Shown: positions 1-64,000 of the stretch, piece by piece
Numbering within the stretch: position 1 is the stretch's first letter
How the letters are laid out: each line of letters opens with the position of its first letter
Assembly (NCBI RefSeq): GCF_003991565.1
Contig: NZ_CP032819.1
Span: 2,914,001 to 2,978,000, forward strand
From: Butyricimonas faecalis
GTDB taxonomy: Bacteria; Bacteroidota; Bacteroidia; Bacteroidales; Marinifilaceae
Length of the DNA: 64,000 nucleotides
Reading direction: 5' to 3'
Made by a program: the position numbers and the translations under genes
The notes under the pieces: model-generated
What the model was told of the DNA's origin: nothing
The model's database searches: none
The model's input: only the letters and a program-made list of their open reading frames with translations

Positions 1-1554
1 CACCATCTTGGCCAACCGGTTGGCCTCCGACAGATCCAACTTCAACACCCGCGCCACGTCCTTGATTGCCATCTTGGCCGCCATACTACCGAAAGTCACG
101 ATGTGCGCCACCTTATCCGCCCCGTATTTCTGTGTAACCCACTCCAACACCCGCTGACGTCCGTCATCATCGAAGTCGACGTCAATATCAGGCAGCGAGA
201 TACGATCGGGATTCAAAAAACGCTCGAACAGCAAATCATACTTCACCGGGTCAATATTCGTGATACCCAGGCTATACGCCACGGCACTCCCCGCGGCAGA
301 ACCACGTCCCGGTCCCACGATTACCCCCATATCCCGAGCCGCCTGAATAAAATCCTGCACGATCAAGAAGTATCCCGGGAAACCCATCGTCTTCATGATA
401 TGCAACTCGAAAATCAAACGCTCCATAATATCCGGTGGAATATTCTCCCCATAACGCCGCTTGGCACCCTTCATCGCCAACTCCTTCAAATAATCCGCCT
501 CCAACTTGATACGGTAAAGCCGGTCATATCCCCCCAACTTCTTCACTTTCTTCTGGGCATCTTCCTCGCTCATAACGACCTCACCCTTCTCGTTACGGGT
601 AAACTCGTTAAACAAATCCTCCTCCGTGAATCTCTTCCGGTACTCCTCCTCCGTACCGATCTCCGGCGGGATCGGGAAAACCGGCATCAACGGGTCGGAA
701 TCCAGTTTATATTCTTCAACTTTATCAACAATCTCCTGTGTATTCTCTATCACCTGCGGAATATCCTTGAACAACTCCTCCATCTCGGCCGTCGTCTTGA
801 ACCACTCCTGCCGCGTGTAACGCATCCGGTTGGGATCATCCAAATCCTTGCGGGTATTCAGACAAATCAACAAATCATGCGCCTCGGCATCCTCCGCGTT
901 CAGGAAATGCACGTCGTTCGTGGCAATCACCTTGATCCCCAACTTCTCGCCCATACGCAGGATCTCCGCGTTACACTTCACCTGATTATCGTAAACCTCC
1001 GCCCTCTCCTTCGCTGATTCTGCGGGATGCCTCATCACCTCCAAGTAATAATCCTCCCCCACCAAATTCTTGTACCACAAGGCAGCCGCCTCCGCCCCCT
1101 CGATATCCCCTCCCATAATCTTCTGGCAAATCTCACCTCCCAAACAAGCCGATGAAATAATTAACCCCTCGTGATACTTCTCCAACAACGCCTTGTCAAT
1201 ACGCGGACGATAATAATACCCATCCACGAACGCCGTCGAACAAAGCTTGACCAAATTCAAATACCCCTTCAGATTCTTGGCCAGGATAATCAGATGCTCC
1301 CCCGAACGGTCCACCGGCTTCTCTTTGCTATACAAAGACTCCCGGGCCACGTAAGCCTCCACCCCCAAAATAGGCTTTATCCCCTTTTTGCGACAAGTAT
1401 CATAGAACAACTTTATCCCGAACATATTCCCGTGATCCGTCAACGAGATCGCCGTCATCCCGTCGGCAATCGCCTTCTCCACCAACCCGGGCACACTCGC
1501 CGCCCCGTCGAGAATAGAATACTGAGAATGTACATGAAAATGCGTAAATGCCAT
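1..1554 (-). CDS. dnaE: DNA polymerase III subunit alpha, N-terminal part (runs off window)
   Basis: Replicative DNA polymerase catalytic subunit. The reading frame starts with MAFTHFHVHSQYSILDGA, the PHP-domain opening of bacterial DnaE (His-x-His followed by Ser-x-Tyr-S-x-L-D-G). It stays open for 518 codons to the window edge, so only the PHP domain and the beginning of the polymerase region are present; the remainder lies to the left. The last visible residues (DVARVLKLDLSEANRLAKMV) are also DnaE-like. The ATG at 1552-1554 is the first start in frame before the PHP motif. The upstream 265 bp contain a fossil gene end and no other gene. Identification is firm; completeness cannot be judged here. 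Confidence 0.95.
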   Translation of the reverse strand, partial: MAFTHFHVHSQYSILDGAASVPGLVEKAIADGMTAISLTDHGNMFGIKLFYDTCRKKGIKPILGVEAYVARESLYSKEKPVDRSGEHLIILAKNLKGYLNLVKLCSTAFVDGYYYRPRIDKALLEKYHEGLIISSACLGGEICQKIMGGDIEGAEAAALWYKNLVGEDYYLEVMRHPAESAKERAEVYDNQVKCNAEILRMGEKLGIKVIATNDVHFLNAEDAEAHDLLICLNTRKDLDDPNRMRYTRQEWFKTTAEMEELFKDIPQVIENTQEIVDKVEEYKLDSDPLMPVFPIPPEIGTEEEYRKRFTEEDLFNEFTRNEKGEVVMSEEDAQKKVKKLGGYDRLYRIKLEADYLKELAMKGAKRRYGENIPPDIMERLIFELHIMKTMGFPGYFLIVQDFIQAARDMGVIVGPGRGSAAGSAVAYSLGITNIDPVKYDLLFERFLNPDRISLPDIDVDFDDDGRQRVLEWVTQKYGADKVAHIVTFGSMAAKMAIKDVARVLKLDLSEANRLAKMV

Positions 1555-1645
1555 ATATACACTTAATTAAATATTAACACAACCTTAAAAGGCATATCAC
1601 AAATTTAGCCAAAAATCCCGACACTACCACCCCCTACCATACAAA

Positions 1646-1695
1646 CAATTCTAAAAAGCGGTATATTTCCCGTTAAACCGAAAACCAATCCCCAG
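1646..1695 (-). pseudogene. Fossil 3' end of a PagL-like gene (copy of 3329-3378)
   Basis: Fifty bases match the end of the PagL-like gene at 3329-3378 with 46 identities. On the minus strand both copies read LGIGFRFNGKYTAF followed by a TAG stop, and the four differences all fall in third codon positions, so the encoded peptide is unchanged. No reading frame of the family continues upstream of this piece. It is the relic of a second, diverged copy of the neighbouring gene, now separated from it by the DUF4143 ATPase gene. Confidence 0.75.
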
Positions 1696-1818
1696 TCACA
1701 ACATTTTTTTCAATAGCACCCATTCCTCAAAAAACCTCACGAGAATTTTCTGAAACATATTGCCCTACACCATAATACAAAGAAAGTTGTTCTTTATTTA
1801 CAGAAGATAGCGTCTCTT

Positions 1819-3102
1819 CTATTGCTTCAAACATCCTATCGGAACAATGTAAATTCCATCTTCAGGACGGCGATAAGCATATTCGCCTGTTGCCGTTAAT
1901 ATCATCTTAAAAGCTGGTGCTTTCATACGTGTCGTGTCAATCTGTTTGGCTAATGAGGTCAATATCTCTACACCTTCGTTTATCAATGTCTCGCCACCAA
2001 GTTTGACTTCAATAAGCCCATACTGTCCATTGCGGAGGTGTACTACTGCATCACATTCTAAACCGCTTTTATCTCTATAATGATATACTTTTCCATTTAA
2101 TGCTTCTGCAAACACACGCAAGTCTCTTACGCACATCGCTTCAAAGAAAAAGCCCATTGTCTTCAAGTCGTTCATTAAATCGGCAGGACCTAAACCTAAT
2201 GCAGCAGTTGCGATGGATGGGTCAACAAAATAGCGTGTATCTGCTGTACGAATTGCAGTCTTTGAACGAAGATTTGGATTCCATGCAGGCATATCTTCCA
2301 CCACAAATATTTTCCTCAGAGCTTCGAGATAAGAACTTATGGTATCCTCATCAAGTGTGGCAGTATCATTATTCTTTAGATCGTCCTTCAACGTCGCAAT
2401 TGATGCTTGTGTTCCCTGATGTCGGGCATATGCTCTCATCAAGCGTTGTACTCGCTCCGAAGCTCTTTTCACCCCATCTACTTTGGTTATATCCTCTTTG
2501 GTTACTGCATCGTAATAGTCGAAAGCTTGTTCCAAAGCCGCTTCTTCGGGTAGCCCAACAGCCATTGGCCAACCACCTCGGCAAATCAAGAATGCAATAT
2601 CTTGCAATTTAAGTTCATTCTTCTCCAGTATTTTTCCAGGAGTAGTGAACAGATTTCCAAGACTTACTTTCCCGTTTGATTCTCCTGACTCAAATAAAGT
2701 CATTGGGCGCATTGTCAACCAAGCAAAACGACCTGTTCCAGAATGTTCTCTTTCCTCTTCAGCCTCCTTGTCTGGAACGGCAGACCCCGTCAATATAAAC
2801 TGCCCCATTTTACGACGATGATCAACAGTATATCTTACAGCATCCCACAATTTAGGCACAGTCTGCCACTCGTCAATAAGCATTGGTGTATCTCCCGACA
2901 GTGCTACATCTGTATCTATTTCTAACAAGCTCTTGAAATTATTTTTCACATCAGTTCGAGCCAACAATATTTTGCTAGCCGCAATTTCCTCAGCTGTCGT
3001 TGTCTTACCACACCATTTAGGCCCCTCTATCAACACTGCTCCTTTAGCCTGCAATTTCTTTTCAAGCAGGCTATCCATTATTCTATGTTTGTAACCATCC
3101 AT
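1819..3102 (-). CDS. AAA ATPase with C-terminal DUF4143 domain
   Basis: P-loop ATPase of the archaeal-ATPase/DUF4143 family, 427 residues, near the usual family length. Visible motifs are Walker A GPKWCGKTT (about 27-35), Walker B LIDEW (75-79), a sensor-like ILTGSAVP (103-110) and a C-terminal region ending in a Glu-rich restriction-like fold (LIEVKLGG) typical of DUF4143. The biological role of this family is not established; members are scattered and strain-variable. The gene stands alone, lies between two copies of a PagL-like gene end, and is more AT-rich than dnaE, which suggests acquisition. A TACATTTG box lies just upstream of the ATG. Confidence 0.85.
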   Translation of the reverse strand: MDGYKHRIMDSLLEKKLQAKGAVLIEGPKWCGKTTTAEEIAASKILLARTDVKNNFKSLLEIDTDVALSGDTPMLIDEWQTVPKLWDAVRYTVDHRRKMGQFILTGSAVPDKEAEEEREHSGTGRFAWLTMRPMTLFESGESNGKVSLGNLFTTPGKILEKNELKLQDIAFLICRGGWPMAVGLPEEAALEQAFDYYDAVTKEDITKVDGVKRASERVQRLMRAYARHQGTQASIATLKDDLKNNDTATLDEDTISSYLEALRKIFVVEDMPAWNPNLRSKTAIRTADTRYFVDPSIATAALGLGPADLMNDLKTMGFFFEAMCVRDLRVFAEALNGKVYHYRDKSGLECDAVVHLRNGQYGLIEVKLGGETLINEGVEILTSLAKQIDTTRMKAPAFKMILTATGEYAYRRPEDGIYIVPIGCLKQ

Positions 3103-3123
3103 AAATCAAACTATTTACTACCA

Positions 3124-3131
3124 CAAATGTA
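3124..3131 (-). promoter_or_regulatory. Candidate -7 box for the DUF4143 ATPase gene
   Basis: The minus strand reads TACATTTG, a match to the Bacteroidetes -7 consensus TAnnTTTG, placed so that transcription would begin about 15 nt before the ATG at 3102. No convincing -33 TTTG is seen at the expected distance. Confidence 0.4.
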
Positions 3132-3333
3132 ATTAAAAATTCTAGCATTCGGTTATTTGGAGTAATATTTTTCGGCAATTTGGCATAAGTTTGTTCGGTA
3201 AATAGACTTTACCATTGTTTTTTCCAGAGATACAAAATAATACTAGCCAAAAGGAAATCAAGCTGAAAAGATAATTATTTTCGTTGTAATACATTTTCAA
3301 CGACTTCTCAGCTATATTCAGGAAACAACAATT

Positions 3334-4584
3334 CTAAAAAGCGGTATACTTCCCGTTAAACCGGAAACCTATTCCCAGCATCAAAAAGTTAGGCTCGTTG
3401 AAATCTTGGAGACGGTAGCCCACATGCAAAAAAACGGCACGTGACAAGGCTATTTTCAACGTCAATAGCTGATAAAACATATTCAGATCGTCCTTCCCGA
3501 TCACGTTCGCCCCGATCCCGACTCCCACGACAAAAAAAGGCATCACGTACTCTGCCCGCCCGGAAAACCCCAAGGCAAACTGATCGCCCAGAGGGGGACG
3601 AACAATGTCCGACTTACTCACCCTCCCGTACACGTCCCCCTCCGTGTATAAATTGGCTCCCCCGTCAAACGTCCCGTCCAGAGACACGCCTAACCGGAGT
3701 TTATAATTCAAATTATACATCGGGGTAAAATTAAACCCGAACACGGGATAAGCCTCCGGAGAAGGGGAAAAACCGTCGGACGTCCTCACCAACCGATCAT
3801 GCCACGAACCGAAGAAAACAAAATCATACGTGAAATGTCGGCGGAAAGGTTGTACAGCAAAATCAACTCTCCTCTCCAACGACTTCAAATCATCCTTCCG
3901 GTAAAAATTACACTCCAACCCGATATTTCCCCCGATCGTGTTCAGCCCTGCATTAGGAAGCTTCGTATTCCCGTTGGAAAAATGCGACAACGTCACTCCC
4001 GAAAGCAGGCTAACCCTTGGAGACAACCTCCAGCGCAAATAAAAATTAACATTAATATAAGCATTCACCTTCGAACCGATTATCGTGTTGGACGAATTAT
4101 AATACGGGTCATAAGTCTTCCACCCCGCGGACAACCCGAAATTCCATTCGTAATGCAAAGACAACCAAGGAGCTAAACTAGAGATACGAGCCCCTTGAAA
4201 CAAATAAAAGGCAACCGGGTTCCCCAACTGCCTGGATCCCCCGAAATTATAAAATCCGACTCCTACCCCCTGGTATACATCTCCATAAATATGCTCGTCA
4301 AAACTCCCCGGACGATAACGGAACAAATACTTCAAGTGAGAGGAAAAAACTCCCTGAATAATCCTTCCCTCCACGTTCTCCCCCTGCAAAAAAGAACTTG
4401 TCGGGAAAACATACTCCGGCCGTCCCTCCACCCGCAATCCATGCACGAACTTACGCAACGACACATCCACCAAACTATCGTTCCCCTGCCCTATCACGTG
4501 CGACACGCCTCCAACGAAAATGATCCCCCAAAAAGCGACTACTCTCAAAATTCTCTTCATACCATCCATATAAATTCCATTCAT
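3334..4584 (-). CDS. PagL-like acyloxyacyl hydrolase (lipid A 3-O-deacylase family), outer-membrane protein
   Basis: About 416-residue beta-barrel protein with an N-terminal signal peptide (hydrophobic WGIIFVGG, then HVIGQ). The segment SHFSNGNTKLPNAGLN (about 200-215) matches the PagL active-site block, with His201 and Ser203 in the catalytic positions. The position that holds the catalytic Glu in Pseudomonas PagL is Asn215 here, so activity is uncertain. PagL enzymes remove the 3-O acyl chain of lipid A in the outer membrane. The protein is longer than classical PagL (about 170 residues), as is common for Bacteroidetes relatives. The start could instead be the ATG at 4560, which gives a cleaner signal peptide. 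It lies 12 nt after the MFS gene, suggesting co-transcription. Confidence 0.7.
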   Translation of the reverse strand: MNGIYMDGMKRILRVVAFWGIIFVGGVSHVIGQGNDSLVDVSLRKFVHGLRVEGRPEYVFPTSSFLQGENVEGRIIQGVFSSHLKYLFRYRPGSFDEHIYGDVYQGVGVGFYNFGGSRQLGNPVAFYLFQGARISSLAPWLSLHYEWNFGLSAGWKTYDPYYNSSNTIIGSKVNAYINVNFYLRWRLSPRVSLLSGVTLSHFSNGNTKLPNAGLNTIGGNIGLECNFYRKDDLKSLERRVDFAVQPFRRHFTYDFVFFGSWHDRLVRTSDGFSPSPEAYPVFGFNFTPMYNLNYKLRLGVSLDGTFDGGANLYTEGDVYGRVSKSDIVRPPLGDQFALGFSGRAEYVMPFFVVGVGIGANVIGKDDLNMFYQLLTLKIALSRAVFLHVGYRLQDFNEPNFLMLGIGFRFNGKYTAF

Positions 4585-4596
4585 AAAACAATCCGG

Positions 4597-6000
4597 TTAA
4601 CCACTCTTAGCCTTTCCTCGCAACAATTCCGGTTCCGGCAAAGAAACCCGGGAAAAACTCACGACAGCGGCCAGCGTGGCAAACCCTCCCGCGAAATAAA
4701 GGGAAGCATACGTCCCATTCACCGGGAAAACAACAAACATCAAAGCCACCAACGAAGCCCCCGTCGTCTGTCCGGTCAACCGGGCCATACCCAGCATCCC
4801 GCTAGCCCCACCACTCCTATTCTGCGGTGCGGAAGAAATTAATATACTATTATTCGGTGTCTGGAATAAACCAAACCCGAATCCACACATAGCCATAAAC
4901 AAAGCAATTCCCACGTTGGGAACCTGATCCGCGAAGACAGCTAACAAAAACAGCCCCGCGGAAAATATCGACAATCCCACGCCACCTAACACACCCGCGT
5001 GAACTCGCTCGAGCAACCTCCCAGCCAAAGGAGCCGCAACCATCGTTGCCAACGGCCAAGGGGTCAGCAACAATCCCGTTGCCACCTCATCCAGCCCCAG
5101 CGTGTGCTGCAAAAAGAAAGGCAAAGAAACCATGGCCAACATCTGCGCCACGAAAGAACACACGGACGTTCCGACAGACAACGAAAAAATCGGAATCTTC
5201 AACAAATCGACAGGCAACAAGGGATATTCCCGCGACAACTGACGACGCACGAAAAAGTAACCGACAAACAGCATCACCCCAATCCCCGGGAGCAGTACAG
5301 GCAAACTCACCCCGTGAGTGAACCCCTCGATCGAGAAAATCAACAAACCAAACGTAAACGCGTTCATCACCCCACTGATCCAATCAAACTTCCGTTCACT
5401 TCTCTTTACCGGATTCACGGGCAAAAAACGGAAAGACAAGATCAATGCCGCGATAACAACGGGAACATTTACAGCGAACAACCACTGCCAAGAGGCTACC
5501 GACAAAATCCCCGCCGCGATCGTCGGCCCTCCCGCTGCCGACACGGCAACCACCAACGCGTTAATACCCATTCCTCGACCCAAATGCCGTTTGGGATAAA
5601 TAATCCGAATCAAAGAAGTATTCACGCTTGCCAAAGCGGCCGCCCCAAATCCCTGGAACACACGGGCTATCGTCAACATCAGCAAAGAATTGGAAAGCGC
5701 GCAAGCTAATGAAGTCACGCTAAATATAAACAAACCTCCGATATACACCCGCCGATAACCCAATATATCCCCCAAAGAAGACAACGACAACAAGGAAACC
5801 ACGATAGCCAACTGGTAAGCGTTCACAATCCAAATAGACATAGACGGCGTGGCCTGCAAATCCTCCGCGATAGACGGTAACGCCACGTTAGCAATCGTGC
5901 CATCCAACACGGAAACCGTAATTCCCATGGCAATGGCAAGAATCGCCCCGTATCGCTTCGGGATAGGCAACCCGTCCCACTCGATCTCTTTTGTGCTCAT
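4597..6000 (-). CDS. MFS drug/solute exporter, DHA2 (EmrB-like) family
   Basis: 467-residue inner-membrane protein with about 14 hydrophobic helices. It begins with the DHA2-type segment VSVLDGTIANVALPSIAEDL, followed by WIVNAYQLAIVVSLLSLSSLGDILGYRRVY, the family motif A loop between helices 2 and 3. It is expected to export toxic compounds or metabolites by proton antiport; the substrate cannot be told from sequence. It precedes the PagL-like gene by 12 nt on the same strand, so both could be an envelope-defence unit. A candidate -7 element (TATTTTTG on the minus strand, 6024-6031) and the 11-bp repeat array at 6181-6240 lie upstream. Confidence 0.88.
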   Translation of the reverse strand: MSTKEIEWDGLPIPKRYGAILAIAMGITVSVLDGTIANVALPSIAEDLQATPSMSIWIVNAYQLAIVVSLLSLSSLGDILGYRRVYIGGLFIFSVTSLACALSNSLLMLTIARVFQGFGAAALASVNTSLIRIIYPKRHLGRGMGINALVVAVSAAGGPTIAAGILSVASWQWLFAVNVPVVIAALILSFRFLPVNPVKRSERKFDWISGVMNAFTFGLLIFSIEGFTHGVSLPVLLPGIGVMLFVGYFFVRRQLSREYPLLPVDLLKIPIFSLSVGTSVCSFVAQMLAMVSLPFFLQHTLGLDEVATGLLLTPWPLATMVAAPLAGRLLERVHAGVLGGVGLSIFSAGLFLLAVFADQVPNVGIALFMAMCGFGFGLFQTPNNSILISSAPQNRSGGASGMLGMARLTGQTTGASLVALMFVVFPVNGTYASLYFAGGFATLAAVVSFSRVSLPEPELLRGKAKSG

Positions 6001-6180
6001 TTTCCCAGTCCAATTTTATCGTACAAAAATACGAAATATAAGATTCCCGCTTCATCTAACGCATAAAAAATTCAAAAGTTCCTATATCGGTTGTCTATCG
6101 GTATATAAACGGAAAACAAGCGGGGAGTAATAAACACGTCATTACCACATCATGATAAATAGCGGATCATTTCCGTGTAA

Positions 6181-6240
6181 AACGCTATTAGAACGCTATT
6201 AAAACGCTATTAAAACGCTATACGGAATAGCGTTCTATTA
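6181..6240. repeat. Tandem 11-bp repeat array with an inverted copy
   Basis: Three full 11-bp units AACGCTATTA(G/A) and a partial fourth are followed, after CGG, by AATAGCGTT, the reverse complement of the unit core. The array sits about 180 bp upstream of the MFS exporter start within the 666-bp gap 6001-6666. It could form a hairpin or be a binding array for a regulator. It has no spacers and is not a CRISPR. Confidence 0.7.
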
Positions 6241-6431
6241 GGGATTTAATTGCTTGTTAAATATCTTCTACCCGGAAATAATCCGGAAGTGATCCTGAAA
6301 TATCCCTTTTAAACCTTATAAACAGGACATTAACAACACCTTATTTCAGATTAACCTCCTCATACAATCGCAAGAACCTGCAAAAAAAGAGGTTTAACAA
6401 GCCTATTTTTTAACGAAAACCTTCCCTGGAG

Positions 6432-6613
6432 GGTGTGTCAAAACTCTATATTCAAACTCCCTCCCCCCTTCGGGGTACTCCCTCTATAAACAGAGGGAGA
6501 GTTAAAATGTACACAATTTTCGGGGAAAAGCTCCACCACCTTCTCTGTTTATAGAGAAGGTGGCAGCGAAACTGACGGAGGAGTTTTATGCGGAGAACGA
6601 ATTTTGACACACC
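6432..6613. mobile_element. MITE-like inverted-repeat element
   Basis: A 182-bp segment bounded by 12-bp perfect inverted repeats GGTGTGTCAAAA (6432-6443 and complement 6602-6613), with inner inverted AAACTCC/GGAGTTT. It contains two internal hairpins: 6478-6499 (CTCCCTCT stem) and 6536-6563 (an 11-bp perfect stem CCACCTTCTCT with a 6-nt loop). There is no coding sequence. This is the form of a small non-autonomous element or an intergenic mosaic repeat. The rest of the 6001-6666 gap holds only the tandem array and AT-rich sequence. Confidence 0.6.
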
Positions 6614-6666
6614 TTCAACCACTTGGAAATCAACCCTCCCCCTTTACTTTTACCGCATGAACCGTA

Positions 6667-9600
6667 TTATTTTTTCTTTGCCGCTTTATTCGGGAAGGCA
6701 GGGATAGGCGGAATCTCGTTCTTCTCCGTCTTCAACTTTTCCAATATCACTTGGATCGCTTTATTCAGTTGCTGATCCTCACCCTTATATTCCAGATAAG
6801 GGTCGTTTTCAATATCAACGTGAGGAGTCACGCCCGTTCCCTCGATAATAAACTCGCTACCGTCTGCTGCAAACGGCGCGTATGAAGGCGTCACGATGGA
6901 ACCACCGTCAACAACCCGGATGGAACCGCTATATCCCACGACACCTCCCCACGTACGACGCCCGATAATCGTTCCCAAGTGATTGTACTTGAAGCGATAC
7001 GGGAAAAGGTCCCCGTCAGAGGCAGAATACTCGTTTACCAACAAAACTTTCGGCCCGAGGAATGTACCAACGGGATTTACCGACCCGGAGGTTTGGTTCG
7101 TGTGCATCGTGTAGAACGTCGGAGTACGCATCAAACGTTCGGTAATCATCGGGGATACGTTTCCACCGCCATTTCCCCGGTCATCAATGATCAAGGCTTT
7201 TTTATTCAACTGCGGGTAATAGTGCTTCACGAACTCGTTCAACCCGTCAACACCCATGTCCGGAATATGAATGTAACCTACTTCCCCGTTCGTGGCCTCG
7301 TTTACCTTACGGATATTATTTTGCACCCAATGATAATAATACAATTTTGATTCGTCAGCCAGCGGAACGACTAACACGTTACGGACTCCCTTCTCAACCG
7401 GGGTCGTGTTCACGGTCAATTCAACAGTCTTGCCTGCCATATCGATCAACTCGGAGAACAGGTTATCCACCTCTTTCAACGATTTCCCGTTGATGGCCAA
7501 AATATAATCTCCCGCTTTTACCTCCACGCCCGGCATAGTCAAAGGCGAACGGGTTGAAGCATCCCAGTTTGCTCCCTCGATGACTTCGGTCACTTTGAAA
7601 TAACCGGATTTATCTTTCATGAATTTAGCTCCCAGCAAACCCATCTTTATTCTCTCGGGCATCGGTACCCGCCCGTTAATGGAGTAGGCATGTCCGACAT
7701 TCAATTCCGCGATCATCTCCCCGATGATGTAAGTCAAGTCCGTACGATGATTCACGTAAGGAACCAATACCTTATATTTCTCGTACACGTGATTCCAATC
7801 CACGCCATGCATGTTCTTGGCATAGAAGAAATCACGCATCTGTCGCCAGCTTTCGTTATAGATCTGCATCCATTCTTGATGGTAGTCGATTACCCGTTTC
7901 ACGCCTTTCGTGGATACGGGAGAGGTCACGCTGGCAGAAAATACCGGAAGGTCTTCCACTTGGAACGCGGAGCCCGAAGAAACGATCGCCTTTTTATAAC
8001 CGGGAGTGAATTCGATGTTTCCACCCGAATCGGTCTCTTTCTTCCCGTTCAAGTCATAAATCAACGTGCTACCGCCCCGGTTGTAATACACTCGATTTCC
8101 CAGCATGTGCACGTTGCCATAATAATTCGACGCCAACACGGGTAGTTCGACAAGGCGACTTTCCAGGTTCGTGAAGTCATACACGATACTTTTATCCTCG
8201 CTCTCTTTTTTCTTGTCTTTCTCATTCACGGCAGTCTCCACCCAGACAACATCATTTTTCGGGGCAAACAATACCGGGGCATCCTTCGCCAATGGCAGGA
8301 TGTACACCTTGTTCATATCATTATACACGTGATTCCATTCCGTCCGCCCATACGTCGGGGAGAACGTGCGGGCAGAAACAAACACGAGGTATTTCCCGTC
8401 CTCGCTGAAGTTTGGCGAACTGGAACCGAACCATCCGTCGGTAACTTGGTGTTTCTCACCACTTTCAACACCGTAGACGATGATGTTATCCATCGTCGTC
8501 TCCGGACGAACGTAGGTAATATACTTGCCGTCGGGCGACCAGTTGTAGGAGGTCATGGGACGGATTCCCGATTTTTCCACGATCTTCCGGTTCCCGCTTT
8601 CCACATCGGATATATTCAAGGTATTCCCCTTTTCGCTCCAGAGAATTTTCTTGGAATCCGGGGACCATTTATAATTGAAGATATAACTTTTCAAATTTTT
8701 GACCAGTTTCCGCTCCTTCCCCGTCGCCACGTCCCGAAGATAAATATTGAACTCCCCGTCCTTGTCGGAAACATAACTGATATATTTCCCGTCCGGAGAC
8801 CAACCTGCCAGCATATCATTCGCATCGGAAGAATGGGTCAGGTTATAGGTGATTCCCTCTTTCACGGGCAACGAGAAAATATCCCCGCGAGCAGCCACGA
8901 CCACCCGTTCTCCACCGGGAGCGGCCGCGATACTCGAAATCTGACCGCTGACATCGGTCAAGGTCGGGCGAGAATAAATCTGATCGTTATCAATGTTTAT
9001 CGTGATCTTGGTTTCTTTACCACTTTGTAAATCGTACCCGTAAATATAACCACCTTGCTCGTAGACAATCAATTTGTCACCGATCGCGGGGAATTTTATA
9101 TCGTATTCTTTATAGAACGTCAGTTGTTTATCCTCTTTCGTGTTCACGTTGTAGGCGTAAAGGTTCATCACGTCGTCTCGGTCGGATACATAATATATAG
9201 TATTTCCATCCGGAGACCACATCGGAAACACGTCCTGGCGCACGTTGTCGGTAATCCGTTCGGATTTTTTCGTGTTGAAATCAAACACCCGAATATCATC
9301 CGCCATTCCTCCTTGATAACGTTTCCACGCCCGGAATTCCCGGAAGATATAATTATAAGCCAATTTCTTTCCATCCGGGGAATAAGAGGCGAAACCGCCG
9401 TTCTTTAAAGGGATTTCCTCGGACATTCCCCCCTCTACCGGCACGGTGAACAGTTGCCCGGTGAAATCGTTAAAGGTGTATCTCCGGGAACGATACAGAA
9501 TCCGTTTACTATCCGGAGTCCACCCGATCACCACGTTGTTCGGCCCCATGCGATCTCCCAGGTCATCTCTTTTCAGCGTGGCCGTGTATGTCAAGCGACG

Positions 9601-9891
9601 AGGCTCACCTCCCTCCACGGGGATGACGAATACTTCCGTGTTACCGTCATATTGCCCGGTGAAAGCGATATATTTTCCATCCGGTGAAACGCGAGGAAAC
9701 ATTTCGTACCCCACGTGCGAGGTCAATCTACGGGCCGTTCCTCCTTCGGCTGCAACCAGATAAAGATCCCCGGCATACGAGAATACCAACTTGTCCCCCA
9801 CGCTATGCGGGAACCTTAATAACCTTGCTTCCCCGGCCTGTACCCACAAACCGGCTAACAATACACCGAATAAAAGAATAAACCTCCTCAT
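6667..9891 (-). CDS. Tricorn-like S41 family peptidase (beta-propeller, PDZ, tail-specific protease)
   Basis: 1074-residue protein with a signal peptide (cleavage near VQAGEA), so it acts in the periplasm or at the envelope. Residues about 20-600 carry WD40/TolB-like propeller repeats (SPDGKYIAF, WTPDSKRILY, WSPDGNTIYYVSDRD). Residues about 680-750 hold a tricorn C1-type helical region with MHGVDW, followed by a PDZ domain (about 760-850, VEVKAGDYILAINGKSL) and a C-terminal S41 protease domain. The catalytic Ser lies in Y-S-A-S-D-G (about 956-960) and the probable catalytic Glu in IEGTG (about 1017). Tricorn enzymes degrade oligopeptides. Length and domain order match bacterial tricorn homologues. 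It appears monocistronic. Confidence 0.93.
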   Translation of the reverse strand: MRRFILLFGVLLAGLWVQAGEARLLRFPHSVGDKLVFSYAGDLYLVAAEGGTARRLTSHVGYEMFPRVSPDGKYIAFTGQYDGNTEVFVIPVEGGEPRRLTYTATLKRDDLGDRMGPNNVVIGWTPDSKRILYRSRRYTFNDFTGQLFTVPVEGGMSEEIPLKNGGFASYSPDGKKLAYNYIFREFRAWKRYQGGMADDIRVFDFNTKKSERITDNVRQDVFPMWSPDGNTIYYVSDRDDVMNLYAYNVNTKEDKQLTFYKEYDIKFPAIGDKLIVYEQGGYIYGYDLQSGKETKITINIDNDQIYSRPTLTDVSGQISSIAAAPGGERVVVAARGDIFSLPVKEGITYNLTHSSDANDMLAGWSPDGKYISYVSDKDGEFNIYLRDVATGKERKLVKNLKSYIFNYKWSPDSKKILWSEKGNTLNISDVESGNRKIVEKSGIRPMTSYNWSPDGKYITYVRPETTMDNIIVYGVESGEKHQVTDGWFGSSSPNFSEDGKYLVFVSARTFSPTYGRTEWNHVYNDMNKVYILPLAKDAPVLFAPKNDVVWVETAVNEKDKKKESEDKSIVYDFTNLESRLVELPVLASNYYGNVHMLGNRVYYNRGGSTLIYDLNGKKETDSGGNIEFTPGYKKAIVSSGSAFQVEDLPVFSASVTSPVSTKGVKRVIDYHQEWMQIYNESWRQMRDFFYAKNMHGVDWNHVYEKYKVLVPYVNHRTDLTYIIGEMIAELNVGHAYSINGRVPMPERIKMGLLGAKFMKDKSGYFKVTEVIEGANWDASTRSPLTMPGVEVKAGDYILAINGKSLKEVDNLFSELIDMAGKTVELTVNTTPVEKGVRNVLVVPLADESKLYYYHWVQNNIRKVNEATNGEVGYIHIPDMGVDGLNEFVKHYYPQLNKKALIIDDRGNGGGNVSPMITERLMRTPTFYTMHTNQTSGSVNPVGTFLGPKVLLVNEYSASDGDLFPYRFKYNHLGTIIGRRTWGGVVGYSGSIRVVDGGSIVTPSYAPFAADGSEFIIEGTGVTPHVDIENDPYLEYKGEDQQLNKAIQVILEKLKTEKNEIPPIPAFPNKAAKKK

Positions 9892-9980
9892 AGTAATTGA
9901 ATATTGAGAATTAAAAATTGAACATGACTTGCAGGTTTTTCAATCAAACGTCATAAAATCCCACGTCATGAAATCCGAAA

Positions 9981-10550
9981 TCATAAATTATCCAAGAATT
10001 CTTTGATCACGCGGGGGAAATGTTCGTATTCCAAGGCATGGACTTTTGTTGCCAGGGTTTCCGGCGTGTCTCCCGGGTCGATTTCACATTTAGCCTGGAA
10101 AATGGTGGCTCCTTCATCGTAATGGTTGTTCACGTGATGAATCGTGATGCCGCTTTCCTTTTCCCCGGCAGCGATCACGGCCTCGTGTACTTTCATGCCG
10201 TACATTCCCTTCCCCCCGTATGAAGGCAACAGGGCCGGATGGATGTTGATTACCCGGTTTTGATAAGCGTCAATAATGGCATCCGGTACCTTCCACAGGA
10301 AGCCTGCCAAGACGATCAGATCAATATCCAAACGTTTCAACTCGTTTAGAACCAAGTCAGAATGAAAAAACTCTTCCCGCCCGAAAACGAATGTCGGCAC
10401 GTTTAAACGTTTTGCCCGTTCCAGAACATAGGCATCGGGCTTGTTACAGAACACGATTTTTACGACATTTTCGGTGTCATTTTTAAAATAATTAATGATA
10501 TTTTCAGCGTTAGAACCTGAACCAGAGGCAAATATTGCAATTTTTTTCAT
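9981..10550 (-). CDS. purN: Phosphoribosylglycinamide formyltransferase
   Basis: Transfers a formyl group from 10-formyl-tetrahydrofolate to GAR, the third step of purine synthesis, in the cytoplasm. 189 residues, normal for PurN. It opens with IAIFASGSGSNAENI, the phosphate-binding loop. The catalytic triad is visible as Asn102 and His104 in NIHPALLPSYGGKG and Asp145 in HYDEGATIF. The gene is divergent from acpP, with 171 bp between the starts, and reads away toward the tricorn-like gene. Confidence 0.95.
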   Translation of the reverse strand: MKKIAIFASGSGSNAENIINYFKNDTENVVKIVFCNKPDAYVLERAKRLNVPTFVFGREEFFHSDLVLNELKRLDIDLIVLAGFLWKVPDAIIDAYQNRVINIHPALLPSYGGKGMYGMKVHEAVIAAGEKESGITIHHVNNHYDEGATIFQAKCEIDPGDTPETLATKVHALEYEHFPRVIKEFLDNL

Positions 10551-10633
10551 CCTGTAATCTATTAAAAATCAAACGCATAAAGATAAGAAAACTTTATTCA
10601 TGCCAAAAAATTTTCTAGGAAAAATAAATTCTC

Positions 10634-10641
10634 TAACTTTG
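10634..10641 (+). promoter_or_regulatory. Candidate promoter -7 box for acpP-fabF-rnc
   Basis: TAACTTTG matches the Bacteroidetes TAnnTTTG consensus. A TTTT lies 19 nt upstream in the -33 position, a weak match. The 5' leader would be about 75 nt long. Confidence 0.55.
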
Positions 10642-10721
10642 CCCCCGAACTTAGAGAGTTATGCGCGCCTCTTGTAGACGCAAGTGTGAATTTAAAAAAT
10701 GTCTAATTAAAATTTAAAGTT

Positions 10722-10958
10722 ATGTCTGACATTCAAAACAGAGTTAAAGCTATCATTGTTGATAAATTAGGAGTTGACGAAAGTGAAGTTAAACCGGAAG
10801 CTACGTTTACTAACGACTTAGGAGCTGACTCTTTGGATACGGTAGAGTTGATCATGGAACTGGAGAAAGAATTCAACATCACTATTCCGGACGATCAAGC
10901 AGAGAAAATCGCTACCGTGGGCGATGCTATTGCATACGTTGAAGCTAACGCTCAATAA
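10722..10958 (+). CDS. acpP: Acyl carrier protein
   Basis: 78-residue acidic protein carrying growing fatty acyl chains in type II fatty acid synthesis. The phosphopantetheine attachment Ser37 lies in the standard motif [18 protein letters not shown]. Length and four-helix pattern are typical. It heads an acpP-fabF-rnc gene order well known in many bacteria, with 15 nt to fabF. A strong TAnnTTTG box lies upstream. Confidence 0.98.
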
Positions 10959-10973
10959 TTTAATATTTTATCT

Positions 10974-12218
10974 ATGAATTTCAAACGAGTAGTAATAACT
11001 GGTCTTGGAACTATTAATCCCTTGGGTCATAACGTGGCCGAATTTTGGGAGAACTTGAAAGGTGGCGTCAGTGGCGCCGGTCCTATTACTCGTTTTGATG
11101 CATCTAAATTTCGCACACAATTCGCTTGCGAGGTTAAAAACTACGAGCCCACGGAATACTTCGACAAGAAGGAGGTCCGTAAAATGGATCTTTACAGCCA
11201 GTTTGCCCTGATTTGTTCCAGGGAAGCCGTAAAAGATGCAGGACTTGATTTCTCGCAAGAGGACAGAAAGAGAATCGGTGTAATCTGGGGTGCAGGTATC
11301 GGTGGATTGGATACGTTCTACGAGGAATGCAAAAGTTTTGCATTAGGAGACGGAACTCCCAGATTCAACCCGTTCTTTATACCCAAGATGATTGCCAACA
11401 TGGGTGGAGCGATGATCGCCATAGAAGAAGGCCTAAAGGGTCCGAACTACACGACGGTTTCAGCTTGTGCTTCATCTGCACACTCGTTAGTAGATGCATT
11501 AAATCTAATCCGATTAGGTAAAGCAGACGTGATACTTGCCGGTGGATCTGAGGCGGCTATCACCCCTCCGGGTGTAGGCGGTTTCAATTCCATGAAAGCT
11601 TTATCCACTCGTAATGATGACCCGAAAACAGCATCGCGTCCTTTTGACGCTGATCGTGACGGATTCGTTATCGGCGAGGGAGGTGCTTGCTTAGTCGTGG
11701 AAGAGTATGAACATGCCGTAAAAAGAGGTGCTCACATCTATGCAGAACTCGCGGGTGGTGGAGCCAATTGCGACGCTTACCACATGACTGCACCGGATCC
11801 GGAAGGACAAGGAGCCGCCGATGTTATGTTGCTCGCGTTGGAAGACGCCGGACTAAGCCCGAAAGATGTTGATTATATCAACGTTCACGGAACGTCTACC
11901 GGACTGGGAGATGTGGCAGAACCTAAGGCCATTCAGAAAGCATTTGGTGAACACGCTTATGAACTGAATATCAGTTCCACCAAATCAATGACAGGACATT
12001 TATTAGGTGCCGCCGGTGCCTTGGAAGCAATCGCTTGTGTTCTGGCTGTGAAAAACAACATTGTACCTCCTACCATTAATTTCAGCAATCTTGATCCGGA
12101 GCTGGATCCCAAGCTGAATTTCACGTTCAACAAGGCTCAAGAGAAAGAAATCAATGTAGCCATCAGTAACACTTTCGGTTTCGGAGGACACAATGCTTGC
12201 GTTGTATTCAAAAAATAA
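10974..12218 (+). CDS. fabF: Beta-ketoacyl-ACP synthase II
   Basis: Condensing enzyme of fatty acid elongation, 414 residues, cytoplasmic. The Cys-His-His catalytic triad is visible: Cys165 in TVSACASSAHS, His305 in NVHGTSTGLGD and His342 in KSMTGHLLGAAG. The C-terminal GFGGHNACVVFK block is also standard. It follows acpP by 15 nt and precedes rnc by 23 nt, consistent with a single transcript. FabF rather than FabB is chosen from gene order and overall similarity. Confidence 0.97.
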   Translation: MNFKRVVITGLGTINPLGHNVAEFWENLKGGVSGAGPITRFDASKFRTQFACEVKNYEPTEYFDKKEVRKMDLYSQFALICSREAVKDAGLDFSQEDRKRIGVIWGAGIGGLDTFYEECKSFALGDGTPRFNPFFIPKMIANMGGAMIAIEEGLKGPNYTTVSACASSAHSLVDALNLIRLGKADVILAGGSEAAITPPGVGGFNSMKALSTRNDDPKTASRPFDADRDGFVIGEGGACLVVEEYEHAVKRGAHIYAELAGGGANCDAYHMTAPDPEGQGAADVMLLALEDAGLSPKDVDYINVHGTSTGLGDVAEPKAIQKAFGEHAYELNISSTKSMTGHLLGAAGALEAIACVLAVKNNIVPPTINFSNLDPELDPKLNFTFNKAQEKEINVAISNTFGFGGHNACVVFKK

Positions 12219-12241
12219 TCACGAACTAAAATTTTGGGGAA

Positions 12242-12982
12242 GTGATTAGTAAAATAATTCAATCCATAAAACTTTACCTTCACAGGAAGGAAAAGTTTTA
12301 TGGATTGTCTATTTCGGAATGGGGATTCGTTCCCGGTAACAAGGGTTTATATACCTTGGCATTGTTACATAAATCGGCATCCAGATACACGAAAAGCGGA
12401 ACCGTGTTGAATTACGAACGCCTCGAATTTTTAGGAGATGCCGTACTGGGAGCTATTGTCGCTGAAATTCTATACAAGTTTTTTCCCAACAAGGATGAAG
12501 GGTTCATGACTCGTTTACGCTCCAAGATCGTGAGTCGCGAATCATTGAATATTATTGCCATTAAAATGGGGTTGAACGAGGAGGTAATTGCCAAATCGGA
12601 TATTTCCAAAAACAAACATATTTACGGTGATGTATTCGAGGCTTTTACCGGGGCTATCTACCTGGACCAAGGGTACGATAGAACCAAGGCATTTATCGAG
12701 AATTATATTTTCCCTCACTACGTGAATCTGGAAGACCTCGTGTACGTTGACAAAAACTACAAGAGCAGGCTGATTGAATGGGCTCAAAAACAAAAGATTG
12801 ACCTGAATATCGAGACACTTGAAAGTAATGCCCGTCACGCCAAATTTGTCTGTACGATCTCCATCGGCGAAGAGATCATGGCTCAAGGCACAGGTGCATC
12901 AAAAAAAGAAGCGGAGCAAAACTCCGCTGAAAAGGCTATCCAAAAACTCCAAGTTGAAGCACAAGGAGAAATTGAAATCTAA
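12242..12982 (+). CDS. rnc: Ribonuclease III
   Basis: Double-strand-specific endoribonuclease for rRNA and mRNA processing, 246 residues. The RNase III signature ERLEFLGDAVLGAIVAE lies at about residues 60-75, with the second acidic cluster in GDVFEAFTGAIYLD. A C-terminal dsRNA-binding domain ends with GTGASKKEAEQNSAEKAIQKL. The only in-frame start before the conserved region is GTG at 12242. A GGGGA ribosome-binding element lies only one base upstream, unusually close, so the exact start is uncertain. Its stop is one base from the end of the convergent efp gene. Confidence 0.95.
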   Translation: MISKIIQSIKLYLHRKEKFYGLSISEWGFVPGNKGLYTLALLHKSASRYTKSGTVLNYERLEFLGDAVLGAIVAEILYKFFPNKDEGFMTRLRSKIVSRESLNIIAIKMGLNEEVIAKSDISKNKHIYGDVFEAFTGAIYLDQGYDRTKAFIENYIFPHYVNLEDLVYVDKNYKSRLIEWAQKQKIDLNIETLESNARHAKFVCTISIGEEIMAQGTGASKKEAEQNSAEKAIQKLQVEAQGEIEI

Positions 12983-12983
12983 T

Positions 12984-13553
12984 TTATTCTTTCACACGTT
13001 CCACGTAAGTACCGTCCTCCGTTTTGATACGGATTTTCTCGCCGGTATTGATGAAAAGAGGAACCATTACTCTTGCACCGGTTTCTACCTCTGCCGGTTT
13101 CAACGCCGTGGAAGAAGCGGTATCACCTTTTAATCCCGGCTCCGTGTAAGTCACTTCCAAAACAACTGTCGGCAACAACTCAACATACAACGGGGTTTCC
13201 GTGTCTGCGTGTACTACCATTTCAACAGCATCACCTTCTTTCAAGAACTGGGGAGCATTGATCAAATCTTTCGCGATAGGTATTTGCTCGAAAGTTTCCG
13301 TGTGCATCATGATATAATCCTCTCCTTCCATGTACAGGAATTGGTAGGGGCGTCTCTCGATGCGTACGACATCGATCTTCACTCCGGAAGTAAACGTATT
13401 TTCCAAGGTACGACCGGTTTTGATGTTCTGCATTTTTGTTCTCACGAAAGCAGGACCTTTACCGGGTTTCACATGTTGAAACTGTACAATTCTGTATAAA
13501 TCGTCTTTGAAAACGATACATAATCCATTTCTAAAATCAGCCGTTGTTGCCAT
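12984..13553 (-). CDS. efp: Translation elongation factor P
   Basis: Relieves ribosome stalling at polyproline stretches. 189 residues in three domains: an N-terminal KOW-like domain with the loop KPGKGPAF, whose Lys32 is at the position modified in other bacteria, followed by two OB-fold domains. The central [13 protein letters not shown] and the C-terminal [17 protein letters not shown] are typical. It has its own promoter (13595-13626) and converges on rnc with a single base between the stop codons. Confidence 0.97.
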
Positions 13554-13594
13554 TTATTTTATTTTTTAGATTTAATATTTTTTCATTGAGGGTG

Positions 13595-13626
13595 CAAAGA
13601 TAAGGAAATCAGCACAAATCACCAAA
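13595..13626 (-). promoter_or_regulatory. Promoter of efp (Bacteroidetes type)
   Basis: On the minus strand a TTTG (13626-13623) is followed after 20 nt by TATCTTTG (13602-13595), matching the Bacteroidetes TTTG...TAnnTTTG arrangement. The start of transcription would lie about 35 nt before the efp ATG. Confidence 0.7.
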
Positions 13627-13654
13627 TACATATAAATTTTAGATGTATGATTTC

Positions 13655-14542
13655 TCATCGCCACAATCGATAATAAACTCCTAAAGGTAGTGATTTTTCG
13701 TAAGAATCAGTAAAATACAACTCACCGAATTGTTCTCCAGAACAATTCCCTACTAGCTGACGCACAATACCACGGGCCAATAAAGCAGACAATCCCATGG
13801 AATACAGATTCAGCACAAGAAAACTATTGGAGGATTCCAGCAATTGCCCGCATAAGGTGATTAATTCGTTTATATTTTCCTCTAGCACCCATTTCTCACC
13901 ATTCGCCCCACGCCCGTAAGCCGGAGGGTCTAGAATAATCCCGTTGTACTTTTTTCCCCGACGCACTTCTCTCTGTACAAACTTTAAAGCATCTTCCACG
14001 ATCCAACGCACCCCGTCCAAACCGGAAGCCTCCATATTCTCCCTTGCCCAAGAAACGACAGGCTTCACCGAATCCACGTGAGTTACATCCGCACCCGCAC
14101 TCTTCGCAGCGAGAGTAGCACCGCCCGTGTAAGCAAATAAATTCAGTACTTTTGCTCCCGTACCGATTCGTTTTACCTGATCCGATATAAAATTCCAGTT
14201 CTCGGCCTGTTCCGGAAATACCCCCACGTGTTTGAAAGAGGTCAATCCCAATCGCATCCGGATGCTCATATCTCCATAGCGGTAATTCACGAACCATTGC
14301 TGTGGCATTTTAGGCTTACAAATCCACTCTCCCCGCTCCTCACTCTTCTTGTCCTTCTTGAAATAAGCATCTGCCCGTTGCTGCCACTCCGCATCGGAAA
14401 GTGATTTATTCCATATCGCCTGCGGCTCCGGCCGAGCAATCACGTAACGTCCGAAGCGCTCCAATTTTTCGTACGCTCCACTATCTATCAACTCGTAATC
14501 CGTCCAACATGAAGGACTTAGTAGTTTTATATTCATTATCAC
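13655..14542 (-). CDS. Class I SAM-dependent rRNA methyltransferase (RlmI/YccW-like)
   Basis: 295-residue cytoplasmic methyltransferase. The SAM-binding motif I is KVLNLFAYTGGATLAA, and the catalytic motif IV is GIILDPPAYGRG, as in RlmI-type 23S rRNA cytosine-C5 or guanine methylases. The N-terminal PUA domain of RlmI seems short or absent. The exact target base is not deducible. The ATG overlaps the tsaB stop by 4 nt (ATGA), so the two genes are translationally coupled, which fits a shared role in RNA modification. Confidence 0.85.
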   Translation of the reverse strand: MIMNIKLLSPSCWTDYELIDSGAYEKLERFGRYVIARPEPQAIWNKSLSDAEWQQRADAYFKKDKKSEERGEWICKPKMPQQWFVNYRYGDMSIRMRLGLTSFKHVGVFPEQAENWNFISDQVKRIGTGAKVLNLFAYTGGATLAAKSAGADVTHVDSVKPVVSWARENMEASGLDGVRWIVEDALKFVQREVRRGKKYNGIILDPPAYGRGANGEKWVLEENINELITLCGQLLESSNSFLVLNLYSMGLSALLARGIVRQLVGNCSGEQFGELYFTDSYEKSLPLGVYYRLWR

Positions 14543-15225
14543 AAAACTTTTTTCTTCGGCACTGTTGCCACAAAATCTTTTAAATAAAACGGCTCGAAAT
14601 AAGCCACATCTTCAAATTTTTTATCCTCAAACTTACGTTCGGCAAGTGTTATCATGTTTCCGGCAGAAGTTGCCACCCCATCAATAAACATTGCATTCGG
14701 ATGTTTTAACACCTCCTTTATCTTATTACTCCCGTTGCCAAAAAACAAGATCTTATGTTCCGATAACAAATCCGCAAATGAATTTTCGTCTATTATCTCC
14801 GCATGAATATCACGTACGACATTTCCTATCCGGTCATAAATAGCCGTGTACACTTCCATGCGACGAGCGTCGATCATGGGACAATAGTAAGCCTCTTCGT
14901 TCTCTCGACAAGCCACTGCATTTGCCAACGCCTCCAAGGTACTTACCGCAATCAGCGGCTTACCCGCACCAAAACATATCCCTTTGGCTAAAGATACCCC
15001 AATGCGCAAGCCCGTGTAGGAACCGGGGCCCATGCTCACAGCCACGGCATCCAAGTCGTTTGCCGTTAAATTATTCTCCTTCAACAAATCATCCACGTAT
15101 ACACCCAGCAAAGTGGAATGATTGAATCCCTCGTCATTTTCTTTTAAAGCAACCACGTGTTCGTCCCGAGCGATAGCCACGGAACAAATATCCGTAGAAG
15201 TATCTATATTTAAAATCAGTGCCAT
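14539..15225 (-). CDS. tsaB: tRNA threonylcarbamoyladenosine biosynthesis protein TsaB
   Basis: ASKHA-fold protein of 228 residues that pairs with TsaD in making the t6A37 modification of ANN-decoding tRNAs. It begins ALILNIDTSTDICSVAI, the family phosphate-loop segment, and contains AVSMGPGSYTGLRIGVSLAKG, the conserved TsaB/TsaD motif. Length is typical of TsaB, and the metal-binding histidines of TsaD are absent. The methyltransferase gene overlaps its end by 4 nt, and tsaC lies 74 bp upstream on the same strand, so two t6A genes are clustered. Confidence 0.93.
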   Translation of the reverse strand: MALILNIDTSTDICSVAIARDEHVVALKENDEGFNHSTLLGVYVDDLLKENNLTANDLDAVAVSMGPGSYTGLRIGVSLAKGICFGAGKPLIAVSTLEALANAVACRENEEAYYCPMIDARRMEVYTAIYDRIGNVVRDIHAEIIDENSFADLLSEHKILFFGNGSNKIKEVLKHPNAMFIDGVATSAGNMITLAERKFEDKKFEDVAYFEPFYLKDFVATVPKKKVL

Positions 15226-15232
15226 AATACAA

Positions 15233-15261
15233 TTGAAAATTGAAAATTGAAAATTGAAAAT
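15233..15261. repeat. Short tandem repeat (GAAAATT units) in tsaC-tsaB gap
   Basis: Three to four tandem copies of an ATTGAAA-type unit lie just upstream of tsaB. Such AT-rich micro-repeats recur between genes in this genome (for example two ACGATTTTAGATTA units at 19125-19153). No function is apparent. Confidence 0.6.
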
Positions 15262-15299
15262 GTGAAAGACATATCAAGGTTCAATTCTCGGGTTAATAA

Positions 15300-15875
15300 T
15301 TATTTCCTGATGATTTGAATCTCTCCTCCGACACCCAGTTTGATGATACTAGAGGGTGCGGGATTCGAAGTTTCTTCTTGACGGAAATCTACCACGTAAT
15401 CAACGACAGACTTCACGGCATCACTAATTTCCGCAAAACACTTGGGGGAAGGTTCTCCGCTGATATTAGCCGACGTTGAAACAATGGGTTTGCGGAAACG
15501 GTAAAGCAAGGCTTTCGTGAAAGCCTCCGAGGTGATCCGGATGCCTATGGTCCGATCTTGTGCAATCAAGTTCTTTGCCAGGTTCTTTGCATTCGGATAA
15601 ATGATTGTCATGGGTTTATCATTCACTTCCAATAACTCGTAAGCCACATCTGGAACCTCGACGTAGGAGGCAAGCTTGCCCACGTCATCCAGTAATACCA
15701 ACATGGCCTTGTTGTCCTCCCGGTGTTTCAGCTCGTATATCCGTTTCACGGCTAGCTCGTTCGTGGCGTCACACCCGATACCCCATATCGTGTCCGTGGG
15801 ATAAAGAATTATCCCCCCGTTTTTAAGAACCTCGCAAGCCTTGCGAACTTCTTCTTTTAACTTTTCATCATTCAT
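15300..15875 (-). CDS. tsaC: L-threonylcarbamoyladenylate synthase (Sua5/YwlC/TsaC family)
   Basis: Makes threonylcarbamoyl-AMP from threonine, bicarbonate and ATP, the first step of tRNA t6A synthesis. 191 residues, the short TsaC length without the extra Sua5 domain. Visible family motifs are GGIILYPTDTIWGIGCDA, the KHREDNKAMLVLL nucleotide-binding loop and STSANISGEPSP. It lies immediately upstream of tsaB on the same strand, so the two enzymes are likely co-expressed. Confidence 0.94.
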   Translation of the reverse strand: MNDEKLKEEVRKACEVLKNGGIILYPTDTIWGIGCDATNELAVKRIYELKHREDNKAMLVLLDDVGKLASYVEVPDVAYELLEVNDKPMTIIYPNAKNLAKNLIAQDRTIGIRITSEAFTKALLYRFRKPIVSTSANISGEPSPKCFAEISDAVKSVVDYVVDFRQEETSNPAPSSIIKLGVGGEIQIIRK

Positions 15876-15941
15876 TATAAGTCATCTATAGTGGGGACGA
15901 AAGTACAAAGTTTACGGCAGGATGTCAATTTTTAAAGAAAT

Positions 15942-15985
15942 AATTATGACTTTATCACCAGATTATCGGCGATAAAGTCATAATT
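15942..15985 (-). terminator. Hairpin terminator downstream of ddh
   Basis: Perfect 15-bp inverted repeat (AATTATGACTTTATC with its complement) around a 14-nt loop, located just past the ddh stop at 16008. In the minus direction it is followed by ATTTCTTT, a moderate U-rich tail. Confidence 0.65.
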
Positions 15986-16007
15986 GTTATCTTGTTTTGT
16001 CGTTAAA

Positions 16008-16904
16008 TTATACCAAATGTTTGATCAATTCCTCTCGATCTCCGTACAACATATCAATCACCGGGATTTCAATTAGTGCATAGCATCCCGGTTGCTGTTT
16101 CATGCAAGCTCGAGCCGTGGCCACAAGGATTTGTCCTGTCAAGGCCGGATTATTGATTTTCATATCAAATTCGAACAACTGATTCTGTGTTTTACCGGAA
16201 ACTCCCTTACGAACAAGATTCACGCCGTGGCCCATGTCCTTCAGGCTGTCAACAGATTCCACCTGCATTACATGCGTTTCATCATGTGCAAAATAAGGAT
16301 CGGTTTTGATAGCCTCCGCCACTTGTTTAAAATCGTACCCCTCTTTCAGTTCCACATAGACCATCCGGCGATGGATTCCCGTACCTAGCGGGATTGTCAT
16401 GGACAACGCAGCTTTCACGCCTTCAACGGCCTTCACGGCAACCGTGTGTCCCATGCTCATGCCGGGACCGAAATTCGTATAAGTAATCCCTTTGGGGGCA
16501 CAAGCCTCTAACAAAGCACGAACGACAGAATCACTTCCCGGGTCCCATCCCGCGGAGATAACAGATACTTTTCCATGCTTTTTAGCAATCTCTCCCAGAC
16601 GTTTATGCAAACCGGAAATCTCCGTGTGAATATCAAAACTATCCACCGTGTTAATCCCCATAGCCAGAATTTTCGAGGCATACGACTCCACACTACGGGT
16701 CGGTGTACACAAAATTGCCACATCTACATCCTTGATTTGAGCAATATCCGACACGACAATATAGTCCTTCAATTCAGCCGGCACGTTCGTTGCGTCCCGA
16801 CGTACTACTCCTGCTACTTCAAAGTCGGGGGCAGTTTGCAGTGCTTCAAGCACATACTTGCCAATATTCCCATACCCGACAATGGCTGCTCTAATTTTTT
16901 TCAT
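16008..16904 (-). CDS. ddh: meso-Diaminopimelate D-dehydrogenase
   Basis: NADPH-dependent enzyme that makes meso-diaminopimelate directly from tetrahydrodipicolinate, for lysine and peptidoglycan. 298 residues from the chosen ATG. The N-terminal Rossmann motif is AAIVGYGNIGKYVLEAL, and the substrate-binding part contains AGWDPGSDSVVRAL and TNFGPGMSMGHTVAVKA, both typical of Ddh. An in-frame ATG 84 nt farther upstream would add 28 hydrophobic, poorly conserved residues ahead of the Rossmann strand, so the start at 16904 is preferred. A strong terminator follows. Confidence 0.93.
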   Translation of the reverse strand: MKKIRAAIVGYGNIGKYVLEALQTAPDFEVAGVVRRDATNVPAELKDYIVVSDIAQIKDVDVAILCTPTRSVESYASKILAMGINTVDSFDIHTEISGLHKRLGEIAKKHGKVSVISAGWDPGSDSVVRALLEACAPKGITYTNFGPGMSMGHTVAVKAVEGVKAALSMTIPLGTGIHRRMVYVELKEGYDFKQVAEAIKTDPYFAHDETHVMQVESVDSLKDMGHGVNLVRKGVSGKTQNQLFEFDMKINNPALTGQILVATARACMKQQPGCYALIEIPVIDMLYGDREELIKHLV

Positions 16905-17243
16905 CTGTTTTTTGCTTTTTAAATTAACATTGCAAATTACGAAATAAAATTTTTTTTGACAAAATACAAACACATCATTTCCATCCATTTGTTAAACTTT
17001 CAACACCTATTTCTCCATCATATCAAAATACAACATCATTTACTCCATCCATCCTTTCACTTTAGCTATATCCGTTATGCCAAGCTAAAAAACGCCCCTT
17101 TCACAAAACTCTTAAAAAGACTTATATTCTCATCCAAGCGATGAAATAAAGAAGAATTTCTTTTTTTTATTGTCAAAAACGGCTAATTTTGCTTTTCGTT
17201 TTTAATAACAAACAGTTACAGAATAAATACATAAAAATCTATT
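16905..17243. other. Divergent intergenic region between ddh and mutA
   Basis: This 339-bp stretch separates the two divergent starts. It holds the candidate mutA -7 box at 17184-17191 and long T/A runs. A 62-codon frame in it has atypical composition and no recognisable features. No cobalamin-riboswitch-like structure was seen. Confidence 0.5.
17184..17191 (+). promoter_or_regulatory. Candidate -7 box for mutA-mutB
   Basis: TAATTTTG matches TAnnTTTG and would give a leader of about 46 nt before the mutA ATG. The -33 region is T-rich without a clean TTTG. Confidence 0.5.
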
Positions 17244-19121
17244 ATGGCAGAGAATGTAAACGAAAAGCTTTTCAGTGAATTTGCGCCCAACACGACTCAA
17301 GAGTGGAAGGACAAAGTCATTGCAGACCTAAAAGGGGCTGACTTCGATAAAAAGCTGGTTTGGAGAACAAACGAGGGATTCAACGTGCAACCGATGTACC
17401 GGTTGGAGAATATGAAAGACCTCAAGAATTTAGAGTGCTTCCCGGGAGAATATCCTTTCGTGAGAGGTAACAAGAAAAACAACAACGAATGGTTCGTTCG
17501 TCAAGACATCGTGGTAGAGGATGTGGTTGAAGCGAACAAGAAAGCGTTGGATGTTCTGAACAAGGGTGTTGACTCGCTCGGGTTCGTGCTTTCAAATTGC
17601 AAGAACTTCACGAAAGCCGATATGGCCGCCTTGTTGAAAGACATTTGCTTGGAATGTATCGAGATTAACTTCGTTGTATGCTGCAACAAAGCTGCCATCT
17701 TGAACATGTTCAAAGAGTACGTTGCAGAGAAAGGATTCAACCCTGAAAAAATACAGGGAGGTATAAATATCGATCCGATCAGCAAACTTGTTTTAGAAGG
17801 AAAATTCTGTGACCCGAATCCATTCAACGTGGTTAAGGAAACAACGGAAAGCTCTGCCGAAATGAAAAACTTCAAGACGATTGAGGTAGGTGGATACGTT
17901 TTCAATAATTCCGGAGCATCCATCGTTCAGGAATTAGGATTCAGTTTGGCTGCTGGAGTAGAATACCTTGATAAATTAACCGATGCAGGTATGGACGTGA
18001 AGGACATCGCTCCTCGTATGCGTTTCCACTTCGCTACCGGTTCCAAATATTTCATAGAGATTGCCAAATTAAGAGCAGCTCGTTACTTGTGGGCACACAT
18101 CGTGAAAGCTTACAATCCTTGCTGTGACTGCGTTTGCAAAATGAATATTCACGCGGAAACATCAGAATGGAACAAGACGGTTTACGACCCGAACGTGAAC
18201 ATGCTTCGTACTCAAACGGAAACCATGTCCGCAACGATCGGTGGTGTTGACTCGTTCACGGTTCACCCGTATGATGATATCTTCGAAAAAACCAATGATT
18301 TTTCTGAAAGAATCGCTCGTAACCAACAATTATTGTTGAAAGAAGAATCACACTTCGACAAGATCGTTGACCCTGCCGGAGGTTCATATTATATCGAGGA
18401 ATTAACCCAATTCATCGCCGAGGCTGCTTGGAAACTCTTCTTGGAAGTACAGGAACAAGGCGGTATGGTAAAAGCACTTGAATCAGGATTCGTACAAGCT
18501 GCCGTGAAAGCTACTGCACAGAAGAGAGATCAGGATATCGCTAACCGGAAAGAAAACTTCTTGGGTACGAACCAATTCCCGAATTTCAACGAAAAAATGG
18601 ATAAAGAGCTTTGCGCTTGCATCCTAGAGCCGGAAGACAAAACCGCTCCCGACGCTGTTATTGAAACGTTGAAACCCTACCGTGGAACCCAGGCTTTCGA
18701 GGCTATGCGTATCAGAACCGATATGTTCACGAAAGAACAAGGTCGTCGCCCGGTTGTTTACATGTTCCCGATGGGTAATTTGGCTATGCGTAAAGCAAGA
18801 GCCCAATTCGCTTGCAACTTCTTCGCTTGCGCCGGATTCCAAGTAATGGATAACAATGGTTTCAAAACGGTTGAAGAAGGAGCTAAAGCCTGCATGGACA
18901 ACAAAGCCGATATCGTGGTTATCTGTAGCTCGGATGACGAATACGCTACAATCGCTCCGGAAGTATATGCAGCAATGAAAGACAAAGCAATCATCGTTGT
19001 TGCCGGTAACCCGGAATGCAGACCCCAACTGGAAGAAATCGGTATCAAGAACTATGTTCACGTGAAATGTAACGTGTTGGAAGACTTGAAAGCATACCAA
19101 CAAAAATTGGGAATTAAGTAA
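17244..19121 (+). CDS. mutA: Methylmalonyl-CoA mutase small subunit
   Basis: Non-catalytic partner of MutB in the heterodimeric mutase that interconverts succinyl-CoA and methylmalonyl-CoA, a key step of propionate formation in gut Bacteroidales. 625 residues, the usual small-subunit length. It carries the TIM-barrel mutase domain (IDPAGGSYYIEELTQFIA) and a C-terminal B12-domain fold (FPMGNLAMRKARAQFACNFF) that lacks the cobalamin-ligating DxHxxG motif, as expected for MutA. mutB follows after 92 bp that include a short tandem repeat. Confidence 0.95.
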   Translation: MAENVNEKLFSEFAPNTTQEWKDKVIADLKGADFDKKLVWRTNEGFNVQPMYRLENMKDLKNLECFPGEYPFVRGNKKNNNEWFVRQDIVVEDVVEANKKALDVLNKGVDSLGFVLSNCKNFTKADMAALLKDICLECIEINFVVCCNKAAILNMFKEYVAEKGFNPEKIQGGINIDPISKLVLEGKFCDPNPFNVVKETTESSAEMKNFKTIEVGGYVFNNSGASIVQELGFSLAAGVEYLDKLTDAGMDVKDIAPRMRFHFATGSKYFIEIAKLRAARYLWAHIVKAYNPCCDCVCKMNIHAETSEWNKTVYDPNVNMLRTQTETMSATIGGVDSFTVHPYDDIFEKTNDFSERIARNQQLLLKEESHFDKIVDPAGGSYYIEELTQFIAEAAWKLFLEVQEQGGMVKALESGFVQAAVKATAQKRDQDIANRKENFLGTNQFPNFNEKMDKELCACILEPEDKTAPDAVIETLKPYRGTQAFEAMRIRTDMFTKEQGRRPVVYMFPMGNLAMRKARAQFACNFFACAGFQVMDNNGFKTVEEGAKACMDNKADIVVICSSDDEYATIAPEVYAAMKDKAIIVVAGNPECRPQLEEIGIKNYVHVKCNVLEDLKAYQQKLGIK

Positions 19122-19213
19122 TTGACGATTTTAGATTAACGATTTTAGATTAACGGACAAAACCGAAAACATCAAGAATCATAAATCAAAAATCATAAAT
19201 CAAAAATTGAAAG

Positions 19214-21370
19214 ATGAAACCAAATTTCAAAGATATAAATATCAAGTCAACAGAAAAAGCTACCACTACTGCTACAGAGTGGGAAAAAGCGAATCATATC
19301 GAGAAGAACTGGTTGACACCCGAGCTAATACCGGTAAAACCCGTGTACACGGCTGAAGATTTAAAAGGGATGGAACATTTGGATTACGTTGCCGGTATCC
19401 CTCCCTATTTACGTGGTCCCTATTCAGGAATGTACCCTATGCGTCCGTGGACAATCCGTCAGTATGCCGGATTCTCTACCGCTGAAGAATCGAATGCATT
19501 CTATCGTCGTAACTTGGCTGCCGGACAGAAAGGTTTGTCCGTGGCATTCGACTTGGCTACCCACCGCGGATATGACTCTGATCACCCGCGTGTAATCGGT
19601 GACGTGGGTAAAGCCGGAGTTGCCGTAGACTCTATCATGGATATGAAGATTTTGTTCGATCAAATTCCATTGGACAAGATGTCTGTATCCATGACGATGA
19701 ATGGTGCCGTACTTCCTATCTTGGCATTCTATATTGTTGCCGGACTAGAACAAGGTGCTACTCTAGACCAATTACAAGGAACGATCCAGAACGATATCTT
19801 GAAAGAGTTCATGGTGCGTAACACTTATATCTACCCGCCGAAGTTCTCTATGAAGATCATCGCTGACATCTTCGAATATACTTCCAAGAATATGCCGAAG
19901 TTCAACTCAATCTCTATCTCTGGATACCACATGCAAGAAGCAGGTGCTACCGCTGATATCGAGTTGGCATACACTTTGGCCGACGGTTTGGAATATTTAC
20001 GTGCCGGAGTTAATGCAGGAATGGACATTGACGCATTCGCTCCCCGTTTGTCATTCTTCTGGGCTATCGGTATGAACCATTTCATGGAAATCGCCAAGAT
20101 GAGAGCCGGACGTTTGTTGTGGGCTAAGATCGTTAAACAATTCAACCCGAAAAACCCGAAATCTTTGGCATTGCGTACTCACAGCCAGACTTCAGGTTGG
20201 TCATTGACCGAGCAGGATCCGTTCAACAACGTGGGTCGTACTTGTATCGAGGCCATGGGTGCTGCCTTGGGGCATACGCAATCATTGCATACCAACGCAT
20301 TGGATGAGGCTATCGCTCTTCCGACAGACTTCTCCGCTCGTATCGCTCGTAATACCCAGATCTATATCCAGGATGAAACAACCGTATGTAAATCCATCGA
20401 CCCGTGGGGAGGTTCTTACTATGTTGAGAGCTTGACTAAAGAGTTGGTAGAAAAAGCATGGGCCCACATCCAGGAGATCGAGAAATTGGGTGGGATGGCT
20501 AAAGCGATCGAATCCGGTATTCCGAAATTACGTATCGAAGAAGCTGCCGCTCGTACACAAGCTCGTATTGATAGTGGCGAACAAACAATCGTGGGTACAA
20601 ACAAATATCGTCTGGAGAAAGAAGATCCGATCGACATTCTTGAAGTGGACAACACGGCAGTACGTGAGGCTCAGATCCGTCGTTTGCACGAATTGAAAGC
20701 TAACCGTAACCAAGCTGAAGTTGACGCTGCATTGGAAGCCATTACCCGTTGTGCTGAAACCGGCGAGGGTAACTTGTTGGAATTGGCAGTCGACGCAGCC
20801 AAGAAGAGAGCTTCTTTGGGAGAAATCTCTTATGCATGTGAAAAAGTTGTAGGACGTTATAAAGCAGTTATCAGAACCGTGAGCGGAGTATATTCTAGCA
20901 TTGCCAAGGAAGACGAAGACTTCCAGAAAGCAAAACAATTGGCTGACCAATTTGCAGAAATGACAGGACGTCGTCCGCGTATCATGATCGCTAAAATGGG
21001 TCAGGACGGACACGACCGTGGAGCTAAAGTTGTTGCCACCGGTTATGCAGACCTCGGCTTCGACGTGGATATGGGACCGTTGTTCCAAACCCCGGAAGAA
21101 ACCGCAAAACAAGCCGTTGAAAACGACGTACATGTTGTCGGAGTATCTTCTCTGGCAGCCGGACACAAAACGCTTGTACCTGCCGTTATCGCAGAATTAA
21201 AGAAATTGGGACGTGAAGACATCCTCGTTTACGTGGGTGGTGTTATTCCTCACCAAGATTATCAATTCTTGTTCGATGCAGGGGCTGTCGCCGTATTCGG
21301 TCCCGGAACCAAGGTATCCAAGAGTGCAATCCAAATTCTTGAAATTTTGATTGACTTGGCTAAGAAATAA
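19214..21370 (+). CDS. mutB: Methylmalonyl-CoA mutase large (catalytic) subunit
   Basis: Adenosylcobalamin-dependent isomerase subunit, 718 residues. The N-terminal barrel has the CoA and substrate segment [21 protein letters not shown] and [13 protein letters not shown]. The C-terminal B12-binding domain shows the cobalamin ligand motif D598-x-H600-xx-G603 in [23 protein letters not shown]. Together with MutA it forms the active dimer in the cytoplasm for succinate-to-propionate metabolism. A clear hairpin terminator follows. Confidence 0.97.
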
Positions 21371-21382
21371 TCAAATGCATTA

Positions 21383-21420
21383 AGCAAAAGAAGGGAGTTC
21401 ACAAGACTCCCTTTTTTGCT
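21383..21420 (+). terminator. Rho-independent terminator after mutB
   Basis: Stem AAGGGAGT / ACTCCCTT (21391-21398 and 21406-21413) with a 7-nt loop, followed by a T-run. The stem extends outward through AGCAAAA and TTTTGCT. Confidence 0.85.
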
Positions 21421-21498
21421 AAAAACTCTTATTCTACACCTATCCACGAAATTATTTTTCTGAAAACCATTATAATTTCTCGTTTCCCTCATTCAAAA

Positions 21499-21529
21499 TT
21501 TGTAAACACATTGAATTTCTGTATATTTG
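21499..21529 (+). promoter_or_regulatory. Promoter of sigma factor gene, Sus locus 1
   Basis: TTTG (21499-21502), 19-nt spacer, TATATTTG (21522-21529): a full match to the Bacteroidetes primary sigma consensus, ending 19 nt before the ATG at 21549. Confidence 0.75.
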
Positions 21530-21548
21530 CCACTATAAAAAAGTGTCC

Positions 21549-22103
21549 ATGAATTCATCCGAATCCATATTAGACTTATTCAAAAAAGACGAAAATAGGG
21601 CATTTCAGCTACTTTTCAATCGATATTATGATAACTTATTGCTATATTGTTATCATATCTCGGGCAACTTGGAAGCAGCGGAAGATATTGTACAAGATTG
21701 TTTTATCAACTTATGGAATAGTAAAAGACTCGTTTCTTTCACCGGAGATTTAGACCGTTTTATTTTTAAAATGATTAAAAACCGTTCCCTTCTTTTTTTA
21801 AAGGAACAAAAAACAAGAAATAATATACAACATGAGTTTCCTCAAGAAAATGAATTTCCCTATTATGAGTTTTCTGAAGAGTTTTCTGAAGAAATAGAAT
21901 TATTATACAAAACGATAGATCAACTTCCTGAAAAATGCAGAAAAGTTTTCCTTCTAGCTTGCTTGAACGATAAAACCTATCAAGAAATTGCCGATGAACA
22001 AGGAACTAGTATCAATACGGTAAAAACTCAAATGAAAGCAGCCCTCAAATTTTTACGGGAAAATCTTCAATCCAAAAACTTTCTTTCCATTTTATTTTTT
22101 TAA
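21549..22103 (+). CDS. ECF-type RNA polymerase sigma factor (Sus locus 1)
   Basis: 184-residue extracytoplasmic-function sigma factor. Region 2 is visible as LFNRYYDNLLLYCYHISGNLEAAEDIVQDCFINLW, and region 4 as LPEKCRKVFLLACLNDKTYQEIADEQGTSINTVKTQMKAAL. It should direct transcription of the SusC/SusD genes downstream when released by the FecR-like anti-sigma factor. The ATG at 21549 is preferred over GTG at 21543 because of the promoter spacing. The order sigma, FecR, SusC(STN), SusD is the cell-surface-signalling layout of Bacteroidetes. Confidence 0.93.
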   Translation: MNSSESILDLFKKDENRAFQLLFNRYYDNLLLYCYHISGNLEAAEDIVQDCFINLWNSKRLVSFTGDLDRFIFKMIKNRSLLFLKEQKTRNNIQHEFPQENEFPYYEFSEEFSEEIELLYKTIDQLPEKCRKVFLLACLNDKTYQEIADEQGTSINTVKTQMKAALKFLRENLQSKNFLSILFF

Positions 22104-22173
22104 CAAAAAAAATCTGATTGGGAATCACCCTTTTTTGTCATTTTGAAAATATATAAGAAAATAATGACAAAAT

Positions 22174-23328
22174 ATGAATGAAGATATCGATGAAATATTA
22201 GCTAATATCCTAGCCAAAGAGCCGCTTACTGATGAAGAAAAGCAACATCTTCAAGCTTGGAGTAACATTTCTTCAAAAAATGAAAAAACAAAAAAATTTA
22301 TTCAAGCATTAACGCGACAAAAAAAAGTTTTGAATAAACATCAAAAGAAAGAAATCGTATTCACTAGGATAAAGAAAGAAATTTATCAAAAAAAGAAAAA
22401 ACGCATTATCTACTGGTCTTCCTTTGCAGCCAGCATTATTTTACTGATTGGAATATTTCTTGTCTTTCAACAGGCAATATTCTATAAAGAAGAATTTTCT
22501 CCCACCCCAATGTATGCATCCAATTTGTCTTTCCAACCATCCGCAGAATTAATTTTACCTGACGGGGAAAAACGTTTTCTAAGTCGAGAAAAAGCTACTG
22601 TTGTAATAGCTGATAGCAACAGGGCAATGCGTACAGACAAGCAAACCCTATTCGTGGAATCCAACAATCTTATTCCCCGGGAACCTCAATATTACACCAT
22701 AAATATTCCTCTTGGAGCTGAATACAATATTATCCTTCCAGACGGAACAAAAATATACCTAAATGCAGGAAGCTCATTGAAATACCCAGATCAATTTATT
22801 GGAGAGAAACGAGAAGTATCGCTAATCGGGGAAGGTTATTTCGAAGTAGCCTCCGACTCTCTTCATCCATTTGTCGTACATGTTGCAGACATGAGTATAC
22901 AAGTGCTCGGAACAAGTTTTAATATAAATGCTTACCCCGAAGAGGAATGGGTAAAAACAACTCTAGTTGAAGGTTCCGTAAAGGCCCTATGCGGAAATCA
23001 TAATTTCATCATGAAGCCTAATACTCAGGTAGCTTATAACAAGGAAACTCAAAAAGTTGAATATTTTCCGGTAAACATTCAACAATACACTTCATGGAAA
23101 GATGGATACTATGATTTTGAAGATATGCCACTAAGAGTTCTCATGCAAATTTTTTCCCGCTGGTATAATATCAAATTAGAATTTGCCAAACCTGAATTAA
23201 AAGAGCTCAAATTTAGCGGTCGATTAAAAAGGTACGATGACCTTCATTCTTTATTTAAAATGCTAGAATATACCCGTGATATAAAATTTATTATTGAAAA
23301 AGACAGAATTATAATACAAAGCAAATAA
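22174..23328 (+). CDS. FecR-family anti-sigma factor (Sus locus 1)
   Basis: 384-residue inner-membrane regulator. A cytoplasmic N-terminal region of about 77 residues rich in Lys is followed by one membrane helix (about 78-98, WSSFAASIILLIGIFLVF), then a periplasmic FecR domain (LPDGTKIYLNAGSSLKYP, VQVLGTSFNINAYPEEEWVKTTLVEGSV) and a C-terminal DUF4974-like domain (FEDMPLRVLMQIFSRWYNIKL). It is expected to hold the sigma factor inactive until the TonB-dependent SusC signals substrate binding through its STN domain. Confidence 0.93.
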   Translation: MNEDIDEILANILAKEPLTDEEKQHLQAWSNISSKNEKTKKFIQALTRQKKVLNKHQKKEIVFTRIKKEIYQKKKKRIIYWSSFAASIILLIGIFLVFQQAIFYKEEFSPTPMYASNLSFQPSAELILPDGEKRFLSREKATVVIADSNRAMRTDKQTLFVESNNLIPREPQYYTINIPLGAEYNIILPDGTKIYLNAGSSLKYPDQFIGEKREVSLIGEGYFEVASDSLHPFVVHVADMSIQVLGTSFNINAYPEEEWVKTTLVEGSVKALCGNHNFIMKPNTQVAYNKETQKVEYFPVNIQQYTSWKDGYYDFEDMPLRVLMQIFSRWYNIKLEFAKPELKELKFSGRLKRYDDLHSLFKMLEYTRDIKFIIEKDRIIIQSK

Positions 23329-23334
23329 AAATAC

Positions 23335-23369
23335 AACAGGCTGAAGATTCAAGCAATCTCCAACCTGTT
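23335..23369 (+). promoter_or_regulatory. Stem-loop between FecR and SusC, locus 1
   Basis: AACAGG...CCTGTT flanks an inner AGATT/AATCT pair, giving a stem of about 15 bp with two mismatches and a 5-nt loop. There is no T-run, so it may be an attenuator or RNA-processing site rather than a simple terminator. Confidence 0.45.
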
Positions 23370-23446
23370 CATATTCACATATACAATCCGAAAATCCTTG
23401 CAAGAAACGGAAATGTATAAATGTTAAATAATTAATTTTCAAATTT

Positions 23447-26400
23447 ATGAAAAAAAAGCGAGATTATGCATTATCAAACCATTGGAATCCATGGCGAAAG
23501 ATGTTAATTTTTAAAAACATTCTCGTAATCTTTATTCTTTCCTTGTCAGGAAATGTACAAGGCCAACAACGAACAAAGGTTACCATTGACTTAAAAAATG
23601 TCACCCTAAATGAAATCATTACTGAATTGAAAAAACAAACAGATTATGATTTTTTCTACAACAGCGAATTAGCAAAATCCAAAGGGCAAATTTCAGTAAA
23701 AGCCGAAAACAAAGAGGTTAAACAACTTTTGGATGAAATCCTCCCAAAATTAGGATTAGAATATGCCATCCAGCAAAATTTAATATCAATCCGAGAAAAA
23801 AAGACTATCGAGTTGATAAAAATCGAAGGTAAAGTAACCGATGAAAAAGGAATTCCAATTCCCGGGGCAACTGTAATTATCCATGGAACAACACAGGGTT
23901 CTGCAACAGATGCAGAAGGGAGATTTACGATTCCCGTCAAACCAGACGATATATTGCAAGTCTCTTTTATTGGCTATAAAACCGAAGTTGTTCCTATTAA
24001 AGGTAAAACAAAGATAAATGTCACGTTAAATCCTACAGCAGAAAACCTCGAAGAAGTTGCTGTTGTTGCTTTTGGAACTCAAAAAAAAGAAAGCGTTGTT
24101 TCAGCAATCACCACAGTGCGACCCATGGACTTAAAATCATCGAACAGCGACTTAACTTCAAGTTTCACCGGTAAAATTGCAGGTATGATCGGTTGGCAAA
24201 CGGGAGGTCTCCCCGCCGCTCTTACAGAAGAAGAGATGAATACAAAATTTTATATTCGCGGTATCACTTCATTCCAAACTGGAGCAAACATTGATCCGTT
24301 AATCCTATTGGATGGAGTAGAGTCTTCGAAGCTGGATTTAGCCCGTATTGCACCAGAAGATATTGAAACTTTCAGTGTCATGAAAGATGCATCTGCAACC
24401 GCAATGTATGGGGCCCGAGGAGCAAATGGAGTCATTTTAGTTACCACTAAAAAGGGGGAGGAAGGGAGTGTTTACGCCTCTGCCCGCTATGAAACAGTTT
24501 TCTCCATGCCAACGAAAGAAATTGACGTTGTAGACCCTATCAACTACATGAAAATGTACAATCAAGCCTTACTTGCCCGCAATCCTTTAGCAACGCCCAA
24601 ATATAGCGTAGAAAGAATCAACCGTACAGCCTCTGGGAAATATCCATCTTGGGTATATCCGGCTAACGATTGGTACAAAATCATGTTCAAGAATTATAAC
24701 GTAAATCATCACGTGGGAGTAAATATTCGGGGTGGTTCAAAAGTAATTCAATATTACGCTTCCGTAAACTACAACAGAGATATGGGTATGTTAAAAACGG
24801 ACAAATTAAATGACTTTAATTGCAACATTACAAATAATCAAACTTCATTCCGGGCAAATTTAAACATTGATTTGAAAGCTGGAATTAAACTAGTAATTAA
24901 TTCGTCAACAACGATAGACAAATATCATGGTCCGCTAGAAAGTGTAACACAGGCTTATCAACTGGCATTTAATGCTTCTCCTGTCGATTTCGCACCTCTC
25001 TACCCCGGAGATGATACTTATAACTGGCCTCATCTCCGTTTTGGTGCAACAGAATCAGAAACTCAAATTAATCCTTATATGTTATTACATCGAGGATATT
25101 TGGAAAGAACTCGATATTCAACAACTAATAGGGCGGAATATATTCACAATCTTTCTAGCCTAATAAAAGGGTTAGAAGCGAGAGCAAGCGTATCCGTATC
25201 ACAAGCAGGATATTACACTACCGGATTTAAAACAGAACCAACAAAATATTCTTTATTGAATTATGACTTTGAAACGGGGAAACACACGTTACAAGATTTA
25301 TCATCAACATCTTACAGAGCCTTAACTATTGACAAAGATGCACAAGCATCAACAACGGACACAAGAGTTGTCTATGAAGCCCGCTTGTTACACACGGCAG
25401 CATGGCAAGAACATCAAACCTCATTAACAGCCGTCTTTCAAGCATCGGAGTATACTTATACTCCCATTCAAAAAGTTTTAGACGGGATGCCTCAACGTAA
25501 TTTAACATTTTCCATGCGTGGGAGTTACGGTTTCAAAGACCGCTATTTTATTGAGGGAAGCTTTGGATACAACGGTTCCGAACGCTTTGCCAAAAATAAC
25601 CAGATGGGGTTCTTTCCCGCAGGAGGATTTGCTTGGGTTGTAACAAGCGAACCGTTTATGGCCTCCACCTCCAAATGGTTGGAATTTCTTAAATTCAGAG
25701 CTTCATACGGACAAGTCGGTAATGATGGTATTGTATCTTCTCCCCGCTTTGTTTACTTGCCAACAATAGTGGGACAGATGGGTTATAAAGATCCCGAATC
25801 AGGAACAGGTAGTGGGCAATTAGTAGCAAGAAAAATTCTTTCTTACGCAAATGAAAAAATAAAATGGGAAATCGCTGAACAAGTGAATTTTGGAATTGAA
25901 GCAAAATTATTCAAAGGAATTTTAGAATTTACTTTGGATGGGTACCAAGAAATCCGACATAACATTATCAGCTATCGAACCAACGTTCCGGCAAACACTG
26001 GTATAGAATACTCCCAACTAGACAATATCGGGAAATCCCGCTCTCGCGGCATCGACTTTTCCGGGAAAATACAACACGCTTTTACCCCCGATTTTTGGAT
26101 TATATTAAATGGCACATTTACCTATAACAAAGTTATCTACAAAACCATTGAAGAAGCAAATGATAAACCGAAATGGCAAAGAAAAGTCGGGAAAGAAATT
26201 TCACAACAAATCGGATATATTGCCGAGGGGGTATTCCAAGACCAAGCAGAAATAGACAATTCTCCCTTACAGAGCGGTGACGTAATGCCTGGAGATATAC
26301 GTTATAGAGATATCAATGGAGACGGCATGATTGATGTAAATGACGCTACTTTTATAGGTTATCCCGAGACCCCAAGAATAATATACGGATTCCAAGGATT

Positions 26401-26887
26401 TATTAACTATAAAAACTTCGAATTTAGTTTTGCATTTCAAGGATCTGGCAATCGTTCATTTTTCATGAACCCAGAAAAATTATCTCCATTCGTTGATGAT
26501 CATGCCATGTTGACTGCCATTTATAAAGATCACTGGTCAGAGGATAATATGACCAAAAAACCATTTTGGCCTCGTCTGTCAACTTACAATCTAACAAAAC
26601 ACAACCCAGAAGAAAACTGGTATGCCCCCCAAGCTAGTGAAACTCGCAAAAGTACCTATTTCATGAGAGAATGTAGATTTTTACGTTGTACTTCTTTAGA
26701 ATTAGCCTATAATATGCCTCGTAAACTGACTGAACGCTGGAAACTACAAAATGTAAAGTTTTTTGTTCGTACCAACAACCCTTTCTTAATATCCAATTTC
26801 AAGTTATGGGATGTTGAATTAGGAGAAAACGGATTCAATTATCCGATCCAAAAAACTTATACAATAGGATTGAATTTTAGTTTCTAA
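23447..26887 (+). CDS. SusC/RagA TonB-dependent receptor with STN domain (locus 1)
   Basis: 1146-residue outer-membrane transporter. Visible domains are a signal region to about residue 40, an STN domain (about 47-115, KVTIDLKNVTLNEIITELKKQTDYDFFYN), a carboxypeptidase-regulatory-like beta-sandwich (about 128-205, GKVTDEKGIPIPGATVIIHGTTQG), a TonB plug (MKDASATAMYGARGANGVILVTTKKG) and a C-terminal barrel ending in an aromatic residue (LNFSF). The STN domain links import to the FecR/sigma switch. The nutrient is unknown: neighbours bind ligands but no degradative enzyme is encoded. Confidence 0.95.
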   Translation: MKKKRDYALSNHWNPWRKMLIFKNILVIFILSLSGNVQGQQRTKVTIDLKNVTLNEIITELKKQTDYDFFYNSELAKSKGQISVKAENKEVKQLLDEILPKLGLEYAIQQNLISIREKKTIELIKIEGKVTDEKGIPIPGATVIIHGTTQGSATDAEGRFTIPVKPDDILQVSFIGYKTEVVPIKGKTKINVTLNPTAENLEEVAVVAFGTQKKESVVSAITTVRPMDLKSSNSDLTSSFTGKIAGMIGWQTGGLPAALTEEEMNTKFYIRGITSFQTGANIDPLILLDGVESSKLDLARIAPEDIETFSVMKDASATAMYGARGANGVILVTTKKGEEGSVYASARYETVFSMPTKEIDVVDPINYMKMYNQALLARNPLATPKYSVERINRTASGKYPSWVYPANDWYKIMFKNYNVNHHVGVNIRGGSKVIQYYASVNYNRDMGMLKTDKLNDFNCNITNNQTSFRANLNIDLKAGIKLVINSSTTIDKYHGPLESVTQAYQLAFNASPVDFAPLYPGDDTYNWPHLRFGATESETQINPYMLLHRGYLERTRYSTTNRAEYIHNLSSLIKGLEARASVSVSQAGYYTTGFKTEPTKYSLLNYDFETGKHTLQDLSSTSYRALTIDKDAQASTTDTRVVYEARLLHTAAWQEHQTSLTAVFQASEYTYTPIQKVLDGMPQRNLTFSMRGSYGFKDRYFIEGSFGYNGSERFAKNNQMGFFPAGGFAWVVTSEPFMASTSKWLEFLKFRASYGQVGNDGIVSSPRFVYLPTIVGQMGYKDPESGTGSGQLVARKILSYANEKIKWEIAEQVNFGIEAKLFKGILEFTLDGYQEIRHNIISYRTNVPANTGIEYSQLDNIGKSRSRGIDFSGKIQHAFTPDFWIILNGTFTYNKVIYKTIEEANDKPKWQRKVGKEISQQIGYIAEGVFQDQAEIDNSPLQSGDVMPGDIRYRDINGDGMIDVNDATFIGYPETPRIIYGFQGFINYKNFEFSFAFQGSGNRSFFMNPEKLSPFVDDHAMLTAIYKDHWSEDNMTKKPFWPRLSTYNLTKHNPEENWYAPQASETRKSTYFMRECRFLRCTSLELAYNMPRKLTERWKLQNVKFFVRTNNPFLISNFKLWDVELGENGFNYPIQKTYTIGLNFSF

Positions 26888-26904
26888 TTTAATGTACTAT
26901 TATT

Positions 26905-28836
26905 ATGAAACATGTTTATATATTAATAATCACCTTGATTTCGCTCTTTTCCGGATGTGATTATTTGGATGTTGTGCCAGACAATGATATTGAAACCATT
27001 GAAACCATTTTTGAAAAACGGGATCAAGCAGAGAACTGGTTTAAATTTTGCCATACATTTTTAATGCCCTATACGGCTTCTATCATTTCAAATCCAGCTT
27101 ATACCGGGGCTGACGAAGTTGTTGCAGGAGATTTTATCCGACAACAATTTAACTACAATTGGGCTGGTTTTTACATTGGAGATGGTTTGCAAATGTCAGC
27201 CGATCCTTATGGTAACATTTGGCGGAAAGATGCAGCTTACAATGCAATCCGTTATTGTAATACCTTTTTGGAGAAAATAAACGGAGTATACAACATGGAA
27301 AACCAAGAAAAAATATTATGGTCCGCTGAAATAAAAGCTCTTAAAGCCCATTACTATTTTGAGTTACTCAGGCGGTATGGTCCTATTATCCTAGTTCCGA
27401 AAAATATTGCCACGAATGCCGGAATTGAAGAGATGAAACAACCCCGCAGCCCATTTGAAACCTGCGTTGAAGAAATTGTTTCTTTGTTAGACGAAGCGAT
27501 GAAAGATTTACCCCCTATGAAACAAAAATCAGTAAGCCGATGGGCATACCATAGTCTTGAATCTGCTGCAGCTTTAAAAGCGATAACATTGTTTTACGCC
27601 GCTTCTCCCCTGTTCAATGGAAATCCTGCATACGCCAACTTTACCAGCAAAAAAGGAGAGAATTTCTTTAACCCAACCTATGATAAAGAAAAATGGAAAC
27701 GGGCAGCAGAAGCTATTGACTCAGCCCTAACAATTTGTTTAGACAATGGTAAAAAATTAATCGAAAGCGAAGATCAAAAACTACAAAATATCATGTCTGC
27801 CATTGAAGAATCGGGATTAGCAAAAAATTTTGAAAGCGAAGAAGCTATTTTCATGATTCAATACGAAAACCGTAGCCTAGCATCATGGACAAAATGGACT
27901 CGCCCTTATTTCAGAAGCGGCACTCCGGATTACAATGCAGATCTCATTGGTTGTATCTCTCCTAGTATCAAAATGGTAGAAATGTATTACACCAAACATG
28001 GTTTACCTATTAATGAAGACAGAGAGTGGGATTATTCTTCCCGATATCAAATTGATAAAGAAACTGATCCATATTACAAAAATGTTGTTTTACTGGATGC
28101 AGACAGTATTTTACGATTACATCTTAACAGAGAACCTCGTTTCTATGCACATATTGCAGCAGACCGTTGTTACTTCCAACGAGGAATATACGTTGACCCA
28201 GAAAATGATCTCGTAAGAGCTTATCAAGGAGAGCGATTCGGTACATTGTACACAAGCATTTCCAGTTCGCAAGCACAAAATCTAACCGGATATTACATGA
28301 AGAAAGGCTCTCGTTCTTCCCAAAGTAACGTGGACTACAAAAACACATTTTCTAATGAGGAAGCCTGTGTTTTGATTCGGTTAGCCGAACTTTATTTGAT
28401 GAAAGCAGAAGCATGGAACGAATACTTGGATGCTCCAGATAAGCAACACGTATACGATCCGTTAAACGTTGTACGTAAAAGGGCTGGGATTCCTGATGTA
28501 GAAGAAGCGTGGCAAAATTATTCCACGAACCCAGGTAAAGTAAAAACCAAAGAAGGTATGCGTGAAATCATTCGTCAGGAATGGAATGTTGAATTTGCAT
28601 TTGAAGGCAAACGTTTTTGGAATTTACGCCGGTGGTTAACCGCCACAGAAGAATTAAACACAACACTTTGCGGCTGGCTCATCACAGGAAAAACACAACG
28701 ACAATTTTATAATAACTTTGAAGGACCTGTACCCGTGTGGTCCAAACGACAATTCATTGCTCCGCGGGATTACCTTTTCCCAATACGAAGCGAAGAGATT
28801 CTAATTTCAGGTTGTGAACAAAATCCAGGTTGGTAA
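26905..28836 (+). CDS. SusD/RagB surface lipoprotein (locus 1)
   Basis: 643-residue nutrient-binding lipoprotein forming the lid of the SusC pore. The signal peptide ends in LFSGC with the lipidated Cys at residue 18. The helical TPR-like core is recognisable (YNAIRYCNTFLEKI, EIKALKAHYYFELLRRYGPIILVP), as is the C-terminal SusD block (LIRLAELYLMKAEAWNEY, EWNVEFAFEGKRFWNLRRW). Starts 17 nt after SusC, so the two are co-transcribed. It is longer than typical SusD proteins (about 500-600 residues). Confidence 0.94.
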   Translation: MKHVYILIITLISLFSGCDYLDVVPDNDIETIETIFEKRDQAENWFKFCHTFLMPYTASIISNPAYTGADEVVAGDFIRQQFNYNWAGFYIGDGLQMSADPYGNIWRKDAAYNAIRYCNTFLEKINGVYNMENQEKILWSAEIKALKAHYYFELLRRYGPIILVPKNIATNAGIEEMKQPRSPFETCVEEIVSLLDEAMKDLPPMKQKSVSRWAYHSLESAAALKAITLFYAASPLFNGNPAYANFTSKKGENFFNPTYDKEKWKRAAEAIDSALTICLDNGKKLIESEDQKLQNIMSAIEESGLAKNFESEEAIFMIQYENRSLASWTKWTRPYFRSGTPDYNADLIGCISPSIKMVEMYYTKHGLPINEDREWDYSSRYQIDKETDPYYKNVVLLDADSILRLHLNREPRFYAHIAADRCYFQRGIYVDPENDLVRAYQGERFGTLYTSISSSQAQNLTGYYMKKGSRSSQSNVDYKNTFSNEEACVLIRLAELYLMKAEAWNEYLDAPDKQHVYDPLNVVRKRAGIPDVEEAWQNYSTNPGKVKTKEGMREIIRQEWNVEFAFEGKRFWNLRRWLTATEELNTTLCGWLITGKTQRQFYNNFEGPVPVWSKRQFIAPRDYLFPIRSEEILISGCEQNPGW

Positions 28837-28851
28837 TTTATAAAAAAAACT

Positions 28852-30213
28852 ATGAAAAAACTTATATATATACTACTCGTATTTTGGGGATTCTGTAGTT
28901 GTCAAGACGATAACTCTTCTTTTGGAATTTCCATGCCTATTGAAAATTTATCTTTCCGTCCAATTCCAGGCGGGGCTATCATGTACTATAAATTACCAGC
29001 AGATCAAGATATTCTTTACATCCGAGTACGTTATAAAGACTCCTTTGGAAAAGACATCATCTGTTCTGGTAGTTATGCATGTGATTCTTTAACCTTATTA
29101 GGTTTCAACGAAGCCCAAACAGGAATTTCAGCTCGCGTGAGTTTATGCAACAAAGACGATATCGAATCGGAACCAATAGAAGTAACTTTTGATACGAAAG
29201 ACTCCGGACCAGTAACCTTTTTGGATAACTTAGAAATATCTCCTGATTGGGGAAGCATCTCTTTAAAATACAACATCCCAGAAGACATAAAAGGTATGGC
29301 CCATATATTTTATGTTGGAGAAAACCCTGCAAACAAAAAAACGGATACATTATTGATTAAGAGTTTCGTGTTAACTAAAGGTACAGACTCTTTAAACATT
29401 ATCCCCCAACAAGCTCGCCTCGCTTATGATATTGTTGTCCGGACAGAAGATTTCCGGGGATACATGGTAAAAGAAAAAGTATGGGAAAAGATTTCTCCAT
29501 TAGAAATAGAAAAACAGTCTATCGAAGAAGATTTCGATTTCCTCGACCCAGCAAATCTCTCCATCGAAGATCCCGATTACAACTTAGGGAAAGCATTTCT
29601 TTTTGATGGAGACTTGAAAGGAGAAGCCTGCTATAATTGGAATAAATTTGATAATTTCAGTACCTATTTAGCCGGTCCGCAATGCTTGGGTAAACCTCTG
29701 TTCATTATTGATTTAAGAGAACAAAAACTTCCTGCAGAATTCAGGCTCTACGCTATGCTATTTGTAAGAAGTTCCTTTCCTTATGGACCAATGGCTGGTT
29801 ACCCGGACGAGAAATATGGAGAAATATGGACCTCTTGCTATGCTACAAAATTACCTAGTAGTGTGACCGTATTTGGTTCTAATAATATGAATGATGACTC
29901 TTCCTGGGAAATAGTGACACACTTCGAACAAAATCGAGAAATTGACAATAAATTACGCTGGTGTGAACGCTGTAATGACGGAGGAAGTTATAGCGAATAT
30001 TTTATTAAAAGTTTTAACGCCTTACAACTAGCAGAACCATGTTACATGAAATTAAGTTGTTCTCCTCATGGGAAGAAATACCGCTATTTCAAATTTGTTG
30101 TAAATGAAGTATTTGCTTCTCCTACAGGTCATGAAAGTGCATCATATGGTTCAAACTACGAAAAACATGTAACCATACAAGAATTAGAAATTTTCACCGC
30201 AAAAGAAAATTAA
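28852..30213 (+). CDS. Surface lipoprotein, DUF4959/DUF5126/DUF5000-like, putative glycan binding
   Basis: 453-residue lipoprotein (signal peptide, FCSC with Cys near 17). The arrangement of two fibronectin-like repeats (about 25-125 and 130-220) and a C-terminal galactose-binding-like jelly roll ending in VTIQELEIFTAKEN resembles the DUF4959-DUF5126-DUF5000 lipoproteins that accompany SusC/SusD pairs. No catalytic residues were recognised. It probably extends from the surface and helps capture the imported ligand. Starts 15 nt after SusD and is followed 3 nt later by another lipoprotein. Confidence 0.7.
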   Translation: MKKLIYILLVFWGFCSCQDDNSSFGISMPIENLSFRPIPGGAIMYYKLPADQDILYIRVRYKDSFGKDIICSGSYACDSLTLLGFNEAQTGISARVSLCNKDDIESEPIEVTFDTKDSGPVTFLDNLEISPDWGSISLKYNIPEDIKGMAHIFYVGENPANKKTDTLLIKSFVLTKGTDSLNIIPQQARLAYDIVVRTEDFRGYMVKEKVWEKISPLEIEKQSIEEDFDFLDPANLSIEDPDYNLGKAFLFDGDLKGEACYNWNKFDNFSTYLAGPQCLGKPLFIIDLREQKLPAEFRLYAMLFVRSSFPYGPMAGYPDEKYGEIWTSCYATKLPSSVTVFGSNNMNDDSSWEIVTHFEQNREIDNKLRWCERCNDGGSYSEYFIKSFNALQLAEPCYMKLSCSPHGKKYRYFKFVVNEVFASPTGHESASYGSNYEKHVTIQELEIFTAKEN

Positions 30214-30216
30214 GAT

Positions 30217-31707
30217 ATGAAATTAAACAAATATTTATGGTCTTTTTTCATCCTTTTCATCATTGGAGGATGTGAAAATCTAGAAGAAACATATAGCAAT
30301 TATACAGGAGACGGAACCATTCGTTATTTAGGGAAATGCAAAGACTTGTCCGTTAGTCCGGGATGGCAGAGATTAATAGTAAAATGGACAAATCATGTTG
30401 ATCCGGTAATTGATAAAATTAAAGTCAGTTGGACGTTAGATGGGGTCACACGTGATTCGCTATTGGAAAAAGGTACAACTGAATGTAATATTCACAACCT
30501 GAAAAATGGAACTTATAAAGTGTCCGTACAAAGTGTGGATAAAGATGGAAATTGTTCCTTACCTGTTTTAGATTATAAACGTCCCTACACTTTAGAGCAC
30601 GAAAATGTAATTTCTTTTACACGATTATTTGACAAATATTTTTGGATAAAAGATCATTTAGTATTGTTTTTTGGCGAATGGCAAAAAAACATTGAAACAG
30701 CTAGTCTAAACTATTATTCCGGAGGAAAATTGAAAGAACAAAAATTAGATAGTGTATTTATTACCAATAATAAATACTATTTAATTCCTGACAAGATCGA
30801 TACAGGAACAAAAGTAGTTATCAATCGAAGTGGACGGTTAGCAGGGTGTTCAGACTTGATCATATTCACCCCCTACGAATTAACACGTGAAAATAAAACC
30901 TATACGCTAGATTTCAAACAACTACTCAAAGAAAAATACGGTCAATCAGAAATAACGGAAACATTTACAAATTCTATTACGGAATTAGAAATTGATTACG
31001 ATATGGACTCTTTCGAGGATATCATGAATTTACCCAATTTAAAAACACTAATTCTTGGTAAAAACCGGTATTTAAACCCAGAAGAATTAAGCCAATACGA
31101 AGATGCAAGTCAAGTTTCCAACCTTGCAAGTAGTATTTTCGCCTTAAATCGGGTTTATGAAATATTGGACACAAAAATACAATGCTATAATAAACATTAT
31201 ATCCCAGAGGGAGAATTATCTTACATTGAGTATTTAGCAAACCCTAAAATACCTGACAATCTAAATTATCTCAATAGTGCAAATTGGAGCTACTCTTGCT
31301 CAAACGATGAGTACGGAGAAGGAATTAAGGCGTTATTTGACGAAAATTCAACAGAAGGATGGCAACCTACAAGACATAGAACGGCATTAACGTATGAAAT
31401 AACCGTAGACATGCAAGCTCCTCAAACAATAAATGGAGTACAGGTTACACAACAAGTCATTACTTCAAATTATAAAAAATGTATTGCACAAAAGATACAA
31501 ATAAAAACATCTATAGACCTAAAAAACTGGCAAGATGCAACCTATGTGATAGAAAATAGGCTTGGAAATACTAGCGGGGAAACCACTATCATAAATTTTC
31601 CAACACCACAATCTGCTCGCTATTTAAAATTTACTGTCAGTGATTTAGCATATAATTCCTTTTACTATACCGTATCTTTAGGTAAAATTAAAATCTTTAA
31701 AAAGTAA
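30217..31707 (+). CDS. Surface lipoprotein, DUF4998-like with C-terminal F5/8 type C (discoidin) domain
   Basis: 496-residue lipoprotein with a signal peptide ending IIGGC. The N-terminal half (GKCKDLSVSPGWQRLIVKWTN, KVSWTLDGVTRDS) matches the DUF4998 pattern found in Sus-like loci. The C-terminal about 140 residues (LFDENSTEGWQP, LTYEITVDMQAPQTINGVQV, SARYLKFTVSDLAYNS) read as a discoidin/F5/8C carbohydrate-binding fold. It is the last gene of locus 1 and is followed by a strong hairpin. No enzymatic motif was seen; a ligand-capture role is inferred. Confidence 0.7.
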   Translation: MKLNKYLWSFFILFIIGGCENLEETYSNYTGDGTIRYLGKCKDLSVSPGWQRLIVKWTNHVDPVIDKIKVSWTLDGVTRDSLLEKGTTECNIHNLKNGTYKVSVQSVDKDGNCSLPVLDYKRPYTLEHENVISFTRLFDKYFWIKDHLVLFFGEWQKNIETASLNYYSGGKLKEQKLDSVFITNNKYYLIPDKIDTGTKVVINRSGRLAGCSDLIIFTPYELTRENKTYTLDFKQLLKEKYGQSEITETFTNSITELEIDYDMDSFEDIMNLPNLKTLILGKNRYLNPEELSQYEDASQVSNLASSIFALNRVYEILDTKIQCYNKHYIPEGELSYIEYLANPKIPDNLNYLNSANWSYSCSNDEYGEGIKALFDENSTEGWQPTRHRTALTYEITVDMQAPQTINGVQVTQQVITSNYKKCIAQKIQIKTSIDLKNWQDATYVIENRLGNTSGETTIINFPTPQSARYLKFTVSDLAYNSFYYTVSLGKIKIFKK

Positions 31708-31722
31708 CAAAATTTATTTCAT

Positions 31723-31763
31723 TAGAGGATGCGTTTAAACATGGAGTTTAGACTCATCCTCTA
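31723..31763 (+). terminator. Hairpin after Sus locus 1
   Basis: 18-bp near-perfect inverted repeat (TAGAGGATGCGTTTAAAC and its complement with two differences) around a 5-nt loop, 15 nt after the last gene of locus 1. The following T-run is weak. Confidence 0.6.
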
Positions 31764-31901
31764 TTTAGAATCTCCCGGTTGCGGCTTTTCCCAACCAGTT
31801 CTTCCACAACTTCATGACCGTGACAATGTAACATTTGTGAGAGCATAATGATCTATGTAAATAGTCTCTCCCTCTCCTTGAATAATAAATAAATTCTTCA
31901 T
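31754..31901 (-). pseudogene. Possible small gene or frameshifted remnant coupled to lpxH
   Basis: An ATG at 31899-31901 overlaps the lpxH stop codon (ATGA) and opens a 29-codon frame (MKNLFIIQGEGETIYIDHYA...). One frame away, a second 30-codon frame starts at 31846 (MLSQMLHCHGHEVVEELVGK...). If one frameshift is assumed, the two join into a single small protein of about 48 residues. The family is not recognised. It could be a decayed coupled gene, two short peptides or chance. The end overlaps the locus 1 hairpin. Confidence 0.35.
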
Positions 31902-32698
31902 ACTGCTAATTCCGTGTGGAATATCGTTTCCTTTTCCATCTGTCGAGTTGACAAAACTTTTTCTTCAATATACACGTTCCAATTTCCATCGTAATCTTCG
32001 GTCAAGGCAGAAAGGGATTCCATCCAATCCCCCGAATTCAAGTAAAGCACGTTCCCGATCATCTTTTTCTCCGGATAATGGATATGCCCGCAGATTACCC
32101 CCTGGCATTCCTTTTTTCCGGCAATATCCACGATATGTTTTTCAAAATCACTGATATATGAAACCGAAGCTTTCACTTTCAACTTGATTTCCCGGGCAAT
32201 CGAATAATAGGGTAAGCCTTTTTTCAACCGACGACGATTGTAAATCTTGTTCGCCCACAACAAGAAAGAGTATCCCACATCCCCGACTTTCGCCAACCAG
32301 CTCATGGAAGACGTCACTTTATCAAACACGTCCCCATGCAGCACGTAGTAACGTTTATCTCCACTCGTATAAATGTAATCCTTCACCACGGAAATATTCG
32401 AGAAAGTCAAAGGGATCACCCGATCTAGAAAATCATCATGATTTCCCCGCACGTAAATAATCTTCGTGTCGTGAGAAATATCAAGTAGTACTTTAATAAA
32501 ATTCGTATGGCAACGACGCCATTTACTGTTCTTCCCCCGCATAAGCGACCACCCGTCGACAATATCACCACACAAGATAAGGGTATCGCAAGAGTGTTGC
32601 TTCAAAAAGCGAGTAACTTCTTTCGTCTTCGACCATTTAGAACCGAGGTGAATATCCGAAAGAACAATTGTTTTGTAATGTTGCTGTTTCTTAGGCAT
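31898..32698 (-). CDS. lpxH: UDP-2,3-diacylglucosamine diphosphatase-like metallophosphoesterase
   Basis: 266-residue calcineurin-like phosphoesterase. All metal-binding motifs are present: SDIHLGS (14-20), GDIVDGW, RGNHDD, HGDVFD and GHIHYP. The lipid-A type LpxH/LpxH2 enzymes carry this set together with the surrounding helices, and cleave UDP-2,3-diacylglucosamine to lipid X at the inner face of the membrane. The gene is on its own, divergent from the MalY-like gene by 143 bp. The assignment to lipid A synthesis rests on family resemblance; other phosphodiesterase substrates are possible. Confidence 0.8.
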   Translation of the reverse strand: MPKKQQHYKTIVLSDIHLGSKWSKTKEVTRFLKQHSCDTLILCGDIVDGWSLMRGKNSKWRRCHTNFIKVLLDISHDTKIIYVRGNHDDFLDRVIPLTFSNISVVKDYIYTSGDKRYYVLHGDVFDKVTSSMSWLAKVGDVGYSFLLWANKIYNRRRLKKGLPYYSIAREIKLKVKASVSYISDFEKHIVDIAGKKECQGVICGHIHYPEKKMIGNVLYLNSGDWMESLSALTEDYDGNWNVYIEEKVLSTRQMEKETIFHTELAV

Positions 32699-32841
32699 AT
32701 ATTCATTCCTAAATTACTTACACAAAAGAAGAATTGTATTATTAAGAAACGGTTACCAAAATATGAAATAAATGTTTCAACATTTACCGCACAATAATTG
32801 AAAGAGTTTTATAACTTGCTACTCGATAAAATAAGAATAAT

Positions 32842-34005
32842 ATGTACGATTTTGATCAGATAATTGACCGTCGTAACACCAATTGCGTGAAATACGACAA
32901 TCTTGCAAACGTGTTTGGTTGCACCGATATTCTGCCCATGTGGGTAGCGGATATGGATTTTCAGGTAGCCCCGGAAATTCTCGATGCTGCCCGAGAGTGT
33001 TGTGAAAAAGGAGTTTTCGGGTACACGTTCCGAAGTGATGAAGCCAAGCAGGCATTTGCCGATTGGGTGGCACGTCGCCACGGCTGGCAAGTGGACACCC
33101 GCTGGTTGTTAAGTAGCCCCGGCATCGTTACGGCCCTGGCATTAGGGGTTCGGGTGTACACGCAAGAACACGATAAGGTAATGATTTTCACTCCCGTCTA
33201 TCCCCCATTCTATGCCGTGGTGAAAGACAACAACCGGGAACTCGTGTGTAGTACCTTGAAAGTAGAAAACGGACATTACCACATGGATTGGGAAGATGTT
33301 GAGAAGAAGCTGAAAAATGGGGTAAAATTACTGATCCTAAGCAATTCACACAACCCCGTGGGAAGAGTATGGACCAAGGAAGAACTTACTCGAATCGGAA
33401 CGTTATGCCTGCAACACGGGGTCACAATTCTCTCTGACGAAATCCATTCCGACCTTGCCCTCTTCGGACACAAACACGTGGCAATGGCCTCCCTGTCACC
33501 GGAGATTGCCGCAATCACCATCACCATGATGGCTCCGAGTAAAACATTCAACATCGCCGGGATGATGAATTCCGTTGTTGTGATCTCCAACCCGGAATTA
33601 CGTCGCCTTTTCGAGAAAGAACTTTTATGCCTGCACCTGGATTTAGGTAATATCTTCGGACATGTCACCCTGGAGGCGGCCTACAAGTTCGGAGATACTT
33701 GGCTCGACGAAATGGTTCGCTACCTCGAAAAAAACATCCTGTTTGTCGATCAGTTCCTCCGGGAAGAATTACCCGCGATAAAGATGATACTCCCGGAAAG
33801 CTCCTTCTTACTCTGGCTTGATTTCCGGGCAACAGGGTTATCCCACGAGCAAATCCAGAAAAAACTACTCCACGAAGCGAAAATCGGCTTAAATAGCGGC
33901 ATGGATTTCGGCCCCGAGGGAGAAGGCTTTTTCCGTATGAACATCGGTTGCCCGCTCGAAACGGTAAAAGAAGGACTCGAACGCTTGAAAAAAGCATTCA
34001 AATAG
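32842..34005 (+). CDS. MalY/PatB-type PLP-dependent cystathionine beta-lyase or aminotransferase
   Basis: 387-residue fold-type I PLP enzyme. The family opening MYDFDQIIDRRNTNCVKYDN and MWVADMDFQVAPEI is typical of PatB/MalY C-S lyases. SNSHNPVGRVW carries the Asn that contacts the cofactor, SDEIHSDL the Asp contacting the pyridine nitrogen, and Lys234 in APSKTFNIAG is the Schiff-base lysine. It likely cleaves cystathionine or other cysteine conjugates, releasing homocysteine, ammonia and pyruvate. It appears monocistronic. An aminotransferase role cannot be excluded. Confidence 0.9.
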   Translation: MYDFDQIIDRRNTNCVKYDNLANVFGCTDILPMWVADMDFQVAPEILDAARECCEKGVFGYTFRSDEAKQAFADWVARRHGWQVDTRWLLSSPGIVTALALGVRVYTQEHDKVMIFTPVYPPFYAVVKDNNRELVCSTLKVENGHYHMDWEDVEKKLKNGVKLLILSNSHNPVGRVWTKEELTRIGTLCLQHGVTILSDEIHSDLALFGHKHVAMASLSPEIAAITITMMAPSKTFNIAGMMNSVVVISNPELRRLFEKELLCLHLDLGNIFGHVTLEAAYKFGDTWLDEMVRYLEKNILFVDQFLREELPAIKMILPESSFLLWLDFRATGLSHEQIQKKLLHEAKIGLNSGMDFGPEGEGFFRMNIGCPLETVKEGLERLKKAFK

Positions 34006-34084
34006 TTAAGGCTCATAAACAATTATTTTTGTTTTTTGAGTACCGTCTGTAATATTCATTACAAAATTCCCTTGTTCTCACGTG

Positions 34085-34092
34085 TATCTTTG
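34085..34092 (+). promoter_or_regulatory. Candidate -7 box for ferredoxin-type gene
   Basis: TATCTTTG matches TAnnTTTG, 24 nt before the ATG at 34117. The -33 element is not clear. Confidence 0.5.
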
Positions 34093-34116
34093 TCCTAGAA
34101 TCAAAAATGACTGACT

Positions 34117-34953
34117 ATGAAACGGACAATTATAAAAATAGACGAGGAAAAATGTAACGGTTGCGGGCAATGCGTGAAAGGTTGCCACGAAGGAGCTTTA
34201 CAATTAATAGACGGAAAAGCCGTCATGATAAGTGATTTATATTGCGACGGGCTGGGAGCTTGCATCGGAGAATGCCCCGTCGGTGCCATCGAGCTAGAAG
34301 AGCGGGAAGCGGAACCATATAGCGAAGAGGCTGTTATGGAGCGTATTGCACCCAAAGGCGAACACGTGATCCTGGCTCATTTACGTCACTTGAAAGAGCA
34401 CGGTGAAAAAGAGCTGGTAAAACAAGGAGTGGACTATTTGAAACGCCATAACATCCCCATAAACCTGCAAGAATTACATCCCACTCCCAAACTGGGGTGT
34501 GGATGTCCCGGTTCCATGGCACGAGAATTAAAACCCGTCATGAAACCTGCTGCAACCCCATGTTCCAGTAGCTCCGAACTCCGGCAATGGCCCGTGCAGT
34601 TACATCTGCTAAACCCACAAGCCGGATATTTTCAAAGGGCAAACGTACTATTGGCCTCCGATTGCTCGGCCTTTGCCGCCGGGAATTTTCATGAACGTTT
34701 CCTGAAAGGCAAGATCCTAGCTATCGCCTGCCCGAAACTGGATCATAATACCGATTCTTACGTGAACAAACTCCGTAGCATGATTGACGATGCCCAGATC
34801 GATACGCTCACGGTACTCATCATGGAAGTTCCCTGTTGCGGAGGACTCCTGCAAATGGCTTTAAAAGCGAGAGAAACAGCCTCCCGCAACATCCCGATCA
34901 AAAAGATCGTGCTGTCCGTGGAAGGGGACGTGAAAAGTGAAGAATGGGTATAA
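34117..34953 (+). CDS. 4Fe-4S ferredoxin-domain protein
   Basis: 278 residues. The N-terminal ferredoxin domain has one complete cluster motif (Cys13, 16, 19, 23 in CNGCGQCVKGC) and a second modified one (Cys43, Cys49, Cys53 in YCDGLGACIGECP). The remaining about 200 residues have several cysteines (LGCGCPG, CPKLDHN, VPCCGG), a pattern seen in uncharacterised anaerobe redox proteins. Its electron partner is unknown. It lies 92 bp before the TRIC channel gene, which has its own candidate promoter. Confidence 0.85.
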   Translation: MKRTIIKIDEEKCNGCGQCVKGCHEGALQLIDGKAVMISDLYCDGLGACIGECPVGAIELEEREAEPYSEEAVMERIAPKGEHVILAHLRHLKEHGEKELVKQGVDYLKRHNIPINLQELHPTPKLGCGCPGSMARELKPVMKPAATPCSSSSELRQWPVQLHLLNPQAGYFQRANVLLASDCSAFAAGNFHERFLKGKILAIACPKLDHNTDSYVNKLRSMIDDAQIDTLTVLIMEVPCCGGLLQMALKARETASRNIPIKKIVLSVEGDVKSEEWV

Positions 34954-35011
34954 ACTTCATTATCATGCTGTAAAACATCAAAATGGGTGTCCAATGATAT
35001 TCCTTTATTAT

Positions 35012-35019
35012 TAGCTTTG
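35012..35019 (+). promoter_or_regulatory. Candidate -7 box for TRIC-type channel gene
   Basis: TAGCTTTG matches TAnnTTTG, 25 nt before the ATG. Confidence 0.45.
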
Positions 35020-35044
35020 CACGCTCAAAAAAAATAACAGGAAT

Positions 35045-35662
35045 ATGCATATTGATTTCACTACAATCATTGATTATATTGGTACATTCGCATTTGCTAT
35101 CAGTGGAATACGTTTGGCATCAGCCAAACGGTTCGACTGGTTTGGGGCATATGTGGTTGGAGCTGCAACGGCCATCGGGGGTGGAACTACACGGGATCTG
35201 ATGCTAGGATTAACTCCTTTTTGGATGCACCAGCCCTCCTACCTGATTGTCACAGGATTGGCCTTGTTGTTTGTCATCATATTTGGCAAGTATGTTATCC
35301 GGTTGAACAACACATTCTTTATCTTCGATGCCATCGGTCTCGGATTATTTACCGTGGTAGGCATTGAAAAGAGCTTACTCGCCGGTTTCCCCATGTGGGT
35401 TGCCATTATCATGGGTATGACGACCGGAGCCGTCGGTGGTGTCATCCGGGATATATTTATCAACGAGGTTCCCCTTATCTTCCGCAAGGACATTTACGCT
35501 ATCGCCTGCATTCTAGGGGGATTAATTTACTTCACTTGTGACTTCTTTGCCGTGGGCCATATCACCACCCAGATTATCACGGCCGGAAGCGTTATCTTAG
35601 CCCGGGTTATTGCCGTGAAGTTCCACATCAGTCTTCCGGTATTGAAAGGAAACGAGAAATAA
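35045..35662 (+). CDS. Trimeric intracellular cation (TRIC)-type channel, UPF0126 family
   Basis: 205-residue inner-membrane protein with seven predicted hydrophobic helices in two homologous halves. The half-repeats are visible as FAFAISGIRLASAKRFDWFGAYVVGAATAIGGGTTRDLMLG and AIGLGLFTVVGIEKSLLAGFPMWVAIIMGMTTGAVGGVIRDIFI, each with the Gly-rich GGGTTRD / GGVIRD ending of the family. Prokaryotic TRIC proteins conduct K+ and other cations. The gene converges with Sus locus 2, sharing a terminator hairpin. Confidence 0.9.
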   Translation: MHIDFTTIIDYIGTFAFAISGIRLASAKRFDWFGAYVVGAATAIGGGTTRDLMLGLTPFWMHQPSYLIVTGLALLFVIIFGKYVIRLNNTFFIFDAIGLGLFTVVGIEKSLLAGFPMWVAIIMGMTTGAVGGVIRDIFINEVPLIFRKDIYAIACILGGLIYFTCDFFAVGHITTQIITAGSVILARVIAVKFHISLPVLKGNEK

Positions 35663-35667
35663 AAAAG

Positions 35668-35694
35668 GTCGCCTCAAACAGAAAATGAGGCGAC
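35668..35694 (-). terminator. Terminator of Sus locus 2 (possibly bidirectional)
   Basis: Perfect 9-bp stem GTCGCCTCA / TGAGGCGAC with a 9-nt loop. Read on the minus strand it is followed by CCTTTTTTATTT, so it terminates locus 2, whose last gene ends at 35706. On the plus strand only a weak tail follows for the TRIC gene. Confidence 0.8.
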
Positions 35695-35705
35695 TTCCAT
35701 ACACA

Positions 35706-36131
35706 TTAATCTTTCACAATTATTTTGAAAATATCATCTTTGTAACAAGAATAATCCTTGTTGCTAATTTCTATTGACAATAAATACGTTCCTTTAGGGA
35801 TTTTATGATGAAAAGGTACGATAAAAATACCACCACCATTCATTGTACAAACAGCTTTCAACGCTTCAGCATCACCCTCTCCATCTCCAACAACTTTCAC
35901 ATCTGTAATCCTATAACTAATTGGAGCTGTTCCTAACACACCTTGAATTCCCGATGACACCCAATCTGCCTCATTCTCAAAACGAGTATTATTTTGAGCA
36001 TCCCATTCTAATTCTACAACAAGAGAATCCGGAACGTAAACTGCATTCTCTGCTTCTAAATAACCAATTTTTACATCATGGCAAGACATTGCAATCACCA
36101 CAAGTAATAATATAAATACATTCTTTCTCAT
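35706..36131 (-). CDS. Small lipoprotein of Sus locus 2, unknown function
   Basis: 141 residues from the chosen ATG. The signal peptide MRKNVFILLLVVIAMSC has a lipidation Cys near 17. The rest (beta-rich, with IFIVPFHHKIPKGTYLLSIEISNKDY) looks like a single Ig-like or DUF-type beta-sandwich, but I do not recognise the family. A longer frame starts at 36173, but it would overlap the upstream gene and puts 14 residues before the signal peptide. It is the last gene of the locus and so probably a surface accessory protein. Confidence 0.6.
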   Translation of the reverse strand: MRKNVFILLLVVIAMSCHDVKIGYLEAENAVYVPDSLVVELEWDAQNNTRFENEADWVSSGIQGVLGTAPISYRITDVKVVGDGEGDAEALKAVCTMNGGGIFIVPFHHKIPKGTYLLSIEISNKDYSCYKDDIFKIIVKD

Positions 36132-36159
36132 AATATATCTTATCCCTATTAAAACTCTT

Positions 36160-36774
36160 TTATAACTCTCCACAATAAAAATTATAATCCAAAGAAATCA
36201 CAACACCAGTATGTGTCTGAATATCCGGACAAGCAAGAGGAATACTTTTTTGGGTATCCAATGAAATACAATTCAACGTCAATGGTCCTGCATCCGGCAC
36301 GCCATATGCCTCACTGGATACCGTATAAAACCAAACTTTATTTCCACTTAAAGTTATCATCTCAACACCCCCTTGACGTTCGAAAGAACCACTGGAAGCA
36401 ATACTACCACGAGGAATATCTGTCATCATATAACGCCCCTTAATCACGTGATGTAATACCATTCTCTTACATTTTTCAATAGGAATACTATTTACACTAA
36501 CATATGCACTATCATACATCCAATTCCGAATAGAATGATTCGTCGGTCCAAGAAAAGTTATCTGTTCATTTTCATTATCCCCTTCAAATAAATAAGTTAA
36601 TTTCGCTCGTTCTATAATCCGTACAATCGTATCCCAATTATATGTATCTCCTTTTAGATATTCTAACATAGAACAATCATGGACTCCATTCGAAATTCCT
36701 GTATCAATATAATTATATTTCGTTCCACAAGCCCAAAATGTAATCAACAATACTGTAACAACAACTATTTTCAT
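36160..36774 (-). CDS. FAS1 (fasciclin)-domain lipoprotein, Sus locus 2
   Basis: 204-residue lipoprotein (FWACG, Cys near 16). The body resembles a FAS1 domain: TYLFEGDNENEQITFLGPTNHSI corresponds to the first conserved FAS1 box and RMVLHHVIKGRYMMTDIPRGS to the second. FAS1 domains mediate adhesion and ligand contacts, often with proteins or glycans. Fasciclin lipoproteins recur in Sus-like loci that lack glycoside hydrolases. It lies 9 nt after SusD. Confidence 0.7.
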   Translation of the reverse strand: MKIVVVTVLLITFWACGTKYNYIDTGISNGVHDCSMLEYLKGDTYNWDTIVRIIERAKLTYLFEGDNENEQITFLGPTNHSIRNWMYDSAYVSVNSIPIEKCKRMVLHHVIKGRYMMTDIPRGSIASSGSFERQGGVEMITLSGNKVWFYTVSSEAYGVPDAGPLTLNCISLDTQKSIPLACPDIQTHTGVVISLDYNFYCGEL

Positions 36775-36783
36775 GACTAAAAA

Positions 36784-38370
36784 CTATTTTCTATTAAACC
36801 AATATGTATTTTGAATCATTAATGGATTCAGGTAAGAAGCCCCACTCGCAATTGGCAAGAAAAGAGCTCCATCAGCAATATCCTGTTCCGTCAACAAACT
36901 ATACACTTCCTCTTCTTCTTCGTGAGGAAATGGGAATGGAACAAATACTTTATTTTTAGGCAATTCCGTTTTATAATAATCTCCATTTCGCCTGATATCA
37001 AAATAACGATGATCCTCAAAAATCAACTCCTTTTCTCTTTCTTTGAAAATGGCCATTTGTAAATCACCACTCGTATATTCTGGAGCTTTTGCTCGCCGTT
37101 GTACCGTCCATAAGTCAACCTTTGCACCAGCAGTATTTTCCAAATTCATACGAATCTCTGCACGCAATAATATTAAATCAGCCAAACGCCAGAAAACCCG
37201 GTTTACATCGAAGTTCAAGAATTGTAATGTTTGTCCAGAAGAAGTTTGTGTACTATACAATCCCTTTCTAAATTTATATTCAAAAGCATACCCCCCACAA
37301 GCACGGGCACTGTCTGAATTCTCCGTGTATAACTCCGGTTTATAAAAGAATGCATTTTTTCGTTCATCTGTTCCCTCATACATCTTTAATACACTTTCAT
37401 TTCTAATTCTCCATTGTTTATCCAAAATATCTCTAGGAAGAGCCCCTGGTATGATCGGGAAACTTACAAACAATCTAGCGGAAGTAAATGTTCTGTTCAA
37501 AGACTCATCTCTAGCATTCAATTCTATTTCAAAAATACTCTCTTTTCCTCCTCGTGAATTTAATGTATTAGTTACCAACTGTTCGACAGAACTCTCTAAC
37601 TCATAAAATCCACACTCATCCGTATCAATAACTTTAGAAGCATACAATTCAGCTTCTTCAAGACAAGCCCGTTTCTCATCATCACTTAACCCTTTTCCTA
37701 CTGTAGCTTTCCAAGCACAAATATTAGCAATCAATGTTGCCGCACTACCTTTACTACCGTATTGTTTGGAAGTGATTCTAGCACCTGTCTGATCTACTAA
37801 ATCTTCATGTTTGGTTAATAAATTATAGGCTCTTTTCGCACAAGCCAAAGCAGTATCTAAGACTTCCACCATAGGCTTTTTAGGACGAGCTTGAGTATCC
37901 TCCGTATGTCCTGAAATAACGACATCTCCCCAATAACGTACTAATTGGAAATAACATAAACCTTTGATAAAATTTGCCTGCCCATAATAAAAATTCATAC
38001 GATCCTGTGAACATACTGGAGTTTTTACATTGTCAAATAACAAATTACACTCATATATTGCATCGTAAAAATTTTTCCAATCAGTTCCGATAGAATTCCA
38101 TTCATGAAAACGCGCAAATACATCCGGAATCGGAATATGCCCGGAAGGAGATTCGTCAGCTTTTACCCCAACAAGTTCCAATGTATTAAATTTATTAAAA
38201 GCGGGGACCAATATGGCATGCATTCCTCTCACCAATACGGCAAGATCCTGTTCATTTTTATAGAAATTCGTGAATGTAACCGAATTTTCAGGTTCAACAT
38301 CTAACATATTATTACATGAAATACTCAAAGAGATCACGAATACCATAAACAATATAATCAATTTTCTCAT
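36784..38370 (-). CDS. SusD/RagB surface lipoprotein (locus 2)
   Basis: 528-residue nutrient-binding lipoprotein. Signal peptide MRKLIILFMVFVISLSISC with the lipidated Cys near 19. The SusD opening NNMLDVEPENSVTFTNFYKNEQDLAVLVRGMHAI and the helical core (YYGQANFIKGLCYFQLVRYWGDVVIS) are clear, as is the C-terminal FKEREKELIFEDHRYFDIRR with the expected Trp/Tyr-rich finish. It is 11 nt downstream of SusC, so both are co-transcribed, and followed by the FAS1 lipoprotein. Confidence 0.94.
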   Translation of the reverse strand: MRKLIILFMVFVISLSISCNNMLDVEPENSVTFTNFYKNEQDLAVLVRGMHAILVPAFNKFNTLELVGVKADESPSGHIPIPDVFARFHEWNSIGTDWKNFYDAIYECNLLFDNVKTPVCSQDRMNFYYGQANFIKGLCYFQLVRYWGDVVISGHTEDTQARPKKPMVEVLDTALACAKRAYNLLTKHEDLVDQTGARITSKQYGSKGSAATLIANICAWKATVGKGLSDDEKRACLEEAELYASKVIDTDECGFYELESSVEQLVTNTLNSRGGKESIFEIELNARDESLNRTFTSARLFVSFPIIPGALPRDILDKQWRIRNESVLKMYEGTDERKNAFFYKPELYTENSDSARACGGYAFEYKFRKGLYSTQTSSGQTLQFLNFDVNRVFWRLADLILLRAEIRMNLENTAGAKVDLWTVQRRAKAPEYTSGDLQMAIFKEREKELIFEDHRYFDIRRNGDYYKTELPKNKVFVPFPFPHEEEEEVYSLLTEQDIADGALFLPIASGASYLNPLMIQNTYWFNRK

Positions 38371-38381
38371 AACTTATTCAT

Positions 38382-41300
38382 CTAAAAATTTACAGTAAGT
38401 CCTAAAGATATTTTCCGAGCTAACGGATAATAACTAAAATCATCATGTCCAGTATAAAGATTTACCACCTCTGGATCTAATCCCGAATAATTCGTTAACA
38501 TGAAAAGATTTTCCCCCGTAAAGAACAAGCGTACAGAAGACAAGCACAACTTCTTCACAATCTTCTTGGGAACATTATAACCTATCGTCAATTGTTTCAA
38601 TTTCACATAATTCACATTCTCCAAGTTCGAAGCAATAGCTCCGCGAAACTGTTGTAATCCGGCTGAATACACGGCTTTTCTCGGGAAATCTGTAATATCT
38701 CCTTCGCTTTCCCAGAATGATACATTTTCAATATCCTCTAAGATCGGAGCCCGATGATTACCTTGCATTGAAGTTACATTATAAGTTCTATACATTTTAC
38801 GCCCTAAAGAGTAAGAGAATAAAATATTCACATCAAAATCTTTCCATTTCACTTCATTTACCCATCCTCCATAAGCTAACGGCAAGGCACTTCCTTGATA
38901 AACCATATCTTCCGTACCAATCATTCCATCACCATTAATATCCAATATTTTTCGGGTTCCAGCTTCGTAACGGGCAGACGGAGTTCCTCCTCCTGTTCCT
39001 CCCACATACATCTTATATTTATTCCCCTTTTTATCATACAGATACGGAATTTCATCGTCTGTCTGATAAAAACCGTCATCTTCATACAAGAAAATCGAAT
39101 AAAGTGGACGCCCCACAATATAATTATCGACATCCCGATTCGTATAACTCTTCTTGAAAAGATTCCAGTTTCTAGAAATATTAAATTTCATTCTCCAAGA
39201 CACGGCACTCTCTCGAAATATATCAGCTTCCAACTCCATCTCTAATCCTTCGTTGGAGACTTTCATCGCATTTTGCCACTGTTTTGTATTGAAATTCCAA
39301 TTCCCGGACAAAGGAACACTATACAACAATCCTTTTGTCAACTTATAATAATAATCCAACTTAAATTTTAAACGGTAATTAAATAAATCTACATCCAACC
39401 CGAAATCATACTGATCACTCTCTTCCCATGTTAATTTACGATTAATCATTCCCCCCATCGGATCCGGAGCAAGTGTCGTCTGCCCTAAAAACGTGTTAAA
39501 TGAAGACATCACCCCATGAGCCAAATAAGGTTGACCGAATTGCTGACCAGAACGCCCCCAAGAAACACGAATTTTACCAAAATCCAACCAAGAAATATTA
39601 TCTAAAAAACTCTCTTCAGAAAAAGCCCAACCAATAGCTGCAGATGGGAAAGTTGCCCAACGAACTTTTTCTCCGAACACGGAAGAACCATCCTTACGCC
39701 AAGTCGCCTCAACAAGATAGCGTTGCATAAAATTATAGGCTAAACGCCCATAATAACTCACTAAGACCTTTTCCGTACGATTCGTTTGAGCATTTTTCAA
39801 ATAAATTGTTTGTCCATTTACCTCTATTGCAGTTCCTTCGTCAACAATATAATGAATTTTATCATTTGCCCCTCCTAGACCTTTAGCAAAAATATAATCA
39901 TACTGATCAGATTGATAAGAAATTCCAAATAACGCATCAATATTATGCTTCTCATTAAAAGATGCTTTATACGTCAACATATTCTCATTCAAAATCAATA
40001 AACTTCTATCAAGCTCACCAATAGAAGAACTCAAACCATTTGCTGCATCCAATGTACTGGGACGAAAACTGTTTCTCATCCCTTGATTATAATCCAACGA
40101 TCCTAATACAGACAAATCCAAACCTTTGTACAACTGATACTTTAAATTCAAGTTTGCCCGCAACCGATAAGATTCGTTTTTCTCAATAGACGTATTTAAT
40201 TCTTTCAATAATTCCTCTTCATGAATACCTCCTGCACCTAAGATAGAAGATGTTTGTTTGGGATCTACTGTTAGTTTTTCAATCTTTGATCCAGACATTC
40301 CATCTCCAGAACCACTACCACGACTTCTATCTGTATATGCAAAATACAATCTAGTATCCAAACGCAAATTATGAACCGGCTGTGTTCCTAGATTAACAAT
40401 CAAATTCATACGTGAAAAATCACTACCATACATAATCCCTTTTTCTGTATAATACCCTGCTCCAACAAGATAATCAATTGTCTCGCTACCTCCACTAGCT
40501 TGAATATTAGCATTCACAATCTCTCCAGCACGAAAAGCATAACGAAACCAGTCTGTTGAATTGTTATAATAAGGATTCAAAGAATCTTGCAACTCTCTCA
40601 TTCCACTAATACGATTCATAGCATTATACCACCAACGGTCATACATCCCCAATCCCGTCTTGGCATCTTCATAATTTTTGGGGAATACATATTGTCCGTA
40701 ATCATTTCCTGCAATATGCTCATTTTTATATACATCAAAATTATAAGCCCTTTCACTTCGACCTCCGGTCTGTATTGGTGTCTCAGGTAGCACAGAATAA
40801 GAATAAGACACGTTTGCAGAGAAACTAGCCCTTCCAGTACGTCCCTTTTTAGTTGTAATCAATATCACACCGTTACCTGCCCTAGATCCGTAAATAGCAG
40901 CAGAGGCAGCATCTTTCAAAACTTCAACAGACTCAATGGTAGAAGGATCAATTTCAGCCAAAGCATTAGTTCCCGTGATCGGGGAAGTAAAAGAATGCAC
41001 GGGAACCCCATCAATCACATAAAGCGGCTCCCCGTAATCACGCCCATCACCTACAAATAAAGAATTATACCCCCGAATGGCAACAACACTACCACCTCCA
41101 CCAGGAGCTCCACTCTGAGTGTTAATCTCCACACCAGCCATTCGACCTTGCAACAGATTTTCCACACTCGCAGTCGGAACTTCCTTTATATCATCAGCTT
41201 TCAATGAAGAGATCGCACCTACAACTTCCCTTTTCTTTCGCGATCCATAAGCAACAACAGTAACTTCATCAATACTTGACAACTCTTCTTCCATTGTAAT

Positions 41301-41912
41301 CCGCAAAGTATCTAAAGAAACTGTGAATACCGTCTCATAAGGTTTAAATCCTACAAATGTCAGTAACAATTCTCCTTTCTTCATCGGTAACCGAAAAACG
41401 AAAACACCATTAACATCCGTAGCTGTCCCGATATTAGTATTTTTTAGTCGGACGGTCACTCCTGGCAAAGGATTTTTCGTCTTATCCACAACCTTACCGA
41501 TCAGTAGATTCTCATTTGGCACAGAATCTTTTATAGTTTTCTGTATTTTCGAATTAATAATAACCACGTCGTTTATAATAGAATAGGTCAGATTTGTACC
41601 TTTCAATATTTGTTGAAGTACATCTTCTAACCGAACGTCTGTCATATCAATGGAAATATTCTTTACATTCTTAATAGCCTCGTTATCAATGTTGTAAAAA
41701 AAACCATACTCCGTCTGTCTTTTCAGGACTTGAATAATCTCCTCTAATGAACCTCTTTCCATCTTAATACTTACTGTTTTCGTCTGCGAATAAAGATTTG
41801 CAGATACGTTCATTGACATCATGAACAGAAAAATAATTACGAATTTTGTCATAAGCCATACTTTTCGAAAATCATTCCATGTTATTGGAATGTTCCATCG
41901 ATTTTTTTCCAT
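38382..41912 (-). CDS. SusC/RagA TonB-dependent receptor with STN domain (locus 2)
   Basis: 1176-residue outer-membrane transporter. After a signal region (FVIIFLFMMSMNVSA) comes an STN domain (about 45-120, VSIKMERGSLEEIIQVLKRQTEYGFFYN), then a carboxypeptidase-regulatory-like domain (GKVVDKTKNPLPGVTVRLKNTNIG), a plug domain with EVLKDAASAAIYGSRAGNGVILITTKKG, and a barrel ending LGLTVNF. The STN domain indicates cross-talk with the FecR/sigma pair upstream. Substrate is unknown; there is no adjacent hydrolase. Confidence 0.95.
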   Translation of the reverse strand: MEKNRWNIPITWNDFRKVWLMTKFVIIFLFMMSMNVSANLYSQTKTVSIKMERGSLEEIIQVLKRQTEYGFFYNIDNEAIKNVKNISIDMTDVRLEDVLQQILKGTNLTYSIINDVVIINSKIQKTIKDSVPNENLLIGKVVDKTKNPLPGVTVRLKNTNIGTATDVNGVFVFRLPMKKGELLLTFVGFKPYETVFTVSLDTLRITMEEELSSIDEVTVVAYGSRKKREVVGAISSLKADDIKEVPTASVENLLQGRMAGVEINTQSGAPGGGGSVVAIRGYNSLFVGDGRDYGEPLYVIDGVPVHSFTSPITGTNALAEIDPSTIESVEVLKDAASAAIYGSRAGNGVILITTKKGRTGRASFSANVSYSYSVLPETPIQTGGRSERAYNFDVYKNEHIAGNDYGQYVFPKNYEDAKTGLGMYDRWWYNAMNRISGMRELQDSLNPYYNNSTDWFRYAFRAGEIVNANIQASGGSETIDYLVGAGYYTEKGIMYGSDFSRMNLIVNLGTQPVHNLRLDTRLYFAYTDRSRGSGSGDGMSGSKIEKLTVDPKQTSSILGAGGIHEEELLKELNTSIEKNESYRLRANLNLKYQLYKGLDLSVLGSLDYNQGMRNSFRPSTLDAANGLSSSIGELDRSLLILNENMLTYKASFNEKHNIDALFGISYQSDQYDYIFAKGLGGANDKIHYIVDEGTAIEVNGQTIYLKNAQTNRTEKVLVSYYGRLAYNFMQRYLVEATWRKDGSSVFGEKVRWATFPSAAIGWAFSEESFLDNISWLDFGKIRVSWGRSGQQFGQPYLAHGVMSSFNTFLGQTTLAPDPMGGMINRKLTWEESDQYDFGLDVDLFNYRLKFKLDYYYKLTKGLLYSVPLSGNWNFNTKQWQNAMKVSNEGLEMELEADIFRESAVSWRMKFNISRNWNLFKKSYTNRDVDNYIVGRPLYSIFLYEDDGFYQTDDEIPYLYDKKGNKYKMYVGGTGGGTPSARYEAGTRKILDINGDGMIGTEDMVYQGSALPLAYGGWVNEVKWKDFDVNILFSYSLGRKMYRTYNVTSMQGNHRAPILEDIENVSFWESEGDITDFPRKAVYSAGLQQFRGAIASNLENVNYVKLKQLTIGYNVPKKIVKKLCLSSVRLFFTGENLFMLTNYSGLDPEVVNLYTGHDDFSYYPLARKISLGLTVNF

Positions 41913-41982
41913 ACTTTTGTTATAATTAAATGAAACATGATTGGGAATTCCACTGTCAATGAATATTCCCGATTAATTTTAA

Positions 41983-42013
41983 ACACGGGGTTGTTTGCAG
42001 CAACTCCGTGTTA
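41983..42013 (-). promoter_or_regulatory. Stem-loop between FecR and SusC, locus 2
   Basis: A 12-bp stem (AACACGGGGTTG against its complement with one G-U pair) with a 7-nt loop lies in the gap just before SusC. On the minus strand it is followed by TTTAAAATTAAT, a weak terminator-like tail. Position matches that of the stem-loop in locus 1. Confidence 0.55.
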
Positions 42014-42017
42014 TATT

Positions 42018-43169
42018 TTACTCCGTAACAATCACGGTTCTATCATTCACATTAAATTTCACATCACCAGCCTTTGCTATTATTTCCAATATCTTTTCTA
42101 AACTATCCTGTTTTTTCATGACTCCCCAAAATTTTTTCTCCTTTAGATATGAATTTTGATAAAATACGTCTACGTTATACCAACGAGCAATCTTTGTCAT
42201 AATTGTTTCCAAATCATCATTTTGCGACACAAACAACCCCTCTTTCCATGCAATATAGGGAAATACATCCACTTTGCGCACTGAGACCTCTTTTGTCTGA
42301 TTATCAACTAAAAACTGTTCTCCCGGAACAAGTTTCACATAATCTTTCATGGGTTCTGTTTTCATTTTCACTCCAATACTTCCTTTCACCAACGTGGTCT
42401 GCATTTGTTTTTCCTCCGCATAAATCATCACGTTAAATTCCGTTCCGAAAACCCGGATTTCTTCCTCCTTTGTCTCCACAATAAATGGAATTTCACTGTG
42501 TTCTACTACAAAAAAAGCCTCTCCATCCAGATAAACCCGACGTTCTTTTTTGGTAAAAACCACAGGATAACGCAACATAGAAGTGGAATTCAAAAATACT
42601 TTAGTTCCATCAGCTAACACAACTTGATACTCTCCTGTAGCCGGAACCTTCAATTCATTATATGCAATCACGTCTCCTGTCAGAGAGCCCATTTGATAAT
42701 GTAACCTTCCCGCTTCGATTTGAATAAGAGCCTCTTTCTCGTGCAACGTATCAACCATAGAATTATCTTGCAAAACAATATTCTTTCCGTCACTTAGTTT
42801 CAAAACTACGTTCTCTTGTTCAATAACATTTTTATATTCCACTTGAGAATGGAATTTTTGTCGTGGCTGATACAAAAAGAAAATAGTTAATCCTATCAAT
42901 ATAAAAATAGAAGCCGCAACACTCACCCTCATCCAAATCATCCGCCTCCAAATTTTGTTGTGGTCTCGTTTCAAACGAGCCAATCCTGCTTCTACATTTA
43001 CAATACTTTTTTGTCGTTCTTGTATTTTCTCTTGTTGACGACAAAAATGTTCCCAATAAACACGATGCTCTTCACTCTCCGAATACCACTTATCGAAAAG
43101 CTCCTTTTCTTCTTTCACAAGAGGCATTTTAGCCATTTTACGATACAATATAGATATTGAAATCTCCAT
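42018..43169 (-). CDS. FecR-family anti-sigma factor (Sus locus 2)
   Basis: 383-residue membrane regulator. A cytoplasmic N-terminal domain is followed by a membrane helix near 79-100 (VSVAASIFILIGLTIFFLY), a periplasmic FecR domain (LADGTKVFLNSTSMLRYPVVF, IRVFGTEFNVMIYAEEKQMQTTLVKGSI) and a C-terminal DUF4974-like tail (NDDLETIMTKIARWYNVDVFYQN). It should restrain the sigma factor encoded 83 nt upstream and receive the signal from SusC. Confidence 0.93.
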   Translation of the reverse strand: MEISISILYRKMAKMPLVKEEKELFDKWYSESEEHRVYWEHFCRQQEKIQERQKSIVNVEAGLARLKRDHNKIWRRMIWMRVSVAASIFILIGLTIFFLYQPRQKFHSQVEYKNVIEQENVVLKLSDGKNIVLQDNSMVDTLHEKEALIQIEAGRLHYQMGSLTGDVIAYNELKVPATGEYQVVLADGTKVFLNSTSMLRYPVVFTKKERRVYLDGEAFFVVEHSEIPFIVETKEEEIRVFGTEFNVMIYAEEKQMQTTLVKGSIGVKMKTEPMKDYVKLVPGEQFLVDNQTKEVSVRKVDVFPYIAWKEGLFVSQNDDLETIMTKIARWYNVDVFYQNSYLKEKKFWGVMKKQDSLEKILEIIAKAGDVKFNVNDRTVIVTE

Positions 43170-43252
43170 TTTCTAAATTCAATTTTCGCTAAGACGTAAA
43201 ATTTAGAAAACAGGGTGAAGCATTTTTTCAAAAAAAAAAATTATTTCTCTAC

Positions 43253-43795
43253 TCAATCCTCTCTTAACAAGGAAAAAATAAATAGTAAAAATAACTCCTG
43301 ATGTTCATTATACAATTTTTCCCGAAGTTCTTGGTAAGCTTTTTTCATGTGTGTTTTTACTGTATTCACCGACAATCCAGTAACCTCCGCAATTTGAGAA
43401 TAGCTCATTCCTTGATAAACACTTAATTTCAATACTTTCCGTCGTTGTATCGGTAATTTATCGATTTCTTCCTCCACCCGGAGAATCAACTTCTCTTCCT
43501 CTTCCAAATCAAAATCCCCGGTATAATAAACAGCATCAAATAATTTAATATTTAAAGGATCAACAATATCTAACCGTCGCAAATAATTTACACAATTATT
43601 TCGGACACAACTGTAAAGATAAGCACGCATATAACCCACATCTGCAAAATCGGGGCGAGACAATACTGTCAAAAACACATCCTGCACCATATCTTCCGCT
43701 ATCATCATATCACCCACGTAACTTTCTGCAAATAAAACAAGACGCTCGTAATATTGTTTAAACAGAATATCCAAGTTATTTCTCTTCATGGTCAT
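43253..43795 (-). CDS. ECF-type RNA polymerase sigma factor (Sus locus 2)
   Basis: About 180-residue sigma factor. Region 2 reads LFKQYYERLVLFAESYVGDMMIAEDMVQDVFLTVL, and region 4 LPIQRRKVLKLSVYQGMSYSQIAEVTGLSVNTVKTHMKKAY. A longer frame from 43909 exists, but the candidate promoter at 43820-43827 lies inside it and the extra N-terminus is hydrophobic and non-conserved, so the start at 43795 (or 43789) is chosen. It would drive the SusC/SusD operon downstream. Confidence 0.9.
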   Translation of the reverse strand: MTMKRNNLDILFKQYYERLVLFAESYVGDMMIAEDMVQDVFLTVLSRPDFADVGYMRAYLYSCVRNNCVNYLRRLDIVDPLNIKLFDAVYYTGDFDLEEEEKLILRVEEEIDKLPIQRRKVLKLSVYQGMSYSQIAEVTGLSVNTVKTHMKKAYQELREKLYNEHQELFLLFIFSLLRED

Positions 43796-43819
43796 TTTAC
43801 GCTTTATACCAATCCAATA

Positions 43820-43827
43820 CAAAAGTA
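43820..43827 (-). promoter_or_regulatory. Candidate -7 box for sigma gene of Sus locus 2
   Basis: The minus strand reads TACTTTTG, matching TAnnTTTG, 24-30 nt before the chosen starts. A TTTG lies 25 nt upstream, a longer spacing than the consensus. Confidence 0.45.
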
Positions 43828-43874
43828 TGTAAAAAAAGAAAAGAGTTATATTCAAAACAATGAAATAAAATAAT

Positions 43875-45287
43875 TCAGAACTGCTGTTCCTCCGTGGAAT
43901 CAATACCAATAGCGATTTCCTTGATTATCCCCTTTTCAATATAAACGGGATGGGCATGTTTACGCACCAAGGGACGATAATACTCGAAAACCAGTGCGGC
44001 AATAAAACAACAAATCCCAGACAACAGGATAATCATCTGCAACCCGATCCATTTCTCAATTGCTCCCAAAACCATGCTTCCCACGGGTGCCATACCCGTG
44101 AAAGCCATTGCCATATACCCCATCACCCTACCTCGTTTATCCTCACCGGAAAGGGTTTGCAACAGCGTGTTGATAGAAGCCACGGCAGCAATAATCGTAA
44201 AACCGATTGGAAGACAGAGCACGGCAGCCACCCACGGGATCGTGACAAATGCCATCACCGACAGCCCGATGCCCAATAAAACTCCGGAAAGCATCACCAC
44301 TTTTCCCAATCCCAGCACGCTTTTTCGAGCAGCCAAGTACAAGGCCGCCACAAAAGAACCGACCCCAATACATGAAAGCAGTAATCCCAACATCTCGCTC
44401 TCCCCATGCAGGATTGTTTTCACGTAAGCCGGGATAAACGTCATCAAAGGCAACCCGAAGAAACTGATTGCACTCATCAAAAGCAACAACGTACGGATGG
44501 GTATATTTCGCACCACGTACCGGAAACCATCCCGCATATCTTCCAAAACCTTCTGTTTCACGGTACATCCCCGTGTGGAGGGCAGCCGCATCAACAGCAA
44601 TGCCACGATCACGGCGATATAACTAATACCATTCAGCAAAAAACAAATCCCCTCCCCCAACAGACCGATCAATACCCCGCCCACCGCGGGCCCGATCAAA
44701 CGGGAACCGTTGATCACGGCAGAATTCAGAGCAATGGCATTACTCAACTTATCCGGTGAAACCAAACTCGGGTAAAATGATTGTCGAGTGGGATTATCCA
44801 AAGCATTAATCAAACCGATCAATAAACTCAGCACCATGATATGCCACACCTGTACAAACCCCGTCAAGGTAAGTATAGCCATTAACAGTGCTTGTATCAT
44901 AGATAGCGTTTGTGTCAACACCAACAACTTACGTCGATCAAAGCGATCAACAAAAACACTCATGTAAGGTGTTGCCACGAGAATTGGGATTTGCGCCGTA
45001 AAAGTAACTGTTGCCAGTAAAAGAACCGACCCTGTCAAGCGGAACACCAACCAGCTCATGGCAATCTGTTGCATCCACGTCCCGATCAGCGAAATACATT
45101 GTCCCCCGAAATAAAGACGGAAATTATAACTTTTCAAGGAAGCGAATACCTGAGTGAAGGCTCCCGAATTATTTGGTAATAACTCCCGAAGCCCTCGCCA
45201 ACCACCCAAAAACCTGTACTCGCTCTTATCTTTATTCATTTCATCAAATAATTTGTAACTTGAAAACCGGCAACGAGGCACAGTCAC
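43875..45287 (-). CDS. MFS transporter, MFS_3 (EntS-like) family
   Basis: Up to 470 residues with about 12 hydrophobic helices. The segment SLKSYNFRLYFGGQCISLIGTWMQQIAMSWLVFRLTGS is the start of MFS_3 exporters, and VFVDRFDRRKLLVLTQ is the motif-A loop. Relatives export siderophores or drugs; the substrate here is unknown. The start may be at 45287 or the ATG at 45239. It is divergent from menF, and its 3' end comes close to the sigma gene of Sus locus 2. Confidence 0.85.
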   Translation of the reverse strand: MTVPRCRFSSYKLFDEMNKDKSEYRFLGGWRGLRELLPNNSGAFTQVFASLKSYNFRLYFGGQCISLIGTWMQQIAMSWLVFRLTGSVLLLATVTFTAQIPILVATPYMSVFVDRFDRRKLLVLTQTLSMIQALLMAILTLTGFVQVWHIMVLSLLIGLINALDNPTRQSFYPSLVSPDKLSNAIALNSAVINGSRLIGPAVGGVLIGLLGEGICFLLNGISYIAVIVALLLMRLPSTRGCTVKQKVLEDMRDGFRYVVRNIPIRTLLLLMSAISFFGLPLMTFIPAYVKTILHGESEMLGLLLSCIGVGSFVAALYLAARKSVLGLGKVVMLSGVLLGIGLSVMAFVTIPWVAAVLCLPIGFTIIAAVASINTLLQTLSGEDKRGRVMGYMAMAFTGMAPVGSMVLGAIEKWIGLQMIILLSGICCFIAALVFEYYRPLVRKHAHPVYIEKGIIKEIAIGIDSTEEQQF

Positions 45288-45335
45288 ACCCCCACAAAAA
45301 TACTCAGATTTTGCATCATTTGAATCACGAGCGAA

Positions 45336-45353
45336 TAATTTTGCCTATTTTTG
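45336..45353 (+). promoter_or_regulatory. Candidate -7 boxes for menF-menD
   Basis: Two adjacent matches to TAnnTTTG, TAATTTTG (45336-45343) and TATTTTTG (45346-45353), lie 21-31 nt before the menF ATG. Upstream TTTG sequences are present at 45310-45313 and 45319-45322, with less than ideal spacing. Confidence 0.45.
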
Positions 45354-45374
45354 CGATAAGAATACGGTTATGCC

Positions 45375-46517
45375 ATGATAGAACAAACAGAAAACAGACT
45401 CTCGGTTGCAGAAGCGCAGAACATCTGCCTGCGAAATAACATCCCGTTTTACACGTACCGTTTACCCGGTTCCCGTGAAGTTATTTTCGGGGCTCAACTC
45501 TCCAACGATACCCGGATATTCAAGGGGTTTGAAAAACATCGGGGAGAAAAAGGGTTTGTTATCACGCCCTTCAACCACTCCTCCTGGAGTTTCCCTTTCT
45601 TCATCAAGGCCGATCTTTCATTCACGGACTACTTGACGGACGGGGAAGCGATCCGGAATTTACAGAACACCGTTTTCAACACCCCGGAACGCATTTTCAC
45701 GAAACAGGACTGCGAGCACTTCGAGTACTTGGATGAACTGCGCACGATGATCGACACGCTGAAACGGGAAGGAATGAAAAAAGCCGTTCTATCAAGAACC
45801 ATCACCATTCCTTGCGATTCACTCCGGTTGTCTCCCGCGATCTTCGAGCAGATGAAACAATACCATCATGCCTTTCTGTTCTTTGCCGCCATTCCGGGAA
45901 AATGTGCTTGGATGGGTGCCTCTCCGGAAACCTTTCTCAAATACGACAGAAACGGATTCTTCACCATGTCTCTGGCAGGGACACAACCCGTGGCAACGGC
46001 AAAGAATCCTCCGGAATGGGGAGACAAGGATATCGAAGAACAGCAAATCGTGACCGATTACATCCAGGACACGTTAAGACATTTCTTTACCCGCCATCTC
46101 GACATCGAGGGACCGATCACGTTACAAGCCGGGAATGTCTTTCATCTCTGTACCTTTTTCAGAAGCGACGAACAACTTCCCGCCGACCAGATTGACGAGT
46201 TGGTAGGACAACTTCACCCGACGCCGGCCGTGTGCGGTCTTCCTAAAAAGAGAGCCATGCAAATCATCTCGGAAATCGAGAAGCGGGATCGGGGATATTA
46301 TGCCGGATTCCTTGGACCATTGCAGGCCTCCGGGGCATTCGACCTATTTGTCAACCTGCGTACCATGGAAGTATTCGATGATGCCCTGCGGCTATACGTC
46401 GGGGGAGGCATTACCCCTCTTTCCGACCCGGAAACAGAATGGCAGGAAACTTGCCAGAAGGCCGATACTTTACTGAACCTCATACGCCAAATGAATTATG
46501 GAAAAATTACATTCTGA
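45375..46517 (+). CDS. menF: Isochorismate synthase (menaquinone pathway)
   Basis: Converts chorismate to isochorismate, the first committed step of menaquinone synthesis. 380 residues, a normal length. The chorismate-binding domain shows KAVLSRTITI, ASPETFLKYDRNGFFTMSLAGTQPVA, LHPTPAVCGLPKKRAM and GYYAGFLGPL, all hallmark blocks. It overlaps menD by 20 nt, so translation of the two is coupled. Assignment to MenF rather than a siderophore enzyme rests on the menD neighbour. Confidence 0.94.
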   Translation: MIEQTENRLSVAEAQNICLRNNIPFYTYRLPGSREVIFGAQLSNDTRIFKGFEKHRGEKGFVITPFNHSSWSFPFFIKADLSFTDYLTDGEAIRNLQNTVFNTPERIFTKQDCEHFEYLDELRTMIDTLKREGMKKAVLSRTITIPCDSLRLSPAIFEQMKQYHHAFLFFAAIPGKCAWMGASPETFLKYDRNGFFTMSLAGTQPVATAKNPPEWGDKDIEEQQIVTDYIQDTLRHFFTRHLDIEGPITLQAGNVFHLCTFFRSDEQLPADQIDELVGQLHPTPAVCGLPKKRAMQIISEIEKRDRGYYAGFLGPLQASGAFDLFVNLRTMEVFDDALRLYVGGGITPLSDPETEWQETCQKADTLLNLIRQMNYGKITF

Positions 46518-48198
46518 TATTGAAAGCGTTCGAATTCTTATCAGTTTACTCGTTCAAAAAGGAATTAAGGAAGTCGTTCTGTCTCCGGGTTCCCGCAATG
46601 CCCCTTTACTCGTTTCGGTTGCCCGGGAAAAAAGGTTGAAACACCATGTCATCGTGGATGAACGTTCGGCCGCTTTCTTTGCACTGGGGATAGCGCAACA
46701 AACCGGACAGACCGTTGTCCTCATCTGCACATCGGGAACCGCTTTACTGAACTATTCCCCTGCCGTGGCAGAAGCCTATTACCAAGGTATTCCCCTTCTC
46801 GTGATCTCGGCAGACCGACCCACCGAATGGATTGATCAAGATGACAGCCAGACCATTCGACAACAGGGCGCATTATGCAACTTCGTGAAAAAGAGCTTTC
46901 AACTCCCGACGGCCATTACTTGCCCTGAGGACCGCTGGTATGCCAATCGACTAGTAAACGAGGCGATCAATCTATCCCAACTCGGACGGAAAGGACCGGT
47001 GCATGTCAATATCCCGCTGAGAGAACCCCTGTATGGTTTTCAACATGAAACCATCACTTCAGAACGGGTCATCAAAACACTGCAAGAAACTCCTTCCTTC
47101 ACCGCAGAACTCTCTCAAAACCTGCGGGAAGAATTCTTCCTTTGCCCCAAGGTAATGATCATCGCCGGATTCCACGAACCCAACCCGGTTTTGCAACAAC
47201 ACATCCAATTATTGGCAAGCCTTCCCAACGTGGTTGTTCTAACGGAAAGCGTAACAAATCTATCCGTTCCCCTCGTGATCTCCACGATAGACAGGGTCAT
47301 CTCCACGATTCAGCCGGAAGAAGCAGAAACTTACGCCCCCGAATTACTCATCACGTTCGGGGGAGCAATCGTTTCCCGCATGATAAAAGCTTTCATCCGA
47401 GAACATACCCCACATTCTCATTGGCATATCGACGAACGGTCCACGCCGCCCGACACGTACAAGTCCATGACGCTACACATCCCCATGGATGCCCAAACCT
47501 TCTTTGATCAACTTCAACCCACTGAAATAAAGGCCAATAGTCTGCCATCCAGTTACGCCCACCAATGGTATCAACGGGAAGAAAAAGCAGCGCAAATACA
47601 CGACAACTACCTGCAGCATATCCCGTGGTGCGATCTGAAAGCCTTCTCCATGCTTATGCCTGCACTTCCTGCCGGAAGCCGTTTGCAACTAGGCAACAGC
47701 ACCCCGATACGTTACGCCCAACTCTTCCGCTACACGCAGGTGGATCGTACCGATGCCAACCGGGGGACAAGTGGCATTGATGGTTGTACTTCAACAGCCA
47801 TGGGAGCCGCCTCCACATTCGATGGGATAACCACGCTGATCGTGGGGGACAATAGTTTTTTGTACGACTCCAATACTTTATGGATCAAAAACTGTTCCCC
47901 ATCATTACGAATCATCGTTATCCAGAACGGGGGAGGAGGCATATTCCGTTTTTTGGAAGGCCCCTCCGGTCTGGAAGAAGTCGAGGAGTATTTTGAAACC
48001 CCACACAACGTGGATATAGAACGCCTAGTCGAAGTTCATCGTTTCAAGGTCTATCGAGCAACGGATGCCCCCTCGTTAGAATCAGCACTATCCGAATTCT
48101 ATCAACCCGGACGACAAGCAGCCGTTCTTATTATTCAGACACCCGAAAAAATAAATGGGAAAATACTAAAAGGATATTTTCAGACATTGAAGAATTAA
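46498..48198 (+). CDS. menD: 2-Succinyl-5-enolpyruvyl-6-hydroxy-3-cyclohexene-1-carboxylate synthase
   Basis: Thiamine-diphosphate enzyme that joins isochorismate and 2-oxoglutarate in menaquinone synthesis. 566 residues. Visible features are KEVVLSPGSRNAPL near the N-terminus, CTSGTALLNYSPAVAEAYYQGIPLLVISADRP (the conserved pyrimidine-side Glu block precedes it), and the ThDP-binding GDNSFLYDSNTLWIKN near the C-terminus. Overlaps menF by 20 nt. A stem-loop lies 34 nt after the stop, separating it from the next gene set. Confidence 0.95.
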   Translation: MEKLHSDIESVRILISLLVQKGIKEVVLSPGSRNAPLLVSVAREKRLKHHVIVDERSAAFFALGIAQQTGQTVVLICTSGTALLNYSPAVAEAYYQGIPLLVISADRPTEWIDQDDSQTIRQQGALCNFVKKSFQLPTAITCPEDRWYANRLVNEAINLSQLGRKGPVHVNIPLREPLYGFQHETITSERVIKTLQETPSFTAELSQNLREEFFLCPKVMIIAGFHEPNPVLQQHIQLLASLPNVVVLTESVTNLSVPLVISTIDRVISTIQPEEAETYAPELLITFGGAIVSRMIKAFIREHTPHSHWHIDERSTPPDTYKSMTLHIPMDAQTFFDQLQPTEIKANSLPSSYAHQWYQREEKAAQIHDNYLQHIPWCDLKAFSMLMPALPAGSRLQLGNSTPIRYAQLFRYTQVDRTDANRGTSGIDGCTSTAMGAASTFDGITTLIVGDNSFLYDSNTLWIKNCSPSLRIIVIQNGGGGIFRFLEGPSGLEEVEEYFETPHNVDIERLVEVHRFKVYRATDAPSLESALSEFYQPGRQAAVLIIQTPEKINGKILKGYFQTLKN

Positions 48199-48231
48199 TT
48201 GAATCACACCCCACCAACACTCCCTTACTCC

Positions 48232-48263
48232 GGGAAAAAACGGATCAACATGCGTTTTTTCCC
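48232..48263 (+). terminator. Hairpin after menD
   Basis: 11-bp perfect inverted repeat GGGAAAAAACG / CGTTTTTTCCC with a 10-nt loop, 34 nt past the menD stop. The T-run is inside the stem rather than after it, so strength as a terminator is uncertain. Confidence 0.5.
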
Positions 48264-48294
48264 TCCCGGACGGCATACTTATCCATTTATTTAT

Positions 48295-48302
48295 TACTTT
48301 TG
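48295..48302 (+). promoter_or_regulatory. Candidate -7 box for the GYF/WG gene
   Basis: TACTTTTG matches TAnnTTTG, 34 nt before the ATG at 48337. It supports transcription of the three-gene insert separately from menFD. Confidence 0.45.
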
Positions 48303-48336
48303 GGATAGCGTTTGTTTATTATTTTTATCTTAATTT

Positions 48337-49449
48337 ATGGGGATAAGTTACTATTTCATGAACAAGGCCAACAAGCAGGTTGGACCGCTTTCGTTAGATG
48401 AACTTAAACAAAAAGGTATCACGCGAGAGACACCCGTGTGGCGTGAAGGCATGCCGAATTGGGTACAGGCAAAAGATATCCCCGAACTACACGCGTATAT
48501 CGTAACTCCCAGCCCTTACATCAACGTGGTGCGGCTCATACTGATTTTATATGCCATCTTGGGCTCCATCGTATTCTTATTCGCGGGTAAATTTGTTTCT
48601 GCATTTATCGCCTCCTGTTTTAACCTCTACCCTTATGTTCCGGGATTTGTCACCCTCATCATCGGGATATTGGGCATCGCCTTTTTCCTATTTTATAAAA
48701 AAAGAAAATACCTGCTGAATACGATACTGGTAGTTCTACCCTTTTTACTGTCTTCCTTGTTTTCCATTTACTACTACGGGATACTAAATCATGCTTACCG
48801 TTTCCGGCAGGATCGCTGTGTCATGGAAAAAAGATCAGGTGTTGGGGTCATGAATAAATTTGGCTTGACGATCGTTCCCTACATATACAACAATATCGCT
48901 CCCAATAGTTACTGGGCACCTGCTTACTATTGGGCCTCTTGCAACCATCAAAAAGGGGTACTTGCCCTTGACGGAACCGAGATTATCCCGTGTATATATG
49001 ATGACGTTGACACTTGGCTCTCAACCGACAATTTTATAGTTACATCAGGTAACCTGAATGGATTATATAGCCCGGAGGGAATAGAAATCCTTCCTTGCGA
49101 ATACACGGGAATTTCCCTTTGGCGAAAAACCTCACTCGTTCACGTGGAAATCGAAGATCGAGAAGGACTTTACACGCAGGACGGAGAGGAGATACTACCC
49201 TGTCAATTTATCATCTGTGACGAATTTAACGGCATATCACTGATTAATTGCAACGGCTTCGTGAAAGACGGCAAAGTTCGGGATGGAATCTGGGGAGTGA
49301 TCAACCAAGAAGGCAAAATCATTGTTCCCTGCAAATACAATGACATCACTTCCAACGTTGACACCGAAAGCATTGAAGCTGATGGGGGATATATCAAAGA
49401 TATTTATGACTTTAATGGAAATTATTTACGAAGTGAATATAAATGGTAA
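48337..49449 (+). CDS. GYF_2 domain plus WG-repeat membrane protein
   Basis: 370 residues. The N-terminal GYF_2-like domain (about 3-50) contains VGPLSLDELKQKGITRETPVWREGMPNWVQAKDI. It is followed by about four hydrophobic helices (64-82, 86-96, 102-120, 126-148) and about five WG-type beta repeats (for example FGLTIVPYIYNNI, LDGTEIIPCIYDDV, QEGKIIVPCKYNDI). The role is unknown; GYF_2 domains in bacteria probably bind proline-rich partners and WG repeats form beta-propeller-like scaffolds. It precedes a paralogous GYF gene by 11 nt. Confidence 0.75.
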   Translation: MGISYYFMNKANKQVGPLSLDELKQKGITRETPVWREGMPNWVQAKDIPELHAYIVTPSPYINVVRLILILYAILGSIVFLFAGKFVSAFIASCFNLYPYVPGFVTLIIGILGIAFFLFYKKRKYLLNTILVVLPFLLSSLFSIYYYGILNHAYRFRQDRCVMEKRSGVGVMNKFGLTIVPYIYNNIAPNSYWAPAYYWASCNHQKGVLALDGTEIIPCIYDDVDTWLSTDNFIVTSGNLNGLYSPEGIEILPCEYTGISLWRKTSLVHVEIEDREGLYTQDGEEILPCQFIICDEFNGISLINCNGFVKDGKVRDGIWGVINQEGKIIVPCKYNDITSNVDTESIEADGGYIKDIYDFNGNYLRSEYKW

Positions 49450-49460
49450 ATTATTAAACT

Positions 49461-49943
49461 ATGGAAAACTATTTTTACCTGAACGAAAAGAATGAACAAA
49501 AAGGACCGGTTTCTCCCGAAGAATTAATCAGCAACGGGGTAACGAAAAACACCCTTGTGTGAAAAAACGGTATGGCTCAATGGCTCCCGGCAGGAGAGGT
49601 TTCTGAACTTGCAAACCTGTTCACGGATACACCTCCCACCCCTCCTACTCCTCCCACACCCCCGCCATCCCCTCTCACACCTCCCACTCCCAAACCGGAA
49701 AACTGGTTAATATGGGCAATTTTATCAACCGTATTATGCTGTTTGCCACTAGGAGTTGTTTCCATCATTTACGCCACGAAAGTGGACAACCTCTGGAACT
49801 CCGGTCAACAAGAAGAAGCAATAAAAGCTTCGAACATGGCAAGATTGTTTTTCTTCCTGGCATTGGGAGGAGGCGTACTTGCCTTGATCATCGGGTTCAT
49901 TAGCGGGTTAGCAAGCATGATGTTTGGAGGAGGCTATTATTAA
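49461..49943 (+). pseudogene. GYF_2/CD225 (dispanin-like) protein with in-frame TGA at codon 34
   Basis: Frame from ATG 49461 encodes a GYF_2-like start (YFYLNEKNEQKGPVSPEELI...NTLV) and then meets TGA at 49560-49562. The same frame continues KNGMAQWLPAGEVSEL, a Pro-rich linker, and two hydrophobic helices typical of CD225/dispanin proteins to 49943 (160 codons). The paralogue at 48337 has Trp35 at this point (TPVWREG), so TGG to TGA is the simplest explanation. An ATG at 49572 could restart translation of the membrane half. A 123-residue shortened protein, a pseudogene or a sequencing error are all possible. Confidence 0.8.
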
Positions 49944-49955
49944 ATATTCGAATGA

Positions 49956-50366
49956 ATGTATTCGTTCGGGCATTTTAAGAAAATAGGCCTTATTTTGATC
50001 ATATTACTCGGGATCATATTGTTTTTCGTTGATCCCGAGTATTCGGCATTTATACCCAAATGCCCTTTCCGTTGGTTCACGGGATTCGATTGTCCGGCAT
50101 GTGGCAGCCAAAGGGCCATCCATCAATTATTACACCTGAACATCAAGGGGGCTTTCGGATACAACCCGTTCCTCATGCTCTCCTTTCCTTACTTGATCGC
50201 TCTTGTCATCACGCAATGGTTTGATCCTCAAAACCGATTGGCACGACTGAAAAGGATCTGCCGTCATCAAATAACGGTCAACACGTACTTAATCTTAATC
50301 ATCGTGTGGTGGATTGCCCGGAATCTCCTACCGATCTTCCGTGACACAACTTCATCAATCGGATAA
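49956..50366 (+). CDS. DUF2752 domain membrane protein
   Basis: 136 residues with about three hydrophobic helices. The hallmark motif CPFRWFTGFDCPACGSQRAIHQLLHLN of DUF2752 is at about 27-53 (CPACGSQR). Function unknown, though the cysteines resemble a metal or redox site. It follows the CD225-type gene by 12 nt, so it may be co-transcribed; DUF2752 and CD225 genes are commonly neighbours in Bacteroidetes. The gene ends before a perfect 12-bp hairpin. Confidence 0.8.
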   Translation: MYSFGHFKKIGLILIILLGIILFFVDPEYSAFIPKCPFRWFTGFDCPACGSQRAIHQLLHLNIKGAFGYNPFLMLSFPYLIALVITQWFDPQNRLARLKRICRHQITVNTYLILIIVWWIARNLLPIFRDTTSSIG

Positions 50367-50383
50367 CACAGAGGACTCATTCC

Positions 50384-50417
50384 CGTATCAAAGACCTTCG
50401 TGAACGTCTTTGATACG
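50384..50417 (+). terminator. Perfect hairpin after DUF2752 gene
   Basis: 12-bp perfect inverted repeat CGTATCAAAGAC / GTCTTTGATACG with a 10-nt loop. It carries no T-run. The right arm is part of a direct repeat ACGTCTTTGAT at 50404-50425 with a third variant near 50437. Confidence 0.5.
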
Positions 50418-50543
50418 TCTTTGATTCGAGAGAGATACGTCTTTAATCCCTAAAAACATCGAATATGCAACGGAAGATAAACGGATTTTCTACCGTCAAA
50501 GAATTCTTTAGATTGATCTCACGCTAAAATAAAAATTATCACG

Positions 50544-50551
50544 TACATTTG
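50544..50551 (+). promoter_or_regulatory. Candidate -7 box for menB-menC-menE
   Basis: TACATTTG matches TAnnTTTG, 40 nt before the menB ATG. No clear -33 element. Confidence 0.45.
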
Positions 50552-50590
50552 TGATTACACTTTACAAAAACTAAGAAATACATACCGGAT

Positions 50591-51412
50591 ATGTCAAAAA
50601 GAGAATGGACTACAATCAAAGAATACGAAGACATTCGATTTGAATTCTTCGAGGGAATAGCTAAAATCACCATTGATCGCCAGGAAGTTTACAACGCTTT
50701 CCGTCCGCAGACCAATTTCGAAATGCTGGACGCGATGAACATCTGTCGGGAACGAAGTGACATTGGTGTTGTTGTGCTCACGGGTGCCGGGGATAAAGCG
50801 TTTTGTTCCGGAGGCGACCAAAAAGTGAAAGGAATAGGAGGCTATATCGATGAAAACGGAGTACCTCGCCTCAACGTACTCGACTTGCATAAAGCCATTC
50901 GTTCTCTTCCGAAACCCGTCATTGCCATGGTAAACGGGTACGCCATCGGGGGAGGCCACGTGCTTCACATCGTGTGTGACCTTACCATCGCTTCCGAAAA
51001 TGCCCGTTTCGGACAAACAGGTCCCAAGGTCGGCAGTTTCGACGGGGGATTCGGATCTTCCTACCTCGCTCGCCACGTCGGCCAGAAAAAAGCTCGTGAA
51101 ATCTGGTTCCTTTGTCGCCAATACACCGCCAAAGAAGCCGAAGAGATGGGAATGGTGAATAAAGTAGTTCCTTTCGACCAACTGGAAGATGAAACCGTGG
51201 ATTGGTGCAAGACCATCATGCAACGCAGCCCCATGGCCATCCGCATGATCAAACGGGCATTAAATGCAGAACTGGACGGACAGCATGGATTGATGGAATT
51301 CGCCGGGGATGCCACGCTAATGTACTATCTCATGGAAGAGGCACAAGAGGGTAAAAATGCCTTCCTGGAGAAACGGGACCCGGATTTCAAGAAATTCCCC
51401 AAATTCCCATAA
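50591..51412 (+). CDS. menB: 1,4-Dihydroxy-2-naphthoyl-CoA synthase
   Basis: Crotonase-fold enzyme that closes the naphthoate ring in menaquinone synthesis. 273 residues. The oxyanion-hole segments are visible as [15 protein letters not shown] and [52 protein letters not shown], and the C-terminal [16 protein letters not shown] is characteristic of MenB. It begins the second men unit, 21 nt before menC, and has its own candidate promoter. Confidence 0.96.
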
Positions 51413-51432
51413 TCATACAAATATCACCACTC

Positions 51433-52491
51433 ATGCTACAAGCAACTTATTTAAAATACAACCTGCGTTTTAAGCAACCAGCAGGCACCTCCCGGGGAAT
51501 CCTCACGGAAAAGGAAACTTGGTTCATCAAAATCTGGCGATCGGAACAGCCAGAAATATACGGACTGGGAGAATGTGCCTTGTTCCGAGGCTTAAGCGCG
51601 GACGACCGCCCGGGATACGAGAAAAAGCTAAAAGAATTCTGCGAAGAAATCAGCACAACGCGTGACATCCACATCTTACGAGATTGGAGTTCTATCAGTT
51701 TCGGAGTGAACACCGCTCTATCGGATTTAGACAATGGAGGGAAACGCATCATTTACCACACCCCCTTTACCGAAGGGAAAAAAGACATCGAGATTAACGG
51801 ATTGATCTGGATGGGCGACAAGGAGACCATGCGCCAACGGATTATCGAAAAACTGGACGCCGGGTTCCATTGTGTCAAGCTGAAAATCGGGGCTATCAAC
51901 TTCGAGGAAGAATTAGATTTATTACGCTATATCCGAAAACAATTCAGCAAAGAAGTCGTCGAGTTGCGAGTAGACGCGAACGGGGCTTTTACCCCGAAAG
52001 AGGCTCCCCGCAGACTGGAAGAACTGTCACGCTATGATATTCACTCGATCGAACAACCCATTCGCCAAGGACAGCATAAAGAAATGGCTATTTTATGCCG
52101 GAATACACCTATCCCCATTGCCCTGGACGAGGAACTGATAGGCATTAAAATAGCTGACAAAGGGAAACTACTTGACATGATCCGCCCTCAATATATCGTA
52201 ATAAAGCCATCACTTTTAGACGGTTTCTCCGGTTCATGGGAATGGATTGCCCGGGCCCGGGAACGTCATATCGGTTGGTGGATCACGTCCGCCCTGGAAT
52301 CCAACATAGGACTTAACGCTATCGCACAATGGGCTGCCTATATCCTGGAGCATCACCCCACGGGGATGACTCAAGGACTGGGGACAGGACAACTCTACAC
52401 GAATAACATACCTTCGCCCCTGGAACAAACCGGCTCGACCATCCGGTATAACCCACAGGCAAACTGGGATTTATCTCAAATTTCATTCTAA
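51433..52491 (+). CDS. menC: o-Succinylbenzoate synthase
   Basis: Enolase-superfamily dehydratase producing o-succinylbenzoate. 352 residues. The Lys base pair is in CVKLKIG, metal-binding residues in VDANGAF (Asp), IEQPI (Glu) and ALDEELIG (Asp/Glu), and the second catalytic Lys in VIKPSLLDGF. It lies between menB and menE with 21- and 5-nt gaps, so it is co-transcribed. Sequence and context both support MenC over other enolase-family activities. Confidence 0.94.
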   Translation: MLQATYLKYNLRFKQPAGTSRGILTEKETWFIKIWRSEQPEIYGLGECALFRGLSADDRPGYEKKLKEFCEEISTTRDIHILRDWSSISFGVNTALSDLDNGGKRIIYHTPFTEGKKDIEINGLIWMGDKETMRQRIIEKLDAGFHCVKLKIGAINFEEELDLLRYIRKQFSKEVVELRVDANGAFTPKEAPRRLEELSRYDIHSIEQPIRQGQHKEMAILCRNTPIPIALDEELIGIKIADKGKLLDMIRPQYIVIKPSLLDGFSGSWEWIARARERHIGWWITSALESNIGLNAIAQWAAYILEHHPTGMTQGLGTGQLYTNNIPSPLEQTGSTIRYNPQANWDLSQISF

Positions 52492-52496
52492 ACGTC

Positions 52497-53528
52497 ATGG
52501 GAATCAATATCAAGCTTAACGGAATCCAACACAAGAATCTGGAAACGCTTAAAAATAGCGTTGATCCCGACATCAGCTCTTTCCTGCAAGAATGGTATGA
52601 TTCCCATGACCACGTCATCGGACACACGTCCGGCTCCACGGGAATCCCGAAAGAGATTCGTTTGCTTAAAAAAGACATGATTGCCTCGGCACGCCTCACG
52701 AACGAATTTTTCAATATCCGCCCATCCTCCAACTTACTACTTTGCCTGTCCCCGAAGTACATCGCGGGGAAAATGATGATCGTCCGAACGATTCTTTCCG
52801 GAGCAAACCTGATCACAGTAAAACCCAGTTCTTCCCCTTTACAAAACATAACGGAAGACATCGATTTTGCAGCATTGGTGCCCATGCAAGTTGCAACAAG
52901 CCTATCCTCCCCGGATACGGCCACAAAACTAGCCCGCGTTAAACAAATCATTATCGGAGGGGCCGCCGTATCCCCGACACTGGAACAACAACTTCAACAA
53001 ATCCCAGCCGCCTGTTACGGGACCTACGGCATGACAGAAACCGTATCACACATTGCCCTCCGGCAAATAAACGGAGAGGGAAGCTCCCCTTACTACTTTG
53101 CCCTGGGAAAGGTCACGTTTGAAAAAGACGAAAGAGAATGCCTGATCATCCACGCCCCACACTTACAACAGCAAACCTTTGTCACGAACGACATCATTCA
53201 ACTCGCCGACACCACCCACTTCGAATGGCTAGGACGCTATGACAACGTGATTAACTCCGGTGGTATCAAATTATTTCCCGAGAAAATAGAATCCCGCATT
53301 GCCCCCCTCATACCCCAACGTTTCTTCATCACCTCCGAACCCGATTCCCGTCTGGGACAAAAAGCAGTCTTGGTCATAGAATCCGCATCTTGGAGCTCAA
53401 CCGAATGCCAAAAACTACTTGGCCAATTAAGATCATGCCTATCTCCTTACGAAATTCCCAAGGAGATATATTTCCAAGAACATTTCAATGAAACCTATTC
53501 CGGCAAAATCATTCGAAAAATAGAATAA
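52497..53528 (+). CDS. menE: o-Succinylbenzoate-CoA ligase
   Basis: Adenylate-forming enzyme that activates o-succinylbenzoate with CoA. 343 residues, at the short end of the family (E. coli MenE has about 450), as is usual in Bacteroidales. Motifs include GHTSGSTGIPKEIRLLKKD (ATP-binding A3), YGMTETVSHIALR (A5), DNVINSGGIKLFPEKIE and the catalytic Lys in YSGKIIRKIE near the end. It starts 5 nt after menC and ends the cluster; menA and menH are not in the window. Confidence 0.93.
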   Translation: MGINIKLNGIQHKNLETLKNSVDPDISSFLQEWYDSHDHVIGHTSGSTGIPKEIRLLKKDMIASARLTNEFFNIRPSSNLLLCLSPKYIAGKMMIVRTILSGANLITVKPSSSPLQNITEDIDFAALVPMQVATSLSSPDTATKLARVKQIIIGGAAVSPTLEQQLQQIPAACYGTYGMTETVSHIALRQINGEGSSPYYFALGKVTFEKDERECLIIHAPHLQQQTFVTNDIIQLADTTHFEWLGRYDNVINSGGIKLFPEKIESRIAPLIPQRFFITSEPDSRLGQKAVLVIESASWSSTECQKLLGQLRSCLSPYEIPKEIYFQEHFNETYSGKIIRKIE

Positions 53529-53673
53529 ACTTAGCTACTTACATTTACTTTTCATCATTCTTGCGTAAGCATCCATCTAATAATAGCTTTATATTGGTCT
53601 TTTATTCCTATTATCTTTTAAATCCATAGCTTTGACCGTTGCTTCTGCTACATCTTAAATCGAAAATCCATAA

Positions 53674-56328
53674 TCAATATTCTTTTATTAATTCGCTCAC
53701 TTTATTTATTACCCGATATTTCAAACTTTCAAACTGTTTAAAATGCTCCTCTCCACAATGGATTTTCAGTCTTTCACTTGGATGTAGTTTATCCAAGTCG
53801 ACAACAGAGGTTCCAGTGTCTTTGGTCTCTGCAACAAAATAGACTCGTTTGTTATCTTCAAACACCACTGCCCAATCGGGATTGTAGCTACCTATTGGTG
53901 TAGGAATTTTAAACCAATCCGGTAATTTGAAGTAGAATTTGACTTGGTCGCTTGTCTCACAATCACGAGCAAAAGTATTCTCTACAGAAGAATCCAATGG
54001 TACATATTCATCATAAATAGTCTTATCCGAATCAGAAACTTTAAACGTGAAGTCATTCAGGTAGATCTCAAGTTCTTGTTCTTCAAATAGTCGCATTTCA
54101 TAGGCGGAATCACCAATTTTGTAATACTCTATACCTTCAATCATCAATTCCTGTAATACACGTTTGATTTTATCTACAACCTGATCCATGAAAAATTGTG
54201 GATTGACCGCCAAATCATCAAGACGCTCAGATTTAACAAGGATATGCATTATCGTTGAGCGAGTCAGTTCGGTTCGATTTTGAATATAACCCAATACATC
54301 AGGTATTAGGCAATCGGAAGAATAGATAGATATTTTATCACCTTTATATTGGGCACTAATACCTTTATCCGAGATCACAACCTCCGTTTTCACAGAACGA
54401 ATGGCAGGCGCACTGATACAAGGCATCTTTTTGATTTCCTTACTTACTTTTTCAACAAGCGTATTGGTATCGTAATTTACACGATACGTAGTCTTTGCTT
54501 TCAACTTTTCCCATATTGCAAGAAACAATGGGTCAGCTTCAAATCCTTTTTTATATTTAACTGACACCCTGTTACGTTTTGGCTTGATACGTCCACTAAA
54601 GTCAACGCCACAATCTTCTTGCAACTCATTTTGAAGTGCCTTTGCAAAATCGTTATAAGATTCGTTGGCAACTACGGTCAGACGGTTTATATTCCTGTCA
54701 TAGCAACGCACGCCATCTTGATTAACCGCTAGTCGAAGTCCACGACCAATCTCTTGGCGTTTCTTTATTTCCGATTTAGTTTCATTAAGTGTACAGATCT
54801 GAAAAACATTTGGATTATCCCAACCTTCCCGTAATGCCGTATGCGAAAAAATGAAACGAAGTGGATTATTCATATCTAGCAATGTCTCTTTATCTTTCAT
54901 GATCAAGTTGTAAGTATCGGCATCGGCTTGTGTTTCACCTGACGTGTCTTTTACCCGTCCTTTTTTATCTTGTGAAAAGTAGCCGTTATGGATTTTATCT
55001 GAATATTTACTTAATGATTGATACGTAGACTTATGTATCAATTCATTATATATTTCTTTAAACCATACGGCAAACTTTCCGTCGACAACATTTCCTTGTG
55101 CATCATAGCTCCGATAGTTTGCCACTCGGTCGACAAAAAAAAGGGACAAGACTTTTATACCCTGTCTATTCAACTTTAACTCTTTACGCAGATGCTCTTC
55201 AACAGTACGTCGAATCTGAAACTTCATAATCTCGTCATTCAAGTCATTTTTCCGTTGTCCCTGATAGAGAATATCACCATTTGAAAATATGATACAGCCA
55301 TTTGCTGCATCGATTTCTTCTACAATATACCCGTTACGATAAACTTCCCTGCCATTGGAAAGTACATACAAATCACTACCAGAACGGACTGTGACAGATT
55401 TCTTTTTTACTCCACCTTTGTCGTTTATATCAATGGAGACTTTTGCCGTAATTTTTGTCTTAGAGGCAGTTATAGACTCCAATGCGACGTAAATCCCATT
55501 CAGAGAATTTTCTTCCAAAACCGAATCGACCTCAATCTGCTTCACCAATCCCAAATCATAAGCTTTAATGGGATTTAGGCTATAAATCAGATTATAACGA
55601 TTACGATGTGTCGCCGAATAACGTAGCGTGCAGAGTGGATTAAGGTTCGAGATAGCTGCAGCACGTTTTTCTGACTCCATGTTCTGCGGTTCATCTACAA
55701 TCACAATAGGCTGAACGGATTGGACAAATTTGATAGGTTCTTGTCCATTCAATTTGTCATTAGGCTTATTGATCACATTCTCATCTTTTGCAAAAGAATC
55801 AATATTGATAACCAGCACCTCAATATTGTCGCCAGTTGCAAATCCTCTTAATTGAGAAATCTTATTGCGGTCATAAACATAAAACCGAACGGGAGTATTG
55901 TCATAGAGTGTTTGAAAATGCTCGTACGTGATTTTTAGATTCTTCAAAACCCCCTCACGAATAGGTACTGACGGAACCACAATTACAAACTTCTTGAATC
56001 CATACTTTTTGTTTAACTCATAGATTGTGCGCAAATAAACGTATGTTTTTCCAGTACCTGTTTCCATTTCGACCGAGAAATGCATATTTTCAAGCGTAAT
56101 GGAACATGGAATATTATTCTGTTGCTGCACTTTTTGCAAGTTGGCAAGTATTTGTTCTTTAGATAAAACCAATCTATTTCCGATTCCTGCTGTTAAATCA
56201 AGCACTCCGTTCTCATTCAGACTATATTGACAACCTGATTCTTCCGACATTTGTCCCTCAAAGAGATTGACGGCCGCTTGTATAGCTTCTTGTTGATAGA
56301 CCAAATTAGATTCAAAAGTTAGCTTCAT
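53674..56328 (-). CDS. Type III restriction Res-like helicase-nuclease
   Basis: 884-residue DNA helicase-endonuclease. SF2 helicase motifs are visible: Walker A METGTGKT (88-95), DEPQ (212-215, replacing the usual DExH), SAT (238-240) and motif VI QEIGRGLRLAVN. Near the C-terminus is a PD-(D/E)XK nuclease signature, NPDWAVVF (Pro817-Asp818) and VAETK (Glu834-Lys836), as in Type III Res subunits. Partner is the Mod-like methylase, separated here by two further genes. The start overlaps the preceding small gene by 4 nt. The locus is AT-rich compared with the men genes, suggesting acquisition. Confidence 0.88.
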   Translation of the reverse strand: MKLTFESNLVYQQEAIQAAVNLFEGQMSEESGCQYSLNENGVLDLTAGIGNRLVLSKEQILANLQKVQQQNNIPCSITLENMHFSVEMETGTGKTYVYLRTIYELNKKYGFKKFVIVVPSVPIREGVLKNLKITYEHFQTLYDNTPVRFYVYDRNKISQLRGFATGDNIEVLVINIDSFAKDENVINKPNDKLNGQEPIKFVQSVQPIVIVDEPQNMESEKRAAAISNLNPLCTLRYSATHRNRYNLIYSLNPIKAYDLGLVKQIEVDSVLEENSLNGIYVALESITASKTKITAKVSIDINDKGGVKKKSVTVRSGSDLYVLSNGREVYRNGYIVEEIDAANGCIIFSNGDILYQGQRKNDLNDEIMKFQIRRTVEEHLRKELKLNRQGIKVLSLFFVDRVANYRSYDAQGNVVDGKFAVWFKEIYNELIHKSTYQSLSKYSDKIHNGYFSQDKKGRVKDTSGETQADADTYNLIMKDKETLLDMNNPLRFIFSHTALREGWDNPNVFQICTLNETKSEIKKRQEIGRGLRLAVNQDGVRCYDRNINRLTVVANESYNDFAKALQNELQEDCGVDFSGRIKPKRNRVSVKYKKGFEADPLFLAIWEKLKAKTTYRVNYDTNTLVEKVSKEIKKMPCISAPAIRSVKTEVVISDKGISAQYKGDKISIYSSDCLIPDVLGYIQNRTELTRSTIMHILVKSERLDDLAVNPQFFMDQVVDKIKRVLQELMIEGIEYYKIGDSAYEMRLFEEQELEIYLNDFTFKVSDSDKTIYDEYVPLDSSVENTFARDCETSDQVKFYFKLPDWFKIPTPIGSYNPDWAVVFEDNKRVYFVAETKDTGTSVVDLDKLHPSERLKIHCGEEHFKQFESLKYRVINKVSELIKEY

Positions 56329-57008
56329 TGGATATTCTTTGAAAAGTCAAACATTAGATGATATAAAACTAATTCATCTCCGGAACAATGAGTGTGTTTT
56401 GATACATAGGAATAAGAATATCCATCAGCGAAATTCTCATATTGCATTTGCTGTATTGCATTTGCATTAACTGACTGTCCTTGGGCATCAGTAAAATTTG
56501 TATTCAACATAGAATTTATATTATTCACAATATCCTTTTGTGTATTCACCGGTTCTACAAGAAAACCGAACATTGCACTACAACCAAAATACGAAGAATA
56601 ATATCCGGTAGAAAACCTGCATATTCCATTCTTTACATATTCTGCATTCAACCCTGTTGTTCCTTTAGGATTAGTTGTATTTAACCTTTTACACTCAATA
56701 ATATAATAGGCTCTATCGTTCACATATTCATTTTTAGTTGGGAGAATACGAATATCAACTCTCCCTGTGTTTTCTACTGTTTCCTTATCAAACTTCAAAT
56801 TCCTTAATTCGTTTTTTACTTTAAAGTCAAAATCTTGTAAATATTTCAGAAACTCATCCCTAATCAGGTTCTCATCGTTTACTAAACTAATGCCGGAGTT
56901 CAATATTGTATTATACACGATAATACATTTTGTTAGGACAAACTCCAAATATAAATCTTTTCGAGTTTGCGAATAATTGAAAGAAGATGCATCTAATATG
57001 TTTAACAT
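56325..57008 (-). CDS. Small PD-(D/E)XK nuclease-like protein in the restriction locus
   Basis: 227 residues, family not recognised with certainty. The segment GRVDIRI (Asp85) followed by YYIIECKRL (Glu105-x-Lys107) has the D-(about 20)-E-x-K spacing of PD-(D/E)XK nucleases, with a preceding acidic helix (NLIRDEFLKYL, Glu52). Length suits a stand-alone nuclease or specificity partner. It overlaps the Eco57I-like methylase by 7 nt and the Res gene by 4 nt, so translation is coupled with both. An unrelated role such as a structural subunit remains possible. Confidence 0.6.
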   Translation of the reverse strand: MLNILDASSFNYSQTRKDLYLEFVLTKCIIVYNTILNSGISLVNDENLIRDEFLKYLQDFDFKVKNELRNLKFDKETVENTGRVDIRILPTKNEYVNDRAYYIIECKRLNTTNPKGTTGLNAEYVKNGICRFSTGYYSSYFGCSAMFGFLVEPVNTQKDIVNNINSMLNTNFTDAQGQSVNANAIQQMQYENFADGYSYSYVSKHTHCSGDELVLYHLMFDFSKNIQ

Positions 57009-60000
57009 TGTCCGCCCCTCCCTGTTTTTAACATTGCATCATCAAATTCATTAACATCTAAATACGCTACGGCCTTATACCATAAACGTTTTTCATTTGG
57101 TTTGAAAATATAAAAGTATTCCTTTTCAAATCCCCGAACATCCTTTTGCACAAATAATGCATCAGTCAACTTATTGGATGCTAACGCTATAATAGTAGAC
57201 AATAAGTTCTTATTATCAGAAGTAAAAACGATATCATCAATGAACATACTTTCGTCAATTACTTTAAAATACATTCCTATAACTTGACTGGAATATAGAA
57301 TTTCAACCGTAAAACGTTTCCCGTTCCTATTAAAACTATTAGCAAAACGATCTATATATACTTGGGCATATTCTTTTAACATCGTATCTTGGGTATTCAG
57401 AGCTTTAAATAATTGATCGTTAAGCATAAGTTCCTTCCTTTTTTCAATACCGACATCGTTTATGTGAATTATAGTACGACTGACGTTTAACGCATAGTCA
57501 ACAATATCATCATCAGCTGTTGTCAAATTTAACATGTCTTTAATCTTATTGTTATAAGCATTTGATTCATCTACTATCTTTTTATCAATATCATATAATT
57601 CATTTGCATTCAAAAGCATACTTTCCTTTTTTTGATCACGCAACCTATATAACCCTTCCATTGTTTCATAATAATCCTTATTAAGTTCGACATAGGGAAG
57701 ACTTAGTATCTCACCTCCTTTTGCATTTCCACGTTCTATGCCAATAGAAGAAAAAGTTTGAATAGATAAATACGATAAAATGTCAGATGAAAAAATACAT
57801 CCAATATTCTTTAAAATATTCGTATCTTCAATTCTATACGCTTTAATTGATAATAAAGACTTCTTAAAAATCGCATTTTTATATGAAATAGCGGATCTTA
57901 AAATGAGTTTTTCCGTATCAAGGCCATGACGGCACAGAAGCATTGGTGCATAAAAAATATCTTTCTTAGTATTTCTAATCCTCCCTAATCTATCTTTTTG
58001 GAAGGGAGTTACTTTTTGAGGATTTATAAAAAAGTTTTCCACTGCATAGACATCAATAAAATCCATGCCTTTCAATCTAGAAGCGTCATATTTTGCTTTC
58101 TTTTCACTAAATGTAATGCCTGTTGCTGATATAAATCTGTCTCTATCATTAATAATGTTTTTTATTGAAGGTTTTTCTCTCAGCCGTTTTATTAAATTGA
58201 AATCTAGATAAGAACCATAAACAAGCACTTTCCAAAGCCAATCGTATTTTTTCAGCCGATCTTGCTGCACTTCTTGGATATCACTACTGCATACAGAAAA
58301 AACCTTAAACATCGAAAAAAAACGACTAGGCTTCAATGCAATATGAGTAATAATATTATTATTCGTATCATCTCCGTTGGCATATTTATAAAACAATACA
58401 CATGCAGGAGCTATTGCTTTGTCATTGGATTTGTCAAAAACCTCTTTTCTAACAACTGCTAACTCAAATACTTTCTTGATATGAAATTCTTCTAACAGAT
58501 ACCGACGAAATGAACTCTCTCTATCTTTAGAATTAGAATTATATAGAGATGTACTATGAATGACTAATGCCACCTCTGTGTTTTTTGTACAGAAATCACT
58601 CGTTCTAAAAACAAAATATTCCGCTAATTCGTTATTATTGATTTGTATACAATATTTTTTACCTCTTTCTTTTTTCTTTCTTTCTTTGATATATTTTCGC
58701 ACAACTCTATCCCCACCTGCCCCTTTCCAAGGAGGATTACCAATTATGTAGTCAAAATGAATCTTTTTATCCTCCAAGGCTTTCAAATCCTTATTATCCA
58801 AATCAAAAGTATCACTACAAACAAAGTTCGTCCCTATCAAATTAGGAAATTTAAATTTTCTAATATCAGCAGGTTTTTGATAATCAAGTAACGTTAGATA
58901 AACAGAGAAGATAGCGACTTGTATTGCGCTCGGATCTTTGTCTATGCCAAAAATATTATCTTGAGCAATACTCTTTAATGCTTGTCTGAAATCATCAGTA
59001 TTAGTATCTTCTATTTCATTGACTTCTATGTACTTCTCTATGATTTTCCGTAATGATTCAACTAAAAATATTCCGGATCCACAAGCTGGATCTAAAACTT
59101 TACAATTGTAATTACTTGATTCTTTTAGTTTCTTTCCTATAGTTTCAGATATGATATAATCAACTAAAAAAGTAGGTGTATAATAAGCACCTCCATCTTC
59201 TTGATTTTCTTTCCCTATAAATTTCTCATACATATTACTAATAAACTCTATAGGGAGAATAGAAAAATCATACATATCAAATAAAGATTGTTGCCCTGTC
59301 GAGATTTCTTCACTCCGTAACAATCTAATAAGAATATCCAAGGCATCTTGGTCTATTGTACTAAACTCACTCTCACTTATGCGAAACAGATCTCCATTAA
59401 AACCTGTATCTTTATTTTCTATATGTCGTATAAAAGCGACAAAATCATCTCTATTGCTTAAACAATTACATAAATCTTCATTATCCCATAGTTCTTTCTC
59501 TTGATAATTAAGCCTAACATGACGATCTATAAGATATCTGAAAAAAATTACTTTACCCAATAAGGCATTTGCCGTTGTTTGTGTTAAGCCTTTTTCCTTC
59601 AAGCGTTTCTGTACAGCTTCAATATTCTCCAATAAACGATAATCCACCCTATTTTTATGGTTTATATCATCATTATACTTCTCCCATGTTTTACCGGTTA
59701 CTAATTCAAAATAGGTAAAATCATTTAAAGTTTCATTTCCGCCTAACCTCTTTAATAATTGTTTATTCTCATCAATAGCAAAACCATTGAATATTTCAAC
59801 AACATTGTTTTCAAGAATAATAGCGATTGGGGATTCATTGAAGTTCCAGATAGCTTGATGTAGAGCCATTCTATCTTGAGGATCTTTAAAAAACAGAATA
59901 AGAGGCTTGTTGTCGAAACAGAAGAAAGCATCTAAAGTTCTTAATAATTCATTTTCTTCCAGCAAATGACAAACTCGACTTGGAAGCACTACCTTTTTCT

Positions 60001-60076
60001 TCCAGTTCTTATCTGATAGCCGAATAAGGCAATCATCAGTGAATGAAAGTTTATCATATATTTCTTGTAAATCCAT
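57002..60076 (-). CDS. Eco57I-like class I SAM-dependent DNA N6-adenine methylase (Type IIG-like)
   Basis: 1024-residue protein. The gamma-class methylase order is clear: GAYYTP (motif X, 296-301), LDPACGSG (motif I, 329-335) and IIGNPPWKG (motif IV, NPPW 447-450). An N-terminal region of about 250 residues (IAIILENNVVEIFNGF) resembles the degenerate HsdR-like or helical domains of Eco57I-type enzymes, and the C-terminal 500 residues probably recognise DNA. A catalytic nuclease motif was not identified inside it. It begins 13 nt after the Mod-like gene, so it is in the same transcript. Confidence 0.8.
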   Translation of the reverse strand: MDLQEIYDKLSFTDDCLIRLSDKNWKKKVVLPSRVCHLLEENELLRTLDAFFCFDNKPLILFFKDPQDRMALHQAIWNFNESPIAIILENNVVEIFNGFAIDENKQLLKRLGGNETLNDFTYFELVTGKTWEKYNDDINHKNRVDYRLLENIEAVQKRLKEKGLTQTTANALLGKVIFFRYLIDRHVRLNYQEKELWDNEDLCNCLSNRDDFVAFIRHIENKDTGFNGDLFRISESEFSTIDQDALDILIRLLRSEEISTGQQSLFDMYDFSILPIEFISNMYEKFIGKENQEDGGAYYTPTFLVDYIISETIGKKLKESSNYNCKVLDPACGSGIFLVESLRKIIEKYIEVNEIEDTNTDDFRQALKSIAQDNIFGIDKDPSAIQVAIFSVYLTLLDYQKPADIRKFKFPNLIGTNFVCSDTFDLDNKDLKALEDKKIHFDYIIGNPPWKGAGGDRVVRKYIKERKKKERGKKYCIQINNNELAEYFVFRTSDFCTKNTEVALVIHSTSLYNSNSKDRESSFRRYLLEEFHIKKVFELAVVRKEVFDKSNDKAIAPACVLFYKYANGDDTNNNIITHIALKPSRFFSMFKVFSVCSSDIQEVQQDRLKKYDWLWKVLVYGSYLDFNLIKRLREKPSIKNIINDRDRFISATGITFSEKKAKYDASRLKGMDFIDVYAVENFFINPQKVTPFQKDRLGRIRNTKKDIFYAPMLLCRHGLDTEKLILRSAISYKNAIFKKSLLSIKAYRIEDTNILKNIGCIFSSDILSYLSIQTFSSIGIERGNAKGGEILSLPYVELNKDYYETMEGLYRLRDQKKESMLLNANELYDIDKKIVDESNAYNNKIKDMLNLTTADDDIVDYALNVSRTIIHINDVGIEKRKELMLNDQLFKALNTQDTMLKEYAQVYIDRFANSFNRNGKRFTVEILYSSQVIGMYFKVIDESMFIDDIVFTSDNKNLLSTIIALASNKLTDALFVQKDVRGFEKEYFYIFKPNEKRLWYKAVAYLDVNEFDDAMLKTGRGGQC

Positions 60077-60089
60077 CTATATTTCCTCC

Positions 60090-62000
60090 TTATATCGTTT
60101 TGAATTCCACTCCTATATCCTTCATTTGTAGAACAGTATTAGTTTTTAACTGGTCATTACCTTCAAACAAGCGGTCGAGGGCAATTACTTTGTTAGGATG
60201 TTCAACAAGGATGGAATCTATCACCTCTTGGGTGGCTGACTCCAACATCAGAATCAAGTCTTTGCCATTTATGGTGTAATAGCCTTTTTTATGCTCTATG
60301 ACACTATTCAAGTCTTTGCCACTTTTCAATAACAACTCATAGACCATATTGTCGATTGTAGCATTTTCTGTAATCGGGTCAAGGAAATTTAGTATTTGTT
60401 GCTGCCATTCTTCTTTGTTGGAACCTTGAATGTCTCTCCATTGTTTGAAATTGCTATCAGAGAGTTTAAATACCTTGAAGCCGAGATCGGGCATTACCAC
60501 AGTTTGATCCTCTCCAAAAGATAATTGTCCTTTCTGTTTAGTTTGTTCTATCTCAATTCCTTTGCGAATTTTAGCTCCTGCACGACGGATTCGTTCTTTG
60601 GATATTTCAGCAATGGTTTTGTAGCCTGCTCTATAGGCTTCACTACTTTCTTCGCATAGCTCATCCATTTGCACGCATATATATTTTCGGTTTTTACCAT
60701 CTTTATTCAAAAACATTACAGCATGGGCTGTTGGTGCACTTCCCGCAAAAAAATCCAACACGATGTCACCATCATCAACATTGCATATATTAATTAAATG
60801 AGCCACCAAAGTAATTGGCTTAGGTGTTTCAAATACGGCAATACCATCAAATAGATTAACTAACTCTCTTTTGGCTGAATCGTTTGTACCAACAGAATCA
60901 GCTGTTAATAGTGTCTCTGGCGTTAATCCTTGTTTCCCCTCATGCAAGAATTTTTTTATTCTTGGAACTCCATTACCATCTGAGCCAAACCAAATTCTTT
61001 TGTCATTAATTGCTTCTTGCATTTTTACCAATGTATATCGCCAACAAGAACCGGAAGGAGGTAGAAGTTCTTTTCCTGCAGGTGTAACTAATGTGTAGAA
61101 TTGTTTCTTTGTCCCGTGGCCTGCTTGAGCGATAGCGGGTACAGAAGTCCAAAGGCCGCGAGGATCATTATCAGGATTTTTATATCTCCCTTTTGCTTCT
61201 TCGTTCATTGGTAGTAGACCAATTCTTCCTTCACTGCTTTTGGTATAACATAAGACATATTCACATCGATTTGAAATAGCTTTACGATTTTCTCTTGTGA
61301 TACGTTTTTCCCAAATAAACTGTGCTACAAAATTTTCCTCCCCAAATATCTCATTCATCAACAGTCGAAGATTATGCACCTCATTATCGTCAATTGAAAT
61401 AAATATCACTCCATCCTCACGTAGTAGACTTTTTGCAAGATAAAGACGCGGCATCATCATGTTCAGCCAATTGCTATGATACTGTCCATTCTCTTTGACA
61501 TTCTTGTGAAACATTCCGTCATGTGTCATATAGCCTTCTTCATTCTTATCTCCTACTCGACGTAAATATTCCTCTTTGCTTTCAGAAAACTTGTCCGGAT
61601 AGATGAATGAGTCACTACCTGTATTATATGGAGGATCGATATAAATCATCTTCACTTTACCGAAATAACTCTTCTGGAGGACTTTCAGCACCTCCATGTT
61701 TTCGCCCTCAATAAAGATATTTTGAGTATTATCAAAATCAACAGATTCCTCACGGCAGGGCACAAGAGTGGCCTTTGATGGTTGTTGCATCACTCTGAAA
61801 GCTTCGCTCTTCCCTGCCCAGTTCAACACATAGCGTTCATTAGTAAAATTTACATTTTCGCCTAATGCAACTTTCAACTTTTCCCAATCAATATACCCCT
61901 CATCAAATACTTCAGGCATAAGTAATCGCAAAGCTTCCAACCGTTCTTTTTGTGGAGTTTGAGAATTTCCATCCATATATTTAATATATAATTTATCCAA
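60090..62000 (-). CDS. Type III restriction-modification methylase (Mod-like, adenine-specific)
   Basis: 636-residue beta-class DNA methyltransferase: catalytic motif IV DPPYNTGSDSF (122-132) precedes the SAM-binding motif I DFFAGSAPTAHAV (about 416-428), the order used by Type III Mod subunits. It should methylate adenine in a short asymmetric site and provide recognition for Res. A target-recognition region lies between the motifs. It is the first gene of the four-gene unit; the promoter was not recognised in the AT-rich upstream region. Confidence 0.9.
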   Translation of the reverse strand: MDKLYIKYMDGNSQTPQKERLEALRLLMPEVFDEGYIDWEKLKVALGENVNFTNERYVLNWAGKSEAFRVMQQPSKATLVPCREESVDFDNTQNIFIEGENMEVLKVLQKSYFGKVKMIYIDPPYNTGSDSFIYPDKFSESKEEYLRRVGDKNEEGYMTHDGMFHKNVKENGQYHSNWLNMMMPRLYLAKSLLREDGVIFISIDDNEVHNLRLLMNEIFGEENFVAQFIWEKRITRENRKAISNRCEYVLCYTKSSEGRIGLLPMNEEAKGRYKNPDNDPRGLWTSVPAIAQAGHGTKKQFYTLVTPAGKELLPPSGSCWRYTLVKMQEAINDKRIWFGSDGNGVPRIKKFLHEGKQGLTPETLLTADSVGTNDSAKRELVNLFDGIAVFETPKPITLVAHLINICNVDDGDIVLDFFAGSAPTAHAVMFLNKDGKNRKYICVQMDELCEESSEAYRAGYKTIAEISKERIRRAGAKIRKGIEIEQTKQKGQLSFGEDQTVVMPDLGFKVFKLSDSNFKQWRDIQGSNKEEWQQQILNFLDPITENATIDNMVYELLLKSGKDLNSVIEHKKGYYTINGKDLILMLESATQEVIDSILVEHPNKVIALDRLFEGNDQLKTNTVLQMKDIGVEFKTI

Positions 62001-62139
62001 TTTAACAAGCGAAGATAGCGATAAATCTTAATAAGGTTGACATTATCTTCTCATTATTTCGATTTTGACGATAGTTTATTTTAATCACCCGACTTCAGAG
62101 GCAATTACTCCTTGCATAGGTAAGCCTCCAAATGAAGGA

Positions 62140-62319
62140 TTAAAACTTAGCTTGATCACCAGAAAGCCAGGCGAAATAATCCTTCCATTTTTTTGTTTTT
62201 CGCCAGTACAGTTCTACATAGCAGAGTTTCTCTGATTGATGGGTTCTGTCTGCTCTCTTATAATACTTAGCATATCTATTTAGCTGGCAGGTTCTAATTG
62301 TTATATTTTTATTTGCTGT
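62140..62319 (-). pseudogene. Possible fossil reading frame upstream of the restriction locus
   Basis: Reads about 59 codons without a stop (ending ...YFAWLSGDQAKF, TAA at 62140-62142), with protein-like composition rich in Lys, Arg and Trp, but no ATG at the start and an upstream stop. I do not recognise the family. It may be the tail of a lost gene adjacent to the defence locus, or chance. Confidence 0.3.
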
Positions 62320-62591
62320 TTAGAGGTCCCATTTATTTGGAGATAGGCGTTATAAACCAAACACTTCGCTTCATCTATTTCCTGTATATCCCTGTGGTGC
62401 CCGTTGGTAGTATCTGATTTATTTGTTGTATTTCTAATACTTGGTATTTCTGTTAATATTCACTTTCAAATCTCATCGAGTCGATAATTACTCCTGCACA
62501 AACGTACAAATCAGCATATTGAAAGCTGTCCTATCCCCCTTAATTTACATCCTTCTTTCTGTACATTGTCTTTAGTCTCATTTTTATTTTA

Positions 62592-62599
62592 TATCTTTG
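62592..62599 (+). promoter_or_regulatory. Candidate -7 box for glsA
   Basis: TATCTTTG matches TAnnTTTG, 24 nt before the ATG at 62624. It overlaps an alternative TTG start at 62597, which argues against that longer N-terminus. Confidence 0.5.
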
Positions 62600-62623
62600 C
62601 ACCCGTTTAAACAAACGTTTGCA

Positions 62624-63538
62624 ATGGATTACAAAGAAGTCATCGACAACATATACAACGAGGTAAAACCCTTTTTCGGGAAAGGCCGTGTCGCCGACTA
62701 CATACCGGCGTTAGCTAACATTAACCCCAAACAATACGGGATTGCCATAGCCACTCTTGACGGCCAAATCGTTGGCACGGGAGATTACCAAACCAAATTT
62801 TCCATCCAAAGTATTTCGAAAGTATTCACGCTCGCCATGGTCGTTCGCCACATGGGGGGTGACCTGTGGAAATACGTGGGTCGGGAACCTTCCGGCACCC
62901 CATTCAACTCGCTGGTTCAATTGGAACACGAACAGGGTATCCCGCGCAACCCGTTTATCAACGCCGGGGCTCTCGTGGTTACGGATAAAGTGATGAACCT
63001 TTACCACCGACCCAAAGAAGCCATCCTGCAATTCGTGAGAAGCGTGGCCGGAAACGATGACATTTACTATGACAAAATGGTGGCCCAATCCGAATTTGAA
63101 CACGCTAGCCGGAATCAAGCCTTGGGACATTTCATGAAAAGTTTCGGCAACATCGATAACGACGTGGACTCGCTGATCGACGTGTACTGCAATCAATGCA
63201 GCATCGCCATGACGTGCGAAGACCTCGCAAAATCATTCCTGTTCCTAGCCAACCACGGGACCAACCCACACAACAACGAGAATATTCTCACCGTAAGCCG
63301 TTCGAAACGTCTCAGCGCTCTTATGCTGACCTGCGGTTTCTATGACGAGTCCGGGGAGTTCGCTTTCCGCGTGGGAATGCCGGGAAAAAGCGGCGTGGGA
63401 GGAGGCGTGGTAGCCATCATCCCGGGCAAACTTAGCATTGCCGTGTGGAGCCCCGAGCTGAACGAACACGGGAATTCATACATGGGTATAGAAACTCTTG
63501 AACGTTTCACGACAAATATCGGAATTTCTATTTTTTAA
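62624..63538 (+). CDS. glsA: Glutaminase
   Basis: Beta-lactamase-fold serine enzyme that hydrolyses glutamine to glutamate and ammonia. 304 residues. The nucleophile Ser-xx-Lys is in FSIQSISKVFTLAM (about 60-73). RNPFINAGALVV, CGFYDESGEFAFRVGMPGKSGVGGGVVAI and the ending ETLERFTTNIG are diagnostic. The ATG at 62624 is used because an upstream TTG would place the promoter -7 box inside the gene. Glutaminases in some gut bacteria aid acid tolerance; that is not shown here. Confidence 0.95.
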   Translation: MDYKEVIDNIYNEVKPFFGKGRVADYIPALANINPKQYGIAIATLDGQIVGTGDYQTKFSIQSISKVFTLAMVVRHMGGDLWKYVGREPSGTPFNSLVQLEHEQGIPRNPFINAGALVVTDKVMNLYHRPKEAILQFVRSVAGNDDIYYDKMVAQSEFEHASRNQALGHFMKSFGNIDNDVDSLIDVYCNQCSIAMTCEDLAKSFLFLANHGTNPHNNENILTVSRSKRLSALMLTCGFYDESGEFAFRVGMPGKSGVGGGVVAIIPGKLSIAVWSPELNEHGNSYMGIETLERFTTNIGISIF

Positions 63539-63628
63539 TAAGATCGCATTCCTCATGGATGTATCACTATATTGATTAACTTTGAAAAGTTATTCAATAC
63601 GGACAATCATGCATTAAACCCAACGATC

Positions 63629-64000
63629 ATGAGGAAAATTATCTTATTACAAATACTACTCGTACTCTTTGCCTGTCAAAAAGACAAAGCAATGGAAGGA
63701 CAGGAAATACAAATCCCACTTGAATGTAACACCTCCGAGGGATTCTCCATAAACCACCTGCACCTGTTCGCCATTGATCGGGACAATCGTATTGCCCGCC
63801 ACGAAACATTTACATCATCGGACATCCATAACAACACGTTTCATGCCCTTCTCCCATTGGGGCGGTACAGGTTAGCCCTCGTGGCCAACGCTCCCGAGGG
63901 AAACATGGTTATCCCCAAAACCGGAGAAGCACTTGAAAGCCTGTTCCTTTGCCTGCCACATAAAGAACATACGAATCCGGAAGCCAACGACATCTCCACG
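63629..64000 (+). CDS. Lipoprotein, possibly FimB/Mfa2-like fimbrial subunit, N-terminal part
   Basis: Frame open from ATG 63629 to the window edge (124 codons); the C-terminus is not visible. A signal peptide ends LVLFAC, giving a lipid-modified Cys near residue 16. The following beta-rich sequence (NHLHLFAIDRDNRIARHETF, LPLGRYRLALVANAPEG) resembles the N-terminal domain of FimB/Mfa2-type anchoring subunits of Bacteroidales fimbriae, but this is inferred from pattern only. Another surface lipoprotein is possible. Confidence 0.55.
   Translation, partial: MRKIILLQILLVLFACQKDKAMEGQEIQIPLECNTSEGFSINHLHLFAIDRDNRIARHETFTSSDIHNNTFHALLPLGRYRLALVANAPEGNMVIPKTGEALESLFLCLPHKEHTNPEANDIST

Follow-up and report, generated by a model that had tools for sequence, protein, structure and literature searches.

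A candidate two-gene restriction–modification cassette in the mod–res gap of a Type III operon from Butyricimonas faecalis

Architecture and borders of the locus

The stretch of Butyricimonas faecalis DNA that we analysed (64,000 nucleotides of contig NZ_CP032819.1, hereafter the window) carries four consecutive genes on its minus strand. The first is mod (60090..62000), which encodes a Type III (beta-class) DNA methyltransferase of 636 amino acids with a TTG start and was assigned from its ORF and from domain and relative matches. It is followed by the gene of an MmeI/Eco57I-like gamma-class methylase of 1024 amino acids (57002..60076; the inner methylase) with the motifs DPACGSG (residues 329–335) and NPPW (residues 447–450), by that of a PD-(D/E)XK-like protein of 227 amino acids (56325..57008; residues E46, D85, E105, and K107), and by res (53674..56328), which encodes a Type III helicase-nuclease of 884 amino acids. 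A 13-nt gap separates mod from the methylase gene, which overlaps the nuclease gene by 7 nt, and the latter overlaps res by 4 nt. An earlier note on this DNA had described four genes on one strand in the span 53674..62000 with exactly these junctions, and the ORFs bear this out; four long intact frames with conserved motifs exclude chance. The Mod ORF contains an in-frame ATG at 61976 and, because the BLASTP matches of most relatives begin at residue 9, translation probably starts there and not at the TTG at 62000.

In all five congeneric genomes menE adjoins glsA and the four-gene insert is missing, and blastn alignments with three of these genomes end at window position 53530 and restart at 62583–62592. 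The locus is therefore a single insert of about 9.05 kb between menE and glsA (53531..62582, no strand applying; borders from blastn). It is AT-rich, with a GC content of 0.30–0.38 compared to 0.43–0.50 in clean flanking windows, so that both the location and the base composition given in the earlier note hold. An element scan found no Bacteroides-type promoter pair upstream of mod, where a single TAnnTTTG-like element lies, and no such pair in the short inner stretches that were scanned. The four genes would be co-transcribed and translationally coupled.

The outer genes have the hallmarks of a Type III system. Mod displays an N6_N4_Mtase domain and matches EcoP15I Mod, while Res displays ResIII and RE_endonuc domains and matches EcoP15I Res; a beta-class Mod and an SF2 helicase Res with a C-terminal PD-(D/E)XK domain are thus both present and intact, but the adjacency of mod and res that is also characteristic of such systems is broken by the two genes in between. 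Together, Mod and Res would make up a Type III enzyme that recognizes a motif of its own and depends on ATP for cutting.

The inner methylase and its neighbour

Type IIG and IIL enzymes carry a PD-(D/E)XK domain at their N-terminus. The inner methylase matches the N6_Mtase, Eco57I, and MmeI_Mtase models, and the PADLOC Type IIG model spans its residues 15–1020 with 1057 bits, which, together with the domain matches of the outer proteins, upholds the earlier Mod-like, Eco57I-like gamma-class, and Res-like calls. It possesses the gamma-class methylase core and the C-terminal recognition part of the Type IIG/IIL enzymes, but not a fused N-terminal nuclease with an intact PD-ExK. The stretch of residues ~33–113 (59738..59980, minus strand) has the look of a degenerate PD-(D/E)XK domain: at the expected nuclease position the window reads 'DNKPLILFF', neither the 30 aligned proteins nor 10 more distant relatives show a conserved ExK at the N-terminus, and the secondary-structure prediction (helices and strands) would fit a degenerate nuclease fold. 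We infer that the N-terminus is nuclease-like and degenerate; the structure comparison of the methylase barely covered residues 1–141 and 865–1024. A BREX assignment, in which the inner methylase would be PglX-like, was rejected, as the insert comprises four genes only, the PglX models matched far below their cut-offs, and BREX requires PglZ and BrxC.

Because the nuclease-like stretch of the methylase carries no ExK, the simplest reading is that the neighbouring gene supplies the nuclease in trans. The 227-aa protein has no match in NCBIfam or PADLOC, and its PD-(D/E)XK matches in Pfam are all below threshold, but E46, D85, E105, and K107 are invariant in all 27 aligned rows (the window included), in keeping with the PD-(D/E)XK-like label first given to it. 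The same E, D, and ExK set is nearly invariant in a distant set of relatives, and the protein has the conserved D and ExK by which catalytic PD-(D/E)XK nucleases are recognized. A Foldseek search returned nothing at E ≤ 0.001; among the five best chains of the structure comparison, four belong to restriction enzymes or McrBC, with Bse634I completing them. The 227-aa protein would act in trans as the nuclease of the inner methylase, probably docked on it.

Two side observations concern this nuclease. A relative named from Bacteroides fragilis (P0017), which is 85% identical, is recorded on 1000 contigs. The methylases of loci L053 and L004 are 88% identical (that of L004 was joined from pieces) and their nucleases only 52%, so that cassettes may also swap the nuclease on its own.

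Occurrence of the inner pair

Scanning species genomes with the alignment of the nuclease, we obtained 68 loci. The methylase gene lies 5′ of the nuclease gene on the same strand in 67 of them, the remaining one (L052) being cut by a contig end. The pair is flanked by mod and res in 13 loci (L003, L004, L005, L009, L010, L016, L019, L023, L026, L041, L043, L044, and L053), and such nested loci are found in Bacteroidales, Myroides, Flavobacterium, Belliella, an Auribacterota MAG, a Desulfobacteraceae MAG, and others. The four-gene order is accordingly not a peculiarity of this strain, which the earlier note had named as a reason to doubt a conserved arrangement. In the other 55 loci there is no Mod or Res beside the pair on the available sequence, some contigs ending close by; here the other doubt raised in that note, that the inner genes might occur mostly on their own, proved right. 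One locus (L068) has a Mod-like ORF on the opposite strand ~3 kb from the pair, and five copies (L004, L021, L031, L033, and L045) are visibly broken.

An even sample of 395 Bacteroidota genomes contained seven with a nuclease match, including that of the window. The methylase gene directly adjoins the nuclease gene in five of the six others; at the sixth (L215), a weak match with an E value of 8.4e-4, a methylase-like ORF ends ~1.7 kb upstream. None of these six loci shows a match to Mod or Res. The pair is thus self-contained inside the operon of another system and occurs elsewhere alone, as is expected of an embedded module.

Distant relatives on plasmids of Bradyrhizobium and Methylobacterium retain the two-gene arrangement, and there 'hypothetical' proteins of 222 and 229 amino acids overlap the methylase gene by 4 and 1 nt, respectively. 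The unannotated 222- and 229-aa proteins of alphaproteobacterial plasmids (L221, 6958–7626; L222, 6997–7686) follow MmeI-like methylases and keep the E, D, and ExK residues. Judged by sequence, the nuclease family reaches far beyond Bacteroidota. The gene that follows a third plasmid-borne methylase relative (L223) is not a nuclease homologue, no plasmid record covered 80% of the methylase, and no nuclease relative was found in the IMG/VR viral contigs or in 50,697 phage records.

Some of these loci have a small XRE-type ORF, possibly a controller gene, which precedes mod in nested loci (L010, 4709–4948, HTH_3 by Pfam; L019 and L043, both 4684–4923) or the methylase gene in stand-alone ones (L012, 6493–6690; L029, 6731–6979; L049, 177–425; L051, 6731–6964). 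No ORF of the L010 kind was seen upstream of mod within the window.

Repeated nesting and independent recognition regions

A quick maximum-likelihood tree was built from 68 methylases, those of 67 loci and that of the window; on it, the nested and stand-alone states require at least eight changes, all of them forced by starred branches. The closest relative of the window methylase (L002, 69% identical, from Parabacteroides bouchesdurhonensis) stands alone, and the stand-alone L012 is sister to the nested L019. Five nested loci (L009, L010, L019, L023, and L043) have Res proteins that are 90–96% identical and methylases that are 50–88% identical. The cassette appears from this tree to have entered or left the mod–res gap repeatedly. 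Tight junctions recur: in the 12 of 13 nested loci examined for them, the methylase and nuclease genes overlap by 4 nt in nine cases and the nuclease gene and res in seven.

Each methylase has one strongly variable region that is presumed to recognize the target: residues 245–400 of Mod (60801..61268) and residues 641–960 of the inner methylase (57197..58156), both on the minus strand. The identities of the two regions are uncorrelated (Spearman 0.12, p 0.32) across 66 of the 91 pairs of nested loci, which are not independent of one another; the remaining pairs share too few columns. The Mod region is 95% and the inner methylase region 39% identical between L005 and L003, and 72% and 29% between the window and L010, while the order is reversed for L010 and L023 (22% and 64%) and for L041 and L044 (22% and 57%); in the close pair L019 and L043 both regions are concordant (99% and 82%). 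A composite target recognized by both methylases predicts a correlation, and its absence therefore argues against such a target. The 1024-aa protein would methylate a motif other than that of Mod.

Genes in the mod–res gap of related operons

A Res probe matched in 7 of 56 genomes of the family and in 114 of 395 genomes of the phylum. We analysed 66 of the higher-scoring loci (3 from the family and 63 from the phylum; a single genus, g76, contributed many of them). ORFs were called mechanically, and cargo was defined as at least one same-strand ORF of at least 100 amino acids between mod and res. In 51 loci the identity of Res is 38% or more; 38 of these have mod upstream, and in 13 mod was not found. 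The gap is filled in 32 of the 38 resolved loci and empty in six, although the 32 stand for fewer independent events, because the loci are the higher-scoring ones, many come from the same genus, and their ORFs were called mechanically. The premise of the earlier note that mod and res are normally adjacent does not apply to the clade sampled. Of the 15 loci with a Res below 38% identity, seven have mod upstream without cargo, seven have mod downstream, and one could not be resolved.

According to Pfam and PADLOC, the cargo includes AAA_21 with DUF4276 (HEC-01A/B), SLFN_AlbA_2, a ParA-like protein, GmrSD (HEC-06), DUF488 with PDC-M19B, Bro-N, PHP/AAA_21, Abi_2 (AbiD) with PD-Lambda-4_A, Fic with PDC-M59A, and DUF1016/YhcG. 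The AAA_21 and DUF4276 pair, HEC-01A/B of PADLOC in L109, is presumably what is known as RloAB. Other labels were given by eye: 'RhuM' for the cluster of L123, L124, L132, and L140 (the L123 member has no Pfam match and is PDC-M59A in PADLOC), 'Y1Tpase' (L118), 'PIN' (L117), 'TM' (L119), the AAA half of L125, and 'STAND' (L121), to which PADLOC assigns PD-Lambda-4_A.

The 21 cargo states require 24 changes when mapped onto the tree of Res proteins. L109, with its HEC-01-like pair, groups with L023 (support 91), which has a similar pair together with the methylase–nuclease cargo. The latter cargo is confined to one Res clade (3 changes vs a shuffled mean of 11.8, a contrast inflated by the nuclease-based sampling), which possibly reflects a cargo preference or linked transfer, as opposed to free swapping. 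Overall, the gap looks like a cargo slot, a docking site for swappable defences.

The gap of L023 holds two modules, an AAA and HEC-01B-like pair (5184–6913) and a methylase–nuclease pair; both L023 (10660–10980) and L019 (10651–10953) have a similar-looking ORF of ~100 amino acids between the nuclease gene and res.

Among 277 plasmid records with a match, 12 loci were inspected, and four have a gene in the gap: a PDDEXK protein (Chryseobacterium), a GmrSD_N protein (Planctomycetes), DUF262 (Rhizobium), and RhuM (Thiodictyon). In Monoglobus the gap contains a 171-nt ORF, in Acinetobacter gerneri it is 1.7 kb long without a listed gene, and in the remaining six loci it is empty.

The genome of the window contains a second operon of similar layout (L220, G000:C1:388000-404000, minus strand), in which a Mod-like protein of 622 amino acids (ORF 7642–9510), RhuM (6560–7642; 8e-104), and a ResIII/DEAD protein of 787 amino acids (4200–6563) are encoded with overlaps of 1 and 4 nt and followed by a 666-aa AAA_23 protein. 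The Res-like protein has no RE_endonuc domain and was not matched by the window Res probe, and this operon may be either a distant Type III system or a different one.

Discussion

Considering (i) the occurrence of the inner pair mostly without mod and res, (ii) its repeated nesting, and (iii) the independence of the two recognition regions, the first of two readings offered in the earlier note, in which a Type III operon houses a Type II-like system, is the better one. It is probable that the two inner genes make up an entire restriction–modification cassette of a Type II-like kind, lodged in the mod–res gap of an EcoP15I-like operon of Type III. The outcome would be two restriction layers with two specificities in one transferable operon.

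The two enzymes could also be functionally tied. In the manner of PrrC in EcoprrI, the embedded pair would then be a guard or back-up that comes into play once the Type III enzyme has been blocked by a phage. The HEC, PDC, AbiD, and Fic types found in other gaps, which are often toxin-like, and the PrrC precedent, as far as the available text of PMC12707154 describes it, are in favour of this idea, but a pair that is equipped with a methylase and stands by itself in the majority of genomes needs no partner, and we consider such a tie improbable. We give slightly less credit to the 227-aa protein being an accessory subunit instead of a nuclease and the inner methylase mainly an epigenetic modifier: the invariance of its catalytic residues, nearly complete even among distant relatives, the restriction-enzyme and McrBC chains with Bse634I at the head of the structure comparison, and its constant pairing with the methylase all speak against it. 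The second reading of the earlier note, a single machine of four proteins with two methylases, two nucleases, and one composite target, was rejected as very improbable, for, although 13 other loci share the gene order, the single strand, and the tight coupling, and the nested cargo clusters on one Res clade, it conflicts with the synteny (55 of 68 pairs lack mod and res), the eight changes on the methylase tree, the uncorrelated recognition regions, and the unrelated genes in the gaps of close Res relatives.

The reading of an embedded cassette can be extended to a broader proposal, which we offer tentatively and hold to be rather unlikely as a whole: the mod–res junction of EcoP15I-like Type III operons would serve, across phyla, as a docking slot dedicated to the exchange of whole defence modules, each coupled to the operon that receives it. 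Among these modules would be an unnamed two-gene restriction–modification class whose methylase has a dead nuclease-like domain and recruits a nuclease in trans, and the modules would be back-ups or guards whose value depends on the surrounding Type III enzyme.

Type III operons are usually described as bare mod–res pairs; in Bacteroidota and some other lineages, operons analysed here carry defence-like genes inside. The mod–res gap offers a simple rule for finding candidate defences, and a filled gap explains why annotation splits or mis-files such loci. The results also point to a nuclease family, widespread and largely without a name, whose members accompany MmeI-like methylases, and make the guarding of the carrier system by embedded modules a testable question.

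Our literature search found no account of genes between mod and res, a weak absence given that preprints and many subscription journals lay outside it; the preprint of Payne et al. 2024 may include Type III hosts.

The locus resembles Type III systems of the EcoP15I kind in its outer genes, their domains, and the order of mod and res, and differs from them by the two extra genes that stand, in probable translational coupling, between the two. PMC8259958 likewise describes an extra gene attached to such an operon, but there, in m4C Type III systems, it encodes a helicase-like ATPase and is located 5′ of mod. The Type IIG/IIL enzymes MmeI, DrdV, and BpuSI differ from the inner pair, in which the methylase N-terminus has no conserved ExK and a separate 227-aa PD-(D/E)XK-like gene lies downstream. 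The closest parallel in principle is that of embedded defences, for which the parts of the sources available to us name PrrC in EcoprrI (PMC12707154), TgvAB inside a Type I operon (PMC11411939), DarTG2 inside a Type I operon at a site termed a potential hotspot (PMC12255303), and the HEC and PDC candidates from 'guilt-by-embedding' (Payne et al. 2024, as cited in PMC11411939 and PMC12988326). Like these, the inner pair is a self-contained module within the operon of another restriction system; as far as those excerpts go, it differs from them in being carried by an operon of Type III and in being itself a restriction–modification pair with its own methylase. The principle of embedding is thus already published, and what appears to be new here is a self-contained two-gene restriction–modification module in a recurring Type III slot.
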